Of a DNA stretch of 58,366 bases, positions 1 to 58,366 are shown piece by piece. Source of the DNA: a virus; IMG/VR virus record IMGVR_UViG_3300045965_000268, positions 1 through 58,366 of that record, one strand, 5' to 3'. Numbering within the stretch: position 1 is the first letter of the stretch; each line of letters opens with the position of its first letter. A program made the position numbers and the translations under genes. Under the pieces are notes generated by a model. That model made no database searches, was not told the DNA's origin, and saw nothing but the letters and a program-made list of their open reading frames with translations.

Positions 1-127
1 GTGACCCCGGCGGGATTCGAACCCGCGATCTCGACCTTGAAAGGGTCGCGGCGACACTTATGATCTCGCGTGCTTGCGCGGCGTGGTTGCCACGCGGGTT
101 GCCGTTTCGACCCTGTGAGCGGCCACG
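1..127. repeat. Terminal overlap, left copy (circular contig)
   Basis: These 127 bases are identical to 58240-58366. An overlap of exactly 127 is what a de Bruijn assembler with k=127 leaves on a circular contig, so this is most likely an assembly overlap and not a packaged terminal repeat. The genome unit is therefore 58,239 bp, and the integrase and the attP core lie across the junction. Confidence 0.9.
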
Positions 128-1122
128 GATTCGGCCGCAGCCCGCAGCGTCTGGTCCGTGACGGCGGCGTACCGGCGCATCATCCGCTCCGTCTTCCAGC
201 CGCCCAGGGCCTGGACGATGGGCGCGCTGTAGCCGGCGTTCAGCGCCGTCGTGGCGCCATGGTGGCGGAGGTCGTGGAAGTGGAAGTCAACGAGCCCGAT
301 GCCGCGCGACGCTTTGCGGAACTCGCGGGCCACATGCTCGCGGCTGTAGGGTTGGCCGGCCGGGGACGCGAACACCCACGTGCTGCCGGGGCGCGCCTCG
401 AGTTGATCGGTGAGGATGCCCCGGGCCTCCGCGCTCAGTACCACGCTGCGCGGTTTGCCCTTCACCCGCGGTAGCAGCACGATGCCGGCGGACAGGTGGA
501 CCTGGTCGCGGCGGAGCTTGCGGATCTCGGTGAGCCGCATCAGCGTGAGCGCGGCGAAGTCGGCCATGGACCTGAACGGCTCCCGAGTCGCCTTCAGCAC
601 CTCGCGCTCCTGGGCCGGTTCGAGCCAGCGCACCCGCGTCTCGTCCTCATCGAAGAACGCCTTCGGGAAGCGGTACTCTGGCCGGACGAGCCGCAGCGCG
701 GCCCTGAGGATGCGAAGCTGGCGGTTCACCGTGGACGGCTTCGCGCGGACGCTGCGCGCCTTCCTGAACGCGAACACGTCGGCGTCGGTGAGGCGCGAGA
801 CCGGGATACCAAGCAGCGCCGGCATGAGGCGCCGGATCGTGGCGATCAGGTACCCGGTCTGCTTCGTCGTCGCCCGCTCCTTGCCGCGGTCCTCCATGTC
901 CTCGCCGTACAGCACGATCGTGTCCTCGACCGTGATGACCTCGGGCTCCTCTGCCGAGGCGTGCGCACCGTGGCCCGCCTTCAGCGCGGCGAATAGGTTG
1001 CCCTCCGCCGTCTTCGCCGCTTCGCGCGTGGTCCTGATCGCGGAGCGTCGCTGCCCTCCGTGCTGGACGCGCGCCTGGTACACCTGGGCCCCGGACCTCA
1101 ACGTGATCTTGCGCACCGACAT
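58..1122 (-). CDS. int: Tyrosine recombinase / phage integrase
   Basis: 354-aa site-specific recombinase that would join attP to the bacterial attB. An N-terminal arm-binding and SAM-like core-binding region (about residues 1-150) precedes the catalytic domain. Catalytic residues visible are Arg196 (MRLTEI), Lys221 or Lys223 (VKGKPR), the HDLR box His283 and Arg286, Trp309 in the second His/Trp position (GGWKTE) and the nucleophile Tyr318 (RRYAAV). The stop codon abuts a tRNA-Glu 3'-half sequence, the usual int-attP arrangement. It is the last gene of the leftward early operon, just after an excisionase-like gene. Confidence 0.95.
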   Translation of the reverse strand: MSVRKITLRSGAQVYQARVQHGGQRRSAIRTTREAAKTAEGNLFAALKAGHGAHASAEEPEVITVEDTIVLYGEDMEDRGKERATTKQTGYLIATIRRLMPALLGIPVSRLTDADVFAFRKARSVRAKPSTVNRQLRILRAALRLVRPEYRFPKAFFDEDETRVRWLEPAQEREVLKATREPFRSMADFAALTLMRLTEIRKLRRDQVHLSAGIVLLPRVKGKPRSVVLSAEARGILTDQLEARPGSTWVFASPAGQPYSREHVAREFRKASRGIGLVDFHFHDLRHHGATTALNAGYSAPIVQALGGWKTERMMRRYAAVTDQTLRAAAESVAAHRVETATRVATTPRKHARS

Positions 1123-1127
1123 GAGCC

Positions 1128-1466
1128 CTACCTCCTCCTCGTGATCGGATGGGGGCTCATCATGAGGGTGTCAGGGGCCCAGCGAGCAGCCTTTCCGATC
1201 ACGTTCCGCGGCCGGATCTGACCCCGGGCCCGCATGCGCTCCACGGTGCGCGTCGACAGCCCGCTCGCGTTCGCCAGCTCCGCCGTCGTCAAAAGCCGTT
1301 CCGGGTTCTCCGTGATCCGGCCCGCGTGGGGGAGGAGCGCGGCGAGGGTGCGCGCCGTCTCGTGATAGTCGGCCCAGCGGTCCTCGCCGTCGTGAATTGC
1401 TGTCGCCAGCTCATCGAGCCGGTGTTGCAGGAGGGCGACGTGGGCGGTGAGGGCCTGGCGCTTCAT
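1128..1466 (-). CDS. Excisionase-like HTH protein
   Basis: 112 aa. The start is the ATG whose A is shared with the upstream TGA (TGATG), giving MKRQALTA. An N-terminal helical region is followed by a winged-HTH of the excisionase/AlpA type: LLTTAELANASGLSTRTVER, then MRARGQIRPRNV. It lies directly upstream of int with a 5-bp gap, the common xis-int order, so a directionality factor or integrase regulator is the best guess. A generic MerR-like DNA-binding protein is the alternative. Confidence 0.7.
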   Translation of the reverse strand: MKRQALTAHVALLQHRLDELATAIHDGEDRWADYHETARTLAALLPHAGRITENPERLLTTAELANASGLSTRTVERMRARGQIRPRNVIGKAARWAPDTLMMSPHPITRRR

Positions 1467-2488
1467 CAGGCGGGGAACTCCCGCACCCGCAGATCCTCCG
1501 GCCACTCGGCCATGTCGGCGCCCTTGCGGTCGCGAAGTTGGATCTCGCGCACGCGCGCTTCTGGACGGTGTCCGTCACCGAGGTTGTAGATCGGCCGCGC
1601 CCCGAGCTGCTTGCAGAACACAGGAACCGACGCCGCCCGGCACTGCTGCACCGTGCTCCGCGCCCAGGCGAGATCGAACGGCCGCGCGCCGGGCCCGGAC
1701 TCGCCGCCCACCACGATCCAGCCAATACCATCGCGTCCCCACATAGCCGCCTGGTCCTCGATGGCGAGATCGGCCGGAATGCGTCCACCGAGCCAGCGCC
1801 GGAAGTCCACCAGCCCCAGCGCAGGCTCGTAGCTCACCCACCGCACCGCGGCCGGCGTCTGGAGCAGCAGCGGGATGCGCTCGTCGGCCGTCGCCTGGTC
1901 CTCGGCGGAGACGCCGAGCCACACGTTCTTCAGCGGCCAGTCGACGTGTTGCGAGGGCCACTCGATCAGCGACCACTGCTCTTCGTTGAACCGATCCCCC
2001 GCCCACGACTCGGCGTGCTCGACCTGCCCCCAGACGCCCCACTTCGCGCGGCCGCCCGGCAGGTCACCAGGATCTCCGTTCGACGCGGTGAAGTACCGGT
2101 GCATCTGCTCCGGCCGCTTCGTCAGGATCTGGTATGTGTGCCAGGGCGTGAGTGCCATCACCGCGAAGATCCGGTCGATCGCCTCGTCGGTGACCTTCTC
2201 GTGGAACAGGTCGCTCATGCTGTTCACGAAGATCCGCCGCGGCCTCGTCCACCTCAGCGGCAGCGTGAGCGCTGCCTCAACGACGCGCACCTCGCCGGTC
2301 CAGCGGATCTCGTCGCCGACCTTCTTCGTCAGCCCGATGTACCGCTCGATGCCCATCGCGGCTGCGCGGTATGCCTGGCGCTCGGCATAGCACCGCATGC
2401 AGCCGGCCGACACGCGGGAGCAGCCCACGAGGGGATTCCACGTTTCGTCACACCAAGCGATGCCGCCGTCACGCTGCGACGCCGCCAC
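1466..2488 (-). CDS. DUF5131 (phage Gp37/Gp68 family) protein
   Basis: 340 aa. The start is a GTG with a strong GGGAGGAGG site inside the 3' end of the upstream HNH gene. The N-terminus IAWCDETWNPLVGC followed by SRVSAGCMRCYAE is the hallmark three-cysteine motif of this phage family (Cys23, Cys30, Cys33), which resembles an iron-sulfur cluster loop of radical-SAM type. Later family blocks include IFVNSMSDLFH, YQILTKRPEQM, WLGVSAEDQ and VVGGESGPGARP. The biochemical role is unknown; homologues are common in actinophages and other mobile DNA. No TcmP partner gene is visible nearby. Confidence 0.85.
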   Translation of the reverse strand: MAASQRDGGIAWCDETWNPLVGCSRVSAGCMRCYAERQAYRAAAMGIERYIGLTKKVGDEIRWTGEVRVVEAALTLPLRWTRPRRIFVNSMSDLFHEKVTDEAIDRIFAVMALTPWHTYQILTKRPEQMHRYFTASNGDPGDLPGGRAKWGVWGQVEHAESWAGDRFNEEQWSLIEWPSQHVDWPLKNVWLGVSAEDQATADERIPLLLQTPAAVRWVSYEPALGLVDFRRWLGGRIPADLAIEDQAAMWGRDGIGWIVVGGESGPGARPFDLAWARSTVQQCRAASVPVFCKQLGARPIYNLGDGHRPEARVREIQLRDRKGADMAEWPEDLRVREFPA

Positions 2489-2894
2489 GGCGGGCCTCCT
2501 CCCGATTCCGGTGACACTTCGCGCAGACCGGCTCGACGTAAAGCTGGTTCTCGCCGTCGTAGCCGCGCGCGTGGTCGTACTCGTGGCGATAACGCCTTGA
2601 GAACACCTCGTCAGCGCAGTCAAAGCACGGCAGATCTTCCGCGCGGGGGATAATCCCCTGTTCTACGAGATAGTTCACTCGCCGCCGCGCCTGCAGCTTG
2701 TCGCCGTCTCTCGTGGCCGCTAGCCAGCCCCGACGGCCCGGACGGCCTCTCTTGATGTAGGCCGTGCGCTGACGGGCGTTCTTACACGGCTTGCAGAGCC
2801 GTCGCCCAAGCTCGACCGTATTGACGTTGTTGAGAACCGCGCCACACGGTCTGCACGTGGCGTCGGTCCAGGCGATCGACGACTGGTCGCCCAC
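2469..2894 (-). CDS. HNH endonuclease with DUF5131-like N-terminus
   Basis: 141 aa, GTG start. Zinc-ribbon cysteines (CRPC, CKPC) precede an HNH core HEYDHARGYDGENQ...CAKCHRNREE. The first 13 residues, MGDQSSIAWTDAT, look like the start of a DUF5131 protein, and the next gene downstream is a DUF5131 gene whose own start reads GGIAWCDETWNP. The last codons overlap that gene by 20 bp and carry its ribosome-binding site. This suggests a homing endonuclease that landed at the 5' end of the DUF5131 gene. Confidence 0.8.
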   Translation of the reverse strand: MGDQSSIAWTDATCRPCGAVLNNVNTVELGRRLCKPCKNARQRTAYIKRGRPGRRGWLAATRDGDKLQARRRVNYLVEQGIIPRAEDLPCFDCADEVFSRRYRHEYDHARGYDGENQLYVEPVCAKCHRNREEARRGGVAA

Positions 2895-2897
2895 GTC

Positions 2898-4373
2898 CTA
2901 CGCCGCCTTTGCCTTCCGCTTCTTGACGCTCTTCCCCTTCGCGCCGGACCCCGTCTCCGACTCCTTCTCCGCCTCGACCGGCGCGGCCTGGCCGAGGATC
3001 TTCGCGACGTCGACGCCGAACGCCTTGGCGCGCTTGGGGAACTCGGCCGCGGCATTCCAGCCGCCGACCTGGTTGCACAGCACGATGAACGCCGCGTGCC
3101 GGACCAGGTCGTCGGCGCTCTTGCCGCGGGGGACCAGCTCGACAGCCGCCTTCGGGACGCCGCCGTGCCTGCACACGGCGTCGACGATGGTCTGCGCGAG
3201 CAGCCCGGACGCCTTCGTCGAGGCCTTCTTCACCGCGGCCGCCACCGCCTCGAGGATCGCCGGCGTCGCCTTCGTCCACCGCTCGCGCGCCGCCTCAGCC
3301 TTCGCCTGTTCGGCCCGGCGCTTCTCCTCTTCGCGCTTCCAGCGGTCCGCCTTGTTCGAGCGGCCCGACGTCGACGTCGTCCGCTTCGCCTTCTCCCGTT
3401 GCTCCGTGGCCCAGTGGGTCTCGCACTTCTCTCGCGCGATGCAGACCTTGAAGGCCTCACCGCGGCCGGGCCCGACGACGATCACGCCGGTGATCGAGTG
3501 CTCGCACGTCTTCGACTTCTGCTGCCCGTCCGCGCGCTTCCACGAGCGCTCCGAGTAGATCCGCTCCTTCTCGTCCCGCGCGTCGGGGTGGACCACGTAC
3601 TCGTGCGTGATTGAGATGACCTTCTCGGCCTGCTCCTTGGCGGCAGTGACCGTCGCGACCGTGGTCGGGAACAGAACCGGATCCGCGGCCGCGGCAATGA
3701 ACCGCACGTGCTTGTCGATCCACGCCTGCAGCTCCCGCACGCTCCGCGCCTTGACCGCGCCGCGCTTCCCGGGCTCCTGGTGCTGCCACAGGAGGTCCTC
3801 GTGCTCGAACAGCCCGCCCCCGTCCTCCTCGATCGCGCGCTCCTGATCCTTCGCCGTTAGCTGCGCGAGCAGGATCGCGTGGGTCGTAGTGATCATCCCC
3901 TCGCGCAGCAGATCCTTCACCGGGCCGATGAGCTTCAGGAGTCGCAGGCGATCGTGCACGTACTTCTCCGACATGCCGATGCGTTCCGCGATCCGTTCCA
4001 CCGTGTACTGGGCCCGGGTCATTAGCAGCCGGTACCCGTCCGCCTCCTCCAGCGCGGTCAGGTCCTGGCGCTGGTCGTTCTCGACCAGGCCGAGCTCGAT
4101 GAACTCGGCGTCGGTCATCTGACGGACGAGTGCCGGCACGTCAGCGAGCCCCGCGGCCTTCGCGGCACGGCACCGTCGTTGTCCGGCCGCGATCTCGTAC
4201 CCCTTCGCGTTCGGCCGGACGATCAGCGGCACGAGGATGCCGTTGGTCTTGATGCTCGCCGTCAGCTCGGCCAACGCGTCGGCGGGGAACGACTTGCGTG
4301 GGTTCAGCGGCGACTCATGCAGGTCAGCGAGTCGCAGTGTCGACAGCCCGGTCTCGGTGGTCGTCATGGTCAT
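2898..4373 (-). CDS. ParB-like partition/nuclease-domain protein
   Basis: 491 aa, longer than typical ParB. The N-terminal ParB/Spo0J domain is clear: NPRKSFPADALAELTASI, GILVPLIVRP and the CTP-binding-type box AAGQRRCRAAKAAG, then LVENDQRQDLTALEEADGY. A central HTH region (VERIAERIGMSEKYVHDRLR) follows. The C-terminal half is long, with a cysteine pair, a charged Lys/Arg-rich helix and a basic tail. No ParA ATPase is visible anywhere in this genome, so plasmid-like segregation is not established. Replication control or DNA condensation are alternatives. It overlaps the next gene by ATGA. Confidence 0.8.
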   Translation of the reverse strand: MTMTTTETGLSTLRLADLHESPLNPRKSFPADALAELTASIKTNGILVPLIVRPNAKGYEIAAGQRRCRAAKAAGLADVPALVRQMTDAEFIELGLVENDQRQDLTALEEADGYRLLMTRAQYTVERIAERIGMSEKYVHDRLRLLKLIGPVKDLLREGMITTTHAILLAQLTAKDQERAIEEDGGGLFEHEDLLWQHQEPGKRGAVKARSVRELQAWIDKHVRFIAAAADPVLFPTTVATVTAAKEQAEKVISITHEYVVHPDARDEKERIYSERSWKRADGQQKSKTCEHSITGVIVVGPGRGEAFKVCIAREKCETHWATEQREKAKRTTSTSGRSNKADRWKREEEKRRAEQAKAEAARERWTKATPAILEAVAAAVKKASTKASGLLAQTIVDAVCRHGGVPKAAVELVPRGKSADDLVRHAAFIVLCNQVGGWNAAAEFPKRAKAFGVDVAKILGQAAPVEAEKESETGSGAKGKSVKKRKAKAA

Positions 4374-4834
4374 GCCTTCGTCACCTCCTCGAGGATCGTC
4401 GCGGCCTTCTCCAGATGGTCCGCCGCGTCCAGCTTGGCCTGGGCCTCAGCACGCAGCGTGGCGATCGCGGCGCGGAGATTCGTGGCGCCGTCCGGCGAGG
4501 CGCCCGACGGCTCCGCCGTCCGGCGAGCGGGCGCGGTGGACTTCTCCGTCTTGTTGGCCTTCTCATGGCGCCCGCAGCTGCTGGCGTTGTGGCCCGTCTT
4601 TCCACAGCGGGTGCAGGGCATGGACGGTTCCTCCTTGGACGCGTCGGGCGGTATGGGTGCAGGTGTCGGCGGCGTCTCTTCGGCAGGCTCGATCGCCGCC
4701 ATGTAGAGCTCGCGCGCGGTGCTCAACGCTTCGTCGGCGGGCCAGGCGTGGTCTTGTTGCAGGTGCGCACCGAGGACGCCGGCGTTCGGCGCCGTGAGGC
4801 CACAGCCGTCCACGGGGCATGTGATCGTCGTCAT
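4370..4834 (-). CDS. Zinc-finger / zinc-knuckle protein
   Basis: 154 aa. The start is the ATG overlapping the upstream stop (ATGA), giving MTTITCPVDGCG. Two metal sites are visible: a C2H2-like finger near the N-terminus (CPVDGC...HLQQDH) and a CCHC zinc knuckle (CTRCGKTGHNASSC) in the middle. The C-terminal 50 residues form an Ala/Glu-rich helix. Nucleic-acid binding is likely; the role is unknown. Confidence 0.65.
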   Translation of the reverse strand: MTTITCPVDGCGLTAPNAGVLGAHLQQDHAWPADEALSTARELYMAAIEPAEETPPTPAPIPPDASKEEPSMPCTRCGKTGHNASSCGRHEKANKTEKSTAPARRTAEPSGASPDGATNLRAAIATLRAEAQAKLDAADHLEKAATILEEVTKA

Positions 4835-5565
4835 GGGATCACCATCTCGGAGTACCCATTGGTTTCGCATCGACGGAAGTCGATGCCCTTTGCACCCTCT
4901 CGATAGGCGAGCACTGGAATGGCGCCGACCGACTGGGCGAGGTCGACGAGCGGGATCTTTTCTGAGGCGTTCAGGGTCCGCGCTCCAGACTTGCACTGCA
5001 CCATCAACACTTGACCAACCTTGAGACACACCAGATCAACAGGAGACTTTGACTGTGGCGAGCGGAGCACCCACCATCCTCTAGCGCGGAGATAGTTGCG
5101 CACGGTGTACTCGAAGTTGCGACCCCGCCTGTACCAGAGGTCTCGGCGAGCACTCTTTTGCTCGACGGCCATCTCGTATTCATCCGGGAAGTGACGCCGA
5201 AATGCGAGCGCGAGCCCATCACCGTGGAAGCCAACACGACGACCGAACTTGCGCATGGAGACCTTCGTCCGACGAAATTGCTCGAAGAGCTTCCTCGCCG
5301 TCGGTTCGTCGAGGTCAAGACACTTTCCCTTGCCGCGCCGACGTAGGCCCTCCGCTCGAACAGAGGCGAGCTGGCGCTCGGATCGAGGGCGACGTCGATC
5401 TGTAAGTCCGAGAGCGAACATTCTGAGGCTCACGGCCAACCGTGTCCGTCTAAGCTGCTCAGCGGCCCGAGAGGTACATCCGCTCGGCGCACCAGGCGCA
5501 CAGAGTTCGCGCAAGATTTGATCTTCTCCTGGTGTCCATGTGCGCACGATCCGTTTCGCGGTCAT
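4831..5565 (-). CDS. Hjc-like PD-(D/E)XK resolvase/endonuclease
   Basis: 244 aa; the start is fixed by an ATGA overlap with the preceding microgene. The N-terminal part (RTWTPGEDQILRELC) resembles a Myb/SANT DNA-binding helix set. The C-terminal domain reads RRGRNFEYTVRNYLRARGW, then SKSPVDLVCLKVG and MVQCKSG, the E...D...(Q)xK pattern of archaeal-type Holliday-junction resolvases. It sits beside SbcCD-like and KH genes, so branched-DNA processing is a plausible role. A restriction-type endonuclease is the alternative. Confidence 0.65.
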   Translation of the reverse strand: MTAKRIVRTWTPGEDQILRELCAPGAPSGCTSRAAEQLRRTRLAVSLRMFALGLTDRRRPRSERQLASVRAEGLRRRGKGKCLDLDEPTARKLFEQFRRTKVSMRKFGRRVGFHGDGLALAFRRHFPDEYEMAVEQKSARRDLWYRRGRNFEYTVRNYLRARGWWVLRSPQSKSPVDLVCLKVGQVLMVQCKSGARTLNASEKIPLVDLAQSVGAIPVLAYREGAKGIDFRRCETNGYSEMVIP

Positions 5566-5723
5566 GGACGAGCCGCCAACCAAGACAGCCTCGCTGCGAT
5601 TACTAGAGCCGAGCGACGCGAATGATCCGTTCGTCGCATCACGGAATAGATGGCAAAGATCAGACACGGCATGCGTAGGAGGCGGGCCCAGAAAGGGCGC
5701 TTCCAGACAAGCCGCGTACTCAT
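5562..5723 (-). CDS. Basic 53-aa microprotein
   Basis: A small frame with ATG at 5723, a GAGG site 5 nt upstream, and a stop that overlaps the next ATG (ATGA). It begins MSTRLVWKRPFWARLL, has a short hydrophobic patch (CLIFAIYSV) and ends with basic residues. The tight coupling on both sides is the main support. Function unknown. Confidence 0.5.
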   Translation of the reverse strand: MSTRLVWKRPFWARLLRMPCLIFAIYSVMRRTDHSRRSALVIAARLSWLAARP

Positions 5724-5728
5724 GTTCC

Positions 5729-6016
5729 TCACACCCTCCCTGCCGTCACGACCCGCCGGCCACCCATCGCCGGCGCCGCGACCGCCTTCGCCGGGCCCGG
5801 GGGCGTCTCGATCGCCGCGAGGAGCCGCTGCGCGGTGGCGTCCTGCAGCTCCAGGGGCAGCGAGGCGACGTAGCCGTCGAGGGTCCGCGACATGCGCCGC
5901 AGCAGGGCCCGGTCGACCGGCTTCCCTGCCCGTCCGTCGTGCTCGAGCCGGCGTGCCGCGGTGAGCAGCGTCTCGATCGGGACGGGTGTGGTGCCCTTCG
6001 GCCAGGTGTCAGTCAC
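5729..6016 (-). CDS. Hypothetical helical protein
   Basis: 95 aa from a GTG that overlaps the end of the KH-domain gene by 8 bp. It is predicted to be mostly helical (PIETLLTAARRLEH, ALLRRMSRTLDGYV) with a Pro/Ala-rich basic tail. No family recognised. Its place between the KH protein and the resolvase suggests it belongs to the recombination module. Confidence 0.5.
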   Translation of the reverse strand: MTDTWPKGTTPVPIETLLTAARRLEHDGRAGKPVDRALLRRMSRTLDGYVASLPLELQDATAQRLLAAIETPPGPAKAVAAPAMGGRRVVTAGRV

Positions 6017-6263
6017 GGCCAGCCTCGACTGGTCGGGCCACCGAGATCGCGACCTGGAGCCGGATCTCACGTCCGAGCTGCCGTGCGAGAGTCCGGATGG
6101 ATTCGATCGTCTCGCCGCGCCGGCCGAACAGCGAGCCGACGCTGTCGTTACTCGACGGGATGATTTCGAGGACCAGGGCGGAACGTACGAGGACTTCATT
6201 GACTGTGGCGCCCTCGTCCAGCATCCGCGAGGTGGTCTGGACCCACTCGCTGATTGGGTGCAT
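6009..6263 (-). CDS. KhpA-like KH-domain RNA-binding protein
   Basis: 84 aa, the normal size of KhpA/YlqC single-KH proteins. The strand-helix-helix core reads VRSALVLEIIPSSND, SVGSLFGRRGETIESIRTLA, REIRLQVAI. GRRG (residues 47-50) fills the GxxG nucleic-acid-binding loop, followed by the expected hydrophobic helix. KhpA proteins bind RNA broadly in bacteria; a copy in a phage recombination operon next to an SbcC-like gene is unusual. The assignment rests on pattern and length only. Confidence 0.6.
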   Translation of the reverse strand: MHPISEWVQTTSRMLDEGATVNEVLVRSALVLEIIPSSNDSVGSLFGRRGETIESIRTLARQLGREIRLQVAISVARPVEAGRD

Positions 6264-6274
6264 CGGTCCTCCTC

Positions 6275-8413
6275 TCAGGACAGGGTGACGGTGCCAGCGC
6301 GAACCTCGAGCTGCGCGTCTGCCAGCTCGATGGCCTGCGCCTGGTGGCTGACGTACAGCACGTGACGGAACCCGCCGAGCTGGGCGGAGCGGCGGAGCAT
6401 GCGGACGTACGCCGGGGCCCTGGCGACGTCCAGTGGCGCGGAAACCTCATCGCGGAGCAGGGTGCGGATCTGGCGTCCGGACCGGCTCGCGGTGTAGAGC
6501 GCCAGGGCCAGGGACAGCGCCTCGCTGACAAGCACCGACTCCCCGCCGCTGAGAAGGGCGGCATCAATCGGCTCCCCGCCCCGGCGCACGATGACGTCGA
6601 GCGTTTCGAGCTGGCGGTCCCCGTCGGCCGAGGCTCGCTGCGTTGTGAGCGAGATGGTGAAGACCTGTTCTCCGAAGCATGTCGTGAGGAGGTCCGTGGC
6701 GAGCCGTCCCAGCTCCGGCAGCGCCTGGTCGATGAGGAGTGCGGGGATCCCCGAGGGCCCGAACGCACGGCCCAGCAGGGCCCAATCGGCGACGTCGTCG
6801 GTGTGCACCGCCTCCCGGGCCCGGAGGTCGACGAGCAATCGGTCCGCTTCGTCGACCTTGTCGAGCTGGGCCCGTAGCCCGCCAAGAGTCTCCGCGAAGC
6901 TTTCGATCGAGAAGGCGTACCTGTTCAGCAACCCCTCTTCGATCTCGACGCCCTTCGTCGCGAAGGCTACGTTCTCGTCGAGTTGTGCAAGATCGGCGAG
7001 CCGTTCTTTCAATTCACCGCGCCGAGCGGTCTTCGTGGCGAGGTCGGCGTCGATCCGCTTCCGCTCCTCGGCACTGGCATCGATGCGTGCGTGGGCGGCG
7101 CTGAGGGCCGGCTGCTGCTCCGCCGCGGAGCGGTAGCGCGCCGCTTCCTGTTGCAGCATGGTCCGGCGGGCTACCAGGGGCTTCACCATGTCCGTCGTCG
7201 GCGAGGGGACCGGTGGCAGCGCGTCGAGCGCTTCGATGGCGAGGCGGGACGCTTCCTTCGCCGCCGGAAGCTTCGGCGTCGCCGCCTGGGCGTCCTTCAG
7301 GTACTGACAGGTCGCGTAGTTACCCTCGCCGCGGCACGGCACGGTCCCCAGCACCGAGACCTGCCGGCGGAGCTGCTCGTACTCCTTCGTCGTCTCGCGC
7401 GCCTTCGCGCCGGCGTGGCTCGCGGCGATCTCCGCCTGGGCGCGCAGCTTCGACTGTTCCGTGAACGCCGCTGTCGCCTTATCGATCTCCGCCGTGAGGT
7501 TCTCGACCTCACCCCGGATCACCGCGGTGCGCTCCACGGCGGCCCGGATCTCTCTCCCCATCGCCACGAGCTTCACGTCCGAGGCGCGTTCCTTCTCGAT
7601 GGCTCCGATCCTGCTGACAAATCCGGCCATCTCTACGTCGAGACGGCCCAGCTCGTCAGAAAGAGGCGCGACCGCGGCCCGCGCCTCCCGGGCCTTGATC
7701 AGATCTGTCCGAGCGATCTCCAGCGCTGCCCTGGCCCCGTTGGCGAGGTCGCGGGCCCGCTGGCTCTCCTGCTCCGCCGTGGCTCGCTGCTGCTCGATCA
7801 ACGGCCGGCGCGCTGCGATCGCGGCGAGGTCCGTGATGCGCTGACGCGTCGTGGCGAGGAGCACCTCGGCGCCGGCTCCGTGCGCCTTCGCCGTGGCCTG
7901 GTACTGCGTGAATCGCTGCAGGCCGAGCAACTCGCCGAGCAGGGCCTTGCGCTCGGGCCGCGGCAGCCGGAGGAAGGCGCCCACGCCCGTCTGGACGGAG
8001 TACATCGCCGCGAGCAGGAGCTCGGTCGGCCCGACGATGGCGTGGACCGACCGGCGGTAGTCTCGAATCAACGGACCCGCGATCATGGTGACGTCGTCCC
8101 CGTTGATCGCGTAGAGCGTCCCTTCCGTCCGCCCCGAGTGCGGATCGATGAGGAGCGCGCTGCGATAACACTGGCCGTCGGTCGACCATGTCAGGTCGAT
8201 GCGGCCCTTCGCGACGAAGTTGTGTGTGAGGGCGCCGGGCCGATACGGCATCTCGCCGCAGAACACCGCGACGATGCAGTCCATGATCATCGTCTTCCCG
8301 GCCCCGTTCACCCCGGAGACCGAGATCAACGACGGCGCGGCGTCGAAGTCGATGACGATCGGCGTGTGCGGAAAGGGATAGCTGCCGACGTGCTCGAATA
8401 GATGGAGGATCAT
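6275..8413 (-). CDS. SbcC/Rad50-like (gp46-type) recombination ATPase
   Basis: 712 aa from the ATG overlapping the upstream SbcD-like stop. SMC/Rad50 layout: N-terminal ATPase half with Walker A GVNGAGKT (residues 34-41), a long coiled coil, a hook region with C360 and C369 (PCRGEGNYATC), a second coiled coil, and the C-terminal half with signature LSGGES (about 621) and Walker B-like LLRDE (D655, E656) then SHQ. With the upstream phosphoesterase it should form an SbcCD/gp46-gp47 nuclease complex that processes DNA ends for recombination-dependent replication. Confidence 0.9.
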   Translation of the reverse strand: MILHLFEHVGSYPFPHTPIVIDFDAAPSLISVSGVNGAGKTMIMDCIVAVFCGEMPYRPGALTHNFVAKGRIDLTWSTDGQCYRSALLIDPHSGRTEGTLYAINGDDVTMIAGPLIRDYRRSVHAIVGPTELLLAAMYSVQTGVGAFLRLPRPERKALLGELLGLQRFTQYQATAKAHGAGAEVLLATTRQRITDLAAIAARRPLIEQQRATAEQESQRARDLANGARAALEIARTDLIKAREARAAVAPLSDELGRLDVEMAGFVSRIGAIEKERASDVKLVAMGREIRAAVERTAVIRGEVENLTAEIDKATAAFTEQSKLRAQAEIAASHAGAKARETTKEYEQLRRQVSVLGTVPCRGEGNYATCQYLKDAQAATPKLPAAKEASRLAIEALDALPPVPSPTTDMVKPLVARRTMLQQEAARYRSAAEQQPALSAAHARIDASAEERKRIDADLATKTARRGELKERLADLAQLDENVAFATKGVEIEEGLLNRYAFSIESFAETLGGLRAQLDKVDEADRLLVDLRAREAVHTDDVADWALLGRAFGPSGIPALLIDQALPELGRLATDLLTTCFGEQVFTISLTTQRASADGDRQLETLDVIVRRGGEPIDAALLSGGESVLVSEALSLALALYTASRSGRQIRTLLRDEVSAPLDVARAPAYVRMLRRSAQLGGFRHVLYVSHQAQAIELADAQLEVRAGTVTLS

Positions 8414-9501
8414 CCTTGCACCTCCGCGACCTTCGCCTGGACCCGCTCCGCGCGCGCCGGCGTCAGGTCCTGCTCCGTCGCCTCCGCCCACGCCGCCAGC
8501 TGGTCCTCGAGCCGCGTGCTCTGCGCGATCGCCGGGGTCCGGGTGCGCTCGGTCGGCACGACGATCTTCTCGAGGACGAAGTGGCTGGCGCGGTCGCGGA
8601 TCCCGTCGAAGACGGACGGCTCGAACGTGGCCACCTGGTCCTCGGGGATCTCGACGGTGACCTTGACCTCGGGCCTGTCGCCGCCCACGCTCTCGACCAG
8701 CGCTTCCAGGTAGGTATCCATCGGGGCCGTGATCGGCCAGGTCAGCTTGCGGACCACCATCTCCCGCGCCGGCAACGGCCGGTGCTCCCACGACGGAGCG
8801 AACCCATCGCCGACCGTGATCAGCACGTACGACTTGCGCTCAGCCGCCTCGGCAAAGGAGCAACGATAGAGGGAGCCGGCGATGACGACGTTGTCGCCGA
8901 TCGCCTGCCGGCGGTGAATGTGCCCGGTGACCACGAGCGAGGCCGGCGCGAGCGCGGCGAGCGGGACGACCATCTCATGGCCGACGTGGACTTCGTAATC
9001 GCTGTCGTTCAGGCGGGCCCCTTCCGGAGTCCAGTGGCCAGCGACGATGACGGGCTCCCTCGTTCCGGAGACCGTCTCCGCGATCGTCTCGGCCAGGAGC
9101 TGCGCGGAGTCCTTGTGCGTCTCGGCGCCGACGTAGGGCGCGTGTCCGCGTCGGGCGTAGGGCGCGAGCAGTAACGTGGCGCCGCGAAGTGGGACGGTGA
9201 CGAACTCGTCCCACGCCACCACGACGCCGAGGAACTCCAGCCAGCGCAGCGCATCCCTGGATTCGTGGTTCCCCGTGACCTCGAAGACGCTCCCGCGCTC
9301 CGCCATCCGCTTGTAGCGCATGCCGAGCGCCATGCGTTCCTCGCCGTTCGGGTCGCCCTCGCAGACGTCGCCGAGGCCGACGAACACCGACGCGCCTTGC
9401 TCGATCGCGTCCGTGATTGCGGCGTCCCAGACCTCCAGGGCGTGCTCGAAGCGAGGGCTGCGCAGGCTCACGTGGCGGTCGCCGAAGCAGGCGATCTTCA
9501 T
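8410..9501 (-). CDS. SbcD/Mre11-like (gp47-type) exonuclease subunit
   Basis: 363 aa calcineurin-like phosphoesterase. Metal-binding motifs in order: FGDRH (D8, H10), GLGD (D45), GNHE (N78, H79), a GHW box and GHIHR. The C-terminal part is the capping region that contacts the Rad50-like partner. It is translationally coupled to that partner by ATGA, as expected for a complex. Expected activity is Mn-dependent nuclease at double-strand ends. Confidence 0.9.
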   Translation of the reverse strand: MKIACFGDRHVSLRSPRFEHALEVWDAAITDAIEQGASVFVGLGDVCEGDPNGEERMALGMRYKRMAERGSVFEVTGNHESRDALRWLEFLGVVVAWDEFVTVPLRGATLLLAPYARRGHAPYVGAETHKDSAQLLAETIAETVSGTREPVIVAGHWTPEGARLNDSDYEVHVGHEMVVPLAALAPASLVVTGHIHRRQAIGDNVVIAGSLYRCSFAEAAERKSYVLITVGDGFAPSWEHRPLPAREMVVRKLTWPITAPMDTYLEALVESVGGDRPEVKVTVEIPEDQVATFEPSVFDGIRDRASHFVLEKIVVPTERTRTPAIAQSTRLEDQLAAWAEATEQDLTPARAERVQAKVAEVQG

Positions 9502-10013
9502 GACGCCCTCTCTGCTCGGGCCGTGCAGCTCTTACAGCGCGCACGGAGACCGCGGAAGGTGCTGGCCTGTCGAGCGAACTCCGTCGGAGGCTTCCGCTCC
9601 CGACATTTCGAGCAGAGCTTCCCGCCGAGCCGGCTGTCGATCAGCCGTCGAGTCCGGGCGTGGAGCAGCTTGTGATAGCCCGCGTCCTCGCAGATCACGA
9701 GATTCGTTGGCCGGTTATCCGACCTGATCTCGTTCACGTGATGGACAACGGCGCTCGCCGGCAGTGGTCGTCCGAGGGCGCGTTCGGCGATGAGGACGTG
9801 CTCGAACACGTATCCGTCTCGACGCCGAGGCGGCACCGCCGGGTCGAGCACCAACACGTGCCCATCGACGATCCTGCGTCCGAGCTTCTTGATGCTTCGC
9901 CCCGCGTGCCCGTGAATGAATCGGACGGGTTGTCCCTTCACCTGATTGCGACCCTTGATCGTCGCTGTCGCGATCGGGGCCGGCTGACCACAGCCGCACT
10001 CGCACTGCTTCAT
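9498..10013 (-). CDS. HNH endonuclease (homing type)
   Basis: 171 aa; the ATG shares a base with the previous stop (TGATG). N-terminal Cys cluster (CECGCGQ), then the HNH core SAVVHHVNEIRSDNRPTNL...YHKLLH, and a C-terminal zinc ribbon (CSKC...CKSC). The architecture is that of free-standing phage homing HNH enzymes. It sits between a 56-aa gene and the SbcD-like gene without disrupting either. Second of three HNH proteins in this genome. Confidence 0.85.
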   Translation of the reverse strand: MKQCECGCGQPAPIATATIKGRNQVKGQPVRFIHGHAGRSIKKLGRRIVDGHVLVLDPAVPPRRRDGYVFEHVLIAERALGRPLPASAVVHHVNEIRSDNRPTNLVICEDAGYHKLLHARTRRLIDSRLGGKLCSKCRERKPPTEFARQASTFRGLRARCKSCTARAERAS

Positions 10014-10183
10014 CAGGCGATCCGCCGGTGCTCGAGCGCCTCGAGCTCGGCGTCGACGACCGTCCGGAGGGCCTGGGCGAGCCGCTCGGTCTCCTGCGCG
10101 CGCTCGTCCATCGTGAGCCGGTAGCCGGTCAGGATCGTCTTGGCCAGGCCGTGGCACTTCTGGTCGATGTCCAGGGCGGGCAT
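10013..10183 (-). CDS. 56-aa helical microprotein
   Basis: Begins MPALDIDQKCHGLAKTILTG and ends with a charged amphipathic helix (ETERLAQALRTVVDAELEAL). Both ends overlap neighbouring genes by TGATG. No family recognised. Confidence 0.6.
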   Translation of the reverse strand: MPALDIDQKCHGLAKTILTGYRLTMDERAQETERLAQALRTVVDAELEALEHRRIA

Positions 10184-11271
10184 CAGAAGGGCACCCGCTC
10201 CGGCCGGCCGGTGAGCTGCTCGGCCAGCGGCCGACCGTCGTCCACGACACGCCGCGCCTCGCCGTCGATCACCGGCCCGCCGCCGCTGCTGGTCTCGTCG
10301 TCGACCTGGAGGCCGCGCTTCGCCATCTGGGCCTCGAACAGCTCACGGATCTTCCGGGCCCGCACCATCTCGGCGTAGGTGAGCTTCCGGCCGATCTTCA
10401 GCGTCAGGGCCTTGTAGCTGATGCCGGCGTTGCTCCGCTCGTCGGTGAGCCCGAAGACGGTGGTCACGGCGAGCAGCGCCGAGTTGGCCTTCCGGAGCTG
10501 CACGGCGTAGTCGGAGAACGTCTTGAGGGCTGACGGCGGCAGGCTGACGAGCGTGGGGATCTCCTCGTCGCCCATCAGCACGAACGTCTGCAGGCGTGCC
10601 TTGCACGCCTGCCCGTGTCCGTCCCTACCGGTGCCGAAGCGTGCGTGGGGGCAGATCCCGCAGGTCTTCGCCTGCTTCCCCTCGCCCTCCAGCGGCGTGA
10701 TGCCGTCCGGCGACGAGCAGGTCGGCGGGTTCTTCTTGCTCACCTCAGCGTCCAGCGGCCAGTACGCTCGGGTCGGCTGCTTGTAGACGACGATGCCCTC
10801 GAGCGTCTTCCTCGCCTCGGGCTCGCCGCTCGCCGTCGGCACCTCCCAGAACGACGAGCCGGAGGTCGGGTACGGCACCCGCGGGAACGTGATGTCGAGG
10901 CCGTCCGTCGTCTCGCGCTGCTCCTCGCGGAAGAAGGCCACGGCCGCGGCGCGCTCCTCGGGCGGCATCAGGGCCCACTCCTCGGCGCTGAACATCTCCT
11001 CCAGGCCGCGGGGGACGGTGGCCAGCGCCTGATCCTGGCTGGTAGTGGCGATCACGGATGGTCGGTCTGCGGTCGGCATGGGTGGCTCCTCCTGGTCGTG
11101 GGTGATGGGCTCCTCCAGCACGGGCGCCGTCACCGTCTCCACGGCGGCCGCGGGCGGCGCCTCGAACATCGGCCCGCCGGTGCCGGCGAGCCGGCGGCCG
11201 TCGGGCCCGTACACGTAGCCGAGATCGGGACGAGGGCTGAAACGAGTGCCGCGGGACGAACGCCGCGCCAT
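10183..11271 (-). CDS. Conserved phage protein, possible ssDNA-binding role
   Basis: 362 aa. The central region has an SSFWEVP segment, a cysteine cluster (TCSSPDG, KTCGICPHARFG, GQACKAR) likely to bind zinc, and a following PTLVSLPPSALKTFSDYAVQL block. This resembles a conserved phage early-protein family found beside recombination genes, but I cannot name it with certainty. The N-terminal 130 residues are acidic and proline-rich, probably disordered. Its place upstream of SbcD/SbcC suggests a DNA-metabolism role. Confidence 0.65.
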   Translation of the reverse strand: MARRSSRGTRFSPRPDLGYVYGPDGRRLAGTGGPMFEAPPAAAVETVTAPVLEEPITHDQEEPPMPTADRPSVIATTSQDQALATVPRGLEEMFSAEEWALMPPEERAAAVAFFREEQRETTDGLDITFPRVPYPTSGSSFWEVPTASGEPEARKTLEGIVVYKQPTRAYWPLDAEVSKKNPPTCSSPDGITPLEGEGKQAKTCGICPHARFGTGRDGHGQACKARLQTFVLMGDEEIPTLVSLPPSALKTFSDYAVQLRKANSALLAVTTVFGLTDERSNAGISYKALTLKIGRKLTYAEMVRARKIRELFEAQMAKRGLQVDDETSSGGGPVIDGEARRVVDDGRPLAEQLTGRPERVPF

Positions 11272-11276
11272 CGCGG

Positions 11277-11693
11277 TTACCGCCCCGCGACGAGGAGATT
11301 GATCTCCGCGACGGCGAGGTCGACGACGGCGCGCCAGGACCGCTGCTCGTCCTCCAGGCGCTGCACGTCCAGCCCGCGCATCGTCAGGTCGTTCTCGGCG
11401 AAGCTCAGCTCGTGCATCACCTTGCCGTAGTCGTCCGAGGCGGCGAGGCGGCGCTTCGTCTCGGCGCTGCGCAGCTCGGCGTTGCTGAACGCCGGCTTGT
11501 TCGCGGCGTCGCGCTCCCCGGCGACGAGCACGGACGTCTCCGCCTCGATCTCGTCGCGGTGATCCTTCAGCCGCGCCACAATCCCCTGCGCCTCGGCCCT
11601 CGCCACTCGGGCCTTGTAGAGCGCGTCGGGCGTGGCGAGGAGGCGCTGCTTCATCCCGGCGATGTCGTTCAGACGGATCGTGTCAGCGGGCAT
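11277..11693 (-). CDS. Coiled-coil hypothetical protein
   Basis: 138 aa, almost entirely charged alpha-helix (ARVARAEAQGIVARLKDH; AENDLTMRGLDVQRLEDE), with no cysteine or hydrophobic segment. No family recognised. The start overlaps the end of the upstream zinc-ribbon gene by 11 bp. Confidence 0.65.
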   Translation of the reverse strand: MPADTIRLNDIAGMKQRLLATPDALYKARVARAEAQGIVARLKDHRDEIEAETSVLVAGERDAANKPAFSNAELRSAETKRRLAASDDYGKVMHELSFAENDLTMRGLDVQRLEDEQRSWRAVVDLAVAEINLLVAGR

Positions 11694-11889
11694 GGGTGGC
11701 CTCCATGGGGGAGTGGGATTGTGGAATGGTGGTGACTCGCCATGGCGGCGACCACCGAGACATCAGGCTCGTGACCGGGACGATGTTGTCGCTGGCGCAG
11801 CTCGGGCAAGAACGCCGGCCGAGCGGCCGCGGATCGGGCTGGTACGCCTCGCCGCATTCGACGCACGTGAAGAGGTCGGCGAGCTTCAT
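11683..11889 (-). CDS. Zinc-ribbon microprotein
   Basis: 68 aa; the start MKLADLFTCVECGEAY is fixed by ATGA overlap with the upstream membrane peptide. CVEC and CPSC form a four-cysteine zinc ribbon about 20 residues apart. Likely a small nucleic-acid-binding or structural zinc protein. Confidence 0.6.
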   Translation of the reverse strand: MKLADLFTCVECGEAYQPDPRPLGRRSCPSCASDNIVPVTSLMSRWSPPWRVTTIPQSHSPMEATHAR

Positions 11890-11996
11890 TCGCCGCGCTC
11901 CTGCCGGCTCTGCTCCCCCGCCGCGTGCAGGCACCAGAAGGTCGCCAGCAGGCTGAAGGCGAGGAACGCGAAGAGGAGAGCGAGCCGAAGCGTCAT
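11886..11996 (-). CDS. 36-aa single-pass membrane peptide
   Basis: MTLRLALLFAFLAFSLLATF is a near-perfect transmembrane helix, followed by a charged tail. Start and stop both form ATGA overlaps with neighbours, which is the strongest sign it is translated. Function unknown. Confidence 0.6.
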   Translation of the reverse strand: MTLRLALLFAFLAFSLLATFWCLHAAGEQSRQERGE

Positions 11997-12145
11997 CGCG
12001 ACACCTCCTCGACGGTCGGCGGGGCAGAGAAAAAGGCCGAATCTGGCGCGAGCGTCGCCAGGAGCAGGCCGCACGCGAAGACCGCGATCACGGCGACGAG
12101 GAAGGCCGCCGCGTCGCAGACGAGCGAACGCCGGCGAGCCCTCAC
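11993..12145 (-). CDS. 50-aa single-pass membrane peptide
   Basis: GTG start overlapping the previous stop (GTGA). Basic N-terminus (VRARRRSL), then a transmembrane helix (AAFLVAVIAVFACGLLLATL) and an acidic tail. It is paired with the 36-aa membrane peptide downstream. A membrane role is the only thing that can be said. Confidence 0.6.
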   Translation of the reverse strand: MRARRRSLVCDAAAFLVAVIAVFACGLLLATLAPDSAFFSAPPTVEEVSR

Positions 12146-12339
12146 CGCGGCTCCCGCGCCGGCAGCGCATACATGCGCTCCAGCAGGTTGTCGTCGAGGA
12201 TCGGGATCAGCTCCTCGGCATGCGCGAGCCGCAACACTTCGCGCATGCACGCACGGCAGATGCCGAGCAGCGCGGCGGGCCCGTCCGTCGCTAGCATCGG
12301 CTGATCGCAGCCGTCGCAGATCAGGGGATCTCGGATCAT
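12142..12339 (-). CDS. Zinc-binding microprotein (CxxC-CxxC)
   Basis: 65 aa with CDGC and CRAC pairs about 18 residues apart and a helical C-terminal half. Translationally coupled on both sides. The start lies just below a cluster of GGTGCC-N4-GGCACC inverted repeats. No known family. Confidence 0.6.
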   Translation of the reverse strand: MIRDPLICDGCDQPMLATDGPAALLGICRACMREVLRLAHAEELIPILDDNLLERMYALPAREPR

Positions 12340-12677
12340 GCAGACCTCCGTGGGTGCCGATCGGCACCCGAGGTGCCGTCTGGCACCCGGGCGGGCGGCT
12401 TGCGCACTGCGTCGGTGTCGGCGGTGCCACCCGGCACCGTCTGGCCGAATAGGGTGCCGAGCAGGCCCTGGATGCCCCGGTAGTCGCCGCGTACCTTCAA
12501 CGCGTCGATGGCGGAATCGAGCATGGCCTTCAACGCGAAGTCGCCCACGGGCATGAACGCCGGCTTCGCCTGCATCACCAGCCGGTGGAGCGAGGCCGGT
12601 GCGCGCAGCGTGTCGCAGAGCCCCTCGACGGCCATCTTCAGACGCGCGTCTCGTGATTCGTCGGTGAACGGGTTCAT
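12336..12677 (-). CDS. Hypothetical early protein
   Basis: 113 aa, helical N-terminal two thirds (LKMAVEGLCDTLRAPASLHR, FALKAMLDSAIDALKVRG). The C-terminal tail is low-complexity, and its DNA contains three GGTGCC-N4-GGCACC inverted repeats. It is the second gene of the leftward early operon, coupled by ATGA to the Cro-like gene. No family recognised. Confidence 0.6.
   Translation of the reverse strand: MNPFTDESRDARLKMAVEGLCDTLRAPASLHRLVMQAKPAFMPVGDFALKAMLDSAIDALKVRGDYRGIQGLLGTLFGQTVPGGTADTDAVRKPPARVPDGTSGADRHPRRSA
12353..12438. repeat. Three GGTGCC-N4-GGCACC inverted repeats
   Basis: Perfect inverted repeats at 12353-12368 (spacer GATC), 12372-12387 (GTCT) and 12423-12438 (ACCC), with a half-site GGTGCC at 12453-12458. 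They lie in the 3' end of one gene, just upstream of the next start. They could be binding sites of a dimeric regulator; a codon-use effect cannot be excluded. Confidence 0.6.
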
Positions 12678-12913
12678 GCGGCGGACCCCTGGGCGGCGTG
12701 GCGATGCGCGGCGAGGAGCCGCTTGGCGGCGTTGAGGACGTTGCGCGACTTCCGGCGGCCAGCCAGGACGTTCGACACGGTCGTCGCGTTCACGCTCCGC
12801 CGCCGGGAGGTCCTCGACGCCTCAACCGCGACCGCTTCCTGGCTGATGCCGTGACGCTGGAGCGCGGCCTTGAGCCGTGCTAGCGTCCCGGGGCTTGCTT
12901 TGCTTTGCTTCAC
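12674..12913 (-). CDS. Cro/CI-like HTH regulator
   Basis: 79 aa. LARLKAALQRHGISQEAVAV, then NATTVSNVLAGRRKSRNV, is a lambda-repressor-type HTH (Xre fold) with little else, the size of a Cro protein. It is the first gene of the leftward early operon and is divergent from the repressor-like gene at 12986 across a region with two palindromic operators. It probably binds those operators and helps set the lysis-lysogeny choice. Confidence 0.75.
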   Translation of the reverse strand: MKQSKASPGTLARLKAALQRHGISQEAVAVEASRTSRRRSVNATTVSNVLAGRRKSRNVLNAAKRLLAAHRHAAQGSAA

Positions 12914-12927
12914 GATGGCGACGCTAC

Positions 12928-12972
12928 TCCGCTTTTGCGGAAGACGTCAAGAACAAAATCCGCATATGCGGA
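12928..12972. promoter_or_regulatory. Divergent control region with two TCCGC-N4-GCGGA operators
   Basis: Two perfect 14-bp palindromes, TCCGCTTTTGCGGA (12928-12941) and TCCGCATATGCGGA (12959-12972), have starts 31 bp apart, about three helical turns. On the minus strand TTGACG (12945-12950) could be the -35 of the leftward early promoter, with TAGCGT as a weak -10; the first operator would then fill its spacer. The second operator ends 14 bp before the rightward GTG start. This is the classic geometry of a temperate-phage switch. Confidence 0.75.
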
Positions 12973-12985
12973 TGGCGGCCTGGAA

Positions 12986-13465
12986 GTGCCCGATAAAGCG
13001 GACGACCTTGAGCTACTCGAGCGAGCGATTCAACGCGCCGGGAGCCCGGCGGCGCTTGCGCAGGCGCTCGGCCTTTCCAGTGAAAAGCGTGTCAGCGATC
13101 TCAAGACACGCGGGTTCAAGTCCCCGTTCATCCGGATTGCTCTACGGGTCTACGCTGACTCAAATCTCCTCCTTGCGGCAGGCGCCGGCGACACCTCCGC
13201 GGAGCCAGGTGACCAAGAGGAAGGGGCGGCTCACAGCTCCGCCTTGACGCGGATAGCGGGAGCTCTCCGTCTCAGCGCAGCGTCGCTCGGTGACCTGCGT
13301 TCCAAGGGTGACCGAGAGCTCTACGCCGAGGAGGTTGCGCGGATCCGCGCCCGGTATGAGCAGACGATCGACCGTACGCTCACCGCATTGGCCGAGCAGC
13401 TCGAGCGCGAGCTCGCCGAAGCCAAGCGCCGCATCATTGAGTCTGGAAAGAAACCGCGCCGGTGA
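12986..13465 (+). CDS. Repressor-like HTH protein (immunity regulator)
   Basis: 159 aa from the GTG after the second operator; an upstream TTG at 12905 in the same frame would run through the operators and is less likely. LLERAIQRAGSPAALAQALG, then SSEKRVSDLKTRGFKSP, is a YdaS-like HTH. A linker follows, then a long charged helix (ELYAEEVARIRARYEQTIDR) for oligomerisation. It is divergent from the Cro-like gene and coupled to the ImmA-like gene, so it is the best candidate for the lysogeny repressor. Confidence 0.65.
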   Translation: MPDKADDLELLERAIQRAGSPAALAQALGLSSEKRVSDLKTRGFKSPFIRIALRVYADSNLLLAAGAGDTSAEPGDQEEGAAHSSALTRIAGALRLSAASLGDLRSKGDRELYAEEVARIRARYEQTIDRTLTALAEQLERELAEAKRRIIESGKKPRR

Positions 13466-13974
13466 CCGGGCCGGAGATGGTCGCGCTCCTCGGCGCGAAA
13501 ATCCCAGGCTTCGGACAGCGGCGCCTCGACTACGGCGACTTCCTCGCGGTGTGCCGGCGGGAGCGGATCCGCGTCGAGACGCGCCCGTACCTGTGGGACG
13601 AGTATCTGAACCGATGGGGCTCGCGGCCCACGATCACGCTCAACACGGGCCTGACGCCGACCTACAAGACCTTCGTGGCCTTCCACGCGCTCGGTCACTG
13701 GTTCCTGCACCCAGGCGACATCGAGTATTACCTCGGTTCACCGGGCTGGCTCGATCAGACGGAGATCGAGGCGTCGACGGTGGCGTTGCTCGCGTTGAAC
13801 CCTTGGCCGGCGGGGCCTCCCTATCCGACACTGGAGCGAGCCCATACCGATGGGGACCTAATGCGACTGTGGGTCGCCTTCCCCGAGCGCCGTCCTGGGG
13901 AACGGATGGGATGGCGGCGACGGCGCGTGGCGCTGCAACGATACGTGCAGGGGCAGCTCGAATTCGAGTGGTAA
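13462..13974 (+). CDS. ImmA/IrrE-like protein with altered catalytic motif
   Basis: 170 aa, GTG start overlapping the repressor-like stop (GTGA). The ImmA-type region reads FVAFHALGHWFLHP (H75, H79), then TEIEASTVALL (E101 or E103 as the third zinc ligand). The family motif is HExxH; here the catalytic Glu is Ala76 (HALGH). Zinc ligands remain but peptidase activity is doubtful. In ICEBs1-type systems ImmA cleaves the repressor ImmR. Here the protein may have become a binding partner or sensor instead. Confidence 0.7.
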   Translation: MTGPEMVALLGAKIPGFGQRRLDYGDFLAVCRRERIRVETRPYLWDEYLNRWGSRPTITLNTGLTPTYKTFVAFHALGHWFLHPGDIEYYLGSPGWLDQTEIEASTVALLALNPWPAGPPYPTLERAHTDGDLMRLWVAFPERRPGERMGWRRRRVALQRYVQGQLEFEW

Positions 13975-13988
13975 GGAGGGACAGCAGG

Positions 13989-14330
13989 ATGGCGCTCCGG
14001 GGCGTGGTCGTTCTCGTGCTCTCGATATCGATGCTGCTCGCCGTCTCGGCAGGCGGCCAAGTAATGCAGCTCGAACGCGGCGAGATTGCCGGCTTCCTCG
14101 GCTCCTCGCGCGACGCCGTGATCGCTCGGCTCGGGCGCCCAGTCTCCTCGGGCACGAAGGTCGAGCCAGCCGGCTCCGTCGACATCCTCCGCTTCAGAGG
14201 CATGGGCTTCGACCGGGCGACCTCGCTGACCTACGACGTCGAGGTCACGATGCGTAACGGCCAGGTCGCCGAGGTGTTCTTCCTCGACGACACGACGCAG
14301 CGGGGGCAGCCGGGGCGCCCGCGACGGTGA
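13989..14330 (+). CDS. Secreted/periplasmic protein, possible BamE-like fold
   Basis: 113 aa, ATG preceded by a strong AAGGAGGG site. The N-terminus (LRGVVVLVLSISMLLAVSAG) is a signal peptide. The mature part, IAGFLGSSRDAVIARLGRPV then LTYDVEVTMRNGQVAEVFF, looks like a small beta-sheet domain of the SmpA/BamE-like type (weak resemblance). It is in the lysogenically expressed block, so it may alter the host envelope. Confidence 0.55.
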   Translation: MALRGVVVLVLSISMLLAVSAGGQVMQLERGEIAGFLGSSRDAVIARLGRPVSSGTKVEPAGSVDILRFRGMGFDRATSLTYDVEVTMRNGQVAEVFFLDDTTQRGQPGRPRR

Positions 14331-14431
14331 TTGCCTCAGTCATCCTAGGGTGGTTGTTCGTCATCGGCGGCACGATCCTGCTGATCCTTGCGAGGATCTG
14401 GCTCTCAACCCGCTTCTCCCACACGCTCTGA
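14327..14431 (+). CDS. 34-aa membrane peptide
   Basis: GTG start overlapping the upstream stop (GTGA), and a stop sharing a base with the next ATG (TGATG). IASVILGWLFVIGGTILLIL is a strong transmembrane helix with a basic end. Function unknown; it may act with the secreted protein upstream. Confidence 0.6.
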   Translation: MIASVILGWLFVIGGTILLILARIWLSTRFSHTL

Positions 14432-15063
14432 TGTCTTCCGAGGCGCCCCCTCGAGCGCGCTTCCGTCTGACCTTCCTCTCCTCCACCGCGGCCGGCTATC
14501 AGGATGCCGTGAAGGTGGCGCGCGGCTGCGCGGGCTATCACGAGGAGGCGGTCGGTCGAGCGATCGTCCACACGTGCGAGCTGATGACCTTCACCGAGCC
14601 GGAGATCCGCCGCTTTCTCCAGGCGTGGAACCTCGTCCAGCGCTGGCACGCCTCGCGCCTCGAGGTCGACGGCGTGTACGCGACGGGTATGGAGCGCTTC
14701 ACCCTTCAGCGGGTCCTCGAGTGTATGGCCAAGGCGGCCGCGTTCTCCCCGCCGCAGCGCTACTGTCACTCCACATCGGCCCGGACGCTCTCGTCGGCTG
14801 CGGCATCAGCATCGCCCGGGCGCCCGATCCTGATTCCGTGCCGGCTCTGGGCCTCGTCGTGGGGGACGTGGGGCGACGTCGACTGGGGCGATCCAGGGCG
14901 CCGAGACGATCAGGTCCGCGCCTCGCTCGCGGACCGGGGCGTCACGCGGTGCCCGTTCCTAACCCTGGAGCCACTTCCCCACGCCTCCGGGGCTGCCGAT
15001 GTCAGCGCCGCGGATAACGTCATCCCGCTGCGGCGACGCAATCCTCAAGCGCCGGCGCCGTGA
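14431..15063 (+). CDS. Hypothetical protein in lysogeny block
   Basis: 210 aa from the ATG in a TGATG overlap. The N-terminal part is mixed (RFRLTFLSSTAAGYQDAVKV, FTEPEIRRFLQAWNLVQRWH) and the C-terminal part is Trp- and Pro-rich. No family recognised. Coupled to the next gene by GTGA. Confidence 0.5.
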   Translation: MSSEAPPRARFRLTFLSSTAAGYQDAVKVARGCAGYHEEAVGRAIVHTCELMTFTEPEIRRFLQAWNLVQRWHASRLEVDGVYATGMERFTLQRVLECMAKAAAFSPPQRYCHSTSARTLSSAAASASPGRPILIPCRLWASSWGTWGDVDWGDPGRRDDQVRASLADRGVTRCPFLTLEPLPHASGAADVSAADNVIPLRRRNPQAPAP

Positions 15064-15404
15064 GTCCGCGCTCCCTCGAGCAGCGCAAGCACGTGATGCT
15101 CACCGCGCTGGCCGCGCTGAACCTCCAGTGGCGCGGGGAGCCGCCGCCGGTCGTCGACGAGCTGCGCGAGGTCCTCGGCTCCTGGAAGGGTGTCGGGATC
15201 CTCATCGATGGGTTGCTCGCCCAGGGCCGCGACGTCGAACTGGCGCATTATCCGTCCGGCTGGCGGGCGACCGTCTATTACGCGGGCTCGGTCCACTCGC
15301 TGGTGAGGGGTACCGGCGAGGCGCGGGCGGCGACGCCGTGGCACGCACTGCAGCAGGCGGCATGGGAGACGGTTTCGGCGAAGGATCCGGCGCCGGGGAC
15401 ATAG
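15060..15404 (+). CDS. Hypothetical protein
   Basis: 114 aa, GTG start overlapping the previous stop. Contains VVDELREVLGSWKGVGILID and a beta-rich centre (VELAHYPSGWRATVYYAG). No family recognised. Last protein gene before the tRNA and terminator. Confidence 0.5.
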   Translation: MSPRSLEQRKHVMLTALAALNLQWRGEPPPVVDELREVLGSWKGVGILIDGLLAQGRDVELAHYPSGWRATVYYAGSVHSLVRGTGEARAATPWHALQQAAWETVSAKDPAPGT

Positions 15405-15456
15405 CCGTACCAAAAAAAGCGGACCGTGACCCGTTGGCGCGAGTCACGGCCCTGAT

Positions 15457-15530
15457 GCCCTCGTAGCTCAGGAGGAAAGAGCGTGGGGCCCGTACCCCTG
15501 AGGTCGCAGGTTCGAGTCCTGCCGAGGGCA
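15457..15530 (+). tRNA. tRNA, probably Thr (anticodon CGU), with C33
   Basis: 74-nt cloverleaf: acceptor GCCCTCG/CGAGGGC, D arm GCTC-AGGAGGAAA-GAGC, anticodon arm TGGGG-CCCGTAC-CCCTG (two G-U pairs), variable loop of 5, T arm GCAGG-TTCGAGT-CCTGC and discriminator A; CCA is not encoded. The centred loop gives anticodon CGT (Thr, codon ACG), matching the Thr-like acceptor end GCC...GGC. Position 33 is C rather than the near-universal U, so the anticodon is less certain. The antisense frame shows the typical SAGLEPATSGV peptide of bacterial tRNA genes. Confidence 0.8.
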
Positions 15531-15538
15531 CTTACCCT

Positions 15539-15562
15539 AGGGCACCCCTTCGGGGGTGCCCT
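15539..15562 (+). terminator. Hairpin terminator after the tRNA
   Basis: A perfect 10-bp stem, AGGGCACCCC/GGGGTGCCCT, is closed by the very stable UUCG tetraloop and followed by a weak pyrimidine tail (TCCTT). It ends the repressor-to-tRNA transcript and insulates the toxin-antitoxin unit downstream. Confidence 0.75.
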
Positions 15563-15894
15563 TCCTTACGATCCTCGCCTTGCCGCTCCGTGCGGTCAAG
15601 ATCCACCTCAACACGGATGTCTAGGTAAATACACACTTGACGGCGGCGAGATTACTCCGACCGTTCGTCAAGCTCCAAGTGAAAACTGTTGGCGCCAACA
15701 GACCGGACCGGCACCGTCATGCCGGAAGCGGAATTCTGGGCGCAAGATCTTTCGCGACGATCTGCACGGCCTGGACCTCCGAGCGGATGCCCAGCCACCA
15801 GCCGGACCTCGGCCCGCAACAAGCACACTCGAGGACATGTCGTCACAGGGCGGCGTCCGGGCCGTGAGACGGGTCGGCCGCGCCGGCACTCTAC
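15563..15894. other. Non-coding stretch with a 16-bp palindrome
   Basis: About 330 bp with no convincing gene. It contains a perfect 16-bp palindrome CTGTTGGCGCCAACAG (15686-15701) in a locally less GC-rich segment, and a TTGACG box at about 15635. The frames here have poor composition and no recognisable domain. It may be a regulatory region or decayed DNA. Confidence 0.5.
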
Positions 15895-15923
15895 TTGACA
15901 TTAGTTCATTATTGACGTATACT
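15895..15923 (+). promoter_or_regulatory. Near-consensus sigma-70 promoter of the TA unit
   Basis: TTGACA (15895-15900), a 17-bp spacer, then TATACT (15918-15923). The GTG start of the next gene lies 6 bp after the -10, where transcription should begin, so the message is probably leaderless. The AT-rich spacer with TTGAC repeated (TTGACATTAG, TTGACGTATA) could hold the antitoxin operator. Confidence 0.85.
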
Positions 15924-15929
15924 CCGACC

Positions 15930-16262
15930 GTGGCTGAGGTGCTCCCGTTCGACGACCCGAGCAACTACAGCACCGTGCTCCGGTCGATCCGACGGCTGTG
16001 GCACGAGGGCGCGGTCACCTTTCACGTCCACGCGGTGCGCGCGATGCAGCGCCGGCACCTCACGTTCCAGGACGTGGAGCACGTGCTCCTCCACGGCGAC
16101 ATCGTGGAGCACAACAGGCCGCGGACGGCCTGGCGGTGGAAGGTGCTCGGGCGCTGCCTCGACGAGGAGCGCCCCGCGTCCTGCGTGGTTCAGATCGAGC
16201 TGGAGGGGAGGCTGTTGATCATCACCGTGATTGACGAGACCAACGAAAGGGGGACGCCATGA
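15930..16262 (+). CDS. DUF4258-family toxin-like protein
   Basis: 110 aa. The GTG start coincides with the predicted transcription start. Core: GAVTFHVHAVRAMQRRHLTF, QDVEHVLLHGDIVEHNRP and VVQIELEGRLLIITVIDE, the His-rich DUF4258 fold related to RelE/MqsR-type RNase toxins. It is followed by an ATGA-coupled zinc-finger/HTH gene, the usual partner order for this toxin class. mRNA cleavage is the likely activity by family analogy. Confidence 0.75.
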   Translation: MAEVLPFDDPSNYSTVLRSIRRLWHEGAVTFHVHAVRAMQRRHLTFQDVEHVLLHGDIVEHNRPRTAWRWKVLGRCLDEERPASCVVQIELEGRLLIITVIDETNERGTP

Positions 16263-16768
16263 AGGTGTGCGACGTATGCGGGGGACCGATGACGGTCCGC
16301 CAGACCACGCCCACGGACCCATACGCGTACGTCCTGGGTGGGCTGCCGCGCGTCGGCCTGGTTGGGATCACTGTGCATCGCTGTACCGCGTGCGACGTCG
16401 ACGTGCCGACGATCCCTAAGATTGGCGAGCTACACCATGTGCTCGCTCGAGGGTTCCTCCGCAAGAACGGGCTGCTCGCCGGCGACGAACTGCGATTCAT
16501 TCGCAAGCAGGCGGGGTTCCGCGCGCAGGACTTCGCCGAGAAGATCGGGCTCGACCCCTCGTATCTCTCCCGCGTCGAGAACGGCAAGCTGGACAGCCTA
16601 GGGGAGACCTCGGACCGGTTGGCGCGCGCCGTCGCGGCCGCGGTGATCGACCCCGATCTTCTCAAGGAGATCGTGCTGCGTGCCGCCCTCGAGGGAACAC
16701 CGATCCGGAAGCCGCTGCAGGCGATCCTCAAGCGCAATCGGTGGAGTGCGGCAGAGCGTGCCGCGTGA
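16259..16768 (+). CDS. MqsA-like antitoxin: zinc finger plus Xre HTH
   Basis: 169 aa, longer than most MqsA proteins. The N-terminal zinc site is C4/C7 (CDVC) with C42/C45 (CTAC), and the HTH of Xre type is LRFIRKQAGFRAQDFAEKIG, then SYLSRVENGK. By family it would bind and neutralise the upstream DUF4258 toxin and repress the promoter at 15895-15923. The extra C-terminal 60 residues are helical. Confidence 0.8.
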   Translation: MKVCDVCGGPMTVRQTTPTDPYAYVLGGLPRVGLVGITVHRCTACDVDVPTIPKIGELHHVLARGFLRKNGLLAGDELRFIRKQAGFRAQDFAEKIGLDPSYLSRVENGKLDSLGETSDRLARAVAAAVIDPDLLKEIVLRAALEGTPIRKPLQAILKRNRWSAAERAA

Positions 16769-16778
16769 GAGGCAGCAA

Positions 16779-16806
16779 CGCCGACCCGGTGTCAGCCAGG
16801 TCGGCG
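16779..16806 (+). other. Hairpin after the TA pair
   Basis: CGCCGACC and GGTCGGCG form an 8-bp stem with a 12-nt loop just after the antitoxin stop. There is no clear U-tract, so it may be a weak terminator or an mRNA-stabilising structure. The remaining bases to 16933 hold nothing else I can identify. Confidence 0.45.
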
Positions 16807-16933
16807 CCTTGATGCGGGCGGCCCCGCGGGGACCTCGCCTCGGTGCGGGTGACGCTGTACCGAGTAACCCGTTGGGCCCGTCCGCGTCAAGAACTACGGG
16901 AGAGAGCATCCCCGGGAAAGGAGGACCCGCCGC

Positions 16934-17053
16934 ATGGGCGATGATCGCAAGATCGTGCATCGCGACTCGAAGTCCGGGCAGTTCACCACCAAGAAGTACG
17001 CCGACCGTCATCCGGCCACGACCGAGACGGAGCGCGTCCGCACCGGGAAGTAG
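16934..17053 (+). CDS. 39-aa conserved microprotein (RDSxxGxF...YAxxHP type)
   Basis: Preceded by a strong AAAGGAGG site. Residues KIVHRDSKSGQFTTKKYADR, then HPATTETERV, match a widespread family of very short bacterial and phage proteins with this exact pattern and length, often misannotated. Function unknown. Confidence 0.7.
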   Translation: MGDDRKIVHRDSKSGQFTTKKYADRHPATTETERVRTGK

Positions 17054-17113
17054 TCCGGTAGTCTGAATCACCCCGGGCCCGAGCGAGGCGGGCCTATCCT
17101 ACTTCAGGGCAGC

Positions 17114-17350
17114 TTGACTTTGAGTGGTGACCTGAAGCTGCCGTACACGCTGACGCTGCGGCGTGATGAAGACGGCGACTGGATCGCCAGGGTGCAGGAG
17201 CTGCCGGGATGCACGGCAGACGGGCCGACGCGAGACGCAGCGCTCGCGGACCTGGACGTCGCGATGCGAGAGTGGCTGGAGGCGGCGGTCGAGCACGGGA
17301 TCACGGTGCCGACGCCGCAGGACGCTGGGCAACGGAGACCAGAGGACTGA
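17114..17350 (+). CDS. HicB-like antitoxin domain protein (orphan)
   Basis: 78 aa. LKLPYTLTLRRDEDGDWIAR, then VQELPGCTADGPTRDAALADL and the REWLEAAVEHG helix with a Pro-rich end, match the HicB_lk antitoxin fold (partial RNase-H-like). The start is uncertain (TTG at 17114 or 17120). No HicA toxin is visible beside it, so it may be an orphan regulator or an anti-toxin against host HicA. Confidence 0.7.
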   Translation: MTLSGDLKLPYTLTLRRDEDGDWIARVQELPGCTADGPTRDAALADLDVAMREWLEAAVEHGITVPTPQDAGQRRPED

Positions 17351-17352
17351 GC

Positions 17353-17568
17353 GTGAGGACAGCCGTGAACAACGCACAACTGCCGATCATCGCCTGCGAT
17401 CCCAGGGCCAGGGTGCTGGAGCATCCGATCTTCCAGGTCCTCGGACGGTACAGCGCCACGACGGTCGACCGGGTGCAGGACCGGCTCGGGAACGAGCGCT
17501 GCCTGACCGGCCTGCCGGCGGTGGCGTGCGCCTGCGGACGGTACCTGCTGGAGCGCCGACATGGCTGA
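17353..17568 (+). CDS. Hypothetical protein
   Basis: 71 aa, GTG start just after the HicB-like stop. Ends with a CACGRYLLERRHG segment; otherwise no family recognised. It overlaps the next ATG by 8 bp, consistent with a real operon member. Confidence 0.45.
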   Translation: MRTAVNNAQLPIIACDPRARVLEHPIFQVLGRYSATTVDRVQDRLGNERCLTGLPAVACACGRYLLERRHG

Positions 17569-17827
17569 TAAGCCTAAGCCAACGGTACTGAACGTCGTGC
17601 GGTCCAACAGCGTGATGGTGGTCGTCGGCAACCACTTGCTGGATCGCGACGTGACGTGGCCGGACAAAGAAGGTCTGGTTGGAGGCGCGGGCCGGGTGCG
17701 AGGCTTGTTCACTTGGTATCGCGACGATTACGCTGAGTTCTATGCGTTGGTGGAGCAGGCCGACGGGAAGCTGGCGTCGGTTCAGCTTCACGAGTTGGTG
17801 TTCGCGCCGCTGCGGGATCCTGAGTGA
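17561..17827 (+). CDS. Hypothetical small beta-rich protein
   Basis: 88 aa: VLNVVRSNSVMVVVGNHLLD, a Trp/Tyr-containing middle (GLFTWYRDDYAEFYALV), then VQLHELVFAPLRD. The composition is that of a real soluble protein. Coupled to the next gene. No family recognised. Confidence 0.5.
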   Translation: MADKPKPTVLNVVRSNSVMVVVGNHLLDRDVTWPDKEGLVGGAGRVRGLFTWYRDDYAEFYALVEQADGKLASVQLHELVFAPLRDPE

Positions 17828-18066
17828 TGACGGTGAGCGATCCTGAGCCGACGAAGACGCAGGCGGCGGCCATGGAGCGCGGCATGCGTGAGATCGACGA
17901 GCTGGCGAGGCGGCCGCCTCGCGGCAAGGCTCCGAATCCCGAGGAGAAACTGGACCCGCTGGATGACGCTGCGAGCGGGTCTGCGACTGATGACTCACTC
18001 AAGTCCGGCCATGCCGCGCGGCTCAAGCTCATCGAGGTCGGGCCGAAGTACTTCGGGGGCAGGTAA
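17824..18066 (+). CDS. Hypothetical acidic protein
   Basis: 80 aa, probably partly disordered (PRGKAPNPEEKLDPLDD), ending KLIEVGPKYFGG. Last rightward gene; the stop is followed at once by hairpins. No family recognised. Confidence 0.45.
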   Translation: MMTVSDPEPTKTQAAAMERGMREIDELARRPPRGKAPNPEEKLDPLDDAASGSATDDSLKSGHAARLKLIEVGPKYFGGR

Positions 18067-18068
18067 CG

Positions 18069-18117
18069 CGCACGTTCGACGTGCGTCCCGGGTGGGCACG
18101 GCTGCGCCGCCCGGGAC
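18069..18117. terminator. Paired hairpins between convergent operons
   Basis: A perfect 7-bp stem (CGCACGT-TCG-ACGTGCG, 18069-18085) is followed by GTCCCGGG/CCCGGGAC (18085-18092 with 18110-18117) around a GC-rich loop. They lie between the ends of the rightward lysogeny operon and the leftward late operon, where a bidirectional terminator is expected. No long U-tract is present. Confidence 0.6.
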
Positions 18118-18160
18118 ACGTGCTGCCGTGCCGGCGCGGGAGCACCGGCGACGTAGGTAC

Positions 18161-18355
18161 CTAGGCACTCGGCGGGAGCTTCGCCGGCTCCAACGCCTGG
18201 ACCTGGGCGTCGATGTCGGCGAGGTTTGCCTTCATGTCGGCGAGCTGCTGCTCCGTGAGCGCCTCGCTCGTCTTGATCGCGGCGATCAACGACGGCAGGG
18301 CCCGGAGCATCTCGGTCGCCAGAGGCACGAGCACCGGGATCAGAGCGGCGGCCAT
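18161..18355 (-). CDS. Small hydrophobic-helix protein at end of late operon
   Basis: 64 aa: a hydrophobic N-terminal helix (LIPVLVPLATEMLRALPSLIAAI) and an acidic heptad-like C-terminal helix (LADMKANLADIDAQVQALEP). Last late gene. Could be a lysis accessory or membrane-associated peptide; not recognised. Confidence 0.5.
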   Translation of the reverse strand: MAAALIPVLVPLATEMLRALPSLIAAIKTSEALTEQQLADMKANLADIDAQVQALEPAKLPPSA

Positions 18356-18364
18356 GGGCGCCTC

Positions 18365-18736
18365 CTACTTCGCCGCCGGCACGACGCCGGCTGCGTACGC
18401 GTACGTGAGCGACTCACCGACCAGCGCCGCGGTCGCGGCTGACAGGGACGCCAGGTCGCCTGTCGGCGCGGCTGCGGTCCACGTCTTCACGAGCTGACCG
18501 TACGAGAACTTGAAGTGCGGCAGGAAGGCGTTCCATGCCTTGCAGGTATCGACGGAGATCTTCCCGGTCGGGCAGTGCTGGTTCATCGCGGCCGAGGTCG
18601 CGATCGCCGTCTTCCCCGCGAGCTGGAGCGCCTGATAGGTCCCCTGCTGCGCTTGCGCCTTCTTCCCGGCGTCGGTGCTCGCGCAGCCCGTCATCACGAG
18701 CAGCGCCACGATTGCGAGCGCGAGTACACGTCTCAT
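18365..18736 (-). CDS. Lipoprotein, lysis-region
   Basis: 123 aa. MRRVLALAIVALLVMTGCAS is a lipoprotein signal with lipobox VMTGC. The mature part is Ala/Thr-rich with one Cys pair. It sits among holin-like genes, so an outer-membrane spanin-type or cell-surface role is possible, but it is longer than most Rz1 proteins. It implies a diderm host. Confidence 0.6.
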   Translation of the reverse strand: MRRVLALAIVALLVMTGCASTDAGKKAQAQQGTYQALQLAGKTAIATSAAMNQHCPTGKISVDTCKAWNAFLPHFKFSYGQLVKTWTAAAPTGDLASLSAATAALVGESLTYAYAAGVVPAAK

Positions 18737-18990
18737 GGATCTCTCCTCTCTTCCACCTGTCGGATCACTGTCGGTTCAGCGCGCGACGGATTGCCGTCGC
18801 CGCGTTTGCCCGTCACGGCGTGCGTGACGGCAATGGTGAGGATCGAGGTCGTCGCCGCGACAAACTGTTCTCCGGTGATCGCTCCACGCGTCAACGCGAT
18901 CACCACGCCGGTCTCGGCGAGATAGAACAGCCCGTAGCGAATGAGATGGTGCAGGACGTCATAAAACTGGACCACGAGCGATATCCTCAT
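18733..18990 (-). CDS. Membrane protein, holin candidate
   Basis: 85 aa with two hydrophobic helices (GLFYLAETGVVIALTRG and FVAATTSILTIAVTHAVTG) and a charged hydrophilic C-terminal tail with basic and acidic residues, a class II/III holin-like layout. Located with a peptidoglycan-type protein and lipoproteins. The assignment rests on topology and context. Confidence 0.5.
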   Translation of the reverse strand: MRISLVVQFYDVLHHLIRYGLFYLAETGVVIALTRGAITGEQFVAATTSILTIAVTHAVTGKRGDGNPSRAEPTVIRQVEERRDP

Positions 18991-19196
18991 CCGGCCGCGT
19001 CCTCGGGTTGCACAACACAGGGTTGCTCCTCACGTTCCTCTGGCGTGAGCCGCCGCGGCTGCGTCCCGCGGTGCAACAGCCCGCAGAGGATCCGATTCGT
19101 ATCAGAGAAGCCGTCGTCGCTGGGAGAGGCGTGATGCTGGCAGAGCGACGAGTCGCTCGTGATCATCAGCCCGCACGACGCGCAGAGGCTACTCAC
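18987..19196 (-). CDS. Cysteine-rich microprotein
   Basis: 69 aa, GTG start overlapping the upstream stop. CASCGLM, then CQHH, suggests one zinc site. It contains RILCGLLHRGTQPR, very similar to ILCWLLHRGWKV at the start of the neighbouring upstream gene. Function unknown. Confidence 0.5.
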   Translation of the reverse strand: MSSLCASCGLMITSDSSLCQHHASPSDDGFSDTNRILCGLLHRGTQPRRLTPEEREEQPCVVQPEDAAG

Positions 19197-19480
19197 TTCG
19201 CGATCTCCTGCTCGAACACCTCGATGCGGCCGCGGTCGTCCGGCGCGTAGCACAAGAGCGACCGGAGCCCGTTCCCGTCGGCCCGGATGTAGAGACTCGG
19301 CGTGCACACCAGGGCCGGGATCCGCTTCGAGACGGGGACGGGAGGCGGCGTAGCGGCGCAGCCTCCCAGGGCGAGAAGGGCCACCACGAACCGTCCGATC
19401 GGCGGACGCGACGCCACGCAGCGAATACAGCGGCCGTGTACCTTCCATCCTCGATGCAGCAGCCAGCACAAGATGTTCAT
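19193..19480 (-). CDS. Putative lipoprotein, lysis-region
   Basis: 95 aa, ATGA-coupled start. A Cys-rich N-terminus (MNILCWLLHRG...CIRC) precedes a hydrophobic segment with lipobox-like LLALGGCAA, then Pro-rich residues (TPPPVPVS). If the Cys in GGC is lipidated, the true signal begins internally. An Rz1/spanin-like role is possible. Confidence 0.5.
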   Translation of the reverse strand: MNILCWLLHRGWKVHGRCIRCVASRPPIGRFVVALLALGGCAATPPPVPVSKRIPALVCTPSLYIRADGNGLRSLLCYAPDDRGRIEVFEQEIAK

Positions 19481-19893
19481 GGTCTCTGCTCCTCTGTGAT
19501 CTCGATCTCGATCCGCTGACCCGACTCCCAGGCCCAGCGGAGATGTGTGTAGAGCGCGTCGAACGCTGACCGGCTTTGCTGCACCGCATCGAACGAGCGG
19601 CTGCGCCCCGGGAGCAGACACCCATCGGTGTCGCGGTCCGTGTTGCCTGGATGAATCCGGATCCCCGTGAACCCGGGGACGTCGAGGAGCAGGGGAAGGT
19701 CGCGTTGGAACCTGCTGGAGCGGTCGATGATGACCCGGTAGGTACCGGTCGGGATCGCCGTCCGGCCCGGGATCTTTATCCCATTGGGCCGGACGACGTC
19801 CTCCAGGATGTAGCACTCGGGCACCCCGTCGACGGAGAGGTCACCGATGGTCGAGAGTGGAGTGAACCAGCGTCGAACGAGGCGGAGGGTCAA
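19477..19893 (-). CDS. DUF5675-family protein (L,D-transpeptidase-like signature)
   Basis: 138 aa. TAIPTGTYRVIIDRSSRFQR, then VPGFTGIRIHPGNTDRDTDG and CLLPG, carries the conserved IHxGN...T.GC signature of DUF5675, which resembles the His...Gly-Cys active site of YkuD L,D-transpeptidases. With holin-like neighbours it is the only peptidoglycan-enzyme candidate in the lysis region, so it may serve as the endolysin or a cell-wall modifier. Activity is inferred only. Confidence 0.7.
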   Translation of the reverse strand: MTLRLVRRWFTPLSTIGDLSVDGVPECYILEDVVRPNGIKIPGRTAIPTGTYRVIIDRSSRFQRDLPLLLDVPGFTGIRIHPGNTDRDTDGCLLPGRSRSFDAVQQSRSAFDALYTHLRWAWESGQRIEIEITEEQRP

Positions 19894-19896
19894 CGC

Positions 19897-20097
19897 TTAC
19901 CAGAGCCTCGGGTTGCCTAAGAGGCGGACGAGCCAGAAGCACACGATGATGGCGGCGATCGTCCAGATGCCCCAGATCGCCCAGGATCTCGGGGGCTCGG
20001 GCATCGGCGAGACCTTGATCCGCCAGACGACGATCCCGGCAACAGCGAACGCCACGAGCCCCCAGATCACGAGCCAGAGCAACGCCTCGATCGTCAT
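19897..20097 (-). CDS. Two-helix membrane protein
   Basis: 66 aa with two strong transmembrane helices (LLWLVIWGLVAFAVAGIVVW and WAIWGIWTIAAIIVCFWLV) joined by a short loop with charged and proline residues. It is a holin candidate by size, but lies directly after a cyclase-like membrane gene and could partner with it. Confidence 0.55.
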   Translation of the reverse strand: MTIEALLWLVIWGLVAFAVAGIVVWRIKVSPMPEPPRSWAIWGIWTIAAIIVCFWLVRLLGNPRLW

Positions 20098-20111
20098 GGT
20101 TGGCCCTCCAT

Positions 20112-20963
20112 TCAGAAGACGCCTTGCGTCTTTATCAATGCGACCACGGCGCCGATCAGCAACACGGACAGCATGGCCGCGATGAGCCGGAGGCTCTGGT
20201 CCCGGAACCCGAGCCTGATACGGTGCGCCAGCGCCGTGAATTGCTCGACCCGGATCGTCTCCATCCGGGCCATCTCGGTCCGGAGCAGATCCTCGATCCG
20301 CTGGAACCCGCGTGCATCCTCGCCGCGGTGATCGCGCAGCTCCCCGCGCACCTCTCGCACGTCTTCCTTGATCGCCGAGACCTGGACGACGACCTCGGCC
20401 AGCGTCGTGGCCGGCGACGGATCCCCAGCCGCGCCGGCTTTCGTCAGGTAATACTCGACAGGCTCGACGAAGCCCTTCAGCTCCGTGACGCGCCTCGCAA
20501 GGCGAGCCAGGATCTCCGGGCGCCTCGCCAGCTCGGGGTAGAACCGCTCTGACACCGCTACGCCTTCCGGCAGGCAGACCGAGAGCAGGCGAGCGGTCAG
20601 ATCGACGATGGTTCCGTCGACCGTCGCATCCTCGGTGAACGGCTCGCCGTCCCAGGACACCACACCCAGCCCGAGCGCGATCCGGGCCGGGAGCGGGTCG
20701 GGGATCGCCTGCACGCGCAACGCATGCAGGAACACCTCGATGGCGAGGTCCGCCGGCGCCACGAAGAGCCAGCCGTCGCCCTGCCGGAGCCCGATCCGAC
20801 GCACCTGCGACGACAGACCGGCGAACTCATGTTCGAGACGACGCATCCGCTCTCGACGCTCCGCGATGCCGGCCAGCTCGCCTTCCTGGGCCGCTCTGGC
20901 CGTGGAGCCCGAGAGGTCCATGAAAAGGATGACCACCATCCCGGCCGTCTGGGCTGGTGTCAC
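20112..20963 (-). CDS. Class III nucleotidyl-cyclase-like membrane protein
   Basis: 283 aa from a GTG overlapping the upstream stop (GTGA). The N-terminal domain (about 1-170) has the cyclase pattern: VVILFMDLSGST (metal Asp16), GLRQGDGWLF (second metal Asp63), RIALGLGVV and DGTIVDLTARL, where the usual Asn/Arg pair is Asp121/Arg125. The Lys normally four residues before GD is Leu59. A coiled coil (about 185-250) and a C-terminal transmembrane helix (LIAAMLSVLLIGAVVALI) follow. Metal-binding residues are kept while base-selecting ones differ, so an unusual cyclic nucleotide, a Pycsar-like role or an inactive sensor are all possible. Confidence 0.7.
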   Translation of the reverse strand: MTPAQTAGMVVILFMDLSGSTARAAQEGELAGIAERRERMRRLEHEFAGLSSQVRRIGLRQGDGWLFVAPADLAIEVFLHALRVQAIPDPLPARIALGLGVVSWDGEPFTEDATVDGTIVDLTARLLSVCLPEGVAVSERFYPELARRPEILARLARRVTELKGFVEPVEYYLTKAGAAGDPSPATTLAEVVVQVSAIKEDVREVRGELRDHRGEDARGFQRIEDLLRTEMARMETIRVEQFTALAHRIRLGFRDQSLRLIAAMLSVLLIGAVVALIKTQGVF

Positions 20964-21340
20964 GGCACGAAGTCCACGTCGTACACGGGAAAGCTGACTG
21001 TCCATGACCCCTGCTTTGTCGAGTCGTACGTCGCCTTGATCAGCATGACGTGATACTCGACGGCGCGGCCGTCCACGACGATCGGGTTGTCGTCAGGAGT
21101 GAGCTGGATCTTCACGAGCCCGGCCGAGTCGATCGTGCCGCGGCCCGTGTTGAGGATCGACACGCCGTCCACGGAGTTGATCACCGCGACCGGCGCGTCC
21201 CGCGTGTAGAGCTTCAACGTGAGCGCCGAGATCCGGGCCACGTCGATCGCGACGCCGTCCTCGTCTCGCAGCGTGCCCTTGTAGAGGGCGCTCGTCTTCT
21301 GGTTGACACGGGTGCTGAACGCTCGATTGATCACGCCCAT
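20960..21340 (-). CDS. Virion-associated beta-sandwich protein (tail tip/baseplate type)
   Basis: 126 aa: LYKGTLRDEDGVAIDVARIS, ALTLKLYTRD, then VKIQLTPDDNPIV and a VEYHVMLIKATY strand. This looks like a small immunoglobulin/BppU-like upper-baseplate domain. It lies just after the large fibre-like gene and before the cyclase-like gene. Structural role inferred from fold pattern and position. Confidence 0.55.
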   Translation of the reverse strand: MGVINRAFSTRVNQKTSALYKGTLRDEDGVAIDVARISALTLKLYTRDAPVAVINSVDGVSILNTGRGTIDSAGLVKIQLTPDDNPIVVDGRAVEYHVMLIKATYDSTKQGSWTVSFPVYDVDFVP

Positions 21341-21495
21341 CAGAGGCTCCCGAGGAACGTCTCGTCGTCAGCCGACGCGACGGTCAGCGACTCGTTCTGC
21401 ATGCGAATGAGGCCCGGGGTGACGACGGGGGGAGCGCCGCCGACCTCCGACGCTCCCCTGAGGAACCTGAAGAAGACGAGGTGCGTGAGAATCAT
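21340..21495 (-). CDS. 51-aa microprotein
   Basis: Begins MILTHLVFFRFLRGASEVGG and ends with an acidic tail. The ATG sits 3 bp after the fibre stop, and its stop shares a base with the next ATG (TGATG). Probably a short tail-associated peptide; function unknown. Confidence 0.55.
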   Translation of the reverse strand: MILTHLVFFRFLRGASEVGGAPPVVTPGLIRMQNESLTVASADDETFLGSL

Positions 21496-23940
21496 TTAGA
21501 CCTTCGACTTGAACCCGATGATCGTGACCTTGATCGACGTCAGCGAGGCGTCGGGATCCGCCGCGATCGCGGTGTTCGCGCTGAAGGGCAACGGCACGGG
21601 CGGGTTGAAGATCACGCCGGACTTCGACGGAGGCACCGGGAGCGTCAGCTTCACCGAGCCAGCGGTGCCGTCCCGGATGTCCACCTCGGCCGGCGTCGCC
21701 GAGGAGTTCGAGACCACGACCGAGGTGACGTAGATCTTCACGCCGGAGCCGGCCGCGGAGATCACCGAGGTCGACGAGCCGTCCGTGATCGTCGCCGTCC
21801 CGGTCACGATGTCTTCCAGGTTGCAGTGCGGCCGGACGATCTGCACCCCGTCGACGCCGTGATACCCATCCGTGACGTCGTTGTTGGCGACCAGGGTGAC
21901 GCCGGAGAGGGCCGTCGTCGCCTTGCCGCCCGTCTTCACCGGCGCGTCGGCGTCGGCGCTGTCGTGTGCCACGGTGCCCTTGACGCCAGGCATCGAGGCG
22001 ATGTCGACGTCACCGATGTTGTTATTCCCGGCCGGCAACGCCGGCAAGGTCAGCACGTCGACGTCGCCGATGTTGTTGGTACCCGCCGGCAGGGCCGGCA
22101 GGGTCAGGACGTCGACGTCACCGATGTTGTTGGTGCCTGCCGGCAGGGCCCCGGTCTGCGCCGTCAGCAGCGCGTTCGAGGCGTTGACGTTGGCACCGCG
22201 CTCGTTGCCGGCCGCGTCCCGGAGCGTCGTGTAGAGGTTCCGGTTCGCCGACATGCGCACGGCCCCGGCATCGCCCTCGTCGACGCTGTCCGTGGCGGCG
22301 TCGTCGAACTCGGCCCCGAACATCTGGAGCTTGGTCGTGCCGGGCGAGAACGCCGCGTCGTCGGTGATGATCGAGTCGTCGATCAGCTCCGTCGACGTCT
22401 TGATCGCGTTGAGCGTGGTCTCCGTCGCCGCACCAGTCGGCAGCGGGAGCGACGAGGCGGAAATCGGCTGGGTGACGCCGGAGCCGTTGACGTGTAGCCG
22501 GCCGCTGGCGTCGACCTGGAGCTGCGTACGATCCCCGTCCGTGTCGACCAGGGTCGCCGCCGTGTCCTTCCGGACGACGCCGGCCATGGTGATCTTGTCG
22601 GCCGCCGTGGAGACGGTGTCCTCGTCGTACTGCGTTCCGCCGCCGACCGAGACCTCGGTGCCGGAGGCGTCGCGGAGGTTGACGTGGAAGGCCCGGTTCG
22701 TGGTCATCCGGGCAATGCCCATCTCGCCCTCGGCGAGCGTGTCGGACGCCGCGTCGTCCCGGGCGCCCATGATCGGCGTTCCGGCCGTGGAGGCGGCCGT
22801 GAAGGCGGCGCTGTCCGTCGCCGAGGTGCCGCCTGAGCCGCCTCCGGCCACGATGTTGACCCGGAGGGCATCGTTGGTATCGTCCATCGCGGAGTCGCCG
22901 TTCGGCGTCTCCAGCGCCGCCAGCATGGCCCGGCTCGCCGTCATGGCGAAGGCGCCGCCGTCGTTGTCGTTGACCGTGTCCCGGGCGGACTTGAAGGTGC
23001 CGCCGACCGGCGTGAACGACGTCGAGCCCACGGTGAAGGCGGCGTCGTCCGTCATCGCCGTGCCGCCTGAGCCAGCTCCGGCCACGATGTTGACCCTGAC
23101 GGCGTTGTTGCCGCCGTCCATGACCGAGTCGCCCGCGTCGTCCCGGAGGTTGACGTGCAGGGCCCGGGCGAGGGTCATCCGGAGCGCGCCGGCATCGCCC
23201 TCGTCGACGCTGTCCGGCGCCGCCTCGTCGGCGAAGGCGCCCACGACGAGCACCCGGTCCGAGGCTGGCGTGAACGCGGCGTCGTCGACCTTCGAGGCGT
23301 TGTCCTGCACCCCGAGGGTGCCGGTACCGGCGTTGGCCGTCACGGTGCCTGAGACCGTGAAGGTGCCGCTGCCAGCGTTCGCCGTCACCGTACCGGAGAC
23401 TGGCTGGGTCGTCGTCCCGGTCGGGTCGACCCGGAGCGGATCCGTCGAGGTGCCGCCAGCGACCGCGCCACCGGACTTCGGCAGCGCGACGCCCATCATC
23501 ACGACGGTGTCGGTGCCGCCGCCGGTGTCGTAGTCGGCCGTCTTCGCCGTCGCCGCCGCGACCGAGCCCGTCGGCAGCGTGGCGACGTCGACGTCACCGA
23601 TGTTGTTGTTGCCAGCGGGGAGCGCCGGCAAGGACGCGACGTCAACGTCGCCGATGTTGTTGTTCCCGGCGGGGAGCGCCGGCAGCGAGAGCACATCCAC
23701 GTCGCCGATGTTGTTCGTGCCGGCCGGGATCGCGGCGCCGAGCGTGACCGACCCGTCGACCGTGATCGAGTTCCCGCCGTCCTGGATCGGGAGCGCCGCC
23801 GCGCCGGCCGCGACGTCCGTGGCGACGCCGTCGGCGCCCCATACCTGCTTGGTCCGAGGGTAGTGCGTGCCGCTGATGTCATCAGTAGCGAACACTGCTC
23901 CCGGCGTCGTGACCGATTCAGCCGCTACATTGTCAGCCAT
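21496..23940 (-). CDS. Repetitive tail-fibre/appendage protein
   Basis: 814 aa, Gly/Thr/Asn/Asp-rich and almost without Cys or Trp. Two blocks of LPAGTNNIGDVDVL repeats (18-residue period), three copies near the N-terminus and three near residue 640, flank four imperfect repeats of about 100 residues (DSVDEGDAGALRMTLARALH, VNLRDDAG..., VRVNIVAGAGSGGT). The C-terminal 100 residues form a beta-domain. The architecture is that of trimeric beta-structured phage fibres or receptor-binding shafts. Confidence 0.65.
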   Translation of the reverse strand: MADNVAAESVTTPGAVFATDDISGTHYPRTKQVWGADGVATDVAAGAAALPIQDGGNSITVDGSVTLGAAIPAGTNNIGDVDVLSLPALPAGNNNIGDVDVASLPALPAGNNNIGDVDVATLPTGSVAAATAKTADYDTGGGTDTVVMMGVALPKSGGAVAGGTSTDPLRVDPTGTTTQPVSGTVTANAGSGTFTVSGTVTANAGTGTLGVQDNASKVDDAAFTPASDRVLVVGAFADEAAPDSVDEGDAGALRMTLARALHVNLRDDAGDSVMDGGNNAVRVNIVAGAGSGGTAMTDDAAFTVGSTSFTPVGGTFKSARDTVNDNDGGAFAMTASRAMLAALETPNGDSAMDDTNDALRVNIVAGGGSGGTSATDSAAFTAASTAGTPIMGARDDAASDTLAEGEMGIARMTTNRAFHVNLRDASGTEVSVGGGTQYDEDTVSTAADKITMAGVVRKDTAATLVDTDGDRTQLQVDASGRLHVNGSGVTQPISASSLPLPTGAATETTLNAIKTSTELIDDSIITDDAAFSPGTTKLQMFGAEFDDAATDSVDEGDAGAVRMSANRNLYTTLRDAAGNERGANVNASNALLTAQTGALPAGTNNIGDVDVLTLPALPAGTNNIGDVDVLTLPALPAGNNNIGDVDIASMPGVKGTVAHDSADADAPVKTGGKATTALSGVTLVANNDVTDGYHGVDGVQIVRPHCNLEDIVTGTATITDGSSTSVISAAGSGVKIYVTSVVVSNSSATPAEVDIRDGTAGSVKLTLPVPPSKSGVIFNPPVPLPFSANTAIAADPDASLTSIKVTIIGFKSKV
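21990..22150 (-). repeat. 54-bp tandem repeats (fibre, C-terminal block)
   Basis: About three tandem 54-bp units encoding LPALPAGTNNIGDVDVLT, highly conserved at DNA level. They match the second block at about 23580-23740. Confidence 0.75.
23580..23740 (-). repeat. 54-bp tandem repeats (fibre, N-terminal block)
   Basis: About three tandem 54-bp units encoding ALPAGNNNIGDVDVAS-type repeats, near-identical to the block at 21990-22150 in the same gene. They are a likely site of recombination between fibre segments. Confidence 0.75.
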
Positions 23941-23967
23941 TGCGTGTCACTCCCCCCGACAGGTTGT

Positions 23968-24669
23968 TCACGAACCCACGACTCCGACGATGGTGGTCCC
24001 GCCGCCAGCAGCAGGCGCCAACACCTCGACCGAGATCACCGCCCAGTTGCGTACCGTCGTTGTGAATGTCCATCCGATGCCAGCCGTGTCTGCCCCGCGT
24101 GTCGGCGCGAGCGTGGCGAGGGCGCCGATCACGTTGTTGCCAGCCGTGGCGGATGTCGTCTGATCGATCCGTTGTTCGGTGATGCCGCCGTCTTCGGTGA
24201 TCGCCTCGGTCGAGTTGAGCTTGCACACGAAGAGGAGCCCGAGAGCATCGGCCCGGCACACCGCGGCGATCCTTGGAACCAAGTTGTTCCCGTTCGAGAA
24301 GCGGACGTCGTACGCGTTACTCCCGCTCCCAGCCCCGGTCGGTGGCGCCACGGAGCCAGTGACCGAAGCACACGAGCCGACCATGCGGGCGCTCGCCGAG
24401 GGCGTGAACACTGCCGGGTTGCTTCCCGTGGCCGGGCTGTTCAGCGCCCAGACTTCCATGTTGACCGCGGTCTGGGTCGCCTCCCGGCCGATCATCGTGG
24501 AGTCAACGTCGTTGTACTTGACCGTCGAACCGACTTCGCCTGCCGGCGTGCGCAGATGCAGACCGAAGAAGGCGACGGTCCCGGCACTATTGACGAACGT
24601 CACCGACAGGTTCGCCGCCGCGTTGTTTCCGGTGTCGTCGATCGCTGTGGAGTCGAGCGCCACGGCCAT
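23968..24669 (-). CDS. Virion beta-sandwich protein, fibre region
   Basis: 233 aa, Thr/Ser/Ala-rich: LSVTFVNSAGTVAFFGLHLR near the start, and a conserved end NVIGALATLAPTRGADTAGI, GWTFTTTVRNWAVISVEVLA. Its general pattern resembles the 337-aa protein at 30825, suggesting related adhesin-like domains. No catalytic motif. Likely part of the host-contact apparatus. Confidence 0.5.
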   Translation of the reverse strand: MAVALDSTAIDDTGNNAAANLSVTFVNSAGTVAFFGLHLRTPAGEVGSTVKYNDVDSTMIGREATQTAVNMEVWALNSPATGSNPAVFTPSASARMVGSCASVTGSVAPPTGAGSGSNAYDVRFSNGNNLVPRIAAVCRADALGLLFVCKLNSTEAITEDGGITEQRIDQTTSATAGNNVIGALATLAPTRGADTAGIGWTFTTTVRNWAVISVEVLAPAAGGGTTIVGVVGS

Positions 24670-25128
24670 CTAGGCAACCCTCCTGACCACCACGCGCCAG
24701 GGGAGTTCTCGCTGTGCCTCGATCCCGTAGGGCGCCAGGCCGATCGCGGCATGATGCAACGCCGCTCCTTCAGCGAAGGTGAGCGGGACCGCACCGGGGC
24801 GCACGGACACCGCCCCCGTCACCTTGTTCACCGACAGCGCGTTCGGCGCCCAGAGGATGTCGCCGCGGACCGGATGATGGTGGAGCCAGTGCCCTTCGAG
24901 GCCCCGCTGATGCGCGTCGCTCACGTCTTCCGGCATGAGGTCGCGCGTCGGGTGCTCGGTGTCGTACTGCTCGAACTCGCCCGCGACCCACTCGCCGCGA
25001 AGCATCTGTTCCAGCGGAAGCATGTACATCCACCATCCACTCCGGTACTGCGTCCGGGTCAGCGGAACGATCCGGCCGTACTTGTGCCGGGCCCAGAAGG
25101 CGCGCGGGAGTCGCTTGACGTAGCGCAT
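24670..25128 (-). CDS. Hypothetical tail-region protein
   Basis: 152 aa, basic and Trp-rich (YGRIVPLTRTQYRSGWWMYM, GHWLHHHPVRGDILWAPNAL). The start is fixed by an overlap with the upstream stop. No family recognised. Contains many His and Arg residues but no clear metal motif. Confidence 0.5.
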   Translation of the reverse strand: MRYVKRLPRAFWARHKYGRIVPLTRTQYRSGWWMYMLPLEQMLRGEWVAGEFEQYDTEHPTRDLMPEDVSDAHQRGLEGHWLHHHPVRGDILWAPNALSVNKVTGAVSVRPGAVPLTFAEGAALHHAAIGLAPYGIEAQRELPWRVVVRRVA

Positions 25129-27353
25129 CAGTACCTCGCGTTCCACCGGATGACATAGGCGACGTTGGCCGCTTCCTCGACCGAGAGCCCGCCCTTCTGC
25201 ATGAGCCACGTCGCGAGGTCCGCGTCATTCATCAGGTTCAACGACGGCCACTGGGGACAGGTCGCGTCGCCGAGCTGGCCCCACCCGTGCGTGCCGCACA
25301 ACAGCGCCAGCGGCGGCGTCGCGCCATGAGGCGAGCGCCACGAGGTCACGCCGGCCGCGTGCTTCACCGCGTCCGGCGCGAGCTGCTCGGGAAGTCGGCC
25401 GCAGATCAGGCGCGCATCGAATTGCGCCGTGCTCGCGTTGAACATGCAGGGGAGCGCCGCGGTCCCCGGCGCGAAGACCCAGGGATACGTGTTGACCCAC
25501 TCGCACTTATCGAGGGGGCCCGTGTTGCACTCGACCGGCTTCATCGCCGGCTTCACCACGCGGCCGTTGTTCTCGGGCGCGACGATCCACGTCTTGACTC
25601 CGGTACGGCGCAGCCGGTGATCGGTGTCCTGTCCCCAGCAGCCGACCAGGATGTCGTCTTTCGGGCCGACGACGCCCTCGCGGTCGATGTGCAGCACGCA
25701 CTCGCGGCCGTTGGCGAAGCGGGTCAGGTTCGCCACCGTCGTCACCGTCTTCTCCACGCGGTCGAACGCGCGCACGACGAAGGTCCCGCTGCCGTTGACG
25801 CCGGAGCCCTCGACGAAGATCAACAGACCATCGCTGCTCCAGTCGGCGCCCTCGGGGAGCGTGAGCGTCGCGGTGCCCTGTCCGCCATCTCGGAGCACCG
25901 CCGCTCTCGTCGCGGCGACGTCCTTCCCGAACGACGCCTTCAGTACACCCTCGTCGGAGAAGGGAAGCGCGGACAGGATGTCGACGGTCATCGCCTGCGT
26001 CGAGATCCGGTACGAGCCGATCGCCCCTCGCTTGCTCGTGTGACTCCCGCGCGCCACTAGCCAGAGGAGATCAGGATCCTGAGGATCGACCTGCACGCTC
26101 CAAACGTGATCGAGCAGCGGCGACGTCGGCGTGCCGAACGTTCCGGTGAGCACGGCGTCGGTCGTCGCTAGTCCGGGCCCGGCGCACTCGGGATGATTCG
26201 GCCCGTGCGCGAACCAATGGTTGACGATCCGGATCACATGGTTGTAGGTGTCCGCGACCGCGAACTTGTGAAAGCCCTTGTCGCACGGAGCTGGCATCGG
26301 GATAGCGGTCATCCCCCACGGCCGGAACCAGGTCCGATCGCCGCCCGGATCAATGCCGGTCCCGACGTACGCGAGCTTCGAGTCGAACCACTCGTTCGAG
26401 ACCTGCACGTCGGCCGTCGCGCTGCCCTGGAACTCGAAGTAATCCGGGAGCAGGTTCCCGGGAGGCGGCGAGCAGAAAGAACGGAAGTGTTCGACGTGGC
26501 CGTCGCGGGAGATCTTCCCGAGCGCTCCGTTGATCGACAGGAAATAGAACCCGTCGCCCTGGGGATGCGCGATCGCCTGCACGATGTGCCCGAGCAACGA
26601 GACGCCACGCGGGCCCGGCAGGATCGGCTCACCGCAACCAGCGATGCGGCTCCAAAAATAGAGCTGCATGTCGCCCGCGGCCGGGTAGCACTCCTCGGTC
26701 ATCGAGCCCTGATGGCAGAGCACCCGGGGGAGATATCGGCCGCGGACGCCGATCGGATAGACCCAGAGGTCGGCCATCGACTTCGGCGTGTTCCACGGTT
26801 GCAGGCCCGCTGGAAGCTGGAGCGGCACCGAGGTGATCGGGGCCACGATACCCGGCCACGTGGCCCAGGCGGAGGGATACACGGGCCCGTTGACGTCCTT
26901 CCAGTCTCGCGAGTACCTCGTCGCCGGCACCGGGATTCGCGAGGCACCGAGCGGCGGGCCCTGTTCCGCGACGAGCATCGCGTACTCGTACGGCGGCATG
27001 CCGCCGTCTTCCGCTTCCGCGCGCACGAGGTAGTACCCGTCGGGGAGCGTCGTGGAGAACGTCCAACCGATCTTGTTCCCGACGCCCGTCGCGTCGGTCC
27101 AGTCGCCGAGCTGGACGAGCCCGTCCGGGCCCGTGACGCGAAGGCGCGCTCGCGGAGCCGGCGCTGCCAGGCCCTCGCGGCTGAACGTCAGCGACACGAC
27201 GGCGCTGGAGAACACCGCGGTGTGCGAGAAGCGCGCGTACGTGTTCTTATCCTGAGCGTTCGGGCTCGTGAGCGCCGTCGGTGCTTGCGCCCAGGCGACC
27301 GAGACCTGTAGGACAACCGCGAGCATCGCGGCAGCTATCCAGTGCATCCTCAT
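25128..27353 (-). CDS. Secreted NHL/beta-propeller-like protein in tail module
   Basis: 741 aa. A strong GGAGGAGGAG site precedes MRMHWIAAAMLAVVLQVSVA, then WAQA, a clear Sec signal peptide with cleavage after AQA. The mature part has a beta-sandwich start and then blade-like repeats such as HKFAVADTYNHVIRIVN, an NHL-type motif, with many Cys suited to disulfides. Virion tail proteins normally lack signal peptides, so this may be a host-surface or secreted protein expressed late, or an acquired host gene. The C-terminal helix (NDADLATWLMQKGGLSVEEA) is distinct. Confidence 0.6.
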   Translation of the reverse strand: MRMHWIAAAMLAVVLQVSVAWAQAPTALTSPNAQDKNTYARFSHTAVFSSAVVSLTFSREGLAAPAPRARLRVTGPDGLVQLGDWTDATGVGNKIGWTFSTTLPDGYYLVRAEAEDGGMPPYEYAMLVAEQGPPLGASRIPVPATRYSRDWKDVNGPVYPSAWATWPGIVAPITSVPLQLPAGLQPWNTPKSMADLWVYPIGVRGRYLPRVLCHQGSMTEECYPAAGDMQLYFWSRIAGCGEPILPGPRGVSLLGHIVQAIAHPQGDGFYFLSINGALGKISRDGHVEHFRSFCSPPPGNLLPDYFEFQGSATADVQVSNEWFDSKLAYVGTGIDPGGDRTWFRPWGMTAIPMPAPCDKGFHKFAVADTYNHVIRIVNHWFAHGPNHPECAGPGLATTDAVLTGTFGTPTSPLLDHVWSVQVDPQDPDLLWLVARGSHTSKRGAIGSYRISTQAMTVDILSALPFSDEGVLKASFGKDVAATRAAVLRDGGQGTATLTLPEGADWSSDGLLIFVEGSGVNGSGTFVVRAFDRVEKTVTTVANLTRFANGRECVLHIDREGVVGPKDDILVGCWGQDTDHRLRRTGVKTWIVAPENNGRVVKPAMKPVECNTGPLDKCEWVNTYPWVFAPGTAALPCMFNASTAQFDARLICGRLPEQLAPDAVKHAAGVTSWRSPHGATPPLALLCGTHGWGQLGDATCPQWPSLNLMNDADLATWLMQKGGLSVEEAANVAYVIRWNARY

Positions 27354-27509
27354 CTCCTCCTCCTCCCGTCCTCGCTCCTGAAGTTCATCTCTCGCCCAAA
27401 CAACAAAGGGCCGCCCTCGTCGTGCGCACGAGAACGACCCTTGTGTCATCGGCTTACGCCCCTACCGGCTGATCAGGCCGACAGGTAGGCGAGATGGAAT
27501 GTCGTTAGG

Positions 27510-28928
27510 TCATTGCTCCACCACGTGATGCGTCGCCGCCAGCTTCGACGCGGTGACGATCCCCCCGAGCGTTGTCTGGATGTCGGAACGGTCGTTCACG
27601 AGCGACCCGATCTCCGTGAGCGCCTCATCCTGTACGAGCGCCGCGAGATCCAGCGTGATCGTCCCGTCTGCCTCCCAGCCCTTCAGGAAATGGTGATCAC
27701 TCTTCGTCGTCAGCGCGAGCCCGCCGTTCGGATCAGCCGACGCCGTCGGCCCCTTGAAGAGATGGCCCGGCATGATCGGACGGTACCCCTGGTTGAGGAA
27801 GTCGATCGCCGTCGACTCGATGTACGGCGGGCCCTCACCGAAGTCGTAGATGTCCCGCCCGAGGAGCTTCGTCTGCCCCACCGGAAACGAGGTGAGGAAC
27901 AGGTCGGAGAAGTTCGCGTGTCCGCTCGGGATCGCGAAGAAGTCCGCGTACTCGACGCTCCAAAAGATTTGCTGCGTCGTCGTATACGGCGTGTACATGA
28001 ACACGGCCGGACTGCCCCCGGGCCCATCCTGCGTCCCGAAGATCCCCGTGTGGATCAGCGTCCGGGCCCCGCTGACGAGCTGCGAGTACGCCGTTCCGAT
28101 CCTCGGCCCCTGCGACGAGCCGCCCGATCCGACGCCGAGGAACAGCAGCGTGTCTTCCAGCGACGGGGCCCGAATGACCTTGATGTCGGTCCACTCCGAC
28201 CCGTCCGTCTCACCGGACGGAGGCGTGAGCGTCTCGGACTCCCACTCCACGGCGTCCGTCGCAACGTTGCGGAGCAGCGCAACGGTTCCGGTGTTCTCCG
28301 TGCTGTACAGCACGTGCTCGGCACTGAGGTAGACGTCGATGGTGTCGGCGGCGCGGAACGTCGGACCCGTCTCCGAGAGCAGCTCCACGATGAGCGCCTC
28401 GCCCTCGGGGAGCGCCGCTCCCGGCGTCGGTCGAGCGATGCGGTACACGAAGAAGTGCCGCGTCCCGGAGCCCGACTGGGTACGCTCGACGAAGAACGTG
28501 TCGGGATCTTCGCCCCATCGCGTCCTGAACGTGAACTCCGTCGGTGCGCCCATCACGTTCGCAATGCTGACCACTTCAACCTCACGTTCATAGTTCCGGA
28601 AATAGAGCGCGCGATTGCCTGGGAAAGCGATCGAGTCCGCGATGAACAGCTCCTCGACGATCTCGCCGATCTCGACACGCGGCCGCAACGGCTGGGACCT
28701 TCGCCAGTGGTGCCGGAGGATGTGCCGCGGCCGTCCGTTCGCCCAGGCCACCGGAACGATGTCGCCAGCACGGAGCTTCGCGTCCCCGGTCGCCGCCAGG
28801 ACGCCGCCCCGCACCTGATAGCGTCCGTCGGCCCGCACCGCCTCGACCGTCTCCGAGGTGATCTGGGCCGGGTACCTCACTCCCTCGATCACCTTCCGGA
28901 CAGCTCGCGAGAGCCGCTGCGTCGTCAT
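27510..28928 (-). CDS. Tail/baseplate structural protein
   Basis: 472 aa. The N-terminal 70 residues (LSRAVRKVIEGVRYPAQITS, VEAVRADGRYQVRGGVLAAT) form a small OB-like domain shared with the 80-aa gene just upstream; the rest is beta-rich with no catalytic motif. Position after the 554-aa protein suggests a baseplate or tail-tip component. Confidence 0.55.
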   Translation of the reverse strand: MTTQRLSRAVRKVIEGVRYPAQITSETVEAVRADGRYQVRGGVLAATGDAKLRAGDIVPVAWANGRPRHILRHHWRRSQPLRPRVEIGEIVEELFIADSIAFPGNRALYFRNYEREVEVVSIANVMGAPTEFTFRTRWGEDPDTFFVERTQSGSGTRHFFVYRIARPTPGAALPEGEALIVELLSETGPTFRAADTIDVYLSAEHVLYSTENTGTVALLRNVATDAVEWESETLTPPSGETDGSEWTDIKVIRAPSLEDTLLFLGVGSGGSSQGPRIGTAYSQLVSGARTLIHTGIFGTQDGPGGSPAVFMYTPYTTTQQIFWSVEYADFFAIPSGHANFSDLFLTSFPVGQTKLLGRDIYDFGEGPPYIESTAIDFLNQGYRPIMPGHLFKGPTASADPNGGLALTTKSDHHFLKGWEADGTITLDLAALVQDEALTEIGSLVNDRSDIQTTLGGIVTASKLAATHHVVEQ

Positions 28929-29167
28929 CGCGACTTCCCGTGCACGACGGGTCGATCCGTATCCGTCTGGCTCTGGAGCACGACGTCGCCGGCTCGGTGC
29001 GGCTCGTCCGTGGTCGGCGCCGACGTGGCCCGGCGACCCTGGTCGTCGACCGTGATCAGGTAGCCCGCCGCGGTGACCGCCTCGACCTTGACGGTCTGGA
29101 TCGGTGCCGGCGCAGAACGCTTCGCCACACCCTGAATCGCCCGGAAGAGTCGCCCACGGTCGATCAC
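28925..29167 (-). CDS. Small tail-tip protein, paralogue of next gene's N-terminus
   Basis: 80 aa, GTG start overlapping the upstream stop (GTGA). LFRAIQGVAKRSAPAPIQTV, then VEAVTAAGYLITVDDQGRRA, aligns by pattern with the first 70 residues of the 472-aa protein downstream, suggesting a duplicated OB-like domain. Likely a baseplate element. Confidence 0.5.
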   Translation of the reverse strand: MIDRGRLFRAIQGVAKRSAPAPIQTVKVEAVTAAGYLITVDDQGRRATSAPTTDEPHRAGDVVLQSQTDTDRPVVHGKSR

Positions 29168-30828
29168 ACCGTAGCCGCCCAATACTTCGCGGTGATCGTC
29201 GTCACGAGCCGAGCCGCCTCGCGCGACTCGTCATAGCGCACGCTGGCCCCGGTCACGAGCATCGGCTGGAACGTAATGCTCGCCCCAGCCGCGTTCTTCA
29301 CTCCAGTCAGCGCGATGACCTGGCCCTTGTGAATCTGCGGCAGCGAGGTGATGAACGTCACCTCGTGCTCGGTGAGATCGTTCGCCGCCTGGATCCGATC
29401 GCGAACCGCCTGGAGCTGGGTCAGCGTGAAGTGCCTCAGGTCCAGCTCGACCGTCAGGGCCCGCGGGTCGGCGGACATGTCGTCCTCGATCAGCGTAACC
29501 GGCGTCAGCTCCGCCTTCGTACCCGAGAGCGGCGGCCGCACCCCGCCGACGCGGAACCCCGATCCGCGTCCCGTGAACGACCGCTTGACGAACCATCGGT
29601 CTTCGTCGTCCTTCCCCTCGACGGTGATGGTCTGCACCGTCGACAGCGGACTCTCGTCGGAGTTCTTCTCCGTCTCACGCTCGTACTCCTGGGGGACGCC
29701 GTCCGAGTCGGGACGGAAACGACGCGTCAGCTTCGCCGACAGGAACCTGTCGCTGTCATAGCTGTAGGCGCATTCCTCACGGTGGCTGAACACGAGTTCC
29801 CCGTCGCTGGTCGCCGTCGAGGAGATCGTCTCCTTGATCGTGTTCTGGAGCTGCGGCTGGTTCACTGGCACACCGCGGTCGTAGATCGAGTCTTCCCACT
29901 CCTGAAACAGCGTCTCTTCGGAAGTGACCCTGGTCGTCCCGGTCGCCGCGTCGATCTGCCAGCGCCGGACGAATTGCTCCAGAAGGAGATCGTCCGGCAT
30001 GCGACGCTGCTCAACGGTGACTACCCGAGAGCCGTTCTGCCCCCCGGCCGGCGCGACGAACTCGTCGGTCACGAACTCCTTCGTGAACCCGCCAACGAAG
30101 ACACCGCCCTCTCCGCCCTGAGGAAGTCGCTGCCCTCGCAGCACGAGCCGCTTGACCCGTGGGAGGATCCTCTTCTCGACCTCGACGCTGCGGATCTTGT
30201 CGTTGTCGACCGTGTACGTCGCCTCGGCGACCAGCGTCGCCGGGCGCTGCCGGATGAAGATCACCTCGCCGTCCGACCAGATGTCGACCCGGCCCGGCTC
30301 CGTCTGCGACCAGGGCGCCGCGAGCTGACGGAGGATATCGATCGCGGTCCCGATCGCCTCGAAGTCCTCCTGGAGCGTGTAATCCTCCACTTGCCACTGC
30401 ATCGAGAACCCGAGGTCGTCCGCGATCGTCGTGGCGATGTGGCTCGCCAGGAATTGCCCCTCGGACTCCTCGATCTCCTCCTGGTCGGCCACGTCGATCT
30501 GCTCCAGCACCGCCGGCCGCGGGGCCCGGAGGAAGCGACGGCGGATCTGGCGATCCAGGAGATGCGCCGCCGCATCGCGGCCGCGGATCGTCGACCGCAG
30601 CTCGTTCGGCAGCACCCGGAGCCCCCAGACGTCGACCACTCCGTCGCGGAGCTGCGCGATCACCTGCTCCGCGCTCAGCGCATCGAGATAGCCCGCGGTG
30701 AGCGTCCAGCGCTCCGCCTCGGTCGCCGCCGCAAAGACGCCGTTGTCCGGGAACTCCGCGTCGAACGTGTCCGGCACGGACTCCAGAACGGAGTTGACCG
30801 AGAAACGGCTCGGCTTCATGACCGTCAT
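29164..30828 (-). CDS. Tail-tip/baseplate hub-like protein
   Basis: 554 aa. N-terminal region with RFSVNSVLESVPDTFDAEFP, a long acidic helix segment and beta-rich C-terminal part (LTVELDLRHFTLTQLQAVRD, then GKVIAL-like GQVIALTGVKN). Size and position between tail virion proteins and baseplate genes fit a central hub protein. No enzymatic motif identified. Confidence 0.5.
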   Translation of the reverse strand: MTVMKPSRFSVNSVLESVPDTFDAEFPDNGVFAAATEAERWTLTAGYLDALSAEQVIAQLRDGVVDVWGLRVLPNELRSTIRGRDAAAHLLDRQIRRRFLRAPRPAVLEQIDVADQEEIEESEGQFLASHIATTIADDLGFSMQWQVEDYTLQEDFEAIGTAIDILRQLAAPWSQTEPGRVDIWSDGEVIFIRQRPATLVAEATYTVDNDKIRSVEVEKRILPRVKRLVLRGQRLPQGGEGGVFVGGFTKEFVTDEFVAPAGGQNGSRVVTVEQRRMPDDLLLEQFVRRWQIDAATGTTRVTSEETLFQEWEDSIYDRGVPVNQPQLQNTIKETISSTATSDGELVFSHREECAYSYDSDRFLSAKLTRRFRPDSDGVPQEYERETEKNSDESPLSTVQTITVEGKDDEDRWFVKRSFTGRGSGFRVGGVRPPLSGTKAELTPVTLIEDDMSADPRALTVELDLRHFTLTQLQAVRDRIQAANDLTEHEVTFITSLPQIHKGQVIALTGVKNAAGASITFQPMLVTGASVRYDESREAARLVTTITAKYWAATV

Positions 30829-31838
30829 GGCGTACGGGTCACCGTCGCCACGGGACGCTGCACCTTGACGCGCTCCAGCTTCAGCAGATCCGGGACCTCA
30901 CGCCACGCCAGCGGCAGCGATGGCAGGGTCGCCTCCTCGTTCCACTGGAGCGGCAGATCCGCGAGCAGCTCGTCGACTTCCTCGATCCAGGTCAGCGGCA
31001 GGCTGATATCGAGCGGCACACGCTCGTCCCACGTAAGCGGGAGCGAGAGATCTGGGAGCAGCGTCTCGATCGGGAACGAGGCGCGCCGGATCATCCCGCT
31101 GAGCGTCTCCAGCGGCAGGCTGCGCCGCGTGGCGACGCCAGACAGCACCTCGACCGGCAGCGACGCCCGGCGCACTGTCGCCGGCTGACCCGCCTCGAAG
31201 TAGGCCACGATGCCCGTCACGAACGGGGAGCTGGGATTCGAAGCTGTCGTCCATTCGAAGAAGTTCGACCCGGCCGACGAGATGATCTTGTGCGCGGAAA
31301 GGATGCCCTGCACCGACGCCGTGGTCTGCTGGTTCACGACCTCGGTCCAGCCCCCCGCGGCCGTGAACGCGCCGGCCGCCGAGGCTTCCGAGGTCGCGAG
31401 CCCCATCAGGATCGCCTTCGGCTTGATCGTGGAGATCGACGGCGAGACGTGTGGCGTCCCGCCGGTCTGCGACTGCGCCGCTGACTGGTTGAAGCCCGGC
31501 ACGAACGCGCCGGCCGTATCCTGACCCGAGATCTCCGTCACGCCGAGCGACGGGTACTGAGCCGCGGTCAGCGTGAGCGTAAAGTTCTGATTCACCGTCC
31601 CTGGAATGTTGGTGTTGTACCGGGCCCGGATCCTGGTGTCGCCCGAGCCCGGCGTCTCAGCCAAAACCTCGGTCCAGGTCAGCGAGCCAGAGTCGGTGAA
31701 CGAGGAGAAGATCGCACCGCCAAAGTAGATCAACGCTGCGTGCAGCATGTTGCCCGCGGTCGTCGTCATGTTCGGCGTCGTAATGTTGGTGACCGCGTTC
31801 CCCTCAGCGTGGACTGAGCCGACGACGGCTAGGGCCAT
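30825..31838 (-). CDS. Virion protein with repeated LPLxW/E motifs
   Basis: 337 aa. The N-terminal 215 residues are a Thr/Gly-rich beta-sandwich of a type common in phage adhesins. The C-terminal 110 residues repeat short units: SLPLETLSG, SFPIETL, SLPLTWDE, SLPLTWIEE, DLPLQWNEE, SLPLAWRE. Such short-unit tails may form a beta-solenoid or bind partner proteins. Located in the tail operon. Confidence 0.55.
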   Translation of the reverse strand: MALAVVGSVHAEGNAVTNITTPNMTTTAGNMLHAALIYFGGAIFSSFTDSGSLTWTEVLAETPGSGDTRIRARYNTNIPGTVNQNFTLTLTAAQYPSLGVTEISGQDTAGAFVPGFNQSAAQSQTGGTPHVSPSISTIKPKAILMGLATSEASAAGAFTAAGGWTEVVNQQTTASVQGILSAHKIISSAGSNFFEWTTASNPSSPFVTGIVAYFEAGQPATVRRASLPVEVLSGVATRRSLPLETLSGMIRRASFPIETLLPDLSLPLTWDERVPLDISLPLTWIEEVDELLADLPLQWNEEATLPSLPLAWREVPDLLKLERVKVQRPVATVTRTP

Positions 31839-32272
31839 ACCGACTCCACGGGCCCCACGTCCTGGAGCTGGCCCGGCCCCACCAGATGACCGCTCCGGAT
31901 CCGCACCGCGGTCCTGATCGGCCCCGTAGCGACCAGGATGGCGCGCGCCTCGGTGCCCGGCGCGAAGCCCTGAGGCACCAGAGTGACACCGTCCGGTGAG
32001 GTCATACGTCCAGCGTTGATGCTCGCAACAGGAGGAATCAACGGCCGGCCCACACGATCGAGCGCGAGGCAGCCGATCCGGGTCGCCGACATGAAGAACT
32101 CTGGCATCGCGAGCGGATGTGTGCGGATCTCAATCTGCACACGCATCTCGACGGACGGGTCGCGGTGATCGTCAATGTCCCACTCGCACCAGAGCCGCGT
32201 GCCTTCGATCGGGGCCCAGCGAGAGACTTCTGCGCCGAAGAGCGTCTCCGTGTACCCGGTCTCGATGCTCAC
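31829..32272 (-). CDS. Tail-region structural protein
   Basis: 147 aa, GTG start overlapping the upstream stop. Beta-rich (VEMRVQIEIRTHPLAMPEFF, GTEARAILVATGPIRTAVRI) and compact. No family recognised; a minor tail protein by position. Confidence 0.5.
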   Translation of the reverse strand: MSIETGYTETLFGAEVSRWAPIEGTRLWCEWDIDDHRDPSVEMRVQIEIRTHPLAMPEFFMSATRIGCLALDRVGRPLIPPVASINAGRMTSPDGVTLVPQGFAPGTEARAILVATGPIRTAVRIRSGHLVGPGQLQDVGPVESVWP

Positions 32273-33249
32273 GCCGAGTTTCCGACGAGGTCGGGGAGGT
32301 ACGTCGTCTTCGTCGCCGCCAGCGCGACGGCCAGCGTGAGTTCGAGCCACACGCCTTGAGCTGCGCCGGCCGTCAGGGTCGCGCTGTTCGCCATATTTTT
32401 GTCGGCGCTGTCGAAGGTGATGCCGCCCGGCGCAACCTGGCGATTGTTGCCGCCACCGTTGGTGCCGGTATCGTCCAGCGTCGCCACGACGCCGAAGGCG
32501 ACGATCGTCGACGGGTCGCTGCCTTCCTTGACCTGAGCGGCGAGCAGCGCGAGCGTCGCGTGGCCGTTCTTCGCAAAGAGCTTCTCGTAATACTTCCGCG
32601 TCACGCCTCCCGTCGGATCGGCCGAAGCACCGTAGAACGGACGCCTGATCGTCGTGATCTCGTGCGGCGACTTGTCGAACACGCACCCGGGCGCAATCCG
32701 GAACGTCGAGGTGCCGTTCGGGTTCGTGCCCCAGTCCCGCGACACGTGAGCGACCTTCGTGGAGCCGACGTAGTCGATGATCTGGCGGATCTGCCCGGAG
32801 CCCGTGCCGCCGGTGAGACGGATCACCTGGCCGTTGTAGAAGTCGTCGGTGCCCGAGGCGCTCGCGTCGAGCGTGATGGTGTCAGCCGCGCCGGCTTGCG
32901 CGGTGTTGGAGCGTGTCGCGGTCTGATGCTCCACCGCCACGTCGCCCGTCGTGGTCGCCGACTTGATCAGCTTCATCAGCCGATCCATCGTCGCCGCGTA
33001 CGTGACCGCCGTCGTACCGTTCAGCGTCTTGACCTCGTTGAGGATGGCGCCCGACGCCGCCCGGTAGTGAATCGTCACCGTCTGCGTCGTATCGCCAGCG
33101 GCCGACGAGATCACCTGCACGAGCCCGTTGCAGTCGATGAACTCCGGCTTCGTCGCTGTCGCGATAGCTCCGCCGATCGCGAGCGTCGCCTCGTCCTCGG
33201 GCATGACCGCCGATCCGTACCAGCGCAGATCCTTCTGAAGGACAGGCAT
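32269..33249 (-). CDS. Minor tail protein with shared Gly-rich domain
   Basis: 326 aa. Residues about 118-190 (TAQAGAADTITLDASASGTD, DFYNGQVIRLTGGTGSGQIR, QIIDYVGSTKV) closely match a block in the neighbouring 317-aa protein, so a domain has been duplicated between adjacent genes. The remainder is beta-rich. Virion structural role by composition and position. Confidence 0.55.
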   Translation of the reverse strand: MPVLQKDLRWYGSAVMPEDEATLAIGGAIATATKPEFIDCNGLVQVISSAAGDTTQTVTIHYRAASGAILNEVKTLNGTTAVTYAATMDRLMKLIKSATTTGDVAVEHQTATRSNTAQAGAADTITLDASASGTDDFYNGQVIRLTGGTGSGQIRQIIDYVGSTKVAHVSRDWGTNPNGTSTFRIAPGCVFDKSPHEITTIRRPFYGASADPTGGVTRKYYEKLFAKNGHATLALLAAQVKEGSDPSTIVAFGVVATLDDTGTNGGGNNRQVAPGGITFDSADKNMANSATLTAGAAQGVWLELTLAVALAATKTTYLPDLVGNSA

Positions 33250-33252
33250 CGG

Positions 33253-34206
33253 TTAACTCTCCACGTGTCGGATCAACGCCGTTCGGGGATTGCCCGACTC
33301 CGCAGCCCCGGCTGGCGGAACGATGTTCAGCCAGAACGCTCGCTGCTGACCGATCGGCAACGTCCCGATCGTGAGGTCGGACGTCGCGAGCGCCGGAGGC
33401 ACGCCATAGGTCGGAGAGGGCCCGCCGGTCGTGTTCGCCGTCGGCAGCGCGCCGGCACCGACCGCACCGCCGGTGTCGATGTACTGCGTCACCTGGCCCA
33501 GCGTGGCGCGCAGCTTCGAACCGGTGTAGTCGCCCTGCACCGTGGTCCGGTACACCTTGATGCCCGTCGACGCCGGAGAGCTGCTGTTCGTCCAATCGAG
33601 CTGCACACGCTGAGTCGCGGTCACGCTCGCCACGACCTCGACGCTGCCCGTCGTCTCCCCGGCGGCGTTCGTCCCCGTGATCCGGTAGTAGATCGTCGTC
33701 GGCGAGCCCCAGGTCCCGGAGCCCGACAGGATCGTGACGGTGACGCCGAACGGAGGCATGACCGTTGCCGTGTCGAGACCGATCCGCACGCGCGTGTGGC
33801 CGTCCGACGCTCCGTCTTGTGCGATCTTCGCCAGGACACTCCCCAGGGACCGGTCCGAGGTGTTCTCCACGAAGATCTTCTGCGCTCCGTGCACGCGGAA
33901 CACCGACGTCCCGTTCGGCGTCGGGCTGAAGGTGCCGCCGACCGTGGCGACCCTCGTCGAGCCGACGTAGTCGGTGATCTGCTGCGCCGCCTGGCCCGAG
34001 CCGGTACCCGACGTGATCGAGATAAAGAGCCCGTTGTAATGGTCGTCCTCGGAGCTGGCCCCGGCATCGAGGGTGATCGTCGTCGACGACCCGGCTTGCG
34101 CCGTCCCGCTGCGGTCCGTCTCCTTCCCCGAGATCTGCTCGGTGATCGTCGGGCTGGAGAGCACCGCGTTGCCCGTCTTATCCCACCAGCGAATCGAGAC
34201 GGCCAT
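33253..34206 (-). CDS. Minor tail protein with Fn3-like and shared domains
   Basis: 317 aa. An early block (TAQAGSSTTITLDAGASSED, DHYNGLFISITSGTGSGQAA, QQITDYVGSTRV) is shared with the next gene. It is followed by a fibronectin-III-like segment (TIYYRITGTNAAGETTGSVE, STGIKVYRTTVQG). Such domains decorate siphovirus tail tubes. Structural role inferred. Confidence 0.6.
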   Translation of the reverse strand: MAVSIRWWDKTGNAVLSSPTITEQISGKETDRSGTAQAGSSTTITLDAGASSEDDHYNGLFISITSGTGSGQAAQQITDYVGSTRVATVGGTFSPTPNGTSVFRVHGAQKIFVENTSDRSLGSVLAKIAQDGASDGHTRVRIGLDTATVMPPFGVTVTILSGSGTWGSPTTIYYRITGTNAAGETTGSVEVVASVTATQRVQLDWTNSSSPASTGIKVYRTTVQGDYTGSKLRATLGQVTQYIDTGGAVGAGALPTANTTGGPSPTYGVPPALATSDLTIGTLPIGQQRAFWLNIVPPAGAAESGNPRTALIRHVES

Positions 34207-34622
34207 TACGCCCCCGCGTACGCAACACCCCGGAGGGTGCGCAGCTCTGTTACCTGGAGCGACATCGACCAGCGATAGAGGAGAGAGTCGTCTTCACGAC
34301 GACCGATGAAGGTCTCGACAGCCCGGAACAGCGTGATGTACCCGTCGTAATCCGAGCCTTCCCAGTCCACCACTGCGACCGGCGTCGCACTCACGACGAG
34401 CGCGTCGAGCAGCTTCACCGTCGGGAAGTCGATGTACTGCTCCCCGGAATCGATCTCGACGGTCATGTCCTTCTTGAAGCGCCCGAAGTGTTGAATCACC
34501 ACGTCGCCGCCCAGCACCGGATCCACGCTATAGCGCTTCGGCCAGCTCTTGATGTACGTCGTTGGATCGCACGGCACCGCGACGCCACCGATCGTCAGAT
34601 GCCCGATGTTGGGGATCGTCAT
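34206..34622 (-). CDS. Minor tail protein after tape measure
   Basis: 138 aa: IPNIGHLTIGGVAVPCDPTT, YIKSWPKRYSV, VIQHFGRFKKDMTVEIDSGE. Compact beta-rich protein directly after the tape measure gene, the position of distal-tail-type or small minor tail proteins. No catalytic motif. Confidence 0.55.
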   Translation of the reverse strand: MTIPNIGHLTIGGVAVPCDPTTYIKSWPKRYSVDPVLGGDVVIQHFGRFKKDMTVEIDSGEQYIDFPTVKLLDALVVSATPVAVVDWEGSDYDGYITLFRAVETFIGRREDDSLLYRWSMSLQVTELRTLRGVAYAGA

Positions 34623-37420
34623 CCGCGGACGACCTCAAGATCCTGAGCGATAAAGTCGGAGACCTGATCCGCGAAGCTCCTGGCGATGCGCGTCTTGCTA
34701 TCGCTGACGAGCCTCTCGATCTGCACGAGACCGCTCTGCACGGCATCGACGGCACGCGAGACATCGTCCGCGCCAATCCCGAGGCTCGACCGCGGACCGA
34801 TGAGTCGCTGCCGAAGTTCCTCACCGGTCGGCACATTGGTAGGACCGGGCAATGAATCGATGTAATCCATGTCCGCTTGACGCTGGCGCGCCTTCCTGGA
34901 CGTCAGATCGATGCCAAGGTTGTAGTACGCCTCGGTCGCGTTGAAGCCGCGATCAGGCGCGATGTTCGGGTCAGCGTAGTAGAGCCCGAGCCGAGTGCTC
35001 GGGTCGATCCGAGTTCCTCGGATCGCATCGCCGACGTTGTCGACGAACATGCCGGTCAGCGACCCGAACGCGTTATTCGTCGCGGCGCCGGGCCCGCCGG
35101 CAAGATCGAGGCGCTCGAAGAACGACTGCCGCCCGACCGCCTGGATCAGCGCGGCACGGTTCACGCGCCCACCGATGTTGTACTTGTTGAGAACGTTCTG
35201 ATCCCGCTGCCGGGTCCGGGAGACATCCTTGTCGACGTCGGAACGGCTGACCGTGTCGGAGCTAGACATACCGAGAAGTTCGCCGAGAAATCCGCGCGCC
35301 TCGTCGCGCTGCTGGCGCGTCAGCTCTGCGACTCTCCTCAGCGCGTCGATCTGAAGCTGCGAGCCTCGCGCCACGATCGCCACACGCTGACGCTGCACCG
35401 CGATCTCGTCCTGAATGCTCGCCTGGCCGAGCGCTTTCCTGAACTCCAGGTTGTCCTCAATGAGCTGCCGCTCCAGCCGATCCGCTTCCTTCAACGCCTC
35501 GAACCGCTCCTCGTACGAGCGGGAGCGATCCTCTTCAGAGACCGCCAGGGCCCGAGTGATCTGCTCCTCTACCGTCTTCCGCCCGAGGGCCACATCGGTC
35601 GCGAACAATCGATCCCTGAACTCGTTCGTCTTCTTGATCTCTTCGAGGATCGCGGCCGTGACGTCCTTCTGGATCTGGAGCACCTCCTTCGCCGTCTGCT
35701 CCGAGATCCGCTTTCGCTCCGCCGCCGCGTCTCGATGCACGTCGGTAATCTGGCGCTCGGCCGCCTCGACCTGGCCCTTCAGCTCCTCGACTCGGATCTG
35801 GCGCGACTCCTTCGTGCCCTCTGTCGACTTCTCCGTGATCGCGATCTCGGCGTTCAGCCCCTTGATCTGCTCGCGGATGCCGGCGATCGTCTGCTCGGCC
35901 GAGATGTCGACCTGGCCGAGCCGCCGCGCCTCGCGCGCCGCCAGCTCGAAGCGGCCCACACGACCCGCCAGGGCCCGCGCCCGCCGCGCCGCGAGGACGG
36001 ACGGCGGGGTGATCTCCCGCTTCGGTCCGGCGACCGACGGAGGCGTTTCCCGGAACGGCTGCCCCTCGGCCCGATCCAGCTCGTCCCGGTTCGCTGGCCC
36101 TGGCGTCTCGCCGAACACCCTCTTCGACACCGCGTTCCCGAAAATGATCCGGGTCAACAGACGCGCTATCCCGGTCGCCCCACCTTGCGCCAGATCACGC
36201 TCAGCGTTGTCGATGCCCTGGCGAATGAACTCCGCGAGGTCGGCCCCGAACTTCACGCTCGCGGTCGCAGGGATCTCGAAGAGCGACCCGATCCGGAGCT
36301 TGATCTTCTCCAACTCCGCCCCGAGGCGCTTGAACTCCTCGCCCGTGGTCTGCGTGATCTGCTTGAAGCCTCGATCGACCGCGCCAGGCGCCTCGGCCCC
36401 GAACTTCTTGGCATTCTCCGTGAGCGTCTTCAGCTCGTCGTTGAGGAGCTTCATCACCGCGATACGGTTCCGGCCCGTGACGCCGAACTCGGACAGACGC
36501 TCCGGCGACAGCTCGCCGTTGACGTCCGTCGCCGCCTGCTTGATCGCCTGGAGGATGCCAACCAGGGGCCCGTACTGCCTCTTCAGCGCGTCGACGTCGA
36601 CGCCGCGATCGACGAACTTCTGCTGCGCCACGGCGAGGTTCTGAAAGAGCGTCAGGAGCGCCTGAACGTTCTTCTTGGGATCGCTGCCGGCGATCTGACC
36701 CAGCGTCACCAGCGTGGCGCCCAGCTCGTTCAACGTGACACCGGACTCTGACGCCGCGTCGGCGAGTCGCGGAAACGTCGTCACCAGCTCCTCGACGCTC
36801 CCGCCTCCGTTCTTCATGATCGTGAAGAGCGCGTCGGTGATCGTCGCCGCCCGATCCGCCTTCACTCCGAAGCTGTCCATGAGCGACCCGAGCGCCTCGA
36901 CAGCCTGCTCCGGCGTCGCCCCGGAGACCTTCGCGAAGGCGGCCGCGATCCGGGTCATCTCCAGCGCGACCTTCGGGTCGGCCGAGTCGAGCAGCGCCTT
37001 GCGGAACGTCGGCAGCAGCTCCGTCGTACTCCCCAGGCGTGCGTCGAGGCCCTTCAGTCCCTTCTCAACCGCCTGGATCTGGCTCGGGTACTCGGACAGG
37101 AACACCCGGCTCTTCGCGAACTCGTCCGAGAACCGGATCGCCGCCTTCGTGCTCAGCGCGATGCCGCCGGCCGCCGCCGTCGCCGCAGCCCCGACCAGGG
37201 TGAAGCCCCGGGCCACGCCGCCGAGTTGAGCCCCGAGCAGGTTCGCCGCCTGCCCCGCCTCGCCGAACGTCCGCTTCAGGCCGGCGCCAAAGCTTCCCTC
37301 CAGGCTCTTCGCCGCGTCGACAGCCCGCTTCTCCATCTCGCGGAAGTCGGCGACGACCTGAGCCTTCCCCTCGGTCCGGATCTTCGCGAGCAGCTCGAAG
37401 AGCGTGACAGCCGCAGCCAT
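34619..37420 (-). CDS. Tail tape measure protein
   Basis: 933 aa, largely helical with long coiled coils (EMEKRAVDAAKSLEGSFGAG, then ERQITDVHRDAAAERKRISE) and a hydrophobic Ala/Gly segment (GAAATAAAGGIALSTKAAIR) near residue 80-100. N-terminal half has the phage-tail TMP pattern (EQAVEALGSLMDSFGVKADR). By the usual length rule the tail would be roughly 140 nm. Located after two small chaperone-type genes, as in other siphoviruses. Confidence 0.9.
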   Translation of the reverse strand: MAAAVTLFELLAKIRTEGKAQVVADFREMEKRAVDAAKSLEGSFGAGLKRTFGEAGQAANLLGAQLGGVARGFTLVGAAATAAAGGIALSTKAAIRFSDEFAKSRVFLSEYPSQIQAVEKGLKGLDARLGSTTELLPTFRKALLDSADPKVALEMTRIAAAFAKVSGATPEQAVEALGSLMDSFGVKADRAATITDALFTIMKNGGGSVEELVTTFPRLADAASESGVTLNELGATLVTLGQIAGSDPKKNVQALLTLFQNLAVAQQKFVDRGVDVDALKRQYGPLVGILQAIKQAATDVNGELSPERLSEFGVTGRNRIAVMKLLNDELKTLTENAKKFGAEAPGAVDRGFKQITQTTGEEFKRLGAELEKIKLRIGSLFEIPATASVKFGADLAEFIRQGIDNAERDLAQGGATGIARLLTRIIFGNAVSKRVFGETPGPANRDELDRAEGQPFRETPPSVAGPKREITPPSVLAARRARALAGRVGRFELAAREARRLGQVDISAEQTIAGIREQIKGLNAEIAITEKSTEGTKESRQIRVEELKGQVEAAERQITDVHRDAAAERKRISEQTAKEVLQIQKDVTAAILEEIKKTNEFRDRLFATDVALGRKTVEEQITRALAVSEEDRSRSYEERFEALKEADRLERQLIEDNLEFRKALGQASIQDEIAVQRQRVAIVARGSQLQIDALRRVAELTRQQRDEARGFLGELLGMSSSDTVSRSDVDKDVSRTRQRDQNVLNKYNIGGRVNRAALIQAVGRQSFFERLDLAGGPGAATNNAFGSLTGMFVDNVGDAIRGTRIDPSTRLGLYYADPNIAPDRGFNATEAYYNLGIDLTSRKARQRQADMDYIDSLPGPTNVPTGEELRQRLIGPRSSLGIGADDVSRAVDAVQSGLVQIERLVSDSKTRIARSFADQVSDFIAQDLEVVRG

Positions 37421-37650
37421 CAGCCGATCCGGCTCCGCATCAGCATCTCGTCACGGGACAGCGCTCGCTTCGGCACCGGCTCGATCCCGGCCGCCCTCTG
37501 CCAACCCTCGATGATCCGGCGACGCTGCCGCTGGCCCGACGCGGTCATCCCGATCTGCGACAGGCTCATGATGGTCGCCAGGCGCAGCGACTCCTCGGCT
37601 TGCATGGCCGGGATCTGAGCCGCGTAGCGCGCCGTGAGGCGAACGCTCAT
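37420..37650 (-). CDS. Second tail assembly chaperone-like protein
   Basis: 76 aa, helical (RLATIMSLSQIGMTASGQRQ), ATGA-coupled to the gene before and abutting the tape measure gene. This is the place of the gpT part of the G/GT chaperone pair. I see no clear slippery heptamer at the junction, so separate translation by coupling is more likely than frameshifting. Confidence 0.6.
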   Translation of the reverse strand: MSVRLTARYAAQIPAMQAEESLRLATIMSLSQIGMTASGQRQRRRIIEGWQRAAGIEPVPKRALSRDEMLMRSRIG

Positions 37651-38060
37651 CCGGCCAAGCTCGGAGGGTTGCCAGCCGAAGAATCGCCCGACGATGGCTC
37701 GCTGGCGGATGATCCCGCGCCGCCGCCGGGCGCCGGAGGGCCCTGAGCTGGCACGTTCGCGAGCTGGAGGAGCCGGCCCCGGATCCGCTCCCGCTTGTGC
37801 ATCGTGAGCCCGAGGAGGACGTCCTCGGGGATCGGGCAGAGGAGCCGGATCTGCTCGACCTGGAGCTTCTTCAGCTCATCGAGCGTCGCCGCGGCCGCGA
37901 TCTGGAGGTCGAGACGGATGAAGTGATCAGAGTCGTCGTTCGACAGGTCCGCGAAGTGCCCCGCGTCGTAGACCGTGCCCTCGACCTTGATCCGCCCGGC
38001 GCGAATCGGCACCAGGGCATCGATGTCCTCGTACCACTCTTCTCGATCGTCCCCTGCCAT
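37647..38060 (-). CDS. Tail assembly chaperone-like protein
   Basis: 137 aa from ATG 38060 (GAGGTGAG site 5 nt upstream; an earlier GTG at 38066 is possible). LVPIRAGRIKVEGTVYDAGH, then DHFIRLDLQIAAAATLDELK and a low-complexity Gly/Ser/Pro tail match the layout of gpG-type chaperones upstream of tape measure genes. Confidence 0.6.
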   Translation of the reverse strand: MAGDDREEWYEDIDALVPIRAGRIKVEGTVYDAGHFADLSNDDSDHFIRLDLQIAAAATLDELKKLQVEQIRLLCPIPEDVLLGLTMHKRERIRGRLLQLANVPAQGPPAPGGGAGSSASEPSSGDSSAGNPPSLAG

Positions 38061-38165
38061 CGCCACTCACCTCGTTCGCACGCATCGGGTGATCCGCGGG
38101 ACTCGCTGCCGCTCGCACGAACGGCGCTGCGCGAGCCCGCGGGGCCCGGCCACGGGGCGGCCGGA

Positions 38166-39062
38166 TTACAACGTCGGTTGACCGAGGAAATAGAGCCGGT
38201 TCGACACCGAGTCCGGGAAGATCTGGTACGTGGTCGGGATGCCCTGCTGCACCTCGGACGAGAACGTGAAGGGGAACTCGCCCGCGGCCGGCGCCGCGAG
38301 AGGGATGATGATCGTCCGCTCCAAGTCCGGCGTCTCCGCCTGACCGACGAGCGGCACGATTTTCAATTGCAGCGCCAGTGACCGCATCGACGAGCCGACC
38401 TGAGGGCCGACGTCGAGGCGCCGGACCGTCGAGGATTGCTCGAAGAGCAGCGCGTTCGCCGTCGCCCGCTTGAAGTTCTCGAACGTGATCTCCGCCATCG
38501 TGAAGCTGAGCTGCGCCGAGCCGCCGCGGACGAACGTGTTCCGCGGGATCGAGCCGGTCTGCGCCGCGAAGACGTCGATCGTGTCCGTCACGGTACGCAG
38601 CGTGACCTCGCCCAGCAGACCTCCGAGGAAGGTCTCGACCGGCGTGTCCGATCCGCCAGTCAGCGGCGCTGCCGCGAGAGCGATCACGACACCCGACCCG
38701 TCGTCGCCCGTCTTCCTGGTCGCCGTCACCAGTGCGGCCGCCGCCGGGCTGGTATTGATCGCCGCGATGATCTGATCCGCCGTGCTGGTGATCACCGACG
38801 CCGTCCGAGCCGCCGTGACGTTGATCACCGCTGTCGTCGCCGGAGTCCCGCTCACGGCCACGCTGAGCGTCGCCGTGCCTGTGCCGCCGAGGATGGCGAG
38901 CTGGATGTTGTTGCCCTGGGCACCCCGATAAATGTCCGTGGCCCGGACCGTGAGGTCGTTGTTCGTGCCGGTCAGCGTCGTCGACAGCGACGCTCTCGGC
39001 TTCTCGAAGATGTAAAGGTTGGCCGGAGCTACCAGCAGCTTGTCATCCTGAATCGTAGGCAT
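38166..39062 (-). CDS. Major tail (tube) protein with inserted domain
   Basis: 298 aa. The tube-type core (DKLLVAPANLYIFEKPRA ... ETFLGGLLGEVTLRTVTDT, MAEITFENFKRATANALLFE) is interrupted at about residues 35-138 by a domain with GNNIQLAILGGTGTATLSVA, then TADQIIAAINTSPAAAALVT and PLTGGSDT, a module also known from tail sheath and tube proteins of other phages. Position upstream of the chaperones supports the call. Confidence 0.75.
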   Translation of the reverse strand: MPTIQDDKLLVAPANLYIFEKPRASLSTTLTGTNNDLTVRATDIYRGAQGNNIQLAILGGTGTATLSVAVSGTPATTAVINVTAARTASVITSTADQIIAAINTSPAAAALVTATRKTGDDGSGVVIALAAAPLTGGSDTPVETFLGGLLGEVTLRTVTDTIDVFAAQTGSIPRNTFVRGGSAQLSFTMAEITFENFKRATANALLFEQSSTVRRLDVGPQVGSSMRSLALQLKIVPLVGQAETPDLERTIIIPLAAPAAGEFPFTFSSEVQQGIPTTYQIFPDSVSNRLYFLGQPTL

Positions 39063-39073
39063 CCGTCCCCCCT

Positions 39074-39529
39074 TTAGGTCAGCTCGAAGGCGAGCAGGCG
39101 AAACTCCAGCGTCTTACGAGACACGTCGCCCTCTTCGGCAACGTCGTCGCGGTCCGCGATCAACGACAGGTAGTCAATCCGCGCCTGCCCCGAGGGCAGG
39201 GGGAGCGGTTGCTCGTGCAGCACCGCTTGAACGCGCACGGCGAGGCGCTCCGCCTCATCCACATCCCGGGCCCAGACATCGATCTGATAGATCCGGTCCA
39301 GGAGCGGGATCCGCGGCGTCGTCCTCGCCCCGAAGTCGGAGAGCGTCACGACCGGCAGCACGGCGAGATTGATCCGCACCGGCCGCAAATAGATGCGGTT
39401 GCCGGCGAGCGCCGCGAGCCCGACGTCGTTCAACAGCCGAGTCACGATCGCCTCACGGAGCGCCGTGAGCGTCGGGACGCGCTCGATGACCTCGATCGGG
39501 AACGACGCGCTCCGGATGACGTCCGACAC
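39074..39529 (-). CDS. Tail terminator/completion protein
   Basis: 151 aa from GTG 39529. LREAIVTRLLNDVGLAALAG, NRIYLRPVRINLAVLPVVTL, IYQIDVWARDVDEAERLAVR is the DUF3168-like tail-completion pattern. It sits between the gp10-like and tail-tube genes, the canonical place of the protein that caps the tail tube. Confidence 0.75.
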   Translation of the reverse strand: MSDVIRSASFPIEVIERVPTLTALREAIVTRLLNDVGLAALAGNRIYLRPVRINLAVLPVVTLSDFGARTTPRIPLLDRIYQIDVWARDVDEAERLAVRVQAVLHEQPLPLPSGQARIDYLSLIADRDDVAEEGDVSRKTLEFRLLAFELT

Positions 39530-39531
39530 GG

Positions 39532-39930
39532 CTACCCGACTCCGAGCTTCATCTGCCGCAGCCTCGGGAGCGCCCTCAGGAGCGAGGGCCGGAAGTGCGG
39601 CCGCGGCGCCATCCTCGACGTCCCGAACTCCAGCCAACGGCCGACCTTCATCGGCGTGCCGACGATCCCTTCCCAGCCCGTCGCACCGCGCTGCACCAGA
39701 TAGGTGATCGAGGCTCGATACACACCGGTGTCGACGGCCGGAAACTGACCCGGCGCCGAGGCGCGGTGAAACCGCTTACCGCGCCGGTAGAACCGACCCG
39801 TCGGCCGTGCGTCCGAGATGCCGCGCACGATCTCGGACTGGAGGAGAATCGAGCCCTGGGTCACGGCTCGCTTCTCGCTCTCGTCGAGCCGGCGCAGTAC
39901 GTTCTTGATGTGCGAGATCAGGGTCGCCAC
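39532..39930 (-). CDS. HK97 gp10-like tail component
   Basis: 132 aa from GTG 39930. SEIVRGISDARPTGRFYRRG, FPAVDTGVYRASITYLVQRG, VGTPMKVGRWLEFGTSRMAP, RPHFRPSL is the typical HK97-gp10 signature (GRWLEFGT...PRPHFRPA). It is a neck/tail completion factor in the standard order. Confidence 0.85.
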   Translation of the reverse strand: MATLISHIKNVLRRLDESEKRAVTQGSILLQSEIVRGISDARPTGRFYRRGKRFHRASAPGQFPAVDTGVYRASITYLVQRGATGWEGIVGTPMKVGRWLEFGTSRMAPRPHFRPSLLRALPRLRQMKLGVG

Positions 39931-39932
39931 GC

Positions 39933-40283
39933 CTACCCGACTCCAGGCGTCGACACCGCCAGGGACAGCTCCAGATGCGGCAGCAGGTTCGTGACCCGAT
40001 GCACGAGCAGGACGTCGTACGTCACGCCGTCGACGACGAGGCGATCGCCCGTGACGACGTCCGTGTCGAACGGCACCAGCGCCTTGAACGTGGCGTCGAC
40101 GAGCAGACCCGCGTCGGTCTGGACCTGGCGACCACTGGCCCGCTGCACCGAGCAGGCCACGCCGGTAACGACCGTGAGGCTGAAGGTCTGCCGCGTCGCG
40201 CCACTCGAGGTCGGCGCCGCCGCCAGGGCCCGATTCACCGTCCCGCGCTGGTCGAGGAGGTCGAGGACCGCGGTCGTGTCCAC
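39933..40283 (-). CDS. Head closure/stopper protein
   Basis: 116 aa, beta-barrel-type: CSVQRASGRQVQTDAGLLVD, ATFKALVPFDTDVVTGDRLV, VDGVTYDVLLVHRV. This is the pattern of small head-tail stopper proteins (gp16/HK97 gp7-type position). It lies between the adaptor and the gp10-like protein. Confidence 0.7.
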   Translation of the reverse strand: MDTTAVLDLLDQRGTVNRALAAAPTSSGATRQTFSLTVVTGVACSVQRASGRQVQTDAGLLVDATFKALVPFDTDVVTGDRLVVDGVTYDVLLVHRVTNLLPHLELSLAVSTPGVG

Positions 40284-40877
40284 TTACGCCGCTCTCGACA
40301 CGTAGGGCCACACCAGGCCCTGGACATCGGCCGGCAGCCCGGATCGGTCCCCGCTCTCCGGATCCCGATACGATACGGACAGCTCGCCCGCCGTCTTCGA
40401 GGCGACGCCCGGCGTGACGTGGATCAGACGATGGCTGACCAAAAGAACGCAGGCGAGCTTCAGGTCATCCGTGACATCGACCAGGGTCGCGAACCGGCCC
40501 GCCGTGTAGACGACGGTCCACTCCGCCATGAGCCCGGCCGTGTTCTGCGGCACCGGCCAGTAACCCAAGTGCCGCAGCGAACCCGTGCGCGCGATGATGA
40601 GGTAGTCGGCCGCCGGCACCGTGTTCAGCGCCGGGTCCGTGATCGACGTCACCGCCACGATCGGGTACTTCCGCAGCCGCATGTACTCGCCCGTCGGTCG
40701 CGCGTAGACCTCGGTGAAGGTCCGCTGCATCAAGGCGTTCTGACAGAAGCCCTCGATGGCGAACGACGCGCCGGTGATCATGTTCTCCAGCCGTCGCTGA
40801 TCCTCGACGGACAGGTTCGACTGGCCGAGGTGCACCTGGGCGTAGTCGAGGTCGATCAGGTCAACCGGCGACGGCAT
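40284..40877 (-). CDS. Head-tail connector adaptor (gp6-like)
   Basis: 197 aa from ATG 40877. LIDLDYAQVHLGQSNLSVED, NMITGASFAIEGFCQNALMQ, then YPIVAVTSITDPA and LKLACVLLVSHRLIHV match the gp6-like connector family, which builds the ring below the portal. The order adaptor-stopper-gp10-terminator is standard. Confidence 0.75.
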   Translation of the reverse strand: MPSPVDLIDLDYAQVHLGQSNLSVEDQRRLENMITGASFAIEGFCQNALMQRTFTEVYARPTGEYMRLRKYPIVAVTSITDPALNTVPAADYLIIARTGSLRHLGYWPVPQNTAGLMAEWTVVYTAGRFATLVDVTDDLKLACVLLVSHRLIHVTPGVASKTAGELSVSYRDPESGDRSGLPADVQGLVWPYVSRAA

Positions 40878-41088
40878 GCTCGGCTCGGATGTGCTGATCG
40901 AGGTTCGACGGCACCAGGAAACGCACTCCGCAGCGCGAACACCGCTTCGCGTGCGCGAGCAGACTCTCGCCCGGGCCCGCCGCCGGTGCTTCCGACGGCG
41001 CAACCGCAGGCGAGAGCTGAGGAGCCGGCACCGCGGAGACGGACGGCACGACAACCGCCGTCTCCCGGTACCGATGGTGACGAGACAT
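40861..41088 (-). CDS. C2H2 zinc-finger microprotein
   Basis: 75 aa; the TGATG junction fixes the start. The middle is Pro/Ala-rich and the C-terminus is a classical finger CSRCGVRFLVPSNLDQHIRA followed by EH (C-x2-C-x12-H-x4-H). Unusual inside a head-tail operon. It overlaps the adaptor gene by 17 bp. Confidence 0.65.
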   Translation of the reverse strand: MSRHHRYRETAVVVPSVSAVPAPQLSPAVAPSEAPAAGPGESLLAHAKRCSRCGVRFLVPSNLDQHIRAEHAVAG

Positions 41089-41513
41089 CAGGCCGCCGGG
41101 AGCGTCCTGGCGTTGCCCAGGATGGCGAACATCCCGAACGCCGCCGCGGCGCTGTTGGCCGACGGCGTCCACGTCATCCGGACGTACCGCTTCGATCCCT
41201 TGTAGCCGATCGCCCGCAGCTTGTTGTCGTCCGAGAAGAGGTGATTCATGTCGGCCGCGAGCGTCCCGATCAGGTCGTTCGCGCCCGGCGCCGCCGTGTC
41301 GGAGAGCGCCGGATCGTCGCCGTGCTCCAGGGTGACGGCGAACGTCGCGTCGGCGTCGTCGAGCTGGCCCGTGTGCAGCACGAGCAGCACCGCCTCGTAG
41401 CCGGCGCGGTCGAGAATCGCCGACGCGACCGCCGTGGTACCGGTCGTCGAGGCGTTCGGGCCCCGCAGATTGACCAGCTTCAGCCTGTTCTTGAGGTCCG
41501 GCACTGCACTCAT
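41088..41513 (-). CDS. Minor head/virion protein after the capsid gene
   Basis: 141 aa: LKNRLKLVNLRGPNASTTGT, YEAVLLVLHTGQLDDADATF, AVTLEHGDDPAL, KRYVRMTWTPSANSAAAAFG. Compact beta protein of a type often found just after HK97 capsid genes, possibly a decoration or head-completion protein. Confidence 0.55.
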   Translation of the reverse strand: MSAVPDLKNRLKLVNLRGPNASTTGTTAVASAILDRAGYEAVLLVLHTGQLDDADATFAVTLEHGDDPALSDTAAPGANDLIGTLAADMNHLFSDDNKLRAIGYKGSKRYVRMTWTPSANSAAAAFGMFAILGNARTLPAA

Positions 41514-41576
41514 GTCATCTCTCCCTTCGCGCCTACCCGCGCGCCGTGAAGTCCTCGCTCGTTCCCGTCGTGCGGC

Positions 41577-42866
41577 TCAGACCTCGCACTTCTGGACGCG
41601 GAACGCCGCCTTGCGGAGCGGCTGTCCGCCCAGTCGCGCGTGCGGCAGAAGCCCGATGTTCGGCGCGAAGCGCTCGTTGAGCCGCTGCACGCGGAGATCC
41701 TGGCGATCGGCGATGCCGTAGTACCGCCAGTCGCCGAAGATGATCGGCAGCGTGGCCGAACCCGGATCGGCGACGAACTCGCTGTAGCGAACCGGCCGGC
41801 CCCAGAGCGTGTCGGGGGTGCTATTCGGCGGGATGATCGGGTAGCTCTGGTTGTCCTTCAGCTTCAGGATCCCGGCGTACCCGAGGCTCGACATCACGTA
41901 CGTCGCGCGCTGGCGGTACTGCGCCGGCAGGCTGTACGTCAGGTCGACGAGACCGTCGTACGTCAGCGCGGTCGCGCTGCCCGTCTTCACCGTCGTGATG
42001 CCGGCGCTGGCGTGCAGCACGCCGAGCGGCTGGCCCACACCGGAGCCGAGCAGGAACGCCGCGTCTTCGTCGAGCCCGCGAGTCTCCGCGATGATCTCGG
42101 CGAGGATCGAGTCCAGCGGTGCCGCCGAGTCGTTCAGCAGCTCTTGAGTCAGCTCGATCGCGTCGGGCTGCCACGAGTGCACCGGGATGCGCTCCTGGCC
42201 GAACTTCGGCTGGTTCTGCACCGTTGGCGCGGTACCACCAGTGACGTACCCTTCCGGCTTCCACGAACCGACGAAGCCGGTGCCGTAGATGTCGGCGTTG
42301 TTCGTCGCCGACTGGATCGACGGAAAGACCAGCACGCTCGACCCGGTCGGGATCACGCGCGCCAGGTTGCGCACGACGGTGAAGCCCGCGAGATCGCGGA
42401 TCACCTCGGACCGGAAGTCCTCGGGTACGAGGAACCCACCGAGGTCGCCCTGGGTACCGAGAAGCGCGTGCTGCTCTTGCGGGCCGAGGCTCGCCAGCAG
42501 CTCGCGCATCGCCTCTTGCGCGGCACCGAGACCGTGCTTGACGTAGGCGATGAACCCGAGCTTGTGCGCCGCCTTGTACTGCTCCCGAGTGTCCGGCTTC
42601 GGCGCCGCCGCAGTCCTCGCCTGCACACCGCTGACCGGCTCCGTCAGCTCGCGGCCGAACGACTCCAGCTTCAGCTCGCGCTCCAGGCGATCGAGGTCGC
42701 CGCGCAGCTTCTCAGCGTCGGCGTACTGCTTGTCGAACTTCGCCGACAGCTCCCGGACGTCCTCGCCCTTCTCCTGCTTCTCGGCGATCTGCTTGCCCGT
42801 CTCCCGGGCATCGAAGATCGCTTTCCCGTAGGCGTCGCGCTTCTCACGAATCTTGCTGTCGAGCAT
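41577..42866 (-). CDS. Major capsid protein, HK97 fold
   Basis: 429 aa. The N-terminal 100 residues are a charged coiled-coil delta/scaffold domain (IAEKQEKGEDVRELSAKFDK, LDRLERELKLESFGRELTEP) expected to be removed by the prohead protease. The HK97 core follows: GGFLVPEDFRSEVIRDLAGF, NLARVIPTGSSVLVFPSIQS, IELTQELLNDSAAPLDSILA, GVGQPLGVLHA, YVMSSLGYAGILKLKDNQSY, SATLPIIFGDWRYYGI. Preceded by the protease gene. Confidence 0.97.
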   Translation of the reverse strand: MLDSKIREKRDAYGKAIFDARETGKQIAEKQEKGEDVRELSAKFDKQYADAEKLRGDLDRLERELKLESFGRELTEPVSGVQARTAAAPKPDTREQYKAAHKLGFIAYVKHGLGAAQEAMRELLASLGPQEQHALLGTQGDLGGFLVPEDFRSEVIRDLAGFTVVRNLARVIPTGSSVLVFPSIQSATNNADIYGTGFVGSWKPEGYVTGGTAPTVQNQPKFGQERIPVHSWQPDAIELTQELLNDSAAPLDSILAEIIAETRGLDEDAAFLLGSGVGQPLGVLHASAGITTVKTGSATALTYDGLVDLTYSLPAQYRQRATYVMSSLGYAGILKLKDNQSYPIIPPNSTPDTLWGRPVRYSEFVADPGSATLPIIFGDWRYYGIADRQDLRVQRLNERFAPNIGLLPHARLGGQPLRKAAFRVQKCEV

Positions 42867-42888
42867 CGCTGTCGTCTCCCTTCCCGGG

Positions 42889-43746
42889 TTACGGCGTGAG
42901 GGCGTACGCCCCGAGCTGGTCGAGGGCCAAAGTGCGCAGCTTGGAAGCGACGCTCGCGGCGATGAGCCGCTGCTCGTGAGCGTCGACGTCGGCGCGCGTC
43001 TGCACGTCTTCCGAGTCCGGTTTCGACTTCGGCTCCGCGGCGTCGAGCAACGCCTGGAGCGCGGTGATCGCGTCGCTCACCAGCCCGCGATTCCGGCCGC
43101 TGAGCACCTTCCCCTCGTGCGCCTCACGGAGCAGCGCGGCGCACGCCGAGAAGGCGAGCGACGTCGTGTCCGGATCGGTGGCGTCGAGGACAGAGCGGAG
43201 GAAGGTGTCGAGCTGTCCGCTCTCGATCGCACGGCGAGCGGCGGCGTGAACCGCCTGGATCTTCGCCATCGGATCCGCGGCGAAGGTGACGAGGCTGAAC
43301 TCCCAGAGCTTCGCCTCGAAGATGTGCCGCGTGACCGGCCGGTTCTCTTCGTTCGTGCGCTCTTCGGTGCGCACGGGATCGAACCCGATCGACAGCTCGT
43401 CGATCACGCCGTCCCGCAACAGCGTGAGCGCGTCCTTGCCGAGCGCCGTCTGGCTGATCTTCGCGGTGACCGCGAGCCCCTCGTACGTCTCGACCATCTC
43501 GGTCGGAACGCCGATCGGCTTCGAGGTCTCGTGCTGCCAGAGCACCTTGACGCGACCGCGATCTTCGAGCAGCGTCTTGGCGAACGCGCCGCGCTCGATG
43601 ATCGTCGGCACCCACGCGTCGACGACCGACCCGAACACCGACGCCATGCCCTTGAACGAGCCGGCTTCGAGGTTCACGTCGGAGGTCGCGAACTTCGCCG
43701 CGAAGGACTCCAGCGGGCCCGCCGTCCGGTTCAGCTTCAGTCGCAT
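42889..43746 (-). CDS. HK97-family prohead protease
   Basis: 285 aa. GSFKGMASVFGSVVDAWVPT, VKVLWQHETSKPIGVPTEM (His72), DGVIDELSIGFDPVRTEER (Ser119) and LWEFSLVTFAADPMA follow the U35/S78 serine-protease pattern. A C-terminal helical extension (about 170-285) may act as internal scaffold. It precedes the capsid gene and follows an intra-operon terminator. Confidence 0.95.
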   Translation of the reverse strand: MRLKLNRTAGPLESFAAKFATSDVNLEAGSFKGMASVFGSVVDAWVPTIIERGAFAKTLLEDRGRVKVLWQHETSKPIGVPTEMVETYEGLAVTAKISQTALGKDALTLLRDGVIDELSIGFDPVRTEERTNEENRPVTRHIFEAKLWEFSLVTFAADPMAKIQAVHAAARRAIESGQLDTFLRSVLDATDPDTTSLAFSACAALLREAHEGKVLSGRNRGLVSDAITALQALLDAAEPKSKPDSEDVQTRADVDAHEQRLIAASVASKLRTLALDQLGAYALTP

Positions 43747-43771
43747 CGCCCCTCGGGTGCCGGCGACTGGA

Positions 43772-43815
43772 CAAACAAAAAGCCCCCGGGGCCGTTGCTT
43801 CTGGCCCCGGGGGCT
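43772..43815 (-). terminator. Strong intrinsic terminator inside the late operon
   Basis: On the minus strand a perfect 13-bp stem (AGCCCCCGGGGCC paired with GGCCCCGGGGGCT, 9-nt loop) is followed by TTTTTGTTTG, a textbook rho-independent terminator. It lies between the small genes after the portal and the protease gene, so protease and capsid need read-through, anti-termination or their own promoter. Confidence 0.85.
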
Positions 43816-43858
43816 CGGCTTGTGTCCGGTCGCCCGTCAGGTCGTTACTTCAATGGCT

Positions 43859-44074
43859 CTACCCGGTAACACGACCTCGGGAAGAATTGCAAGTATTTTC
43901 CCCAGTCGGTAACACCACGGCTTGTGTCTCGGCCGAGAAATGTGCCTTCAGGTCGTGGCCCATGTATGCGCCGTCTCTGAAGTTAATCGCGATCTGCCCC
44001 GTCCAGCCGCCGTCGATCAGGAGCTTGATGTGCTGGAGCACGTCGAGAGGGATCGGGGTAACGGAAGTCGCCAT
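43859..44074 (-). CDS. Small protein after portal
   Basis: 71 aa; the start ATG shares a base with the upstream stop. LDVLQHIKLLIDGGWTGQIA, INFRDGAYMGHDLKAHF: a short helix then a beta hairpin, like several small phage proteins of unknown role. Located just before the terminator. Confidence 0.55.
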   Translation of the reverse strand: MATSVTPIPLDVLQHIKLLIDGGWTGQIAINFRDGAYMGHDLKAHFSAETQAVVLPTGENTCNSSRGRVTG

Positions 44075-44202
44075 CAGGCGAGGCTCCGGACAGGGGTCCA
44101 GTGCGCGTCGATGAAGGGACGCATCACTTTCGTCCGCTTCGGATGACAGAGCTTTCGTATCGCTTTCGACTCGATCTGTCGGATCCACGGACGGTCGACC
44201 AT
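44074..44202 (-). CDS. 42-aa basic microprotein
   Basis: MVDRPWIRQIESKAIRKLCH, then PKRTKVMRPFIDAHWTPVRS. ATGA overlap with the portal stop, and TGATG at its own end. Strongly basic, so possibly nucleic-acid-binding. Function unknown. Confidence 0.6.
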   Translation of the reverse strand: MVDRPWIRQIESKAIRKLCHPKRTKVMRPFIDAHWTPVRSLA

Positions 44203-46604
44203 CAGCCCTTCAGCACCAGGGTCGTCGTGCACCGACACGCCGGATGTGCCGGCGGCGTCATGACGGCTGTCCCATCGGGCAGCGTGAACGGCTCATCGAG
44301 CCCGACGAGCGCATGCTCCGCCATCGGCAAGCAGATCTCCTCGTCGAGGCGATCGTCATCGGTAACGAGCCACTTCCGCCGCGCCGTCTCGTCGATCGAG
44401 CCTTCCTCACGCGCCTGCACCCACTGTTCCCGCTGCCCCTGATTCGCGGCCGCGATCGACTCCGTGCGCCCGATCAACTCCGCGCGCTTGCGCAGCGTGC
44501 GGCGCGCGTACTTGTCGGTCATGCGTTGGACCTGATCCTCCGGCCGGCCCTCGTCGAGCAGCTCACGCCGATACGCATGCACCGCGTTGACCTGGCGCTG
44601 CGTCAACCCGAGCCCGGCGTCGAGCACCATCTTCGCGGTCTGATTCACCTGGAGCCCTGCCTCGATCGACTGCACGATCGCGGCACGCAGCGCCTCCCGC
44701 TGGCTCGACGACACTTCGACCACCAGCGCGACGCCATGGTTCTGCGCCCAGGCGGCGACCCGCGGATTCGTCACGTTGAACCCGATCCCGATGTTGAGCG
44801 CGGACGCCGTCGCCTGGCCCGCCGCGATCACGGTCTGCTGCAAGATCGGCGGGAGCGAGTCGAGCAGCTCCGCCTCGCCGACCTCCGACCAGCGGATCGC
44901 ACCGATCGCGCGATCGATGTCCCCCACAGACAGCGCCGCCTCCAGCGCAGCGCGGTCCGCCTCGCTGCGCGTCTTCGTCACCGCAGCAATGAACGCGTTC
45001 CGGAGTCGAGGATCCGCGGCATCGGCAACGGCGTGCAGGGCCCGGACGACCGAGTCGTTCGACGCCCAGGTCTCCGACGCCCAGGACTCGACGGCCCGAT
45101 GAAGGTCGCGCTTCGCCGTACGCAGATCACGCGCGAGAAGATCCCCGACGTGATCCGCGATGATCCGAGCTGGCGGAAGAGCCCGCTGCTGCCGCGCCTG
45201 GAACATGTGCGCTCGTCGCTGCTTCAGGTTCGGCGGCACGTTCCCGTTGCCGTTGCCGTTGCCGTTGCCGTTCCCGTTGCCGTTCCCGTTCGCCGGCATC
45301 GCCATCGGATCGAAGGCCGGCGCCAGCTCGCTCTTGAACATGTCGCCCTCGTCCCCGAGCGCCTCCATCCCGACGACCTCGCGCGCCTCGTTCTTCGTGA
45401 GCAGATCCGCTTCGTACCCCTGCACCGCCCACTTCCGCCGCGTGTCCTGGTTCTCCTGGAGCGCCTCGACCATCCCCGTGTCGAACACGATGCGGAGATC
45501 GTCCCCGAACTCCGCGGCGAGATCCACCGTCAGCAGCTCGCCAAGATCCGCGCAGAGCGGCGCGAGCGTCTCCTGCCAGAACGACTTCCGGTATTCCTTC
45601 GCATTGCTGTACGTCGCATGCTCCAGCCCGACCAGGGCCCCGACCACGACGGCCGGCACGCCGATGACGCCGCAGATCCTCGACTCCGTCAGTCCGAAGA
45701 TCGGCGCGATGTCGAGGCGCTCGATCTTCGCGGCGATCTGCTGATAGGTAACATCGCCGTCGAGGATCGAGACGTCGTGCCAGTTGCCGACCGGCCGTCC
45801 CCCGAACCAGCCGCCGACCATCTCGCCGATCCAGCCCAGCGTGCTGCGACGCGCCGGGCCCGCATGCTGTTCCTTCCAGAGCGCCTTCAACCGCTCACGC
45901 TCCTCGGACGGCACCTTGCCCTTGAACGTGAGCACGCCAGCCGGCACGCCAGCGTTGTAGAAGAACGCGCGCACGAACTCGACACCCTGGTTGTCGAGGT
46001 CGCCGAGGCTCGCCAGCACCGAGATCGGCGAGATCCCGTAGTAGTCGTTGAGCGGATCCGGCGCCCACATCTTTTGAATCATGTCCGCCGGCTCGATCGG
46101 GATCTTCCGCTCGTTGCCCTCGACCGCGTACTCGTAGCCCTCGACGCGGCCGTTCTGCCCAGGCTTCACACGCACGCGATCAGGACGCAACGGCCACAGC
46201 TCCACGACGTTGCGCCGCTCCGCGCGCACCTTGTGCAGGTACCCGTTCCCGCCGCAATAGAGATACGTGATGTACCGCTGCAACATCGCCGTGCGGGACT
46301 TGTCGGCCGGGTTCGGCTTGTCGAGCAAGCGCCGGAGCGGATGATTCCGCTCGACGTCGATCAGCGTCCCATCTGCCTGCTCACGTGCGACCCGCAACGG
46401 CGGCTCGCACAACGACGTCGCGATCTCGTTGATGCACGCGCACACGAGCGCGTTCCGTCGGAATCCGCTGTCGGCGAGCAGACGATAGTTGTCCGGATGC
46501 GGCAGCGGCCGCCCCTGCTGCCACGTCGGGACGGAGCGAGCCACGACCGAATCCGCCCTCGGCGTCATCCCCATTGCGCGCGCGAACCGTTCCATCAGCC
46601 CCAT
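44202..46604 (-). CDS. Portal protein fused to MuF-like head protein
   Basis: 800 aa. Residues 1-430 are an HK97-type portal (LVCACINEIATSLCEPPLRV, YLYCGGNGYLHKVRAERRNV, YYGISPISVLASLGDLD, GVPAGVLTFKGKVPSEERE). A linker of eight to nine Gly-Asn units (about 438-456) leads to a C-terminal Mu gpF-like domain: RAELIGRTESIAAANQGQRE, then PPAHPACRCT. In most phages portal and MuF are separate genes. The fusion puts a MuF copy on every portal subunit. Confidence 0.9.
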   Translation of the reverse strand: MGLMERFARAMGMTPRADSVVARSVPTWQQGRPLPHPDNYRLLADSGFRRNALVCACINEIATSLCEPPLRVAREQADGTLIDVERNHPLRRLLDKPNPADKSRTAMLQRYITYLYCGGNGYLHKVRAERRNVVELWPLRPDRVRVKPGQNGRVEGYEYAVEGNERKIPIEPADMIQKMWAPDPLNDYYGISPISVLASLGDLDNQGVEFVRAFFYNAGVPAGVLTFKGKVPSEERERLKALWKEQHAGPARRSTLGWIGEMVGGWFGGRPVGNWHDVSILDGDVTYQQIAAKIERLDIAPIFGLTESRICGVIGVPAVVVGALVGLEHATYSNAKEYRKSFWQETLAPLCADLGELLTVDLAAEFGDDLRIVFDTGMVEALQENQDTRRKWAVQGYEADLLTKNEAREVVGMEALGDEGDMFKSELAPAFDPMAMPANGNGNGNGNGNGNGNGNVPPNLKQRRAHMFQARQQRALPPARIIADHVGDLLARDLRTAKRDLHRAVESWASETWASNDSVVRALHAVADAADPRLRNAFIAAVTKTRSEADRAALEAALSVGDIDRAIGAIRWSEVGEAELLDSLPPILQQTVIAAGQATASALNIGIGFNVTNPRVAAWAQNHGVALVVEVSSSQREALRAAIVQSIEAGLQVNQTAKMVLDAGLGLTQRQVNAVHAYRRELLDEGRPEDQVQRMTDKYARRTLRKRAELIGRTESIAAANQGQREQWVQAREEGSIDETARRKWLVTDDDRLDEEICLPMAEHALVGLDEPFTLPDGTAVMTPPAHPACRCTTTLVLKG
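45237..45293 (-). repeat. Hexanucleotide repeat coding the Gly-Asn linker
   Basis: About nine tandem GTTGCC/GTTCCC units on the plus strand (GGC-AAC or GGG-AAC codons on the coding strand) give the Asn-Gly tract between portal and MuF domains. Simple repeats like this change length easily by slippage. Confidence 0.85.
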
Positions 46605-46607
46605 GGC

Positions 46608-46841
46608 CTACTCCTTCTCGCCGCCCTCGGCGGAGACGGCCGCCGTCGACGGCGTGCTCGTCCAGTCCAGAGCGAATAGGCCGCAGTCGCACACTAGCGG
46701 CGGTAACTGTCCCCGGAGCGTCACGCACTCCGCCCCGTACATCGCACGATGCACGTAGCCTCGATGATCCAGCGGAATCACCGCGACGTCTCCGCTGAGA
46801 TAGCGCGTCTTCACGTGAGCCCGAGTCCAGGTCAGAGTCAC
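46608..46841 (-). CDS. Hypothetical protein upstream of portal
   Basis: 77 aa, GTG start in GTGA overlap with the J-domain gene. VTLTWTRAHVKTRYLSGDVA, VIPLDHRGYVHRAMYGAECV, LVCDCGLFALDW. No family recognised; the CDC pair may bind metal. Confidence 0.5.
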   Translation of the reverse strand: MTLTWTRAHVKTRYLSGDVAVIPLDHRGYVHRAMYGAECVTLRGQLPPLVCDCGLFALDWTSTPSTAAVSAEGGEKE

Positions 46842-47179
46842 GAGAACGTCACCGTGGTAGTCGCGCTCGCCGTCGCCGTCGAGGATGACGACCACGTGTA
46901 CGACATGCTCGGGTGATACCGGACGCTGACGACCCGAGGCTGCGGCCGCCGGATCTCCAGCCGCACCTTCTCCGCCTCGTCCGCGGCCGCGTTGATCAGC
47001 TTCATCCGCTCGGGGTCGCCGCCCTTGTCGGGATGATGCCGCGCCGCCAGCACCCGACGATGGCGCGCCACGGCGCCCTTCCACTGGTCGAGGACACGCT
47101 GCGCGTGCGCCTGAGACGAGCAGAGCGCGAAGTCCGGCGGCGCGATCTCCAGAACGGCGCAGACGTCGGCGAGCGTCAC
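46838..47179 (-). CDS. J-domain (DnaJ-like) protein
   Basis: 113 aa, GTG start (GTGA). Helix, then RHRRVLAARHHPDKGGDPER with the HPD signature at residues 49-51, then MKLINAAADEAEKVRLEI, matches a J domain shortened to helices II and III. The C-terminal tail is Ser/Thr-rich. J domains stimulate Hsp70/DnaK, so it could recruit host DnaK for head assembly or act on another target. Confidence 0.7.
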   Translation of the reverse strand: MTLADVCAVLEIAPPDFALCSSQAHAQRVLDQWKGAVARHRRVLAARHHPDKGGDPERMKLINAAADEAEKVRLEIRRPQPRVVSVRYHPSMSYTWSSSSTATASATTTVTFS

Positions 47180-47535
47180 CGCTTCCTCCCCGGATGCATC
47201 GGCTGTCGGTACGCCGCCGGCTTCCCCGTCGAGATCGTCGGAGGCTCGGGCGGACGCGGTGCCGAGGGCTGCGCGACTTGCTCCGTCAGCCCGTGCCGCG
47301 AGGCTACGGTGTGCGCCGCCGCGATCAACCAGCCCGCGATCGCCCGCGGCTCGATCGGCCCGAAGCCACCGTTGATGCCCTCGGCGAACACGCTCGCGAC
47401 CCAGAACTTCTCCGGCTGACCCGGCACCTCGGCGATGTACGTCGTCACCGCCAGCACGCCAGAGTCCGGGAGAAGTTGGGGACGATCGAAGCGACGACGA
47501 AGAAAGTCGAGCAAGCGAGCAGCGAGGTGGGTCAT
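47176..47535 (-). CDS. Hypothetical protein in cargo cassette
   Basis: 119 aa: HLAARLLDFLRRRFDRPQLL, VLAVTTYIAEVPGQPEKFWV, INGGFGPIEPRAIAGWLIAA. The Pro-rich tail looks disordered. Coupled on both sides. No family recognised. Confidence 0.5.
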   Translation of the reverse strand: MTHLAARLLDFLRRRFDRPQLLPDSGVLAVTTYIAEVPGQPEKFWVASVFAEGINGGFGPIEPRAIAGWLIAAAHTVASRHGLTEQVAQPSAPRPPEPPTISTGKPAAYRQPMHPGRKR

Positions 47536-47651
47536 ACGGACTCCTGGACGAGCCCGTGCTTACACCAGCACGTCGCATGCTCCGCGTTCACGTGCGCCCG
47601 CACATCCGCCCTCGTCTCGAAGGTCCGAGGACACCACGGACAGGCATGCAT
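47532..47651 (-). CDS. 39-aa C2H2 zinc-finger microprotein
   Basis: Almost the whole protein is one finger: CPWCPRTFETRADVRAHVNA then EH (C-x2-C-x12-H-x4-H), followed by CWCKHGL. The start overlaps the upstream stop (TGATG). Similar in type to the finger at 40861. Confidence 0.65.
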   Translation of the reverse strand: MHACPWCPRTFETRADVRAHVNAEHATCWCKHGLVQESV

Positions 47652-48664
47652 CAGATTCCCCTCCGTGCCAGCAACCCCGCGATCACCAACCACGGGATCG
47701 AGGTCTGAGGCAACGCTGCCGGGAAGTGCCCCATCGCACACACGAGCGCCGCAACCATCGCCCCAGTCACCGGATCACCGAACGCCATCCCCGGCGCCAA
47801 CGTCCATCCCCAGAGCCCGAGCGCGAGCATCCCGAGGAGCCCGTACTCGAATAACGTCTCGACGAGGTCGTTGTGCGCGGTCGTGAAGACCTCGACCGTC
47901 GCCCCGGCCGCCCGGTTCCAATACGTGGCATCGCGCCGCCACGCCCCCGGACCCAGACCGAAGAAGATCGCCGGCCAGCCCCCACGCACCACGGCCGCGA
48001 GCCCGAGCTGCCACGCTCGCACACGCGCGCGCCACGAATCCCCGGCGCGACGACGGTACCAGCAGACCACGAAGAGTGCCGGCGCCGAGACAAGAAACGC
48101 CGGCACCATGAGCGTCGGATGCGCCACGAAGAACCCGAACAGCGCAGCCGCGACGCCGACGTAGGACGCGGTCACGACCAGACCGACGACGAAGAGCGGC
48201 AGAATCCAGAGCGGCGCCAGCGGAACGGCCATCGCGATCAACGTCGCCAGGACAACGCGCCCCGTCATCGCCGCACTCGCCGCGTCGCGCGCCTGGTACG
48301 GCGTCTGCCCCGCGCGAAGGGCCAGCACGTACTGAACGATCCCCAACACGGTTTGCACCGCAGCACCGGCGACGATCGCGTGCGGCAGCACCGTCTCCAG
48401 GGCCCGGGGCCCGTAGAGCACGGCCACGTACAGCAGCCCGAGCCCCGCCCACGTCAGCACCGCGCCGGTCTGGTGCGGGCCGATCCAGCGAGCCAGCGCG
48501 CACGCAAAGAAGATCCCCGGGCCCGGGGCAACGACGAAGAGCGCGAGGGCGCCAGCCCAAGCGAACGCGAGCAGCATCCGATCCCGCGCATGGCCCGTCG
48601 TCGGGCCGGCGTTCGCAAAGGGCGCCGCGATCAAGAGCGCCGCGAGCGCGATCGTCAGCGTCAT
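47651..48664 (-). CDS. O-antigen ligase/polymerase-like membrane protein
   Basis: 337 aa with about ten transmembrane helices. The C-terminal periplasmic loop and following helix read PAIFFGLGPGAWRR (236-240), then TTAHNDLVETLFEYGLLGML (His264-Asn265, Glu273, Gly275), the Wzy_C/WaaL superfamily signature. These enzymes join or polymerise surface glycans. In a phage such genes usually change the host O-antigen and block superinfection. Here it is inside the late operon with a methyltransferase and zinc/TM microproteins. Confidence 0.75.
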   Translation of the reverse strand: MTLTIALAALLIAAPFANAGPTTGHARDRMLLAFAWAGALALFVVAPGPGIFFACALARWIGPHQTGAVLTWAGLGLLYVAVLYGPRALETVLPHAIVAGAAVQTVLGIVQYVLALRAGQTPYQARDAASAAMTGRVVLATLIAMAVPLAPLWILPLFVVGLVVTASYVGVAAALFGFFVAHPTLMVPAFLVSAPALFVVCWYRRRAGDSWRARVRAWQLGLAAVVRGGWPAIFFGLGPGAWRRDATYWNRAAGATVEVFTTAHNDLVETLFEYGLLGMLALGLWGWTLAPGMAFGDPVTGAMVAALVCAMGHFPAALPQTSIPWLVIAGLLARRGI

Positions 48665-48966
48665 GCCCCCCACCTCCGGGCCCGCTCGTACACGGCCGAG
48701 AACGCGAGCAGCACGAGCACCGGCAGGAACAGCAGGATCCCGATCAGGCACACGAGCCCGCTCGGCTCCTCGTGCGGATCCCGCTCTCCCCAGGCCCGCG
48801 CCGCGTGATGCTCCGCGCACTCGCCCTCGCACCACATCATCCCGGAACGGTCCATCACGCGACGCGCACGGCTCGCCGGCTTGCCACACACACCGCAGAT
48901 CATCGTGTCGACCAGCTCAGGATGAAGGTCGAAGAGCTGCGCGCACACGCGCATCGGGCCCGGCAT
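48661..48966 (-). CDS. Zinc-ribbon plus single-TM protein
   Basis: 101 aa; ICGVCGKPASRARRVMDRSG, MMWCEGECAEHH gives a four-cysteine zinc site, and the C-terminus (LVCLIGILLFLPVLVLLAFS) is a transmembrane helix. Both ends overlap neighbours by ATGA. It likely acts at the membrane with the O-antigen-ligase-like protein. Confidence 0.6.
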   Translation of the reverse strand: MPGPMRVCAQLFDLHPELVDTMICGVCGKPASRARRVMDRSGMMWCEGECAEHHAARAWGERDPHEEPSGLVCLIGILLFLPVLVLLAFSAVYERARRWGA

Positions 48967-49106
48967 CACTGCGACGGCCCCGGCAGGAAGCGGAGCAACG
49001 CGAAGAGGATCGCGAAGAGGATCACCGTCGTGAGCCCGGCGAACATCGTCGAGAATCGCTGCTCTTCGTGGCAGAGCGCACACTCGCACTCGCGGCCGTG
49101 CAGCAT
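48966..49106 (-). CDS. 46-aa Cys-containing membrane peptide
   Basis: MLHGRECECALCHEEQRFST, then a transmembrane helix (MFAGLTTVILFAILFALLRF). CECALC may bind metal. Coupled on both sides. Same design as the neighbouring zinc-TM protein. Confidence 0.6.
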   Translation of the reverse strand: MLHGRECECALCHEEQRFSTMFAGLTTVILFAILFALLRFLPGPSQ

Positions 49107-49345
49107 CAGCTCCGCTCTCCGTTCGCCTCGTTGCAGGCGCCGGTATGGGGCTCGCCTCGCCAGAGCTGCGCCAGGCAGAACCCGCACGTCAGCGTGAACA
49201 CCTCGGCGTCGCGATTGCCGCGGTTCATGTCCTCGACGAGGTCGGCGGCGTTCCACGGCGCGATACGCGGCCGCCGACGCCGCAAGATCACCACACGCTC
49301 CAACCGGAGCGTCGGCCGCCGGTTCAGGCTGCGATGATCTTCCAT
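49106..49345 (-). CDS. Basic Cys-pair microprotein
   Basis: 79 aa: LRLERVVILRRRRPRIAPWN, then TLTCGFCLAQLWRGEPHTGA, C. The start lies 22 bp inside the methyltransferase 3' end. A C-x2-C...H...C zinc site is possible. No family recognised. Confidence 0.5.
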   Translation of the reverse strand: MEDHRSLNRRPTLRLERVVILRRRRPRIAPWNAADLVEDMNRGNRDAEVFTLTCGFCLAQLWRGEPHTGACNEANGERS

Positions 49346-49908
49346 CCCGTCGTCCTCGACTCGCGGTACGGGCTCCCGGGCCCGAACCAGGCGAACACGC
49401 GCAGCGCGAACGCGCGCCGCCACGCAACGAGCTGGCCGATCGTGGCGCGCGCATCTTCGAGGGGCCACACCCCGAGCACGTGAAAGCCCGCCTCCATCAG
49501 CTCGCGACGCCAGCCACCCTCGGTCAACCGCATCGCGCCCTCGTGCACGCCGACGCACGGCCAGAGGTAGGGATCCGTGATCAGCAGTCGGCCGCCGGGT
49601 TGAAGCACGCGACGAATCTCGCGCAACGCCGGTTGCAGCTCGCACGGCCGCAGCAGGTACAACACCTCGGCACACCGCACGATCTCCAGCGACTCGTCGG
49701 CGAGCGGGATGTCGAGGACGGAGCCCTTCAGGTAGCACACGCCGCTGCGCCGCTGATCCTCCGCCGGCAGATCCGAGTCGAGCACCGACCACTCGCCGAC
49801 ACCGTTGTACGGTCGATGCCCTCCGCCGACGTCGAGCCCGCACACCGGGAACGATCGCGGTAGCGACTCGCGGAAGAAAGCGTCGATGGCGGCTCGGTGC
49901 GAGGTCAT
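49324..49908 (-). CDS. SAM-dependent methyltransferase
   Basis: 194 aa from ATG 49908. Class I fold: motif I FPVCGLDVGGGHRPY, acidic SVLDSDLP, motif KGSVLDIPLADESLEIVRCA, EVLYLLRP, then EIRRVLQPGGRLLITDPYLW. This is the small Methyltransf_11 pattern typical of sugar, lipid or small-molecule methylation rather than DNA methylation (no DPPY/NPPY). Being in a cassette with a glycan ligase-like protein, it may modify a surface glycan. Confidence 0.8.
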   Translation of the reverse strand: MTSHRAAIDAFFRESLPRSFPVCGLDVGGGHRPYNGVGEWSVLDSDLPAEDQRRSGVCYLKGSVLDIPLADESLEIVRCAEVLYLLRPCELQPALREIRRVLQPGGRLLITDPYLWPCVGVHEGAMRLTEGGWRRELMEAGFHVLGVWPLEDARATIGQLVAWRRAFALRVFAWFGPGSPYRESRTTGWKIIAA

Positions 49909-50006
49909 GGCGGCGAGAGGAGTGCGAGGAGGAACGCCAGGAGCATCACCGTCAAGAGCAACGCCATCGCCACGCCGCATGCCCAGACGTCCCGCGGGTC
50001 GCTCAA
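49905..50006 (-). CDS. 33-aa membrane peptide
   Basis: TTG start overlapping the upstream stop (TTGA) and an ATGA overlap at its end. CGVAMALLLTVMLLAFLLAL is a transmembrane helix. Function unknown. Confidence 0.5.
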   Translation of the reverse strand: MSDPRDVWACGVAMALLLTVMLLAFLLALLSPP

Positions 50007-50173
50007 GCAGTGTTGCTCCCCGCCAACGTCGGCAACGCAGCGCGGCCGGTCAGCTCGGCGATGATTCGCTCCAGCGCCTCGACCCGCAGCTCCAGCGCGA
50101 CGACGCGGGTCAGCGCGGTACGCGCGATCTCGCTGTCCGACTTCACGCGCAGCTCGAACGGCGCATCGTTCAT
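50003..50173 (-). CDS. Short coiled-coil protein
   Basis: 56 aa: FELRVKSDSEIARTALTRVV, ALELRVEALERIIAELTGRA forms a heptad-rich helix. Coupled at both ends. Possibly an oligomerisation or assembly peptide after the terminase; not recognised. Confidence 0.55.
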   Translation of the reverse strand: MNDAPFELRVKSDSEIARTALTRVVALELRVEALERIIAELTGRAALPTLAGSNTA

Positions 50174-50346
50174 GCCGGCCAGCCCGGCGTCGGCCCGAGC
50201 AGCGTGAACATCACGTCGCCGCTCCGTCCAACACAGCTCGCCGTCACGACCGCATCGGGATACTTCTTCGCGAGGTGCTCTCGCACCTGCTCCACGGTTC
50301 GCTGCGCCACGTCGAGGTCGCGCCGGCTGAACGTAAGAGTGCGCAC
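50170..50346 (-). CDS. Hypothetical small protein after terminase
   Basis: 58 aa, GTG start just after the terminase stop: LTFSRRDLDVAQRTVEQVRE, HLAKKYPDAVVTASCVG. Mixed helix-strand. No family recognised. Confidence 0.5.
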   Translation of the reverse strand: MRTLTFSRRDLDVAQRTVEQVREHLAKKYPDAVVTASCVGRSGDVMFTLLGPTPGWPA

Positions 50347-50348
50347 GG

Positions 50349-51878
50349 TCAGATCGTGATGCCGTAATCCCACGAGGGCCGTCCCATGATCTCGCGGGCG
50401 AACGCCTGTACGACGGCGTCACCGTCGTCGGTCGAGCGCCCGATGCGCTGCCGGATCGTGTCCTTGCTCTCGATCTCGATCTTCCCCGACGAGACCACGC
50501 GCCACTTCGGCGCGGTGAGATCGCCGATGAGCTTGTCGTCGGGGGGCAACGCGATCCGCTCCTCGTTCGTCGGATCGAGCAGCTCGCGCAGATGCCACCA
50601 GGCAGCGCTGCGGAGGTTCGCGAACGCCAGCTCGCCGCTGCGATCCTTCACCTCGCACCGCTCCGAGGCGTTGAAGGGGAGCACGTCCTGATTCAGCTCG
50701 CGGAGCCGATCCACGACGCCGGCACCGACGCCGATCACGTCGACGATCGCCGCGCCGCCCTTCCGCAGCGCTGCCACGACCTGACCCGTCGTCGCCATCG
50801 TGTCCTGGTGATGGAAACGTCGCAGCTCCGTGATCGTCGTCCCGGCCCGAGGTGCGAGCACGGTGAGATCGTCGCCGCTGCGTCCCACGTCGACGCCGAC
50901 CGTCGTGAGCGGGAGCAGCTCGACGCCGCTCTCCTTCCACGCCCTCCAGCGCTCGTTCGCTTCCTCGATCCAGGCGAGCGGAATCACGCCATCTTCATCG
51001 GCCGACGCGAACTCGCCGAGAATGCGGTTGCGATAGACCGCGCTCTTCTCGCCCCACTGCCGGCGGCGCAGCTCCGCCCACTCCTCGCCGATCCGCCCCG
51101 CCGCGATCGCTTCCGCGAGCGTGACGTGTCGCGCCCACCAGTCCTCGTAGCCCATCTCGCGCGCATGGATCTCGTAGAAGCGGCCGTTCGGCGGGCCCGG
51201 CGTCGAGATGCACAACGCCAGCGCCTCGGTCGACTTCGAGGCGCCGGATCCGCTGAACGCGCCCTCCGCCGCATCGAACGTCTTCGCCGGGATCGCCTTC
51301 GCCTCGTCGAAGATGTAGAGAATGTGATCGGCGTGCGCGCCCTCGATGAGATCCGGCACGTCGCTCGCCGCCGCGAACGCCTCACCCGTCTTCAGCTTCA
51401 GCGAGAGCGCGAGCATCTCCGACCGCGGGTCGAACGGGGCCCGCTCCAGCACGTCCCACCGCAGCCGGCGCGCCCACTTGTGCACCTCGGGCCAGAGGTA
51501 CTTCGTGAGCTGACGCCAGGCGCTCGCCGTCGTCGGAATCTTCCAGTCGTCGCCGTCGCGCGTGATCGCGAACCAGAGAATCGCCCATGCCGCGATCGCC
51601 GTCTTGCCGACGCCGTGCAACGCTCGCACGGCAACGCGCCTCTTGATCACGAGCTGGCGGAGGATGTCTTCCTGGTACACCGTCGGCTCTTCTCCCGCTC
51701 GCCAGGCCACGCAGTCGTGGAGGAACGCGACGGGATCGACGCGGTACTGCGCCATGGTCATCATGCGCCGCTGGACTCGGCCAGCTTCCGCCGCACGTCG
51801 CTCCGCCCGCCGCTGGCTCTCCGCCTCGAGCTCCTCGAGCGTGGGCAGGACCAGTCCCCTCGGCAACGACGCCCTCAC
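50349..51878 (-). CDS. terL: Terminase large subunit
   Basis: 509 aa. ATPase: Walker A HGVGKT (88-93), Walker B ILYIFDEA (186-193). Nuclease: GVDVGRSGDD (Asp330) and conserved acidic residues further on (DVIGVGAGVVDRL). The C-terminus has STDDGDAVVQAFA. It translocates and cuts phage DNA during packaging. Preceded by the small subunit with a 4-bp overlap. No sign of truncation. Confidence 0.95.
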   Translation of the reverse strand: MRASLPRGLVLPTLEELEAESQRRAERRAAEAGRVQRRMMTMAQYRVDPVAFLHDCVAWRAGEEPTVYQEDILRQLVIKRRVAVRALHGVGKTAIAAWAILWFAITRDGDDWKIPTTASAWRQLTKYLWPEVHKWARRLRWDVLERAPFDPRSEMLALSLKLKTGEAFAAASDVPDLIEGAHADHILYIFDEAKAIPAKTFDAAEGAFSGSGASKSTEALALCISTPGPPNGRFYEIHAREMGYEDWWARHVTLAEAIAAGRIGEEWAELRRRQWGEKSAVYRNRILGEFASADEDGVIPLAWIEEANERWRAWKESGVELLPLTTVGVDVGRSGDDLTVLAPRAGTTITELRRFHHQDTMATTGQVVAALRKGGAAIVDVIGVGAGVVDRLRELNQDVLPFNASERCEVKDRSGELAFANLRSAAWWHLRELLDPTNEERIALPPDDKLIGDLTAPKWRVVSSGKIEIESKDTIRQRIGRSTDDGDAVVQAFAREIMGRPSWDYGITI

Positions 51879-52309
51879 CCGGCCGCCTTCCTGAGCTTCA
51901 CGAGGACGTCCTCGAACTCTTCATCGCTGAGCTTGGCGAGGTTGTACTGCACCGAGGTCTGAATCGGTCCGCCGTTCGGCCCCGTCAGCTCCTGGCGCTG
52001 ACGGAAGTTCTCGTGATCTCGGTGCTTCAGGTACGACTCGCCGGCGCGCCAATCACCGTCATCAGCCGCCTTCGCGATCGACTTGTAGGCGCGCTCCCGG
52101 GGCTTCGCCTCGGCGACGACCACTGCCTTGTAAAACTCTCTGAATATTCCTCGGCGCGCTTTCTCGCCCCGCTGGTACCAGCGGAGGAGCGCCTCGTACC
52201 CCACCAGCGCACACGCCGCCGCATCCTTCCGCGAGCAGCCAACCGAGAGCGCCTCACAGATGCGCTCCTGGACCTCGGGCGTGAGCTTCGTCGGACGGCC
52301 ACCGGGCAT
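51875..52309 (-). CDS. terS: Terminase small subunit
   Basis: 144 aa from ATG 52309. RPTKLTPEVQERICEALSVG, CSRKDAAACALVGYEALLRW is the N-terminal HTH. A helical middle (EFYKAVVVAEAKPRERAYKS) and the LSDEEFEDVLVKLRKAAG tail for oligomerisation follow. It recognises the pac/cos site. First gene of the late operon, immediately downstream of the iteron region. Confidence 0.8.
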   Translation of the reverse strand: MPGGRPTKLTPEVQERICEALSVGCSRKDAAACALVGYEALLRWYQRGEKARRGIFREFYKAVVVAEAKPRERAYKSIAKAADDGDWRAGESYLKHRDHENFRQRQELTGPNGGPIQTSVQYNLAKLSDEEFEDVLVKLRKAAG

Positions 52310-52475
52310 CAGCCACCAACGCCTGCAGACGGGTGCACTACGCGCACGAGTCGAGACGGAGGGGTCAGGAGAGAAGGAGAAGGACTGGGGAAAGGGGACG
52401 AGCCGCCACACGCGTCTCGTCGAGTGACACCGTAGCACGGAGCGGGCCCGGCGGGGAAGGACGGCAGGTCGGCGT

Positions 52476-52690
52476 CTGGTGGGACACGTGATAGGACAAC
52501 CCCTAAAGGGGTTGTGTCCGGGTTGTCCTACCACGCCGACTGTCCCTGCGAACCTGGTAGGACACTGGTAGGACACGGAATGCGTGTCCCACCAGCAAGT
52601 GAGCATGAAGACATGCGAATTCAGTCTTCTAACAACTCTGATAGGACACGCATGGTTTGTCCTATCAGATGGGAGATCCTGGTGGGACAC
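52476..52690. repeat. Nine 12-bp iterons, CTGRTRGGACAM
   Basis: Copies on the plus strand: 52476-52487, 52488-52499, 52554-52565, 52565-52576, 52638-52649, 52679-52690. Copies on the minus strand: 52523-52534, 52584-52595, 52657-52668. Variation is confined to R positions (A/G), the last base (A/C) and, in two copies, the first base. Two pairs are directly adjacent. The motif is not palindromic, as with iterons bound by an initiator protein. Confidence 0.9.
52496..52515. other. Perfect hairpin within the iteron region
   Basis: ACAACCCC-TAAA-GGGGTTGT, 8-bp stem and 4-base loop, starting inside the second iteron. There is no U-tract on either strand, so it is more likely a cruciform or protein site than a terminator. 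Confidence 0.7.
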
Positions 52691-52731
52691 ATCAGACTCA
52701 GCTTTCGCCGACGATGGGAAACTGGCGGACT

Positions 52732-54600
52732 TCATTCGCTTATCTCGTACAGCACGGCATTCTTCGCCGCCTGACCGACCGCCTTGATTCGGCCGTCATC
52801 GATGAGTCGATTGATGCCCCGCTTGATCGTCTTGGCGCTCTTCTTCAGGCGGTCCGAGAGAGCTCCAATGCTGACGCCCGGCTTCCCGACCAGCGGGTCC
52901 TCGCGTGGCAAGGATGCGATCGCCTGAATGATGAGATCCTCCGCGCCGGCCCCCTCCTCGTCGTCCTTGGTGCTCAGCCGGACGAGCGTCGGCGCATACG
53001 CGGGCCCTTCGGACTGGATCACCAGGCGGAAGGCAGGGGTCGCGGGGCCATCCTTCGCCTGGACAGTGACGCGAACGGCCCCCTGCTTGCGGCCGACGGG
53101 TTCGAAGAAGAGGGATTGCTCGGCCCAGGCGCCGAGGACGAAGCTGCCGCCAATCTCCTGCGAGCCACGGCTGACCCGGAAGCCCTGGGCCTTGCGGTAA
53201 TGGTGCAGCACGCGGAAGACGACTCCGTACCGGCGTCGAAGATCGTCGAGGATCGCCAGCAACCCGGAGGCCTCGGCCGCCTTGTTGAGGTCACGGGCGG
53301 TGACCTTGCGCAGGACATCGATGTAGATCACCGCGGGGCGGAAGTCGGCGATCATCGCGTCGAGCTGGGCGACCTTCGCCTTGTCGTCGAAGGTGAAGCC
53401 GGACCAGACCTCGAGGCGAAACCAGGCGTCCAGGTCGCTCTGGAGCGCGGGATCGTCGGGATCCAAGCCGCGGCCGCGGAGCAGCGCGCGCAGACGCATC
53501 TGCGTGCGGCGGGGGGAATCCTCCTCCTCGAGGAGGAACACGCGCCGACGGACCGGGACGGCGAACCGCCCGCACACGGCGGTGCCCGTGCACAGGCCGA
53601 TCGCCTCGTCGAGGGAATAGTAGGTCTTGCCGAGCTTCTCCTCGCCGCCGACCCAGCCACCGCCGTCGGAGGACAGCACGCCTTCGATATAGGTCTCGCT
53701 CGGCGGATACTGCCTCGCGAGGAACTCGCCGGCGCCGACGCCGAGCGGCCGGACCTCGTCGGGCGAGGCGGGGGTCGTCGACGACGACGTCGCGGCTGCG
53801 AACTCCGGCCGATCTGGCTGGCGAGTCGCATGCGTGGCGATCTCCCGAACCTCGCCCTCGGGAAGCGGTGGCCTGCAGCGGGCGCGGTTCTCCTCGAGGA
53901 GGGCCACAGTGACCGCGCCAGCGGTAAGCCCCTTGGCCACGAGCGAACGCGCCAGGCGATAGAGCTGGTCGTTGCGTTGGCCTTCCGGAAAGGGCTCGGC
54001 GGCACCGTTCGTTGACGCGGGCACCGGCGCCGGGGGCGGCGTGAGCAGGAGCTGGAGCACGTGGTCGGGGAGCTCGGCGAGCGTCATCTCGTCGGGGCTG
54101 GTGAGCCAGGTGTACCGATTCCCCGACACGTGCAGGCTCGGAGGCAGCAGCGCGAAGCCGCCGTCTCCGCGAACGTCGAGCCCCGGGAGGATCCCGGCGC
54201 GATTGCCGATCCGCCGGCCGTCCCGCGGGTGGCGGAAGAACTGCTGCCAGCCGCCCTCGGCGCGGCCGGTCTTCTGCAGCCAGGTCGTCGCCGGCGTGCG
54301 CAGGCTCCGCAGCGAGGCGAGGCCCTCGGGCCCGTCAGCGTCGAGCATGACGATGCCGGGGGCGGCGCCGGTGACCGTGGCGATGTTCGCCTCGGGCCAG
54401 CGCGACCACCACTCGTCGACCTGGTCGACATGCGGCGCCTCGTGCTGGAACGGCTCCCAGCTGATCAGCGGGCGCTTGCCGACGTCGCGCCCCTCGTGGC
54501 CGCGCCCGCAGCCGCAGCGCCCGTCGACGGCCCAGCAGGTCGGGATCGGGTGTAGTCCATGGAGCAAGTATTGGCGCGCGTGCTCGAGGAGCGCGGTCAC
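52732..54600 (-). CDS. Primase-polymerase/RepA-like helicase
   Basis: 622 aa, GTG start overlapping the HNH stop (GTGA). The N-terminal Prim-Pol domain has GIVMLDADGPEG (D87, D89), GLDVRGDGGFALLPPS and H157. A middle linker precedes a RecA/AAA_25-type ATPase with Walker A GEEKLGKT (319-326) and Walker B PAVIYIDVLRKV. A C-terminal winged helix reads GVSIGALSDRLKKSAKTIKR. It is likely the replication initiator/primase-helicase and a good candidate to bind the adjacent iterons. Confidence 0.85.
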   Translation of the reverse strand: MTALLEHARQYLLHGLHPIPTCWAVDGRCGCGRGHEGRDVGKRPLISWEPFQHEAPHVDQVDEWWSRWPEANIATVTGAAPGIVMLDADGPEGLASLRSLRTPATTWLQKTGRAEGGWQQFFRHPRDGRRIGNRAGILPGLDVRGDGGFALLPPSLHVSGNRYTWLTSPDEMTLAELPDHVLQLLLTPPPAPVPASTNGAAEPFPEGQRNDQLYRLARSLVAKGLTAGAVTVALLEENRARCRPPLPEGEVREIATHATRQPDRPEFAAATSSSTTPASPDEVRPLGVGAGEFLARQYPPSETYIEGVLSSDGGGWVGGEEKLGKTYYSLDEAIGLCTGTAVCGRFAVPVRRRVFLLEEEDSPRRTQMRLRALLRGRGLDPDDPALQSDLDAWFRLEVWSGFTFDDKAKVAQLDAMIADFRPAVIYIDVLRKVTARDLNKAAEASGLLAILDDLRRRYGVVFRVLHHYRKAQGFRVSRGSQEIGGSFVLGAWAEQSLFFEPVGRKQGAVRVTVQAKDGPATPAFRLVIQSEGPAYAPTLVRLSTKDDEEGAGAEDLIIQAIASLPREDPLVGKPGVSIGALSDRLKKSAKTIKRGINRLIDDGRIKAVGQAAKNAVLYEISE

Positions 54601-55115
54601 GCGGGCTGGTCCACGGCGTCGTTGGCCAGCGGATCTGGTCCTGGATGCGTGGCGCCGCTCTGTCGGATGACGTCGTCGAGCGCCTCGAGCTCGCCCAGGA
54701 CGTCCCGCGTCTCTCGCAGGGCGGCCACGCTCCATTCCTGACAGCGCGCGCAGAACGGGACGAGGGGGCTCTCGTCGGCGCCGCCGAAGACGACGGGCAC
54801 CAGGTGCTGGACGGTGAGCCCGATGCCGAGGCGCTCGCAGAGGGAGCGTGGCTTCCCACAGAAGCCACAGTGGTTGCCGTTCGCCGACCAGACATCGTCC
54901 GGTCGGGGCGTACCGACCCGTCGAAGCTTCCGCTCGGCGGCGCCGTTCTGCTTCAGCCATTGCACGTCGACGAGGGGCGCCTGAGATCCGCACGCGGGGC
55001 AGATCGGGCGAATACCGCCGTTGTTCGGATGTCGGGGGCTGGGCTCAAGCCCGACGTGGCCGCAGGCGCGGCAGGACAGGATGCTACGTGACTCCTCGAA
55101 CTCCTTGAGGGTCAT
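54597..55115 (-). CDS. HNH-like zinc protein
   Basis: 172 aa from ATG 55115. Zinc pairs CRACGHVG...CPACGS, then CGFCGKPRSLCERLGIGLTV, QHLVPVVFGGADESPLVPFC, ARCQEW: the H-x2-P...GG pattern of an HNH nuclease with flanking CxxC pairs. Third HNH protein of the genome; here the final His of the motif is not obvious (CARCQ), so activity is uncertain. Confidence 0.65.
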   Translation of the reverse strand: MTLKEFEESRSILSCRACGHVGLEPSPRHPNNGGIRPICPACGSQAPLVDVQWLKQNGAAERKLRRVGTPRPDDVWSANGNHCGFCGKPRSLCERLGIGLTVQHLVPVVFGGADESPLVPFCARCQEWSVAALRETRDVLGELEALDDVIRQSGATHPGPDPLANDAVDQPA

Positions 55116-55347
55116 GGAGGACCTCGTGGCGTGGTACTGGTGCCCAGCGAAATCCAGACGAGAAGCGGAGTCCAAGGCGGGAGGGAGGAAATGGGTCGGG
55201 GCTCGGCGTCAGCGTGCCGTCTGGAGGTACCGACCTCCTTTCGGGACTGATCCTGATCGCATGGCCACCCTCGGCGACGATCGCGCCCAGGACGGCGCGC
55301 TCGGCCTCGGGGCTGTGCGGCGGGACGGCCGGCGAGCTGGGGGTCAC
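55084..55347 (-). pseudogene. DnaB helicase N-terminal remnant
   Basis: 87 aa frame. The start, PPHSPEAERAVLGAIVAEGG, is the signature opening of DnaB replicative helicases, but after about 30 residues the sequence becomes Pro/Ser/Arg-rich with no DnaB features and stops. It overlaps the next gene's start by 32 bp. A 3'-truncated dnaB displaced by the Prim-Pol/helicase is the simplest reading; a short regulator that mimics the DnaB N-domain is the alternative. Confidence 0.55.
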
Positions 55348-55952
55348 CCGAGGGTCAAGGACGGGCTCCTGGGCACAGCGAGATCGAGGGATGGGAAGGG
55401 AGATCGAGGGCGAGAACCGTACTCCGGAAGATGGAAGCTATCGGGCCGAGGATGCTCGTCAGCGGGAAATCCGCACTGCGAACACGCCTCGTGGTACCCG
55501 TTGAGTCGGCAGGCGATCTGGTAACAGCCATAGAGCTTCGTGACGCCAGAAGACTGGAAGAGGTGAGCTTGAAGAACTGAGCAGCGGCCGCGGCCGCTGC
55601 AGCCCTTGTTGTAAGCCTTCATGTCCTTCGCCGGACTGAGACGAAAGCAGGACGGTCGAGCGTTTTCGAAGCGCGACCACATCAGAAAGAAGTCGAGTGG
55701 ATCGAACCAGGTCTTGTAGCTGAGGTGTCGCAGCCAGTCTCTTCGCTCACGTACGCTGTCCATGAATCCGCGGCCGCGATTACGGAACAGGACGTAGTAA
55801 TGCTCTGAGTGTGATGTGCATCCCCCGGTGTACCGCCATGTACCAGATCGCGGCTCGTACCATCGTGCCCGATCTGGTGTCCAGGAAAAGCTGTACGCCT
55901 CCTCTCGGACGCAGGCCTCACAGAGGGGGCCTGGCGACGCCACCTTGGCCAT
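55344..55952 (-). CDS. Cys/Trp/Tyr-rich hypothetical protein
   Basis: 202 aa. Several cysteines (CEAC, GGC, CSGRGRC, GCYQIAC, CSQC), with many aromatics (SWTPDRARWYEPRSGTWRYT). Codon use is less GC3-biased than its neighbours, a possible sign of recent transfer. No family recognised. Confidence 0.55.
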   Translation of the reverse strand: MAKVASPGPLCEACVREEAYSFSWTPDRARWYEPRSGTWRYTGGCTSHSEHYYVLFRNRGRGFMDSVRERRDWLRHLSYKTWFDPLDFFLMWSRFENARPSCFRLSPAKDMKAYNKGCSGRGRCSVLQAHLFQSSGVTKLYGCYQIACRLNGYHEACSQCGFPADEHPRPDSFHLPEYGSRPRSPFPSLDLAVPRSPSLTLG

Positions 55953-56782
55953 TACTTCAGTGCCTCCATCTCCTCGCCCTTCCTGATGCGCAAGATCTTC
56001 AGGTCCCGACCGTCACGCGCTGCGTTCCAGGCCTTGATGCAGAAGAAAATGAGATCTCGCGTGATGAGCTTCCGGCGGCTCCCCTTGTTCTGGACGAGGA
56101 GCTCGCGCAGAACATAGAACGGGTCTGATGCGGCGAGGTTCTCTCCGGTGATCATCGCTGAGACGAAGCGGTCGGCGAGCGCGGCGTCCTTCTTGGAGAA
56201 GATCACGTGCAAGAAGGTGCCGACGCCACGTCCGAGCAGATTCAGGCCGTGTGTCCGCTCCAGGCTCTGACGGACCGAGGGGTCGGCGTCGAGGATCTTG
56301 CGGGCGACGGCATGTGACACGGTCGTGCCGCTCAGGCGCGTCGTGCTGGTGGTCGGGTCCCACTTACCGAGCAACGTCAACGCGGCGGCGAGGATTCCAG
56401 GATGATTCTCGCCACTGCTGTGCAGCACGTCCTTCAGCGTCCGGCGTTCCCCGCTGTCGAGGTAGACGAAGGCATTGCGAGGGACGCCGACCGCAATCCA
56501 GACGTCCGTGGGCATGCCAGCCTGGACGATCGCACGGAGTCGGTTCTGCCCGTCGACGAGGTCAGCGCCGTGAAGATGCCCGTCGCGCTCCTTCTCGAAT
56601 TTGATGGTTTCGCCTGTGTGGACGTACCAGTCGCCGCGCAGGATGTCGCTGGCAATTCTGGTCACCAGCATGGCTTTGAAGCCACGGTTGACGATCACGC
56701 CCGCCCTGATCGCCTCCTCGTGCTCTTCGATGAGTCGTTTCGCTTCGCCAGGGATGAACCGTTCTATGCGGAAGGTCAACAT
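55952..56782 (-). CDS. ParB-like (DGQNRLRA) phage protein
   Basis: 276 aa. GDWYVHTGETIKFEKERDGH, LHGADLVDGQNRLRAIVQAG, PTDVWIAVGVPRNAFVYLDS, GERRTLKDVL is the phage ParB-like/sulfiredoxin-fold pattern with DGQNRLRA in place of GxRRxRA. The helical C-terminal half resembles homologues from actinophages of unknown role. Codon use is less biased than nearby genes. Second ParB-like protein here; not closely similar to the one at 2898. Confidence 0.7.
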   Translation of the reverse strand: MLTFRIERFIPGEAKRLIEEHEEAIRAGVIVNRGFKAMLVTRIASDILRGDWYVHTGETIKFEKERDGHLHGADLVDGQNRLRAIVQAGMPTDVWIAVGVPRNAFVYLDSGERRTLKDVLHSSGENHPGILAAALTLLGKWDPTTSTTRLSGTTVSHAVARKILDADPSVRQSLERTHGLNLLGRGVGTFLHVIFSKKDAALADRFVSAMITGENLAASDPFYVLRELLVQNKGSRRKLITRDLIFFCIKAWNAARDGRDLKILRIRKGEEMEALK

Positions 56783-57045
56783 GGTGTCCTCCTCGAGTGG
56801 GGCGGTCGGTGCTTCTCTGGAATAGGGCTCACATAGATGGCATCTTCTCGGATCACGACGCGAGCGCCAGCCAGGAGCCGCCGCCAGGCTTCATTGGCGA
56901 GCTGTCGCGGTGTCATGAGGCGACCGTCGCAGGGCGGGCCTTCGAGGCCCGTGGCCGACAGATCTCCACAGGGGGCGCCCGCCCGGAAGAAGATCGCGCT
57001 ATACCAGCAGCCGCAGCGAGAGCAGAGCAGGTCTTCCTTCGGCAT
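56776..57045 (-). CDS. Zinc-ribbon microprotein
   Basis: 89 aa: LCSRCGCWYSAIFFRAGAPC, then PPCDGRLMTPRQLANEAWRR. Four or more cysteines suggest one zinc site. The end overlaps the ParB-like gene start. Function unknown. Confidence 0.55.
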   Translation of the reverse strand: MPKEDLLCSRCGCWYSAIFFRAGAPCGDLSATGLEGPPCDGRLMTPRQLANEAWRRLLAGARVVIREDAIYVSPIPEKHRPPHSRRTPC

Positions 57046-57049
57046 CGCA

Positions 57050-57211
57050 TCACGCCTCGAAGAACACCGCGGCCGCGCGCACCTCGCCGCGGCCCTCGAT
57101 CAGTTCCAACGTCTTGAGCTTTCCGATGCTTCCGTCCCGTCTCTCGGGTCGCCAGATCGCGCGGTCAGCAGCCTCGTGGGCGGCTCCGGACCTCTTCTTC
57201 CTCGGCGTCAT
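57050..57211 (-). CDS. 53-aa basic microprotein
   Basis: MTPRKKRSGAAHEAADRAIW, RPERRDGSIGKLKTLELIEG. ATGA overlap with the upstream microprotein fixes the start. No family recognised. Confidence 0.5.
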   Translation of the reverse strand: MTPRKKRSGAAHEAADRAIWRPERRDGSIGKLKTLELIEGRGEVRAAAVFFEA

Positions 57212-57366
57212 ACGTCCATGTCCTCCGTGATCCCTGCCCGGACCTTCCACATCGGCAGCGGCGGCACGAGGTGGTAGGGGACGAGGAGGTACCCGGACAA
57301 CCCGCAATACTTCGGGTGCTGGCGCATGCAGTCGCAAGGCTCGCTCACGTCGCAGGACTCGCTCAT
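57208..57366 (-). CDS. 52-aa Cys-rich microprotein
   Basis: MSESCDVSEPCDCMRQHPKY, CGLSGYLLVPYHLVPPLPMW. Four N-terminal cysteines could bind a metal. ATGA-coupled at both ends. Function unknown. Confidence 0.5.
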   Translation of the reverse strand: MSESCDVSEPCDCMRQHPKYCGLSGYLLVPYHLVPPLPMWKVRAGITEDMDV

Positions 57367-57830
57367 GTCTGCTCTCCTACCATGGCCCGAGCGCCGGTGT
57401 TGGCCGTGCGCAGCCAGGCCCACTCGTTCGATTGCGGCGCCGGCGCGAGGCTGACCCTCTGAACGATGCGTCGCGCCTCGGGCTCCAGGCGCACCGTGTC
57501 GCGGATGCTGGAGGACCGTGGCAGCTTCGAGCGCGTGATCGCGGCCCGGGCCGCGCGCGCGGCTCGCTGGCTGCATCTGAGCCGGCAATACTTCGTGTTG
57601 GATCTCTTTGGCCGGAAGATCCGCCCGCACGTCGGACATCTCCGCGCGTCTCTCGGGGGCCGTGTCTTGTCGGGTCGCGTTGGCTGCGGAGACTCAGGAC
57701 GTGGCTGTCGCAGCGTCGGCGGCGTCGATCCCACACGCACCGCGTGGGCGGCCGCGGCGCACTTGTAGATCACGAAGTCGTCGCCGACGTCCCAGGGGTG
57801 CATCAGGGATCCGCAGCGGGAGCAGGTCAT
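57363..57830 (-). CDS. Two-zinc-ribbon protein
   Basis: 155 aa: CSRCGSLMHPWDVGDDFVIY, KC near the start and RRCPTCGRIFRPKRSNTKYC, RLRC in the middle, separated by a Pro/Arg-rich linker. The second ribbon has the form of zinc ribbons found in small HNH or transcription-associated phage proteins. DNA or RNA binding likely. Confidence 0.6.
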   Translation of the reverse strand: MTCSRCGSLMHPWDVGDDFVIYKCAAAAHAVRVGSTPPTLRQPRPESPQPTRPDKTRPPRDARRCPTCGRIFRPKRSNTKYCRLRCSQRAARAARAAITRSKLPRSSSIRDTVRLEPEARRIVQRVSLAPAPQSNEWAWLRTANTGARAMVGEQT

Positions 57831-58051
57831 TCGTCCGGGTTCCCCGCCAGTAGGGCCCGGAGCGACGCGCCGGAATACAGCGCGTTGAGCCTCGGCACGA
57901 GTTCATCGCCGAGCGTGCGCGCCGTGCCGGGCACCCGCTCCGGCTCGACCATCGTCCCGAATTTCGTCGCGCCGTACCGCGCGAGGATGCGCCGGACCTC
58001 GATCTCGGACTTCTCGACGGAGACGGTTGTCCCCTGGGCGTAGCGGCCCAT
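57827..58051 (-). CDS. Internally shortened version of a mobile-element protein family
   Basis: 74 aa from ATG 58051 with GAGGAGG upstream. The start MGRYAQGTTVSVEKSEIEVR, RILARYGATKF matches the opening of a widespread family of about 150-170 aa (MxRYAxxTxVxxxxSxxEIxxxLxRYGA). The end (VPRLNALYSGASLRALLAG) matches its last 25 residues (P.I..AY..G.MP.LLPG). The middle is missing, so this appears to be an internal deletion. First gene of the operon after attP. Confidence 0.6.
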   Translation of the reverse strand: MGRYAQGTTVSVEKSEIEVRRILARYGATKFGTMVEPERVPGTARTLGDELVPRLNALYSGASLRALLAGNPDE

Positions 58052-58147
58052 CAGATCCTCCTCGGAGAGAGCACCCAGCCAATCCGCGCGCCGAAACCCG
58101 GGCCCGGGAGCGATTGCCACTTCGATTGCCACTCCGGGCCGGATTCG

Positions 58148-58188
58148 GTGTCGGAACGTGTCGTTACGTGTCGTTGGGTGGCCGACAC
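58148..58188. repeat. 10-bp repeats beside attP, possible integrase arm sites
   Basis: GTGTCG occurs at 58148-58153, 58158-58163 and 58168-58173, exactly 10 bp apart (two units read CGTGTCGTTA/G), with an inverted CGACAC at 58183-58188. They lie about 50-90 bp from the attP core, where lambda-type integrases bind arm sites through their N-terminal domain. They could also act on the promoter of the gene at 58051. Confidence 0.6.
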
Positions 58189-58237
58189 GCAAGGGGCGAG
58201 AACGGCGGTGAACACGGCGGAATTATTGAGGGAAGTG

Positions 58238-58296
58238 TGGTGACCCCGGCGGGATTCGAACCCGCGATCTCGACCTTGAAAGGGTCGCGGCGACAC
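58238..58296 (-). other. attP core: 3' half of tRNA-Glu(UUC)
   Basis: Read on the minus strand: anticodon stem-loop CGACC-CTTTCAA-GGTCG (anticodon TTC, Glu), variable AGATC, T arm GCGGG-TTCGAAT-CCCGC, acceptor CGGGGTC, discriminator A and CCA (58238-58240). No 5' half (acceptor strand or D arm) is present, so it is not a tRNA gene but the segment that restores the host tRNA on integration. The integrase stop codon lies within 2 bp of its edge. Confidence 0.88.
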
Positions 58297-58366
58297 TTAT
58301 GATCTCGCGTGCTTGCGCGGCGTGGTTGCCACGCGGGTTGCCGTTTCGACCCTGTGAGCGGCCACG
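58240..58366. repeat. Terminal overlap, right copy
   Basis: Identical to 1-127. It contains the attP core and the last codons of the integrase, and confirms circular topology of the assembled molecule. Confidence 0.9.

Follow-up and report, generated by a model that had tools for sequence, protein, structure and literature searches.

Class III nucleotidyl cyclase domains function as homodimers. The base is selected by a residue pair, Lys/Asp in adenylate cyclases (AC) or Glu with a variable partner in guanylate cyclases (GC), and an Asn-Arg pair serves the transition state. Rv1900c has His at the Asn site and is an active enzyme (PMC4886424), Ma1120 is active with Ala at the same site, where a change to Asn sharply cut or abolished activity, and some ACs and GCs carry Thr at the Asp site (PMC4215837). 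Cyclase domains are already known from phages: HTVC008M, a Pelagibacter phage (L243), and Melnitz, a Methylophilales phage (L244, Melnitz-3), encode annotated cyclases of 611-683 aa near curlin-like genes and outside the visible lysis region, and a Ruminococcus phage encodes an annotated cyclase of 475 aa. The position of the cyclase right after curlin-associated or neighbouring genes is a conserved setting in phages of two host lineages. Recognisable class III domains were found by tblastn with generic cyclase queries in about a dozen of 50,697 phage records, which supports the rarity stated, for cyclases in phage late operons, in a sequence-only reading of the DNA described here.

In this paper we describe a cyclase homology domain (CHD) protein encoded in the viral record IMGVR_UViG_3300045965_000268; the window is this whole stretch of 58,366 bases. 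Its first 127 bases (1-127) are identical to its last 127 (58240-58366), so the contig is probably complete and circular, and since genes for an integrase, terminase, portal, major head protein and tape measure are all present, the phage is temperate and tailed. Within the 127-base terminal repeat, beside the integrase gene (58-1122), there is a weak tRNA-like match, a possible attachment site. Portal and head-morphogenesis (MuF-like) domains share a single 800-aa ORF at 44202-46604. A 385-aa protein at 1466-2623 strongly matches the PADLOC candidate-defence models PDC-M41B/M30B (E about 1e-60) and also phrog_2045, of unknown function, and an 838-aa SMC/SbcC-like ATPase at 6275-8791 has weaker matches to the MADS mad3 and LmuB models. 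Rfam and ARAGORN agree on a tRNA-Thr (CGT) gene at 15457-15531; the tRNA-Leu called by ARAGORN at 12696-12791 overlaps ORFs and is without Rfam confirmation. IMG/VR contig 3300045947_000116 (positions 10001-10939) encodes 313 residues that match the 554-aa protein at 29164-30828 with 100% identity, and appears to be the same phage in another assembly. A search with the portal protein gave no match in four whole-genome samples and was uninformative as to host.

The CHD gene, which had been proposed earlier without mention of strand, is real and lies on the minus strand. It and its upstream neighbour comprise the following features:

20112-20963, minus strand: CHD protein, 283 aa, with the CHD at about residues 1-178, a helical linker or possible coiled coil at 183-254 and a C-terminal transmembrane (TM) helix at 256-279 (profile, AlphaFold2, Foldseek/VIA, TM and helix analysis)
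20430-20963, minus strand: cyclase homology domain; D16 and D63, metal; R125, transition state; L59, T114 and D121 at the Lys, Asp and Asn sites
20115-20198, minus strand: C-terminal TM anchor, about residues 256-283, hydropathy 2.58 at residue 260, short C-terminal tail predicted outside
20960-21340, minus strand: upstream late gene, 126 aa, no confident family match (ORF list and sequence)

The CHD gene starts at 20963 with a GTG that lies in GTGA and so shares bases with the stop codon TGA of its upstream neighbour, an arrangement usual in translationally coupled genes. Its GC content is similar to that of the rest of the genome, and no promoter-like site was found in the region.

No usable match to the CHD protein was obtained in Pfam, PHROGs, NCBIfam or PADLOC, so annotation by these libraries would miss it. 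Alignments with annotated cyclases by tblastn and BLASTP extended over the whole domain at 28-30% identity, and a profile of 80 other cyclase domains, from which the CHD protein itself was excluded, recovered it among 11,241 ORFs at E=2.1e-14, a match far beyond chance. An AlphaFold2 model computed from a 29-row alignment has pLDDT mostly 80-97 for residues 1-175, except for 51-60 at 61; compared by VIA it aligns with the CHD of Rv1900c over 160 residues (5-178) with Z 21.4 and an rmsd of 2.0 Å, and with Ma1120 with Z 20.9, although this evidence is not fully independent of the profile, as the alignment behind the model is made of cyclases. Foldseek gave a concordant result against class III cyclases (E 5e-10). 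A single-sequence AlphaFold2 model was poor (pLDDT 50) and was set aside. The curated Pfam model PF00211 did not match the CHD protein, whereas it matches 28 of the 29 alignment members; we read this as a sensitivity failure of the model, because that score serves as a rule for detection, whereas it is no structural feature of the family. The first 178 or so residues are almost certainly a class III CHD. The sequence-only reading had likewise called the product class III cyclase-like and had named a predicted fold other than a cyclase as what would speak against it; the fold obtained is that of a cyclase. No direct homologue was found in IMG/VR or the 50,697 phage records, plasmids yielded only weak cellular cyclases, and 200 genomes of one phylum contained no close match.

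In the active site, D16 (in MDLSGST), G62, D63 (in RQGDGW), G117 and R125 are invariant in the 29 alignment rows, so that both metal Asp and the Arg stand as first read from the sequence, as do the absence of the selecting Lys and the replacement of the Asn by Asp121. The alignment places Leu59 at the Lys site, Thr114 at the Asp site and Asp121 at the Asn site; the CHD protein thus has neither the AC nor the GC base-selecting pair, and of the transition-state pair it has Arg125, with Asp121 in place of Asn. Of these three changes it is the Leu at the Lys site that stands out. Bacterial relatives that lack the Lys are common in the alignment set, with Glu, His, Gln or Arg in its place and Leu in one case (L152); no example of Leu at this site with known activity was found in the literature consulted. 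As active enzymes without the Asn, Thr at the Asp site and Lys-less bacterial relatives all occur, loss of activity is not deducible for the CHD protein from its residues, and the earlier suggestion of a dead sensor does not follow from Asp121 or Thr114 (PMC4215837, PMC4886424). The residues also leave no basis for naming the base that would be selected. Identity of the CHD protein to all relatives is about 18-31%, and the retention of D16, D63 and R125 at this distance argues against decay of the nucleotide and metal site. We predict that the protein probably binds NTP-metal in some form, and we give it an even chance of some cyclase activity.

Residues 184-252 are predicted to be helical with low confidence (AlphaFold2, pLDDT 53-69), and a weak heptad signal is confined to the first half (p=0.03 over 183-214, against p=0.31 over 214-256). 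Of the coiled coil and C-terminal TM helix proposed previously, the helix is clear, and the coiled coil is possible but weak. The Arg-rich stretch RIRLGFRDQSLR directly precedes the TM segment. By the positive-inside rule, given a strong TM segment with such a stretch ahead of it, the CHD is predicted to be cytoplasmic.

The gene next downstream begins 14 nt past the CHD stop, with a Shine-Dalgarno motif, GGAGG, about 8 nt ahead of its ATG, and is the first of five small genes:

19897-20097, minus strand: 66-aa two-TM protein, holin candidate (sequence; hydropathy peaks 2.67 and 2.14)
19477-19893, minus strand: DUF5675 protein, L,D-transpeptidase-like, likely cell-wall enzyme (Pfam PF18925, E=6e-31; invariant His81 and Cys92)
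19193-19480, minus strand: small lipoprotein-like ORF with lipobox LLALGGC, possible spanin component (inferred from a reading of the sequence)
18733-18990, minus strand: 85-aa protein with hydrophobic segments, possible second holin-like gene (sequence; weak hydropathy peak 1.45)
18365-18736, minus strand: 123-aa lipoprotein-like protein (LVMTGC), possible o-spanin, no confident family (sequence)

His81 and Cys92 do not vary among six diverse DUF5675 members that were aligned, and relatives in crAss-like phages are annotated as L,D-carboxypeptidase/transpeptidase. A gene with a TM segment adjoins DUF5675 in 41 of 59 other phage loci, a count based on crude ORF calls in which one of the proteins is large. 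The mark of a lysis cassette, a cell-wall enzyme together with a small TM gene, is found in DUF5675 and the 66-aa two-TM gene, and since DUF5675 has transpeptidase-annotated relatives and the small TM gene lies beside it, the two probably form such a cassette. The two TM segments of the 66-aa protein had been recognised before, and the hydropathy peaks agree; rather than a cyclic-nucleotide effector, this protein is more plausibly a holin candidate encoded next to a DUF5675 lysis gene. The late-operon position given to the CHD gene does hold, the gene overlapping a late gene through the GTGA and preceding the lysis genes. Very probably the CHD gene belongs to a late/lysis operon, and this context suggests late expression.

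The first locus fetched through DUF5675, L001 (IMGVR_UViG_2162886013_000024), belongs to a different, unrelated phage and contains, in order, DUF5675, a 68-aa TM/coiled-coil gene, a 212-aa CHD (Pfam Guanylate_cyc, E=1.7e-7) and small TM genes. Its DUF5675 is 43% identical to the one in the window. It was the only one with a CHD among about 131 other distinct DUF5675 contigs screened, so the CHD is not a standard lysis part; the second of the scans, which added 80 DUF5675 loci, revealed no additional CHD. The single weak match, L164 (E=0.05), was rejected, as it spans roughly positions 1-57 and the remainder of the domain is missing. One CHD within a few kb of 131 loci exceeds an expectation of very roughly 0.01-0.03, a loose figure because tblastn lacks the sensitivity of a profile and the collections are not the same, and is a lead, not proof; the recurrence rests on two phages. 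Among the phage cyclases found there was no other short tail-anchored cyclase in a lysis region, and no publication on cyclases in lysis cassettes was found in the open-licence literature. A viral fold search in BFVD returned A0A6J5KRX6, an entry from an uncultured Caudovirales phage that is similar in length (287 aa) and is described as a "Guanylate cyclase domain-containing protein". Scanning IMG/VR with generic cyclases returned mostly apparent bacterial signalling proteins on short contigs, which were excluded as phage evidence, although some serve as alignment rows. Many such "viral" cyclase contigs (L140-L162) resemble bacterial signalling loci, with cyclase-ATPase and two-TM sensor proteins, and are probably contamination.

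The explanation that we prefer, tentatively and as a whole at about one chance in three, is that of a tail-anchored late CHD that tunes lysis. The CHD protein is a membrane protein with a CHD predicted to be cytoplasmic, a helical linker and one C-terminal TM helix; it would be made late through coupling to the upstream gene, its own gene being followed by the lysis genes. We infer that it would most likely form a homodimer, in which D16 and D63 hold NTP-Mg at the interface and R125 is available for catalysis; whether, with Leu59/Thr114 at the base sites, it retains some cyclase activity that chooses its base loosely would then be a matter of even odds. NTP occupancy, or a product, might act at the inner membrane on the nearby small TM and lysis proteins and so tune the timing of lysis, a direct role that is itself doubtful. 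The most specific form, a nucleotide-gated lysis clock in which a membrane-tethered cyclase-type domain, fused here and split in L001, senses NTP or makes a cyclic nucleotide near the holin, is quite unlikely.

A membrane-bound active cyclase might instead alter host cyclic-nucleotide signalling late in infection, by cAMP, cGMP or another cNMP, without being aimed at lysis. The fold and metal residues are kept, and the longer cyclases of HTVC008M and Melnitz adjoin curlin genes away from any visible lysis region, but the base-choice residues are lost from the CHD protein and late co-expression with lysis genes would leave little time to reprogram the host, so that we consider this unlikely. 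Rather unlikely, too, is a catalytically dead module in which the CHD is only a dimerising cytoplasmic domain, antiholin-like or a scaffold. The small TM neighbour and the non-canonical residues at all of the Lys, Asp and Asn sites would suit it; however, both metal Asp, the GDG and the Arg have been retained despite about 70-80% divergence, and loss of the Asn alone is compatible with activity (PMC4215837, PMC4886424).

The rarity of the CHD among DUF5675 phages, together with the integrase of this phage, invites the reading that it is an accessory "moron" gene conferring a trait on the lysogen, for example defence against other phages, and unrelated to lysis. Accessory genes often sit at the tail/lysis junction, a frequent insertion point, and this could account for both CHD cases, here and in L001. 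The region, however, lacks a promoter-like site of its own, is joined to the upstream late gene by the GTGA overlap, matches the GC of the rest of the genome and has no effector gene beside it, and we find this reading decidedly improbable. Least probable of all is a counter-defence decoy, a degenerate CHD that heterodimerises with a host defence cyclase (Pycsar or similar) or soaks up what that enzyme uses or makes, for although the catalytic set is changed with the fold intact and phages do counter CBASS and Pycsar by other means, the anti-Pycsar proteins known are nucleases (PMC9117128), a membrane-anchored protein expressed late is ill-suited to early counter-defence, and the CHD protein is without PycC likeness.

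What times lysis, apart from membrane energy, is a long-standing question. Hardly any phages have class III cyclase domains, and the CHD described here lies between a late gene and lysis genes; with its split counterpart in L001 by the same lysis gene family, it suggests that nucleotide sensing or cyclic-nucleotide signalling may be wired to the end of infection, as the preferred tuning of lysis by a tail-anchored CHD would have it.

Compared with known systems, the CHD protein shares the class III fold family with PycC, but the PADLOC PycC profile did not match it at E up to 10, and the residue sets of EaPycC, AnPycC and BcPycC (PMC11224242) are not reproduced as a set. No PycC entry is among the 50 VIA matches listed, which is not evidence of absence. 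The tested neighbours (126-aa, 66-aa and DUF5675) include no PycTM/PycTIR and no CNBD or TIR effector, and the 66-aa protein is too small to hold a nucleotide-binding domain. Pycsar membership, rejected for want of a PycC match and an effector, is not supported; the initial reading of the gene thus survives in its fold, metal Asp, Arg, anchor, late operon and rarity, but not in its option of a Pycsar-like system. With the mycobacterial Rv1900c and Ma1120 the CHD protein has in common the fold, the two metal Asp and the Arg, and in none of the three is the canonical Asn present (His in Rv1900c, Ala in Ma1120; PMC4886424, PMC4215837); Ma1120 has Lys101 and Asp157 where the CHD protein has Leu59 and Thr114, and the helical linker, C-terminal TM anchor and phage origin set the latter apart. 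The best full-domain sequence relatives found are rhizobial proteins that combine an SCO4226-like domain with a cyclase (e.g. L004, L064) and share the motifs GEP...FG.tV.l.aRL and ELKGF.ePV, but these are cellular, keep the Lys and Asp, have Gln at the Asn site and stop soon past the cyclase domain; the N-terminal SCO4226-like domain of L004 is absent from the CHD protein. HTVC008M and Melnitz, like the present phage, are tailed phages with a class III cyclase, but theirs are far longer, lie beside curlin-like genes and are near canonical in sequence (40-46% to a generic consensus). The CHD of L001 is likewise near DUF5675 and small TM genes, with a TM/coiled-coil gene beside it, and from its sequence it too keeps the metal Asp and Arg and has the Asn replaced; it is 22% identical to the CHD protein (global alignment) and retains the Lys, the gene order differs, and its anchor and CHD are separate genes where in the CHD protein they are fused.
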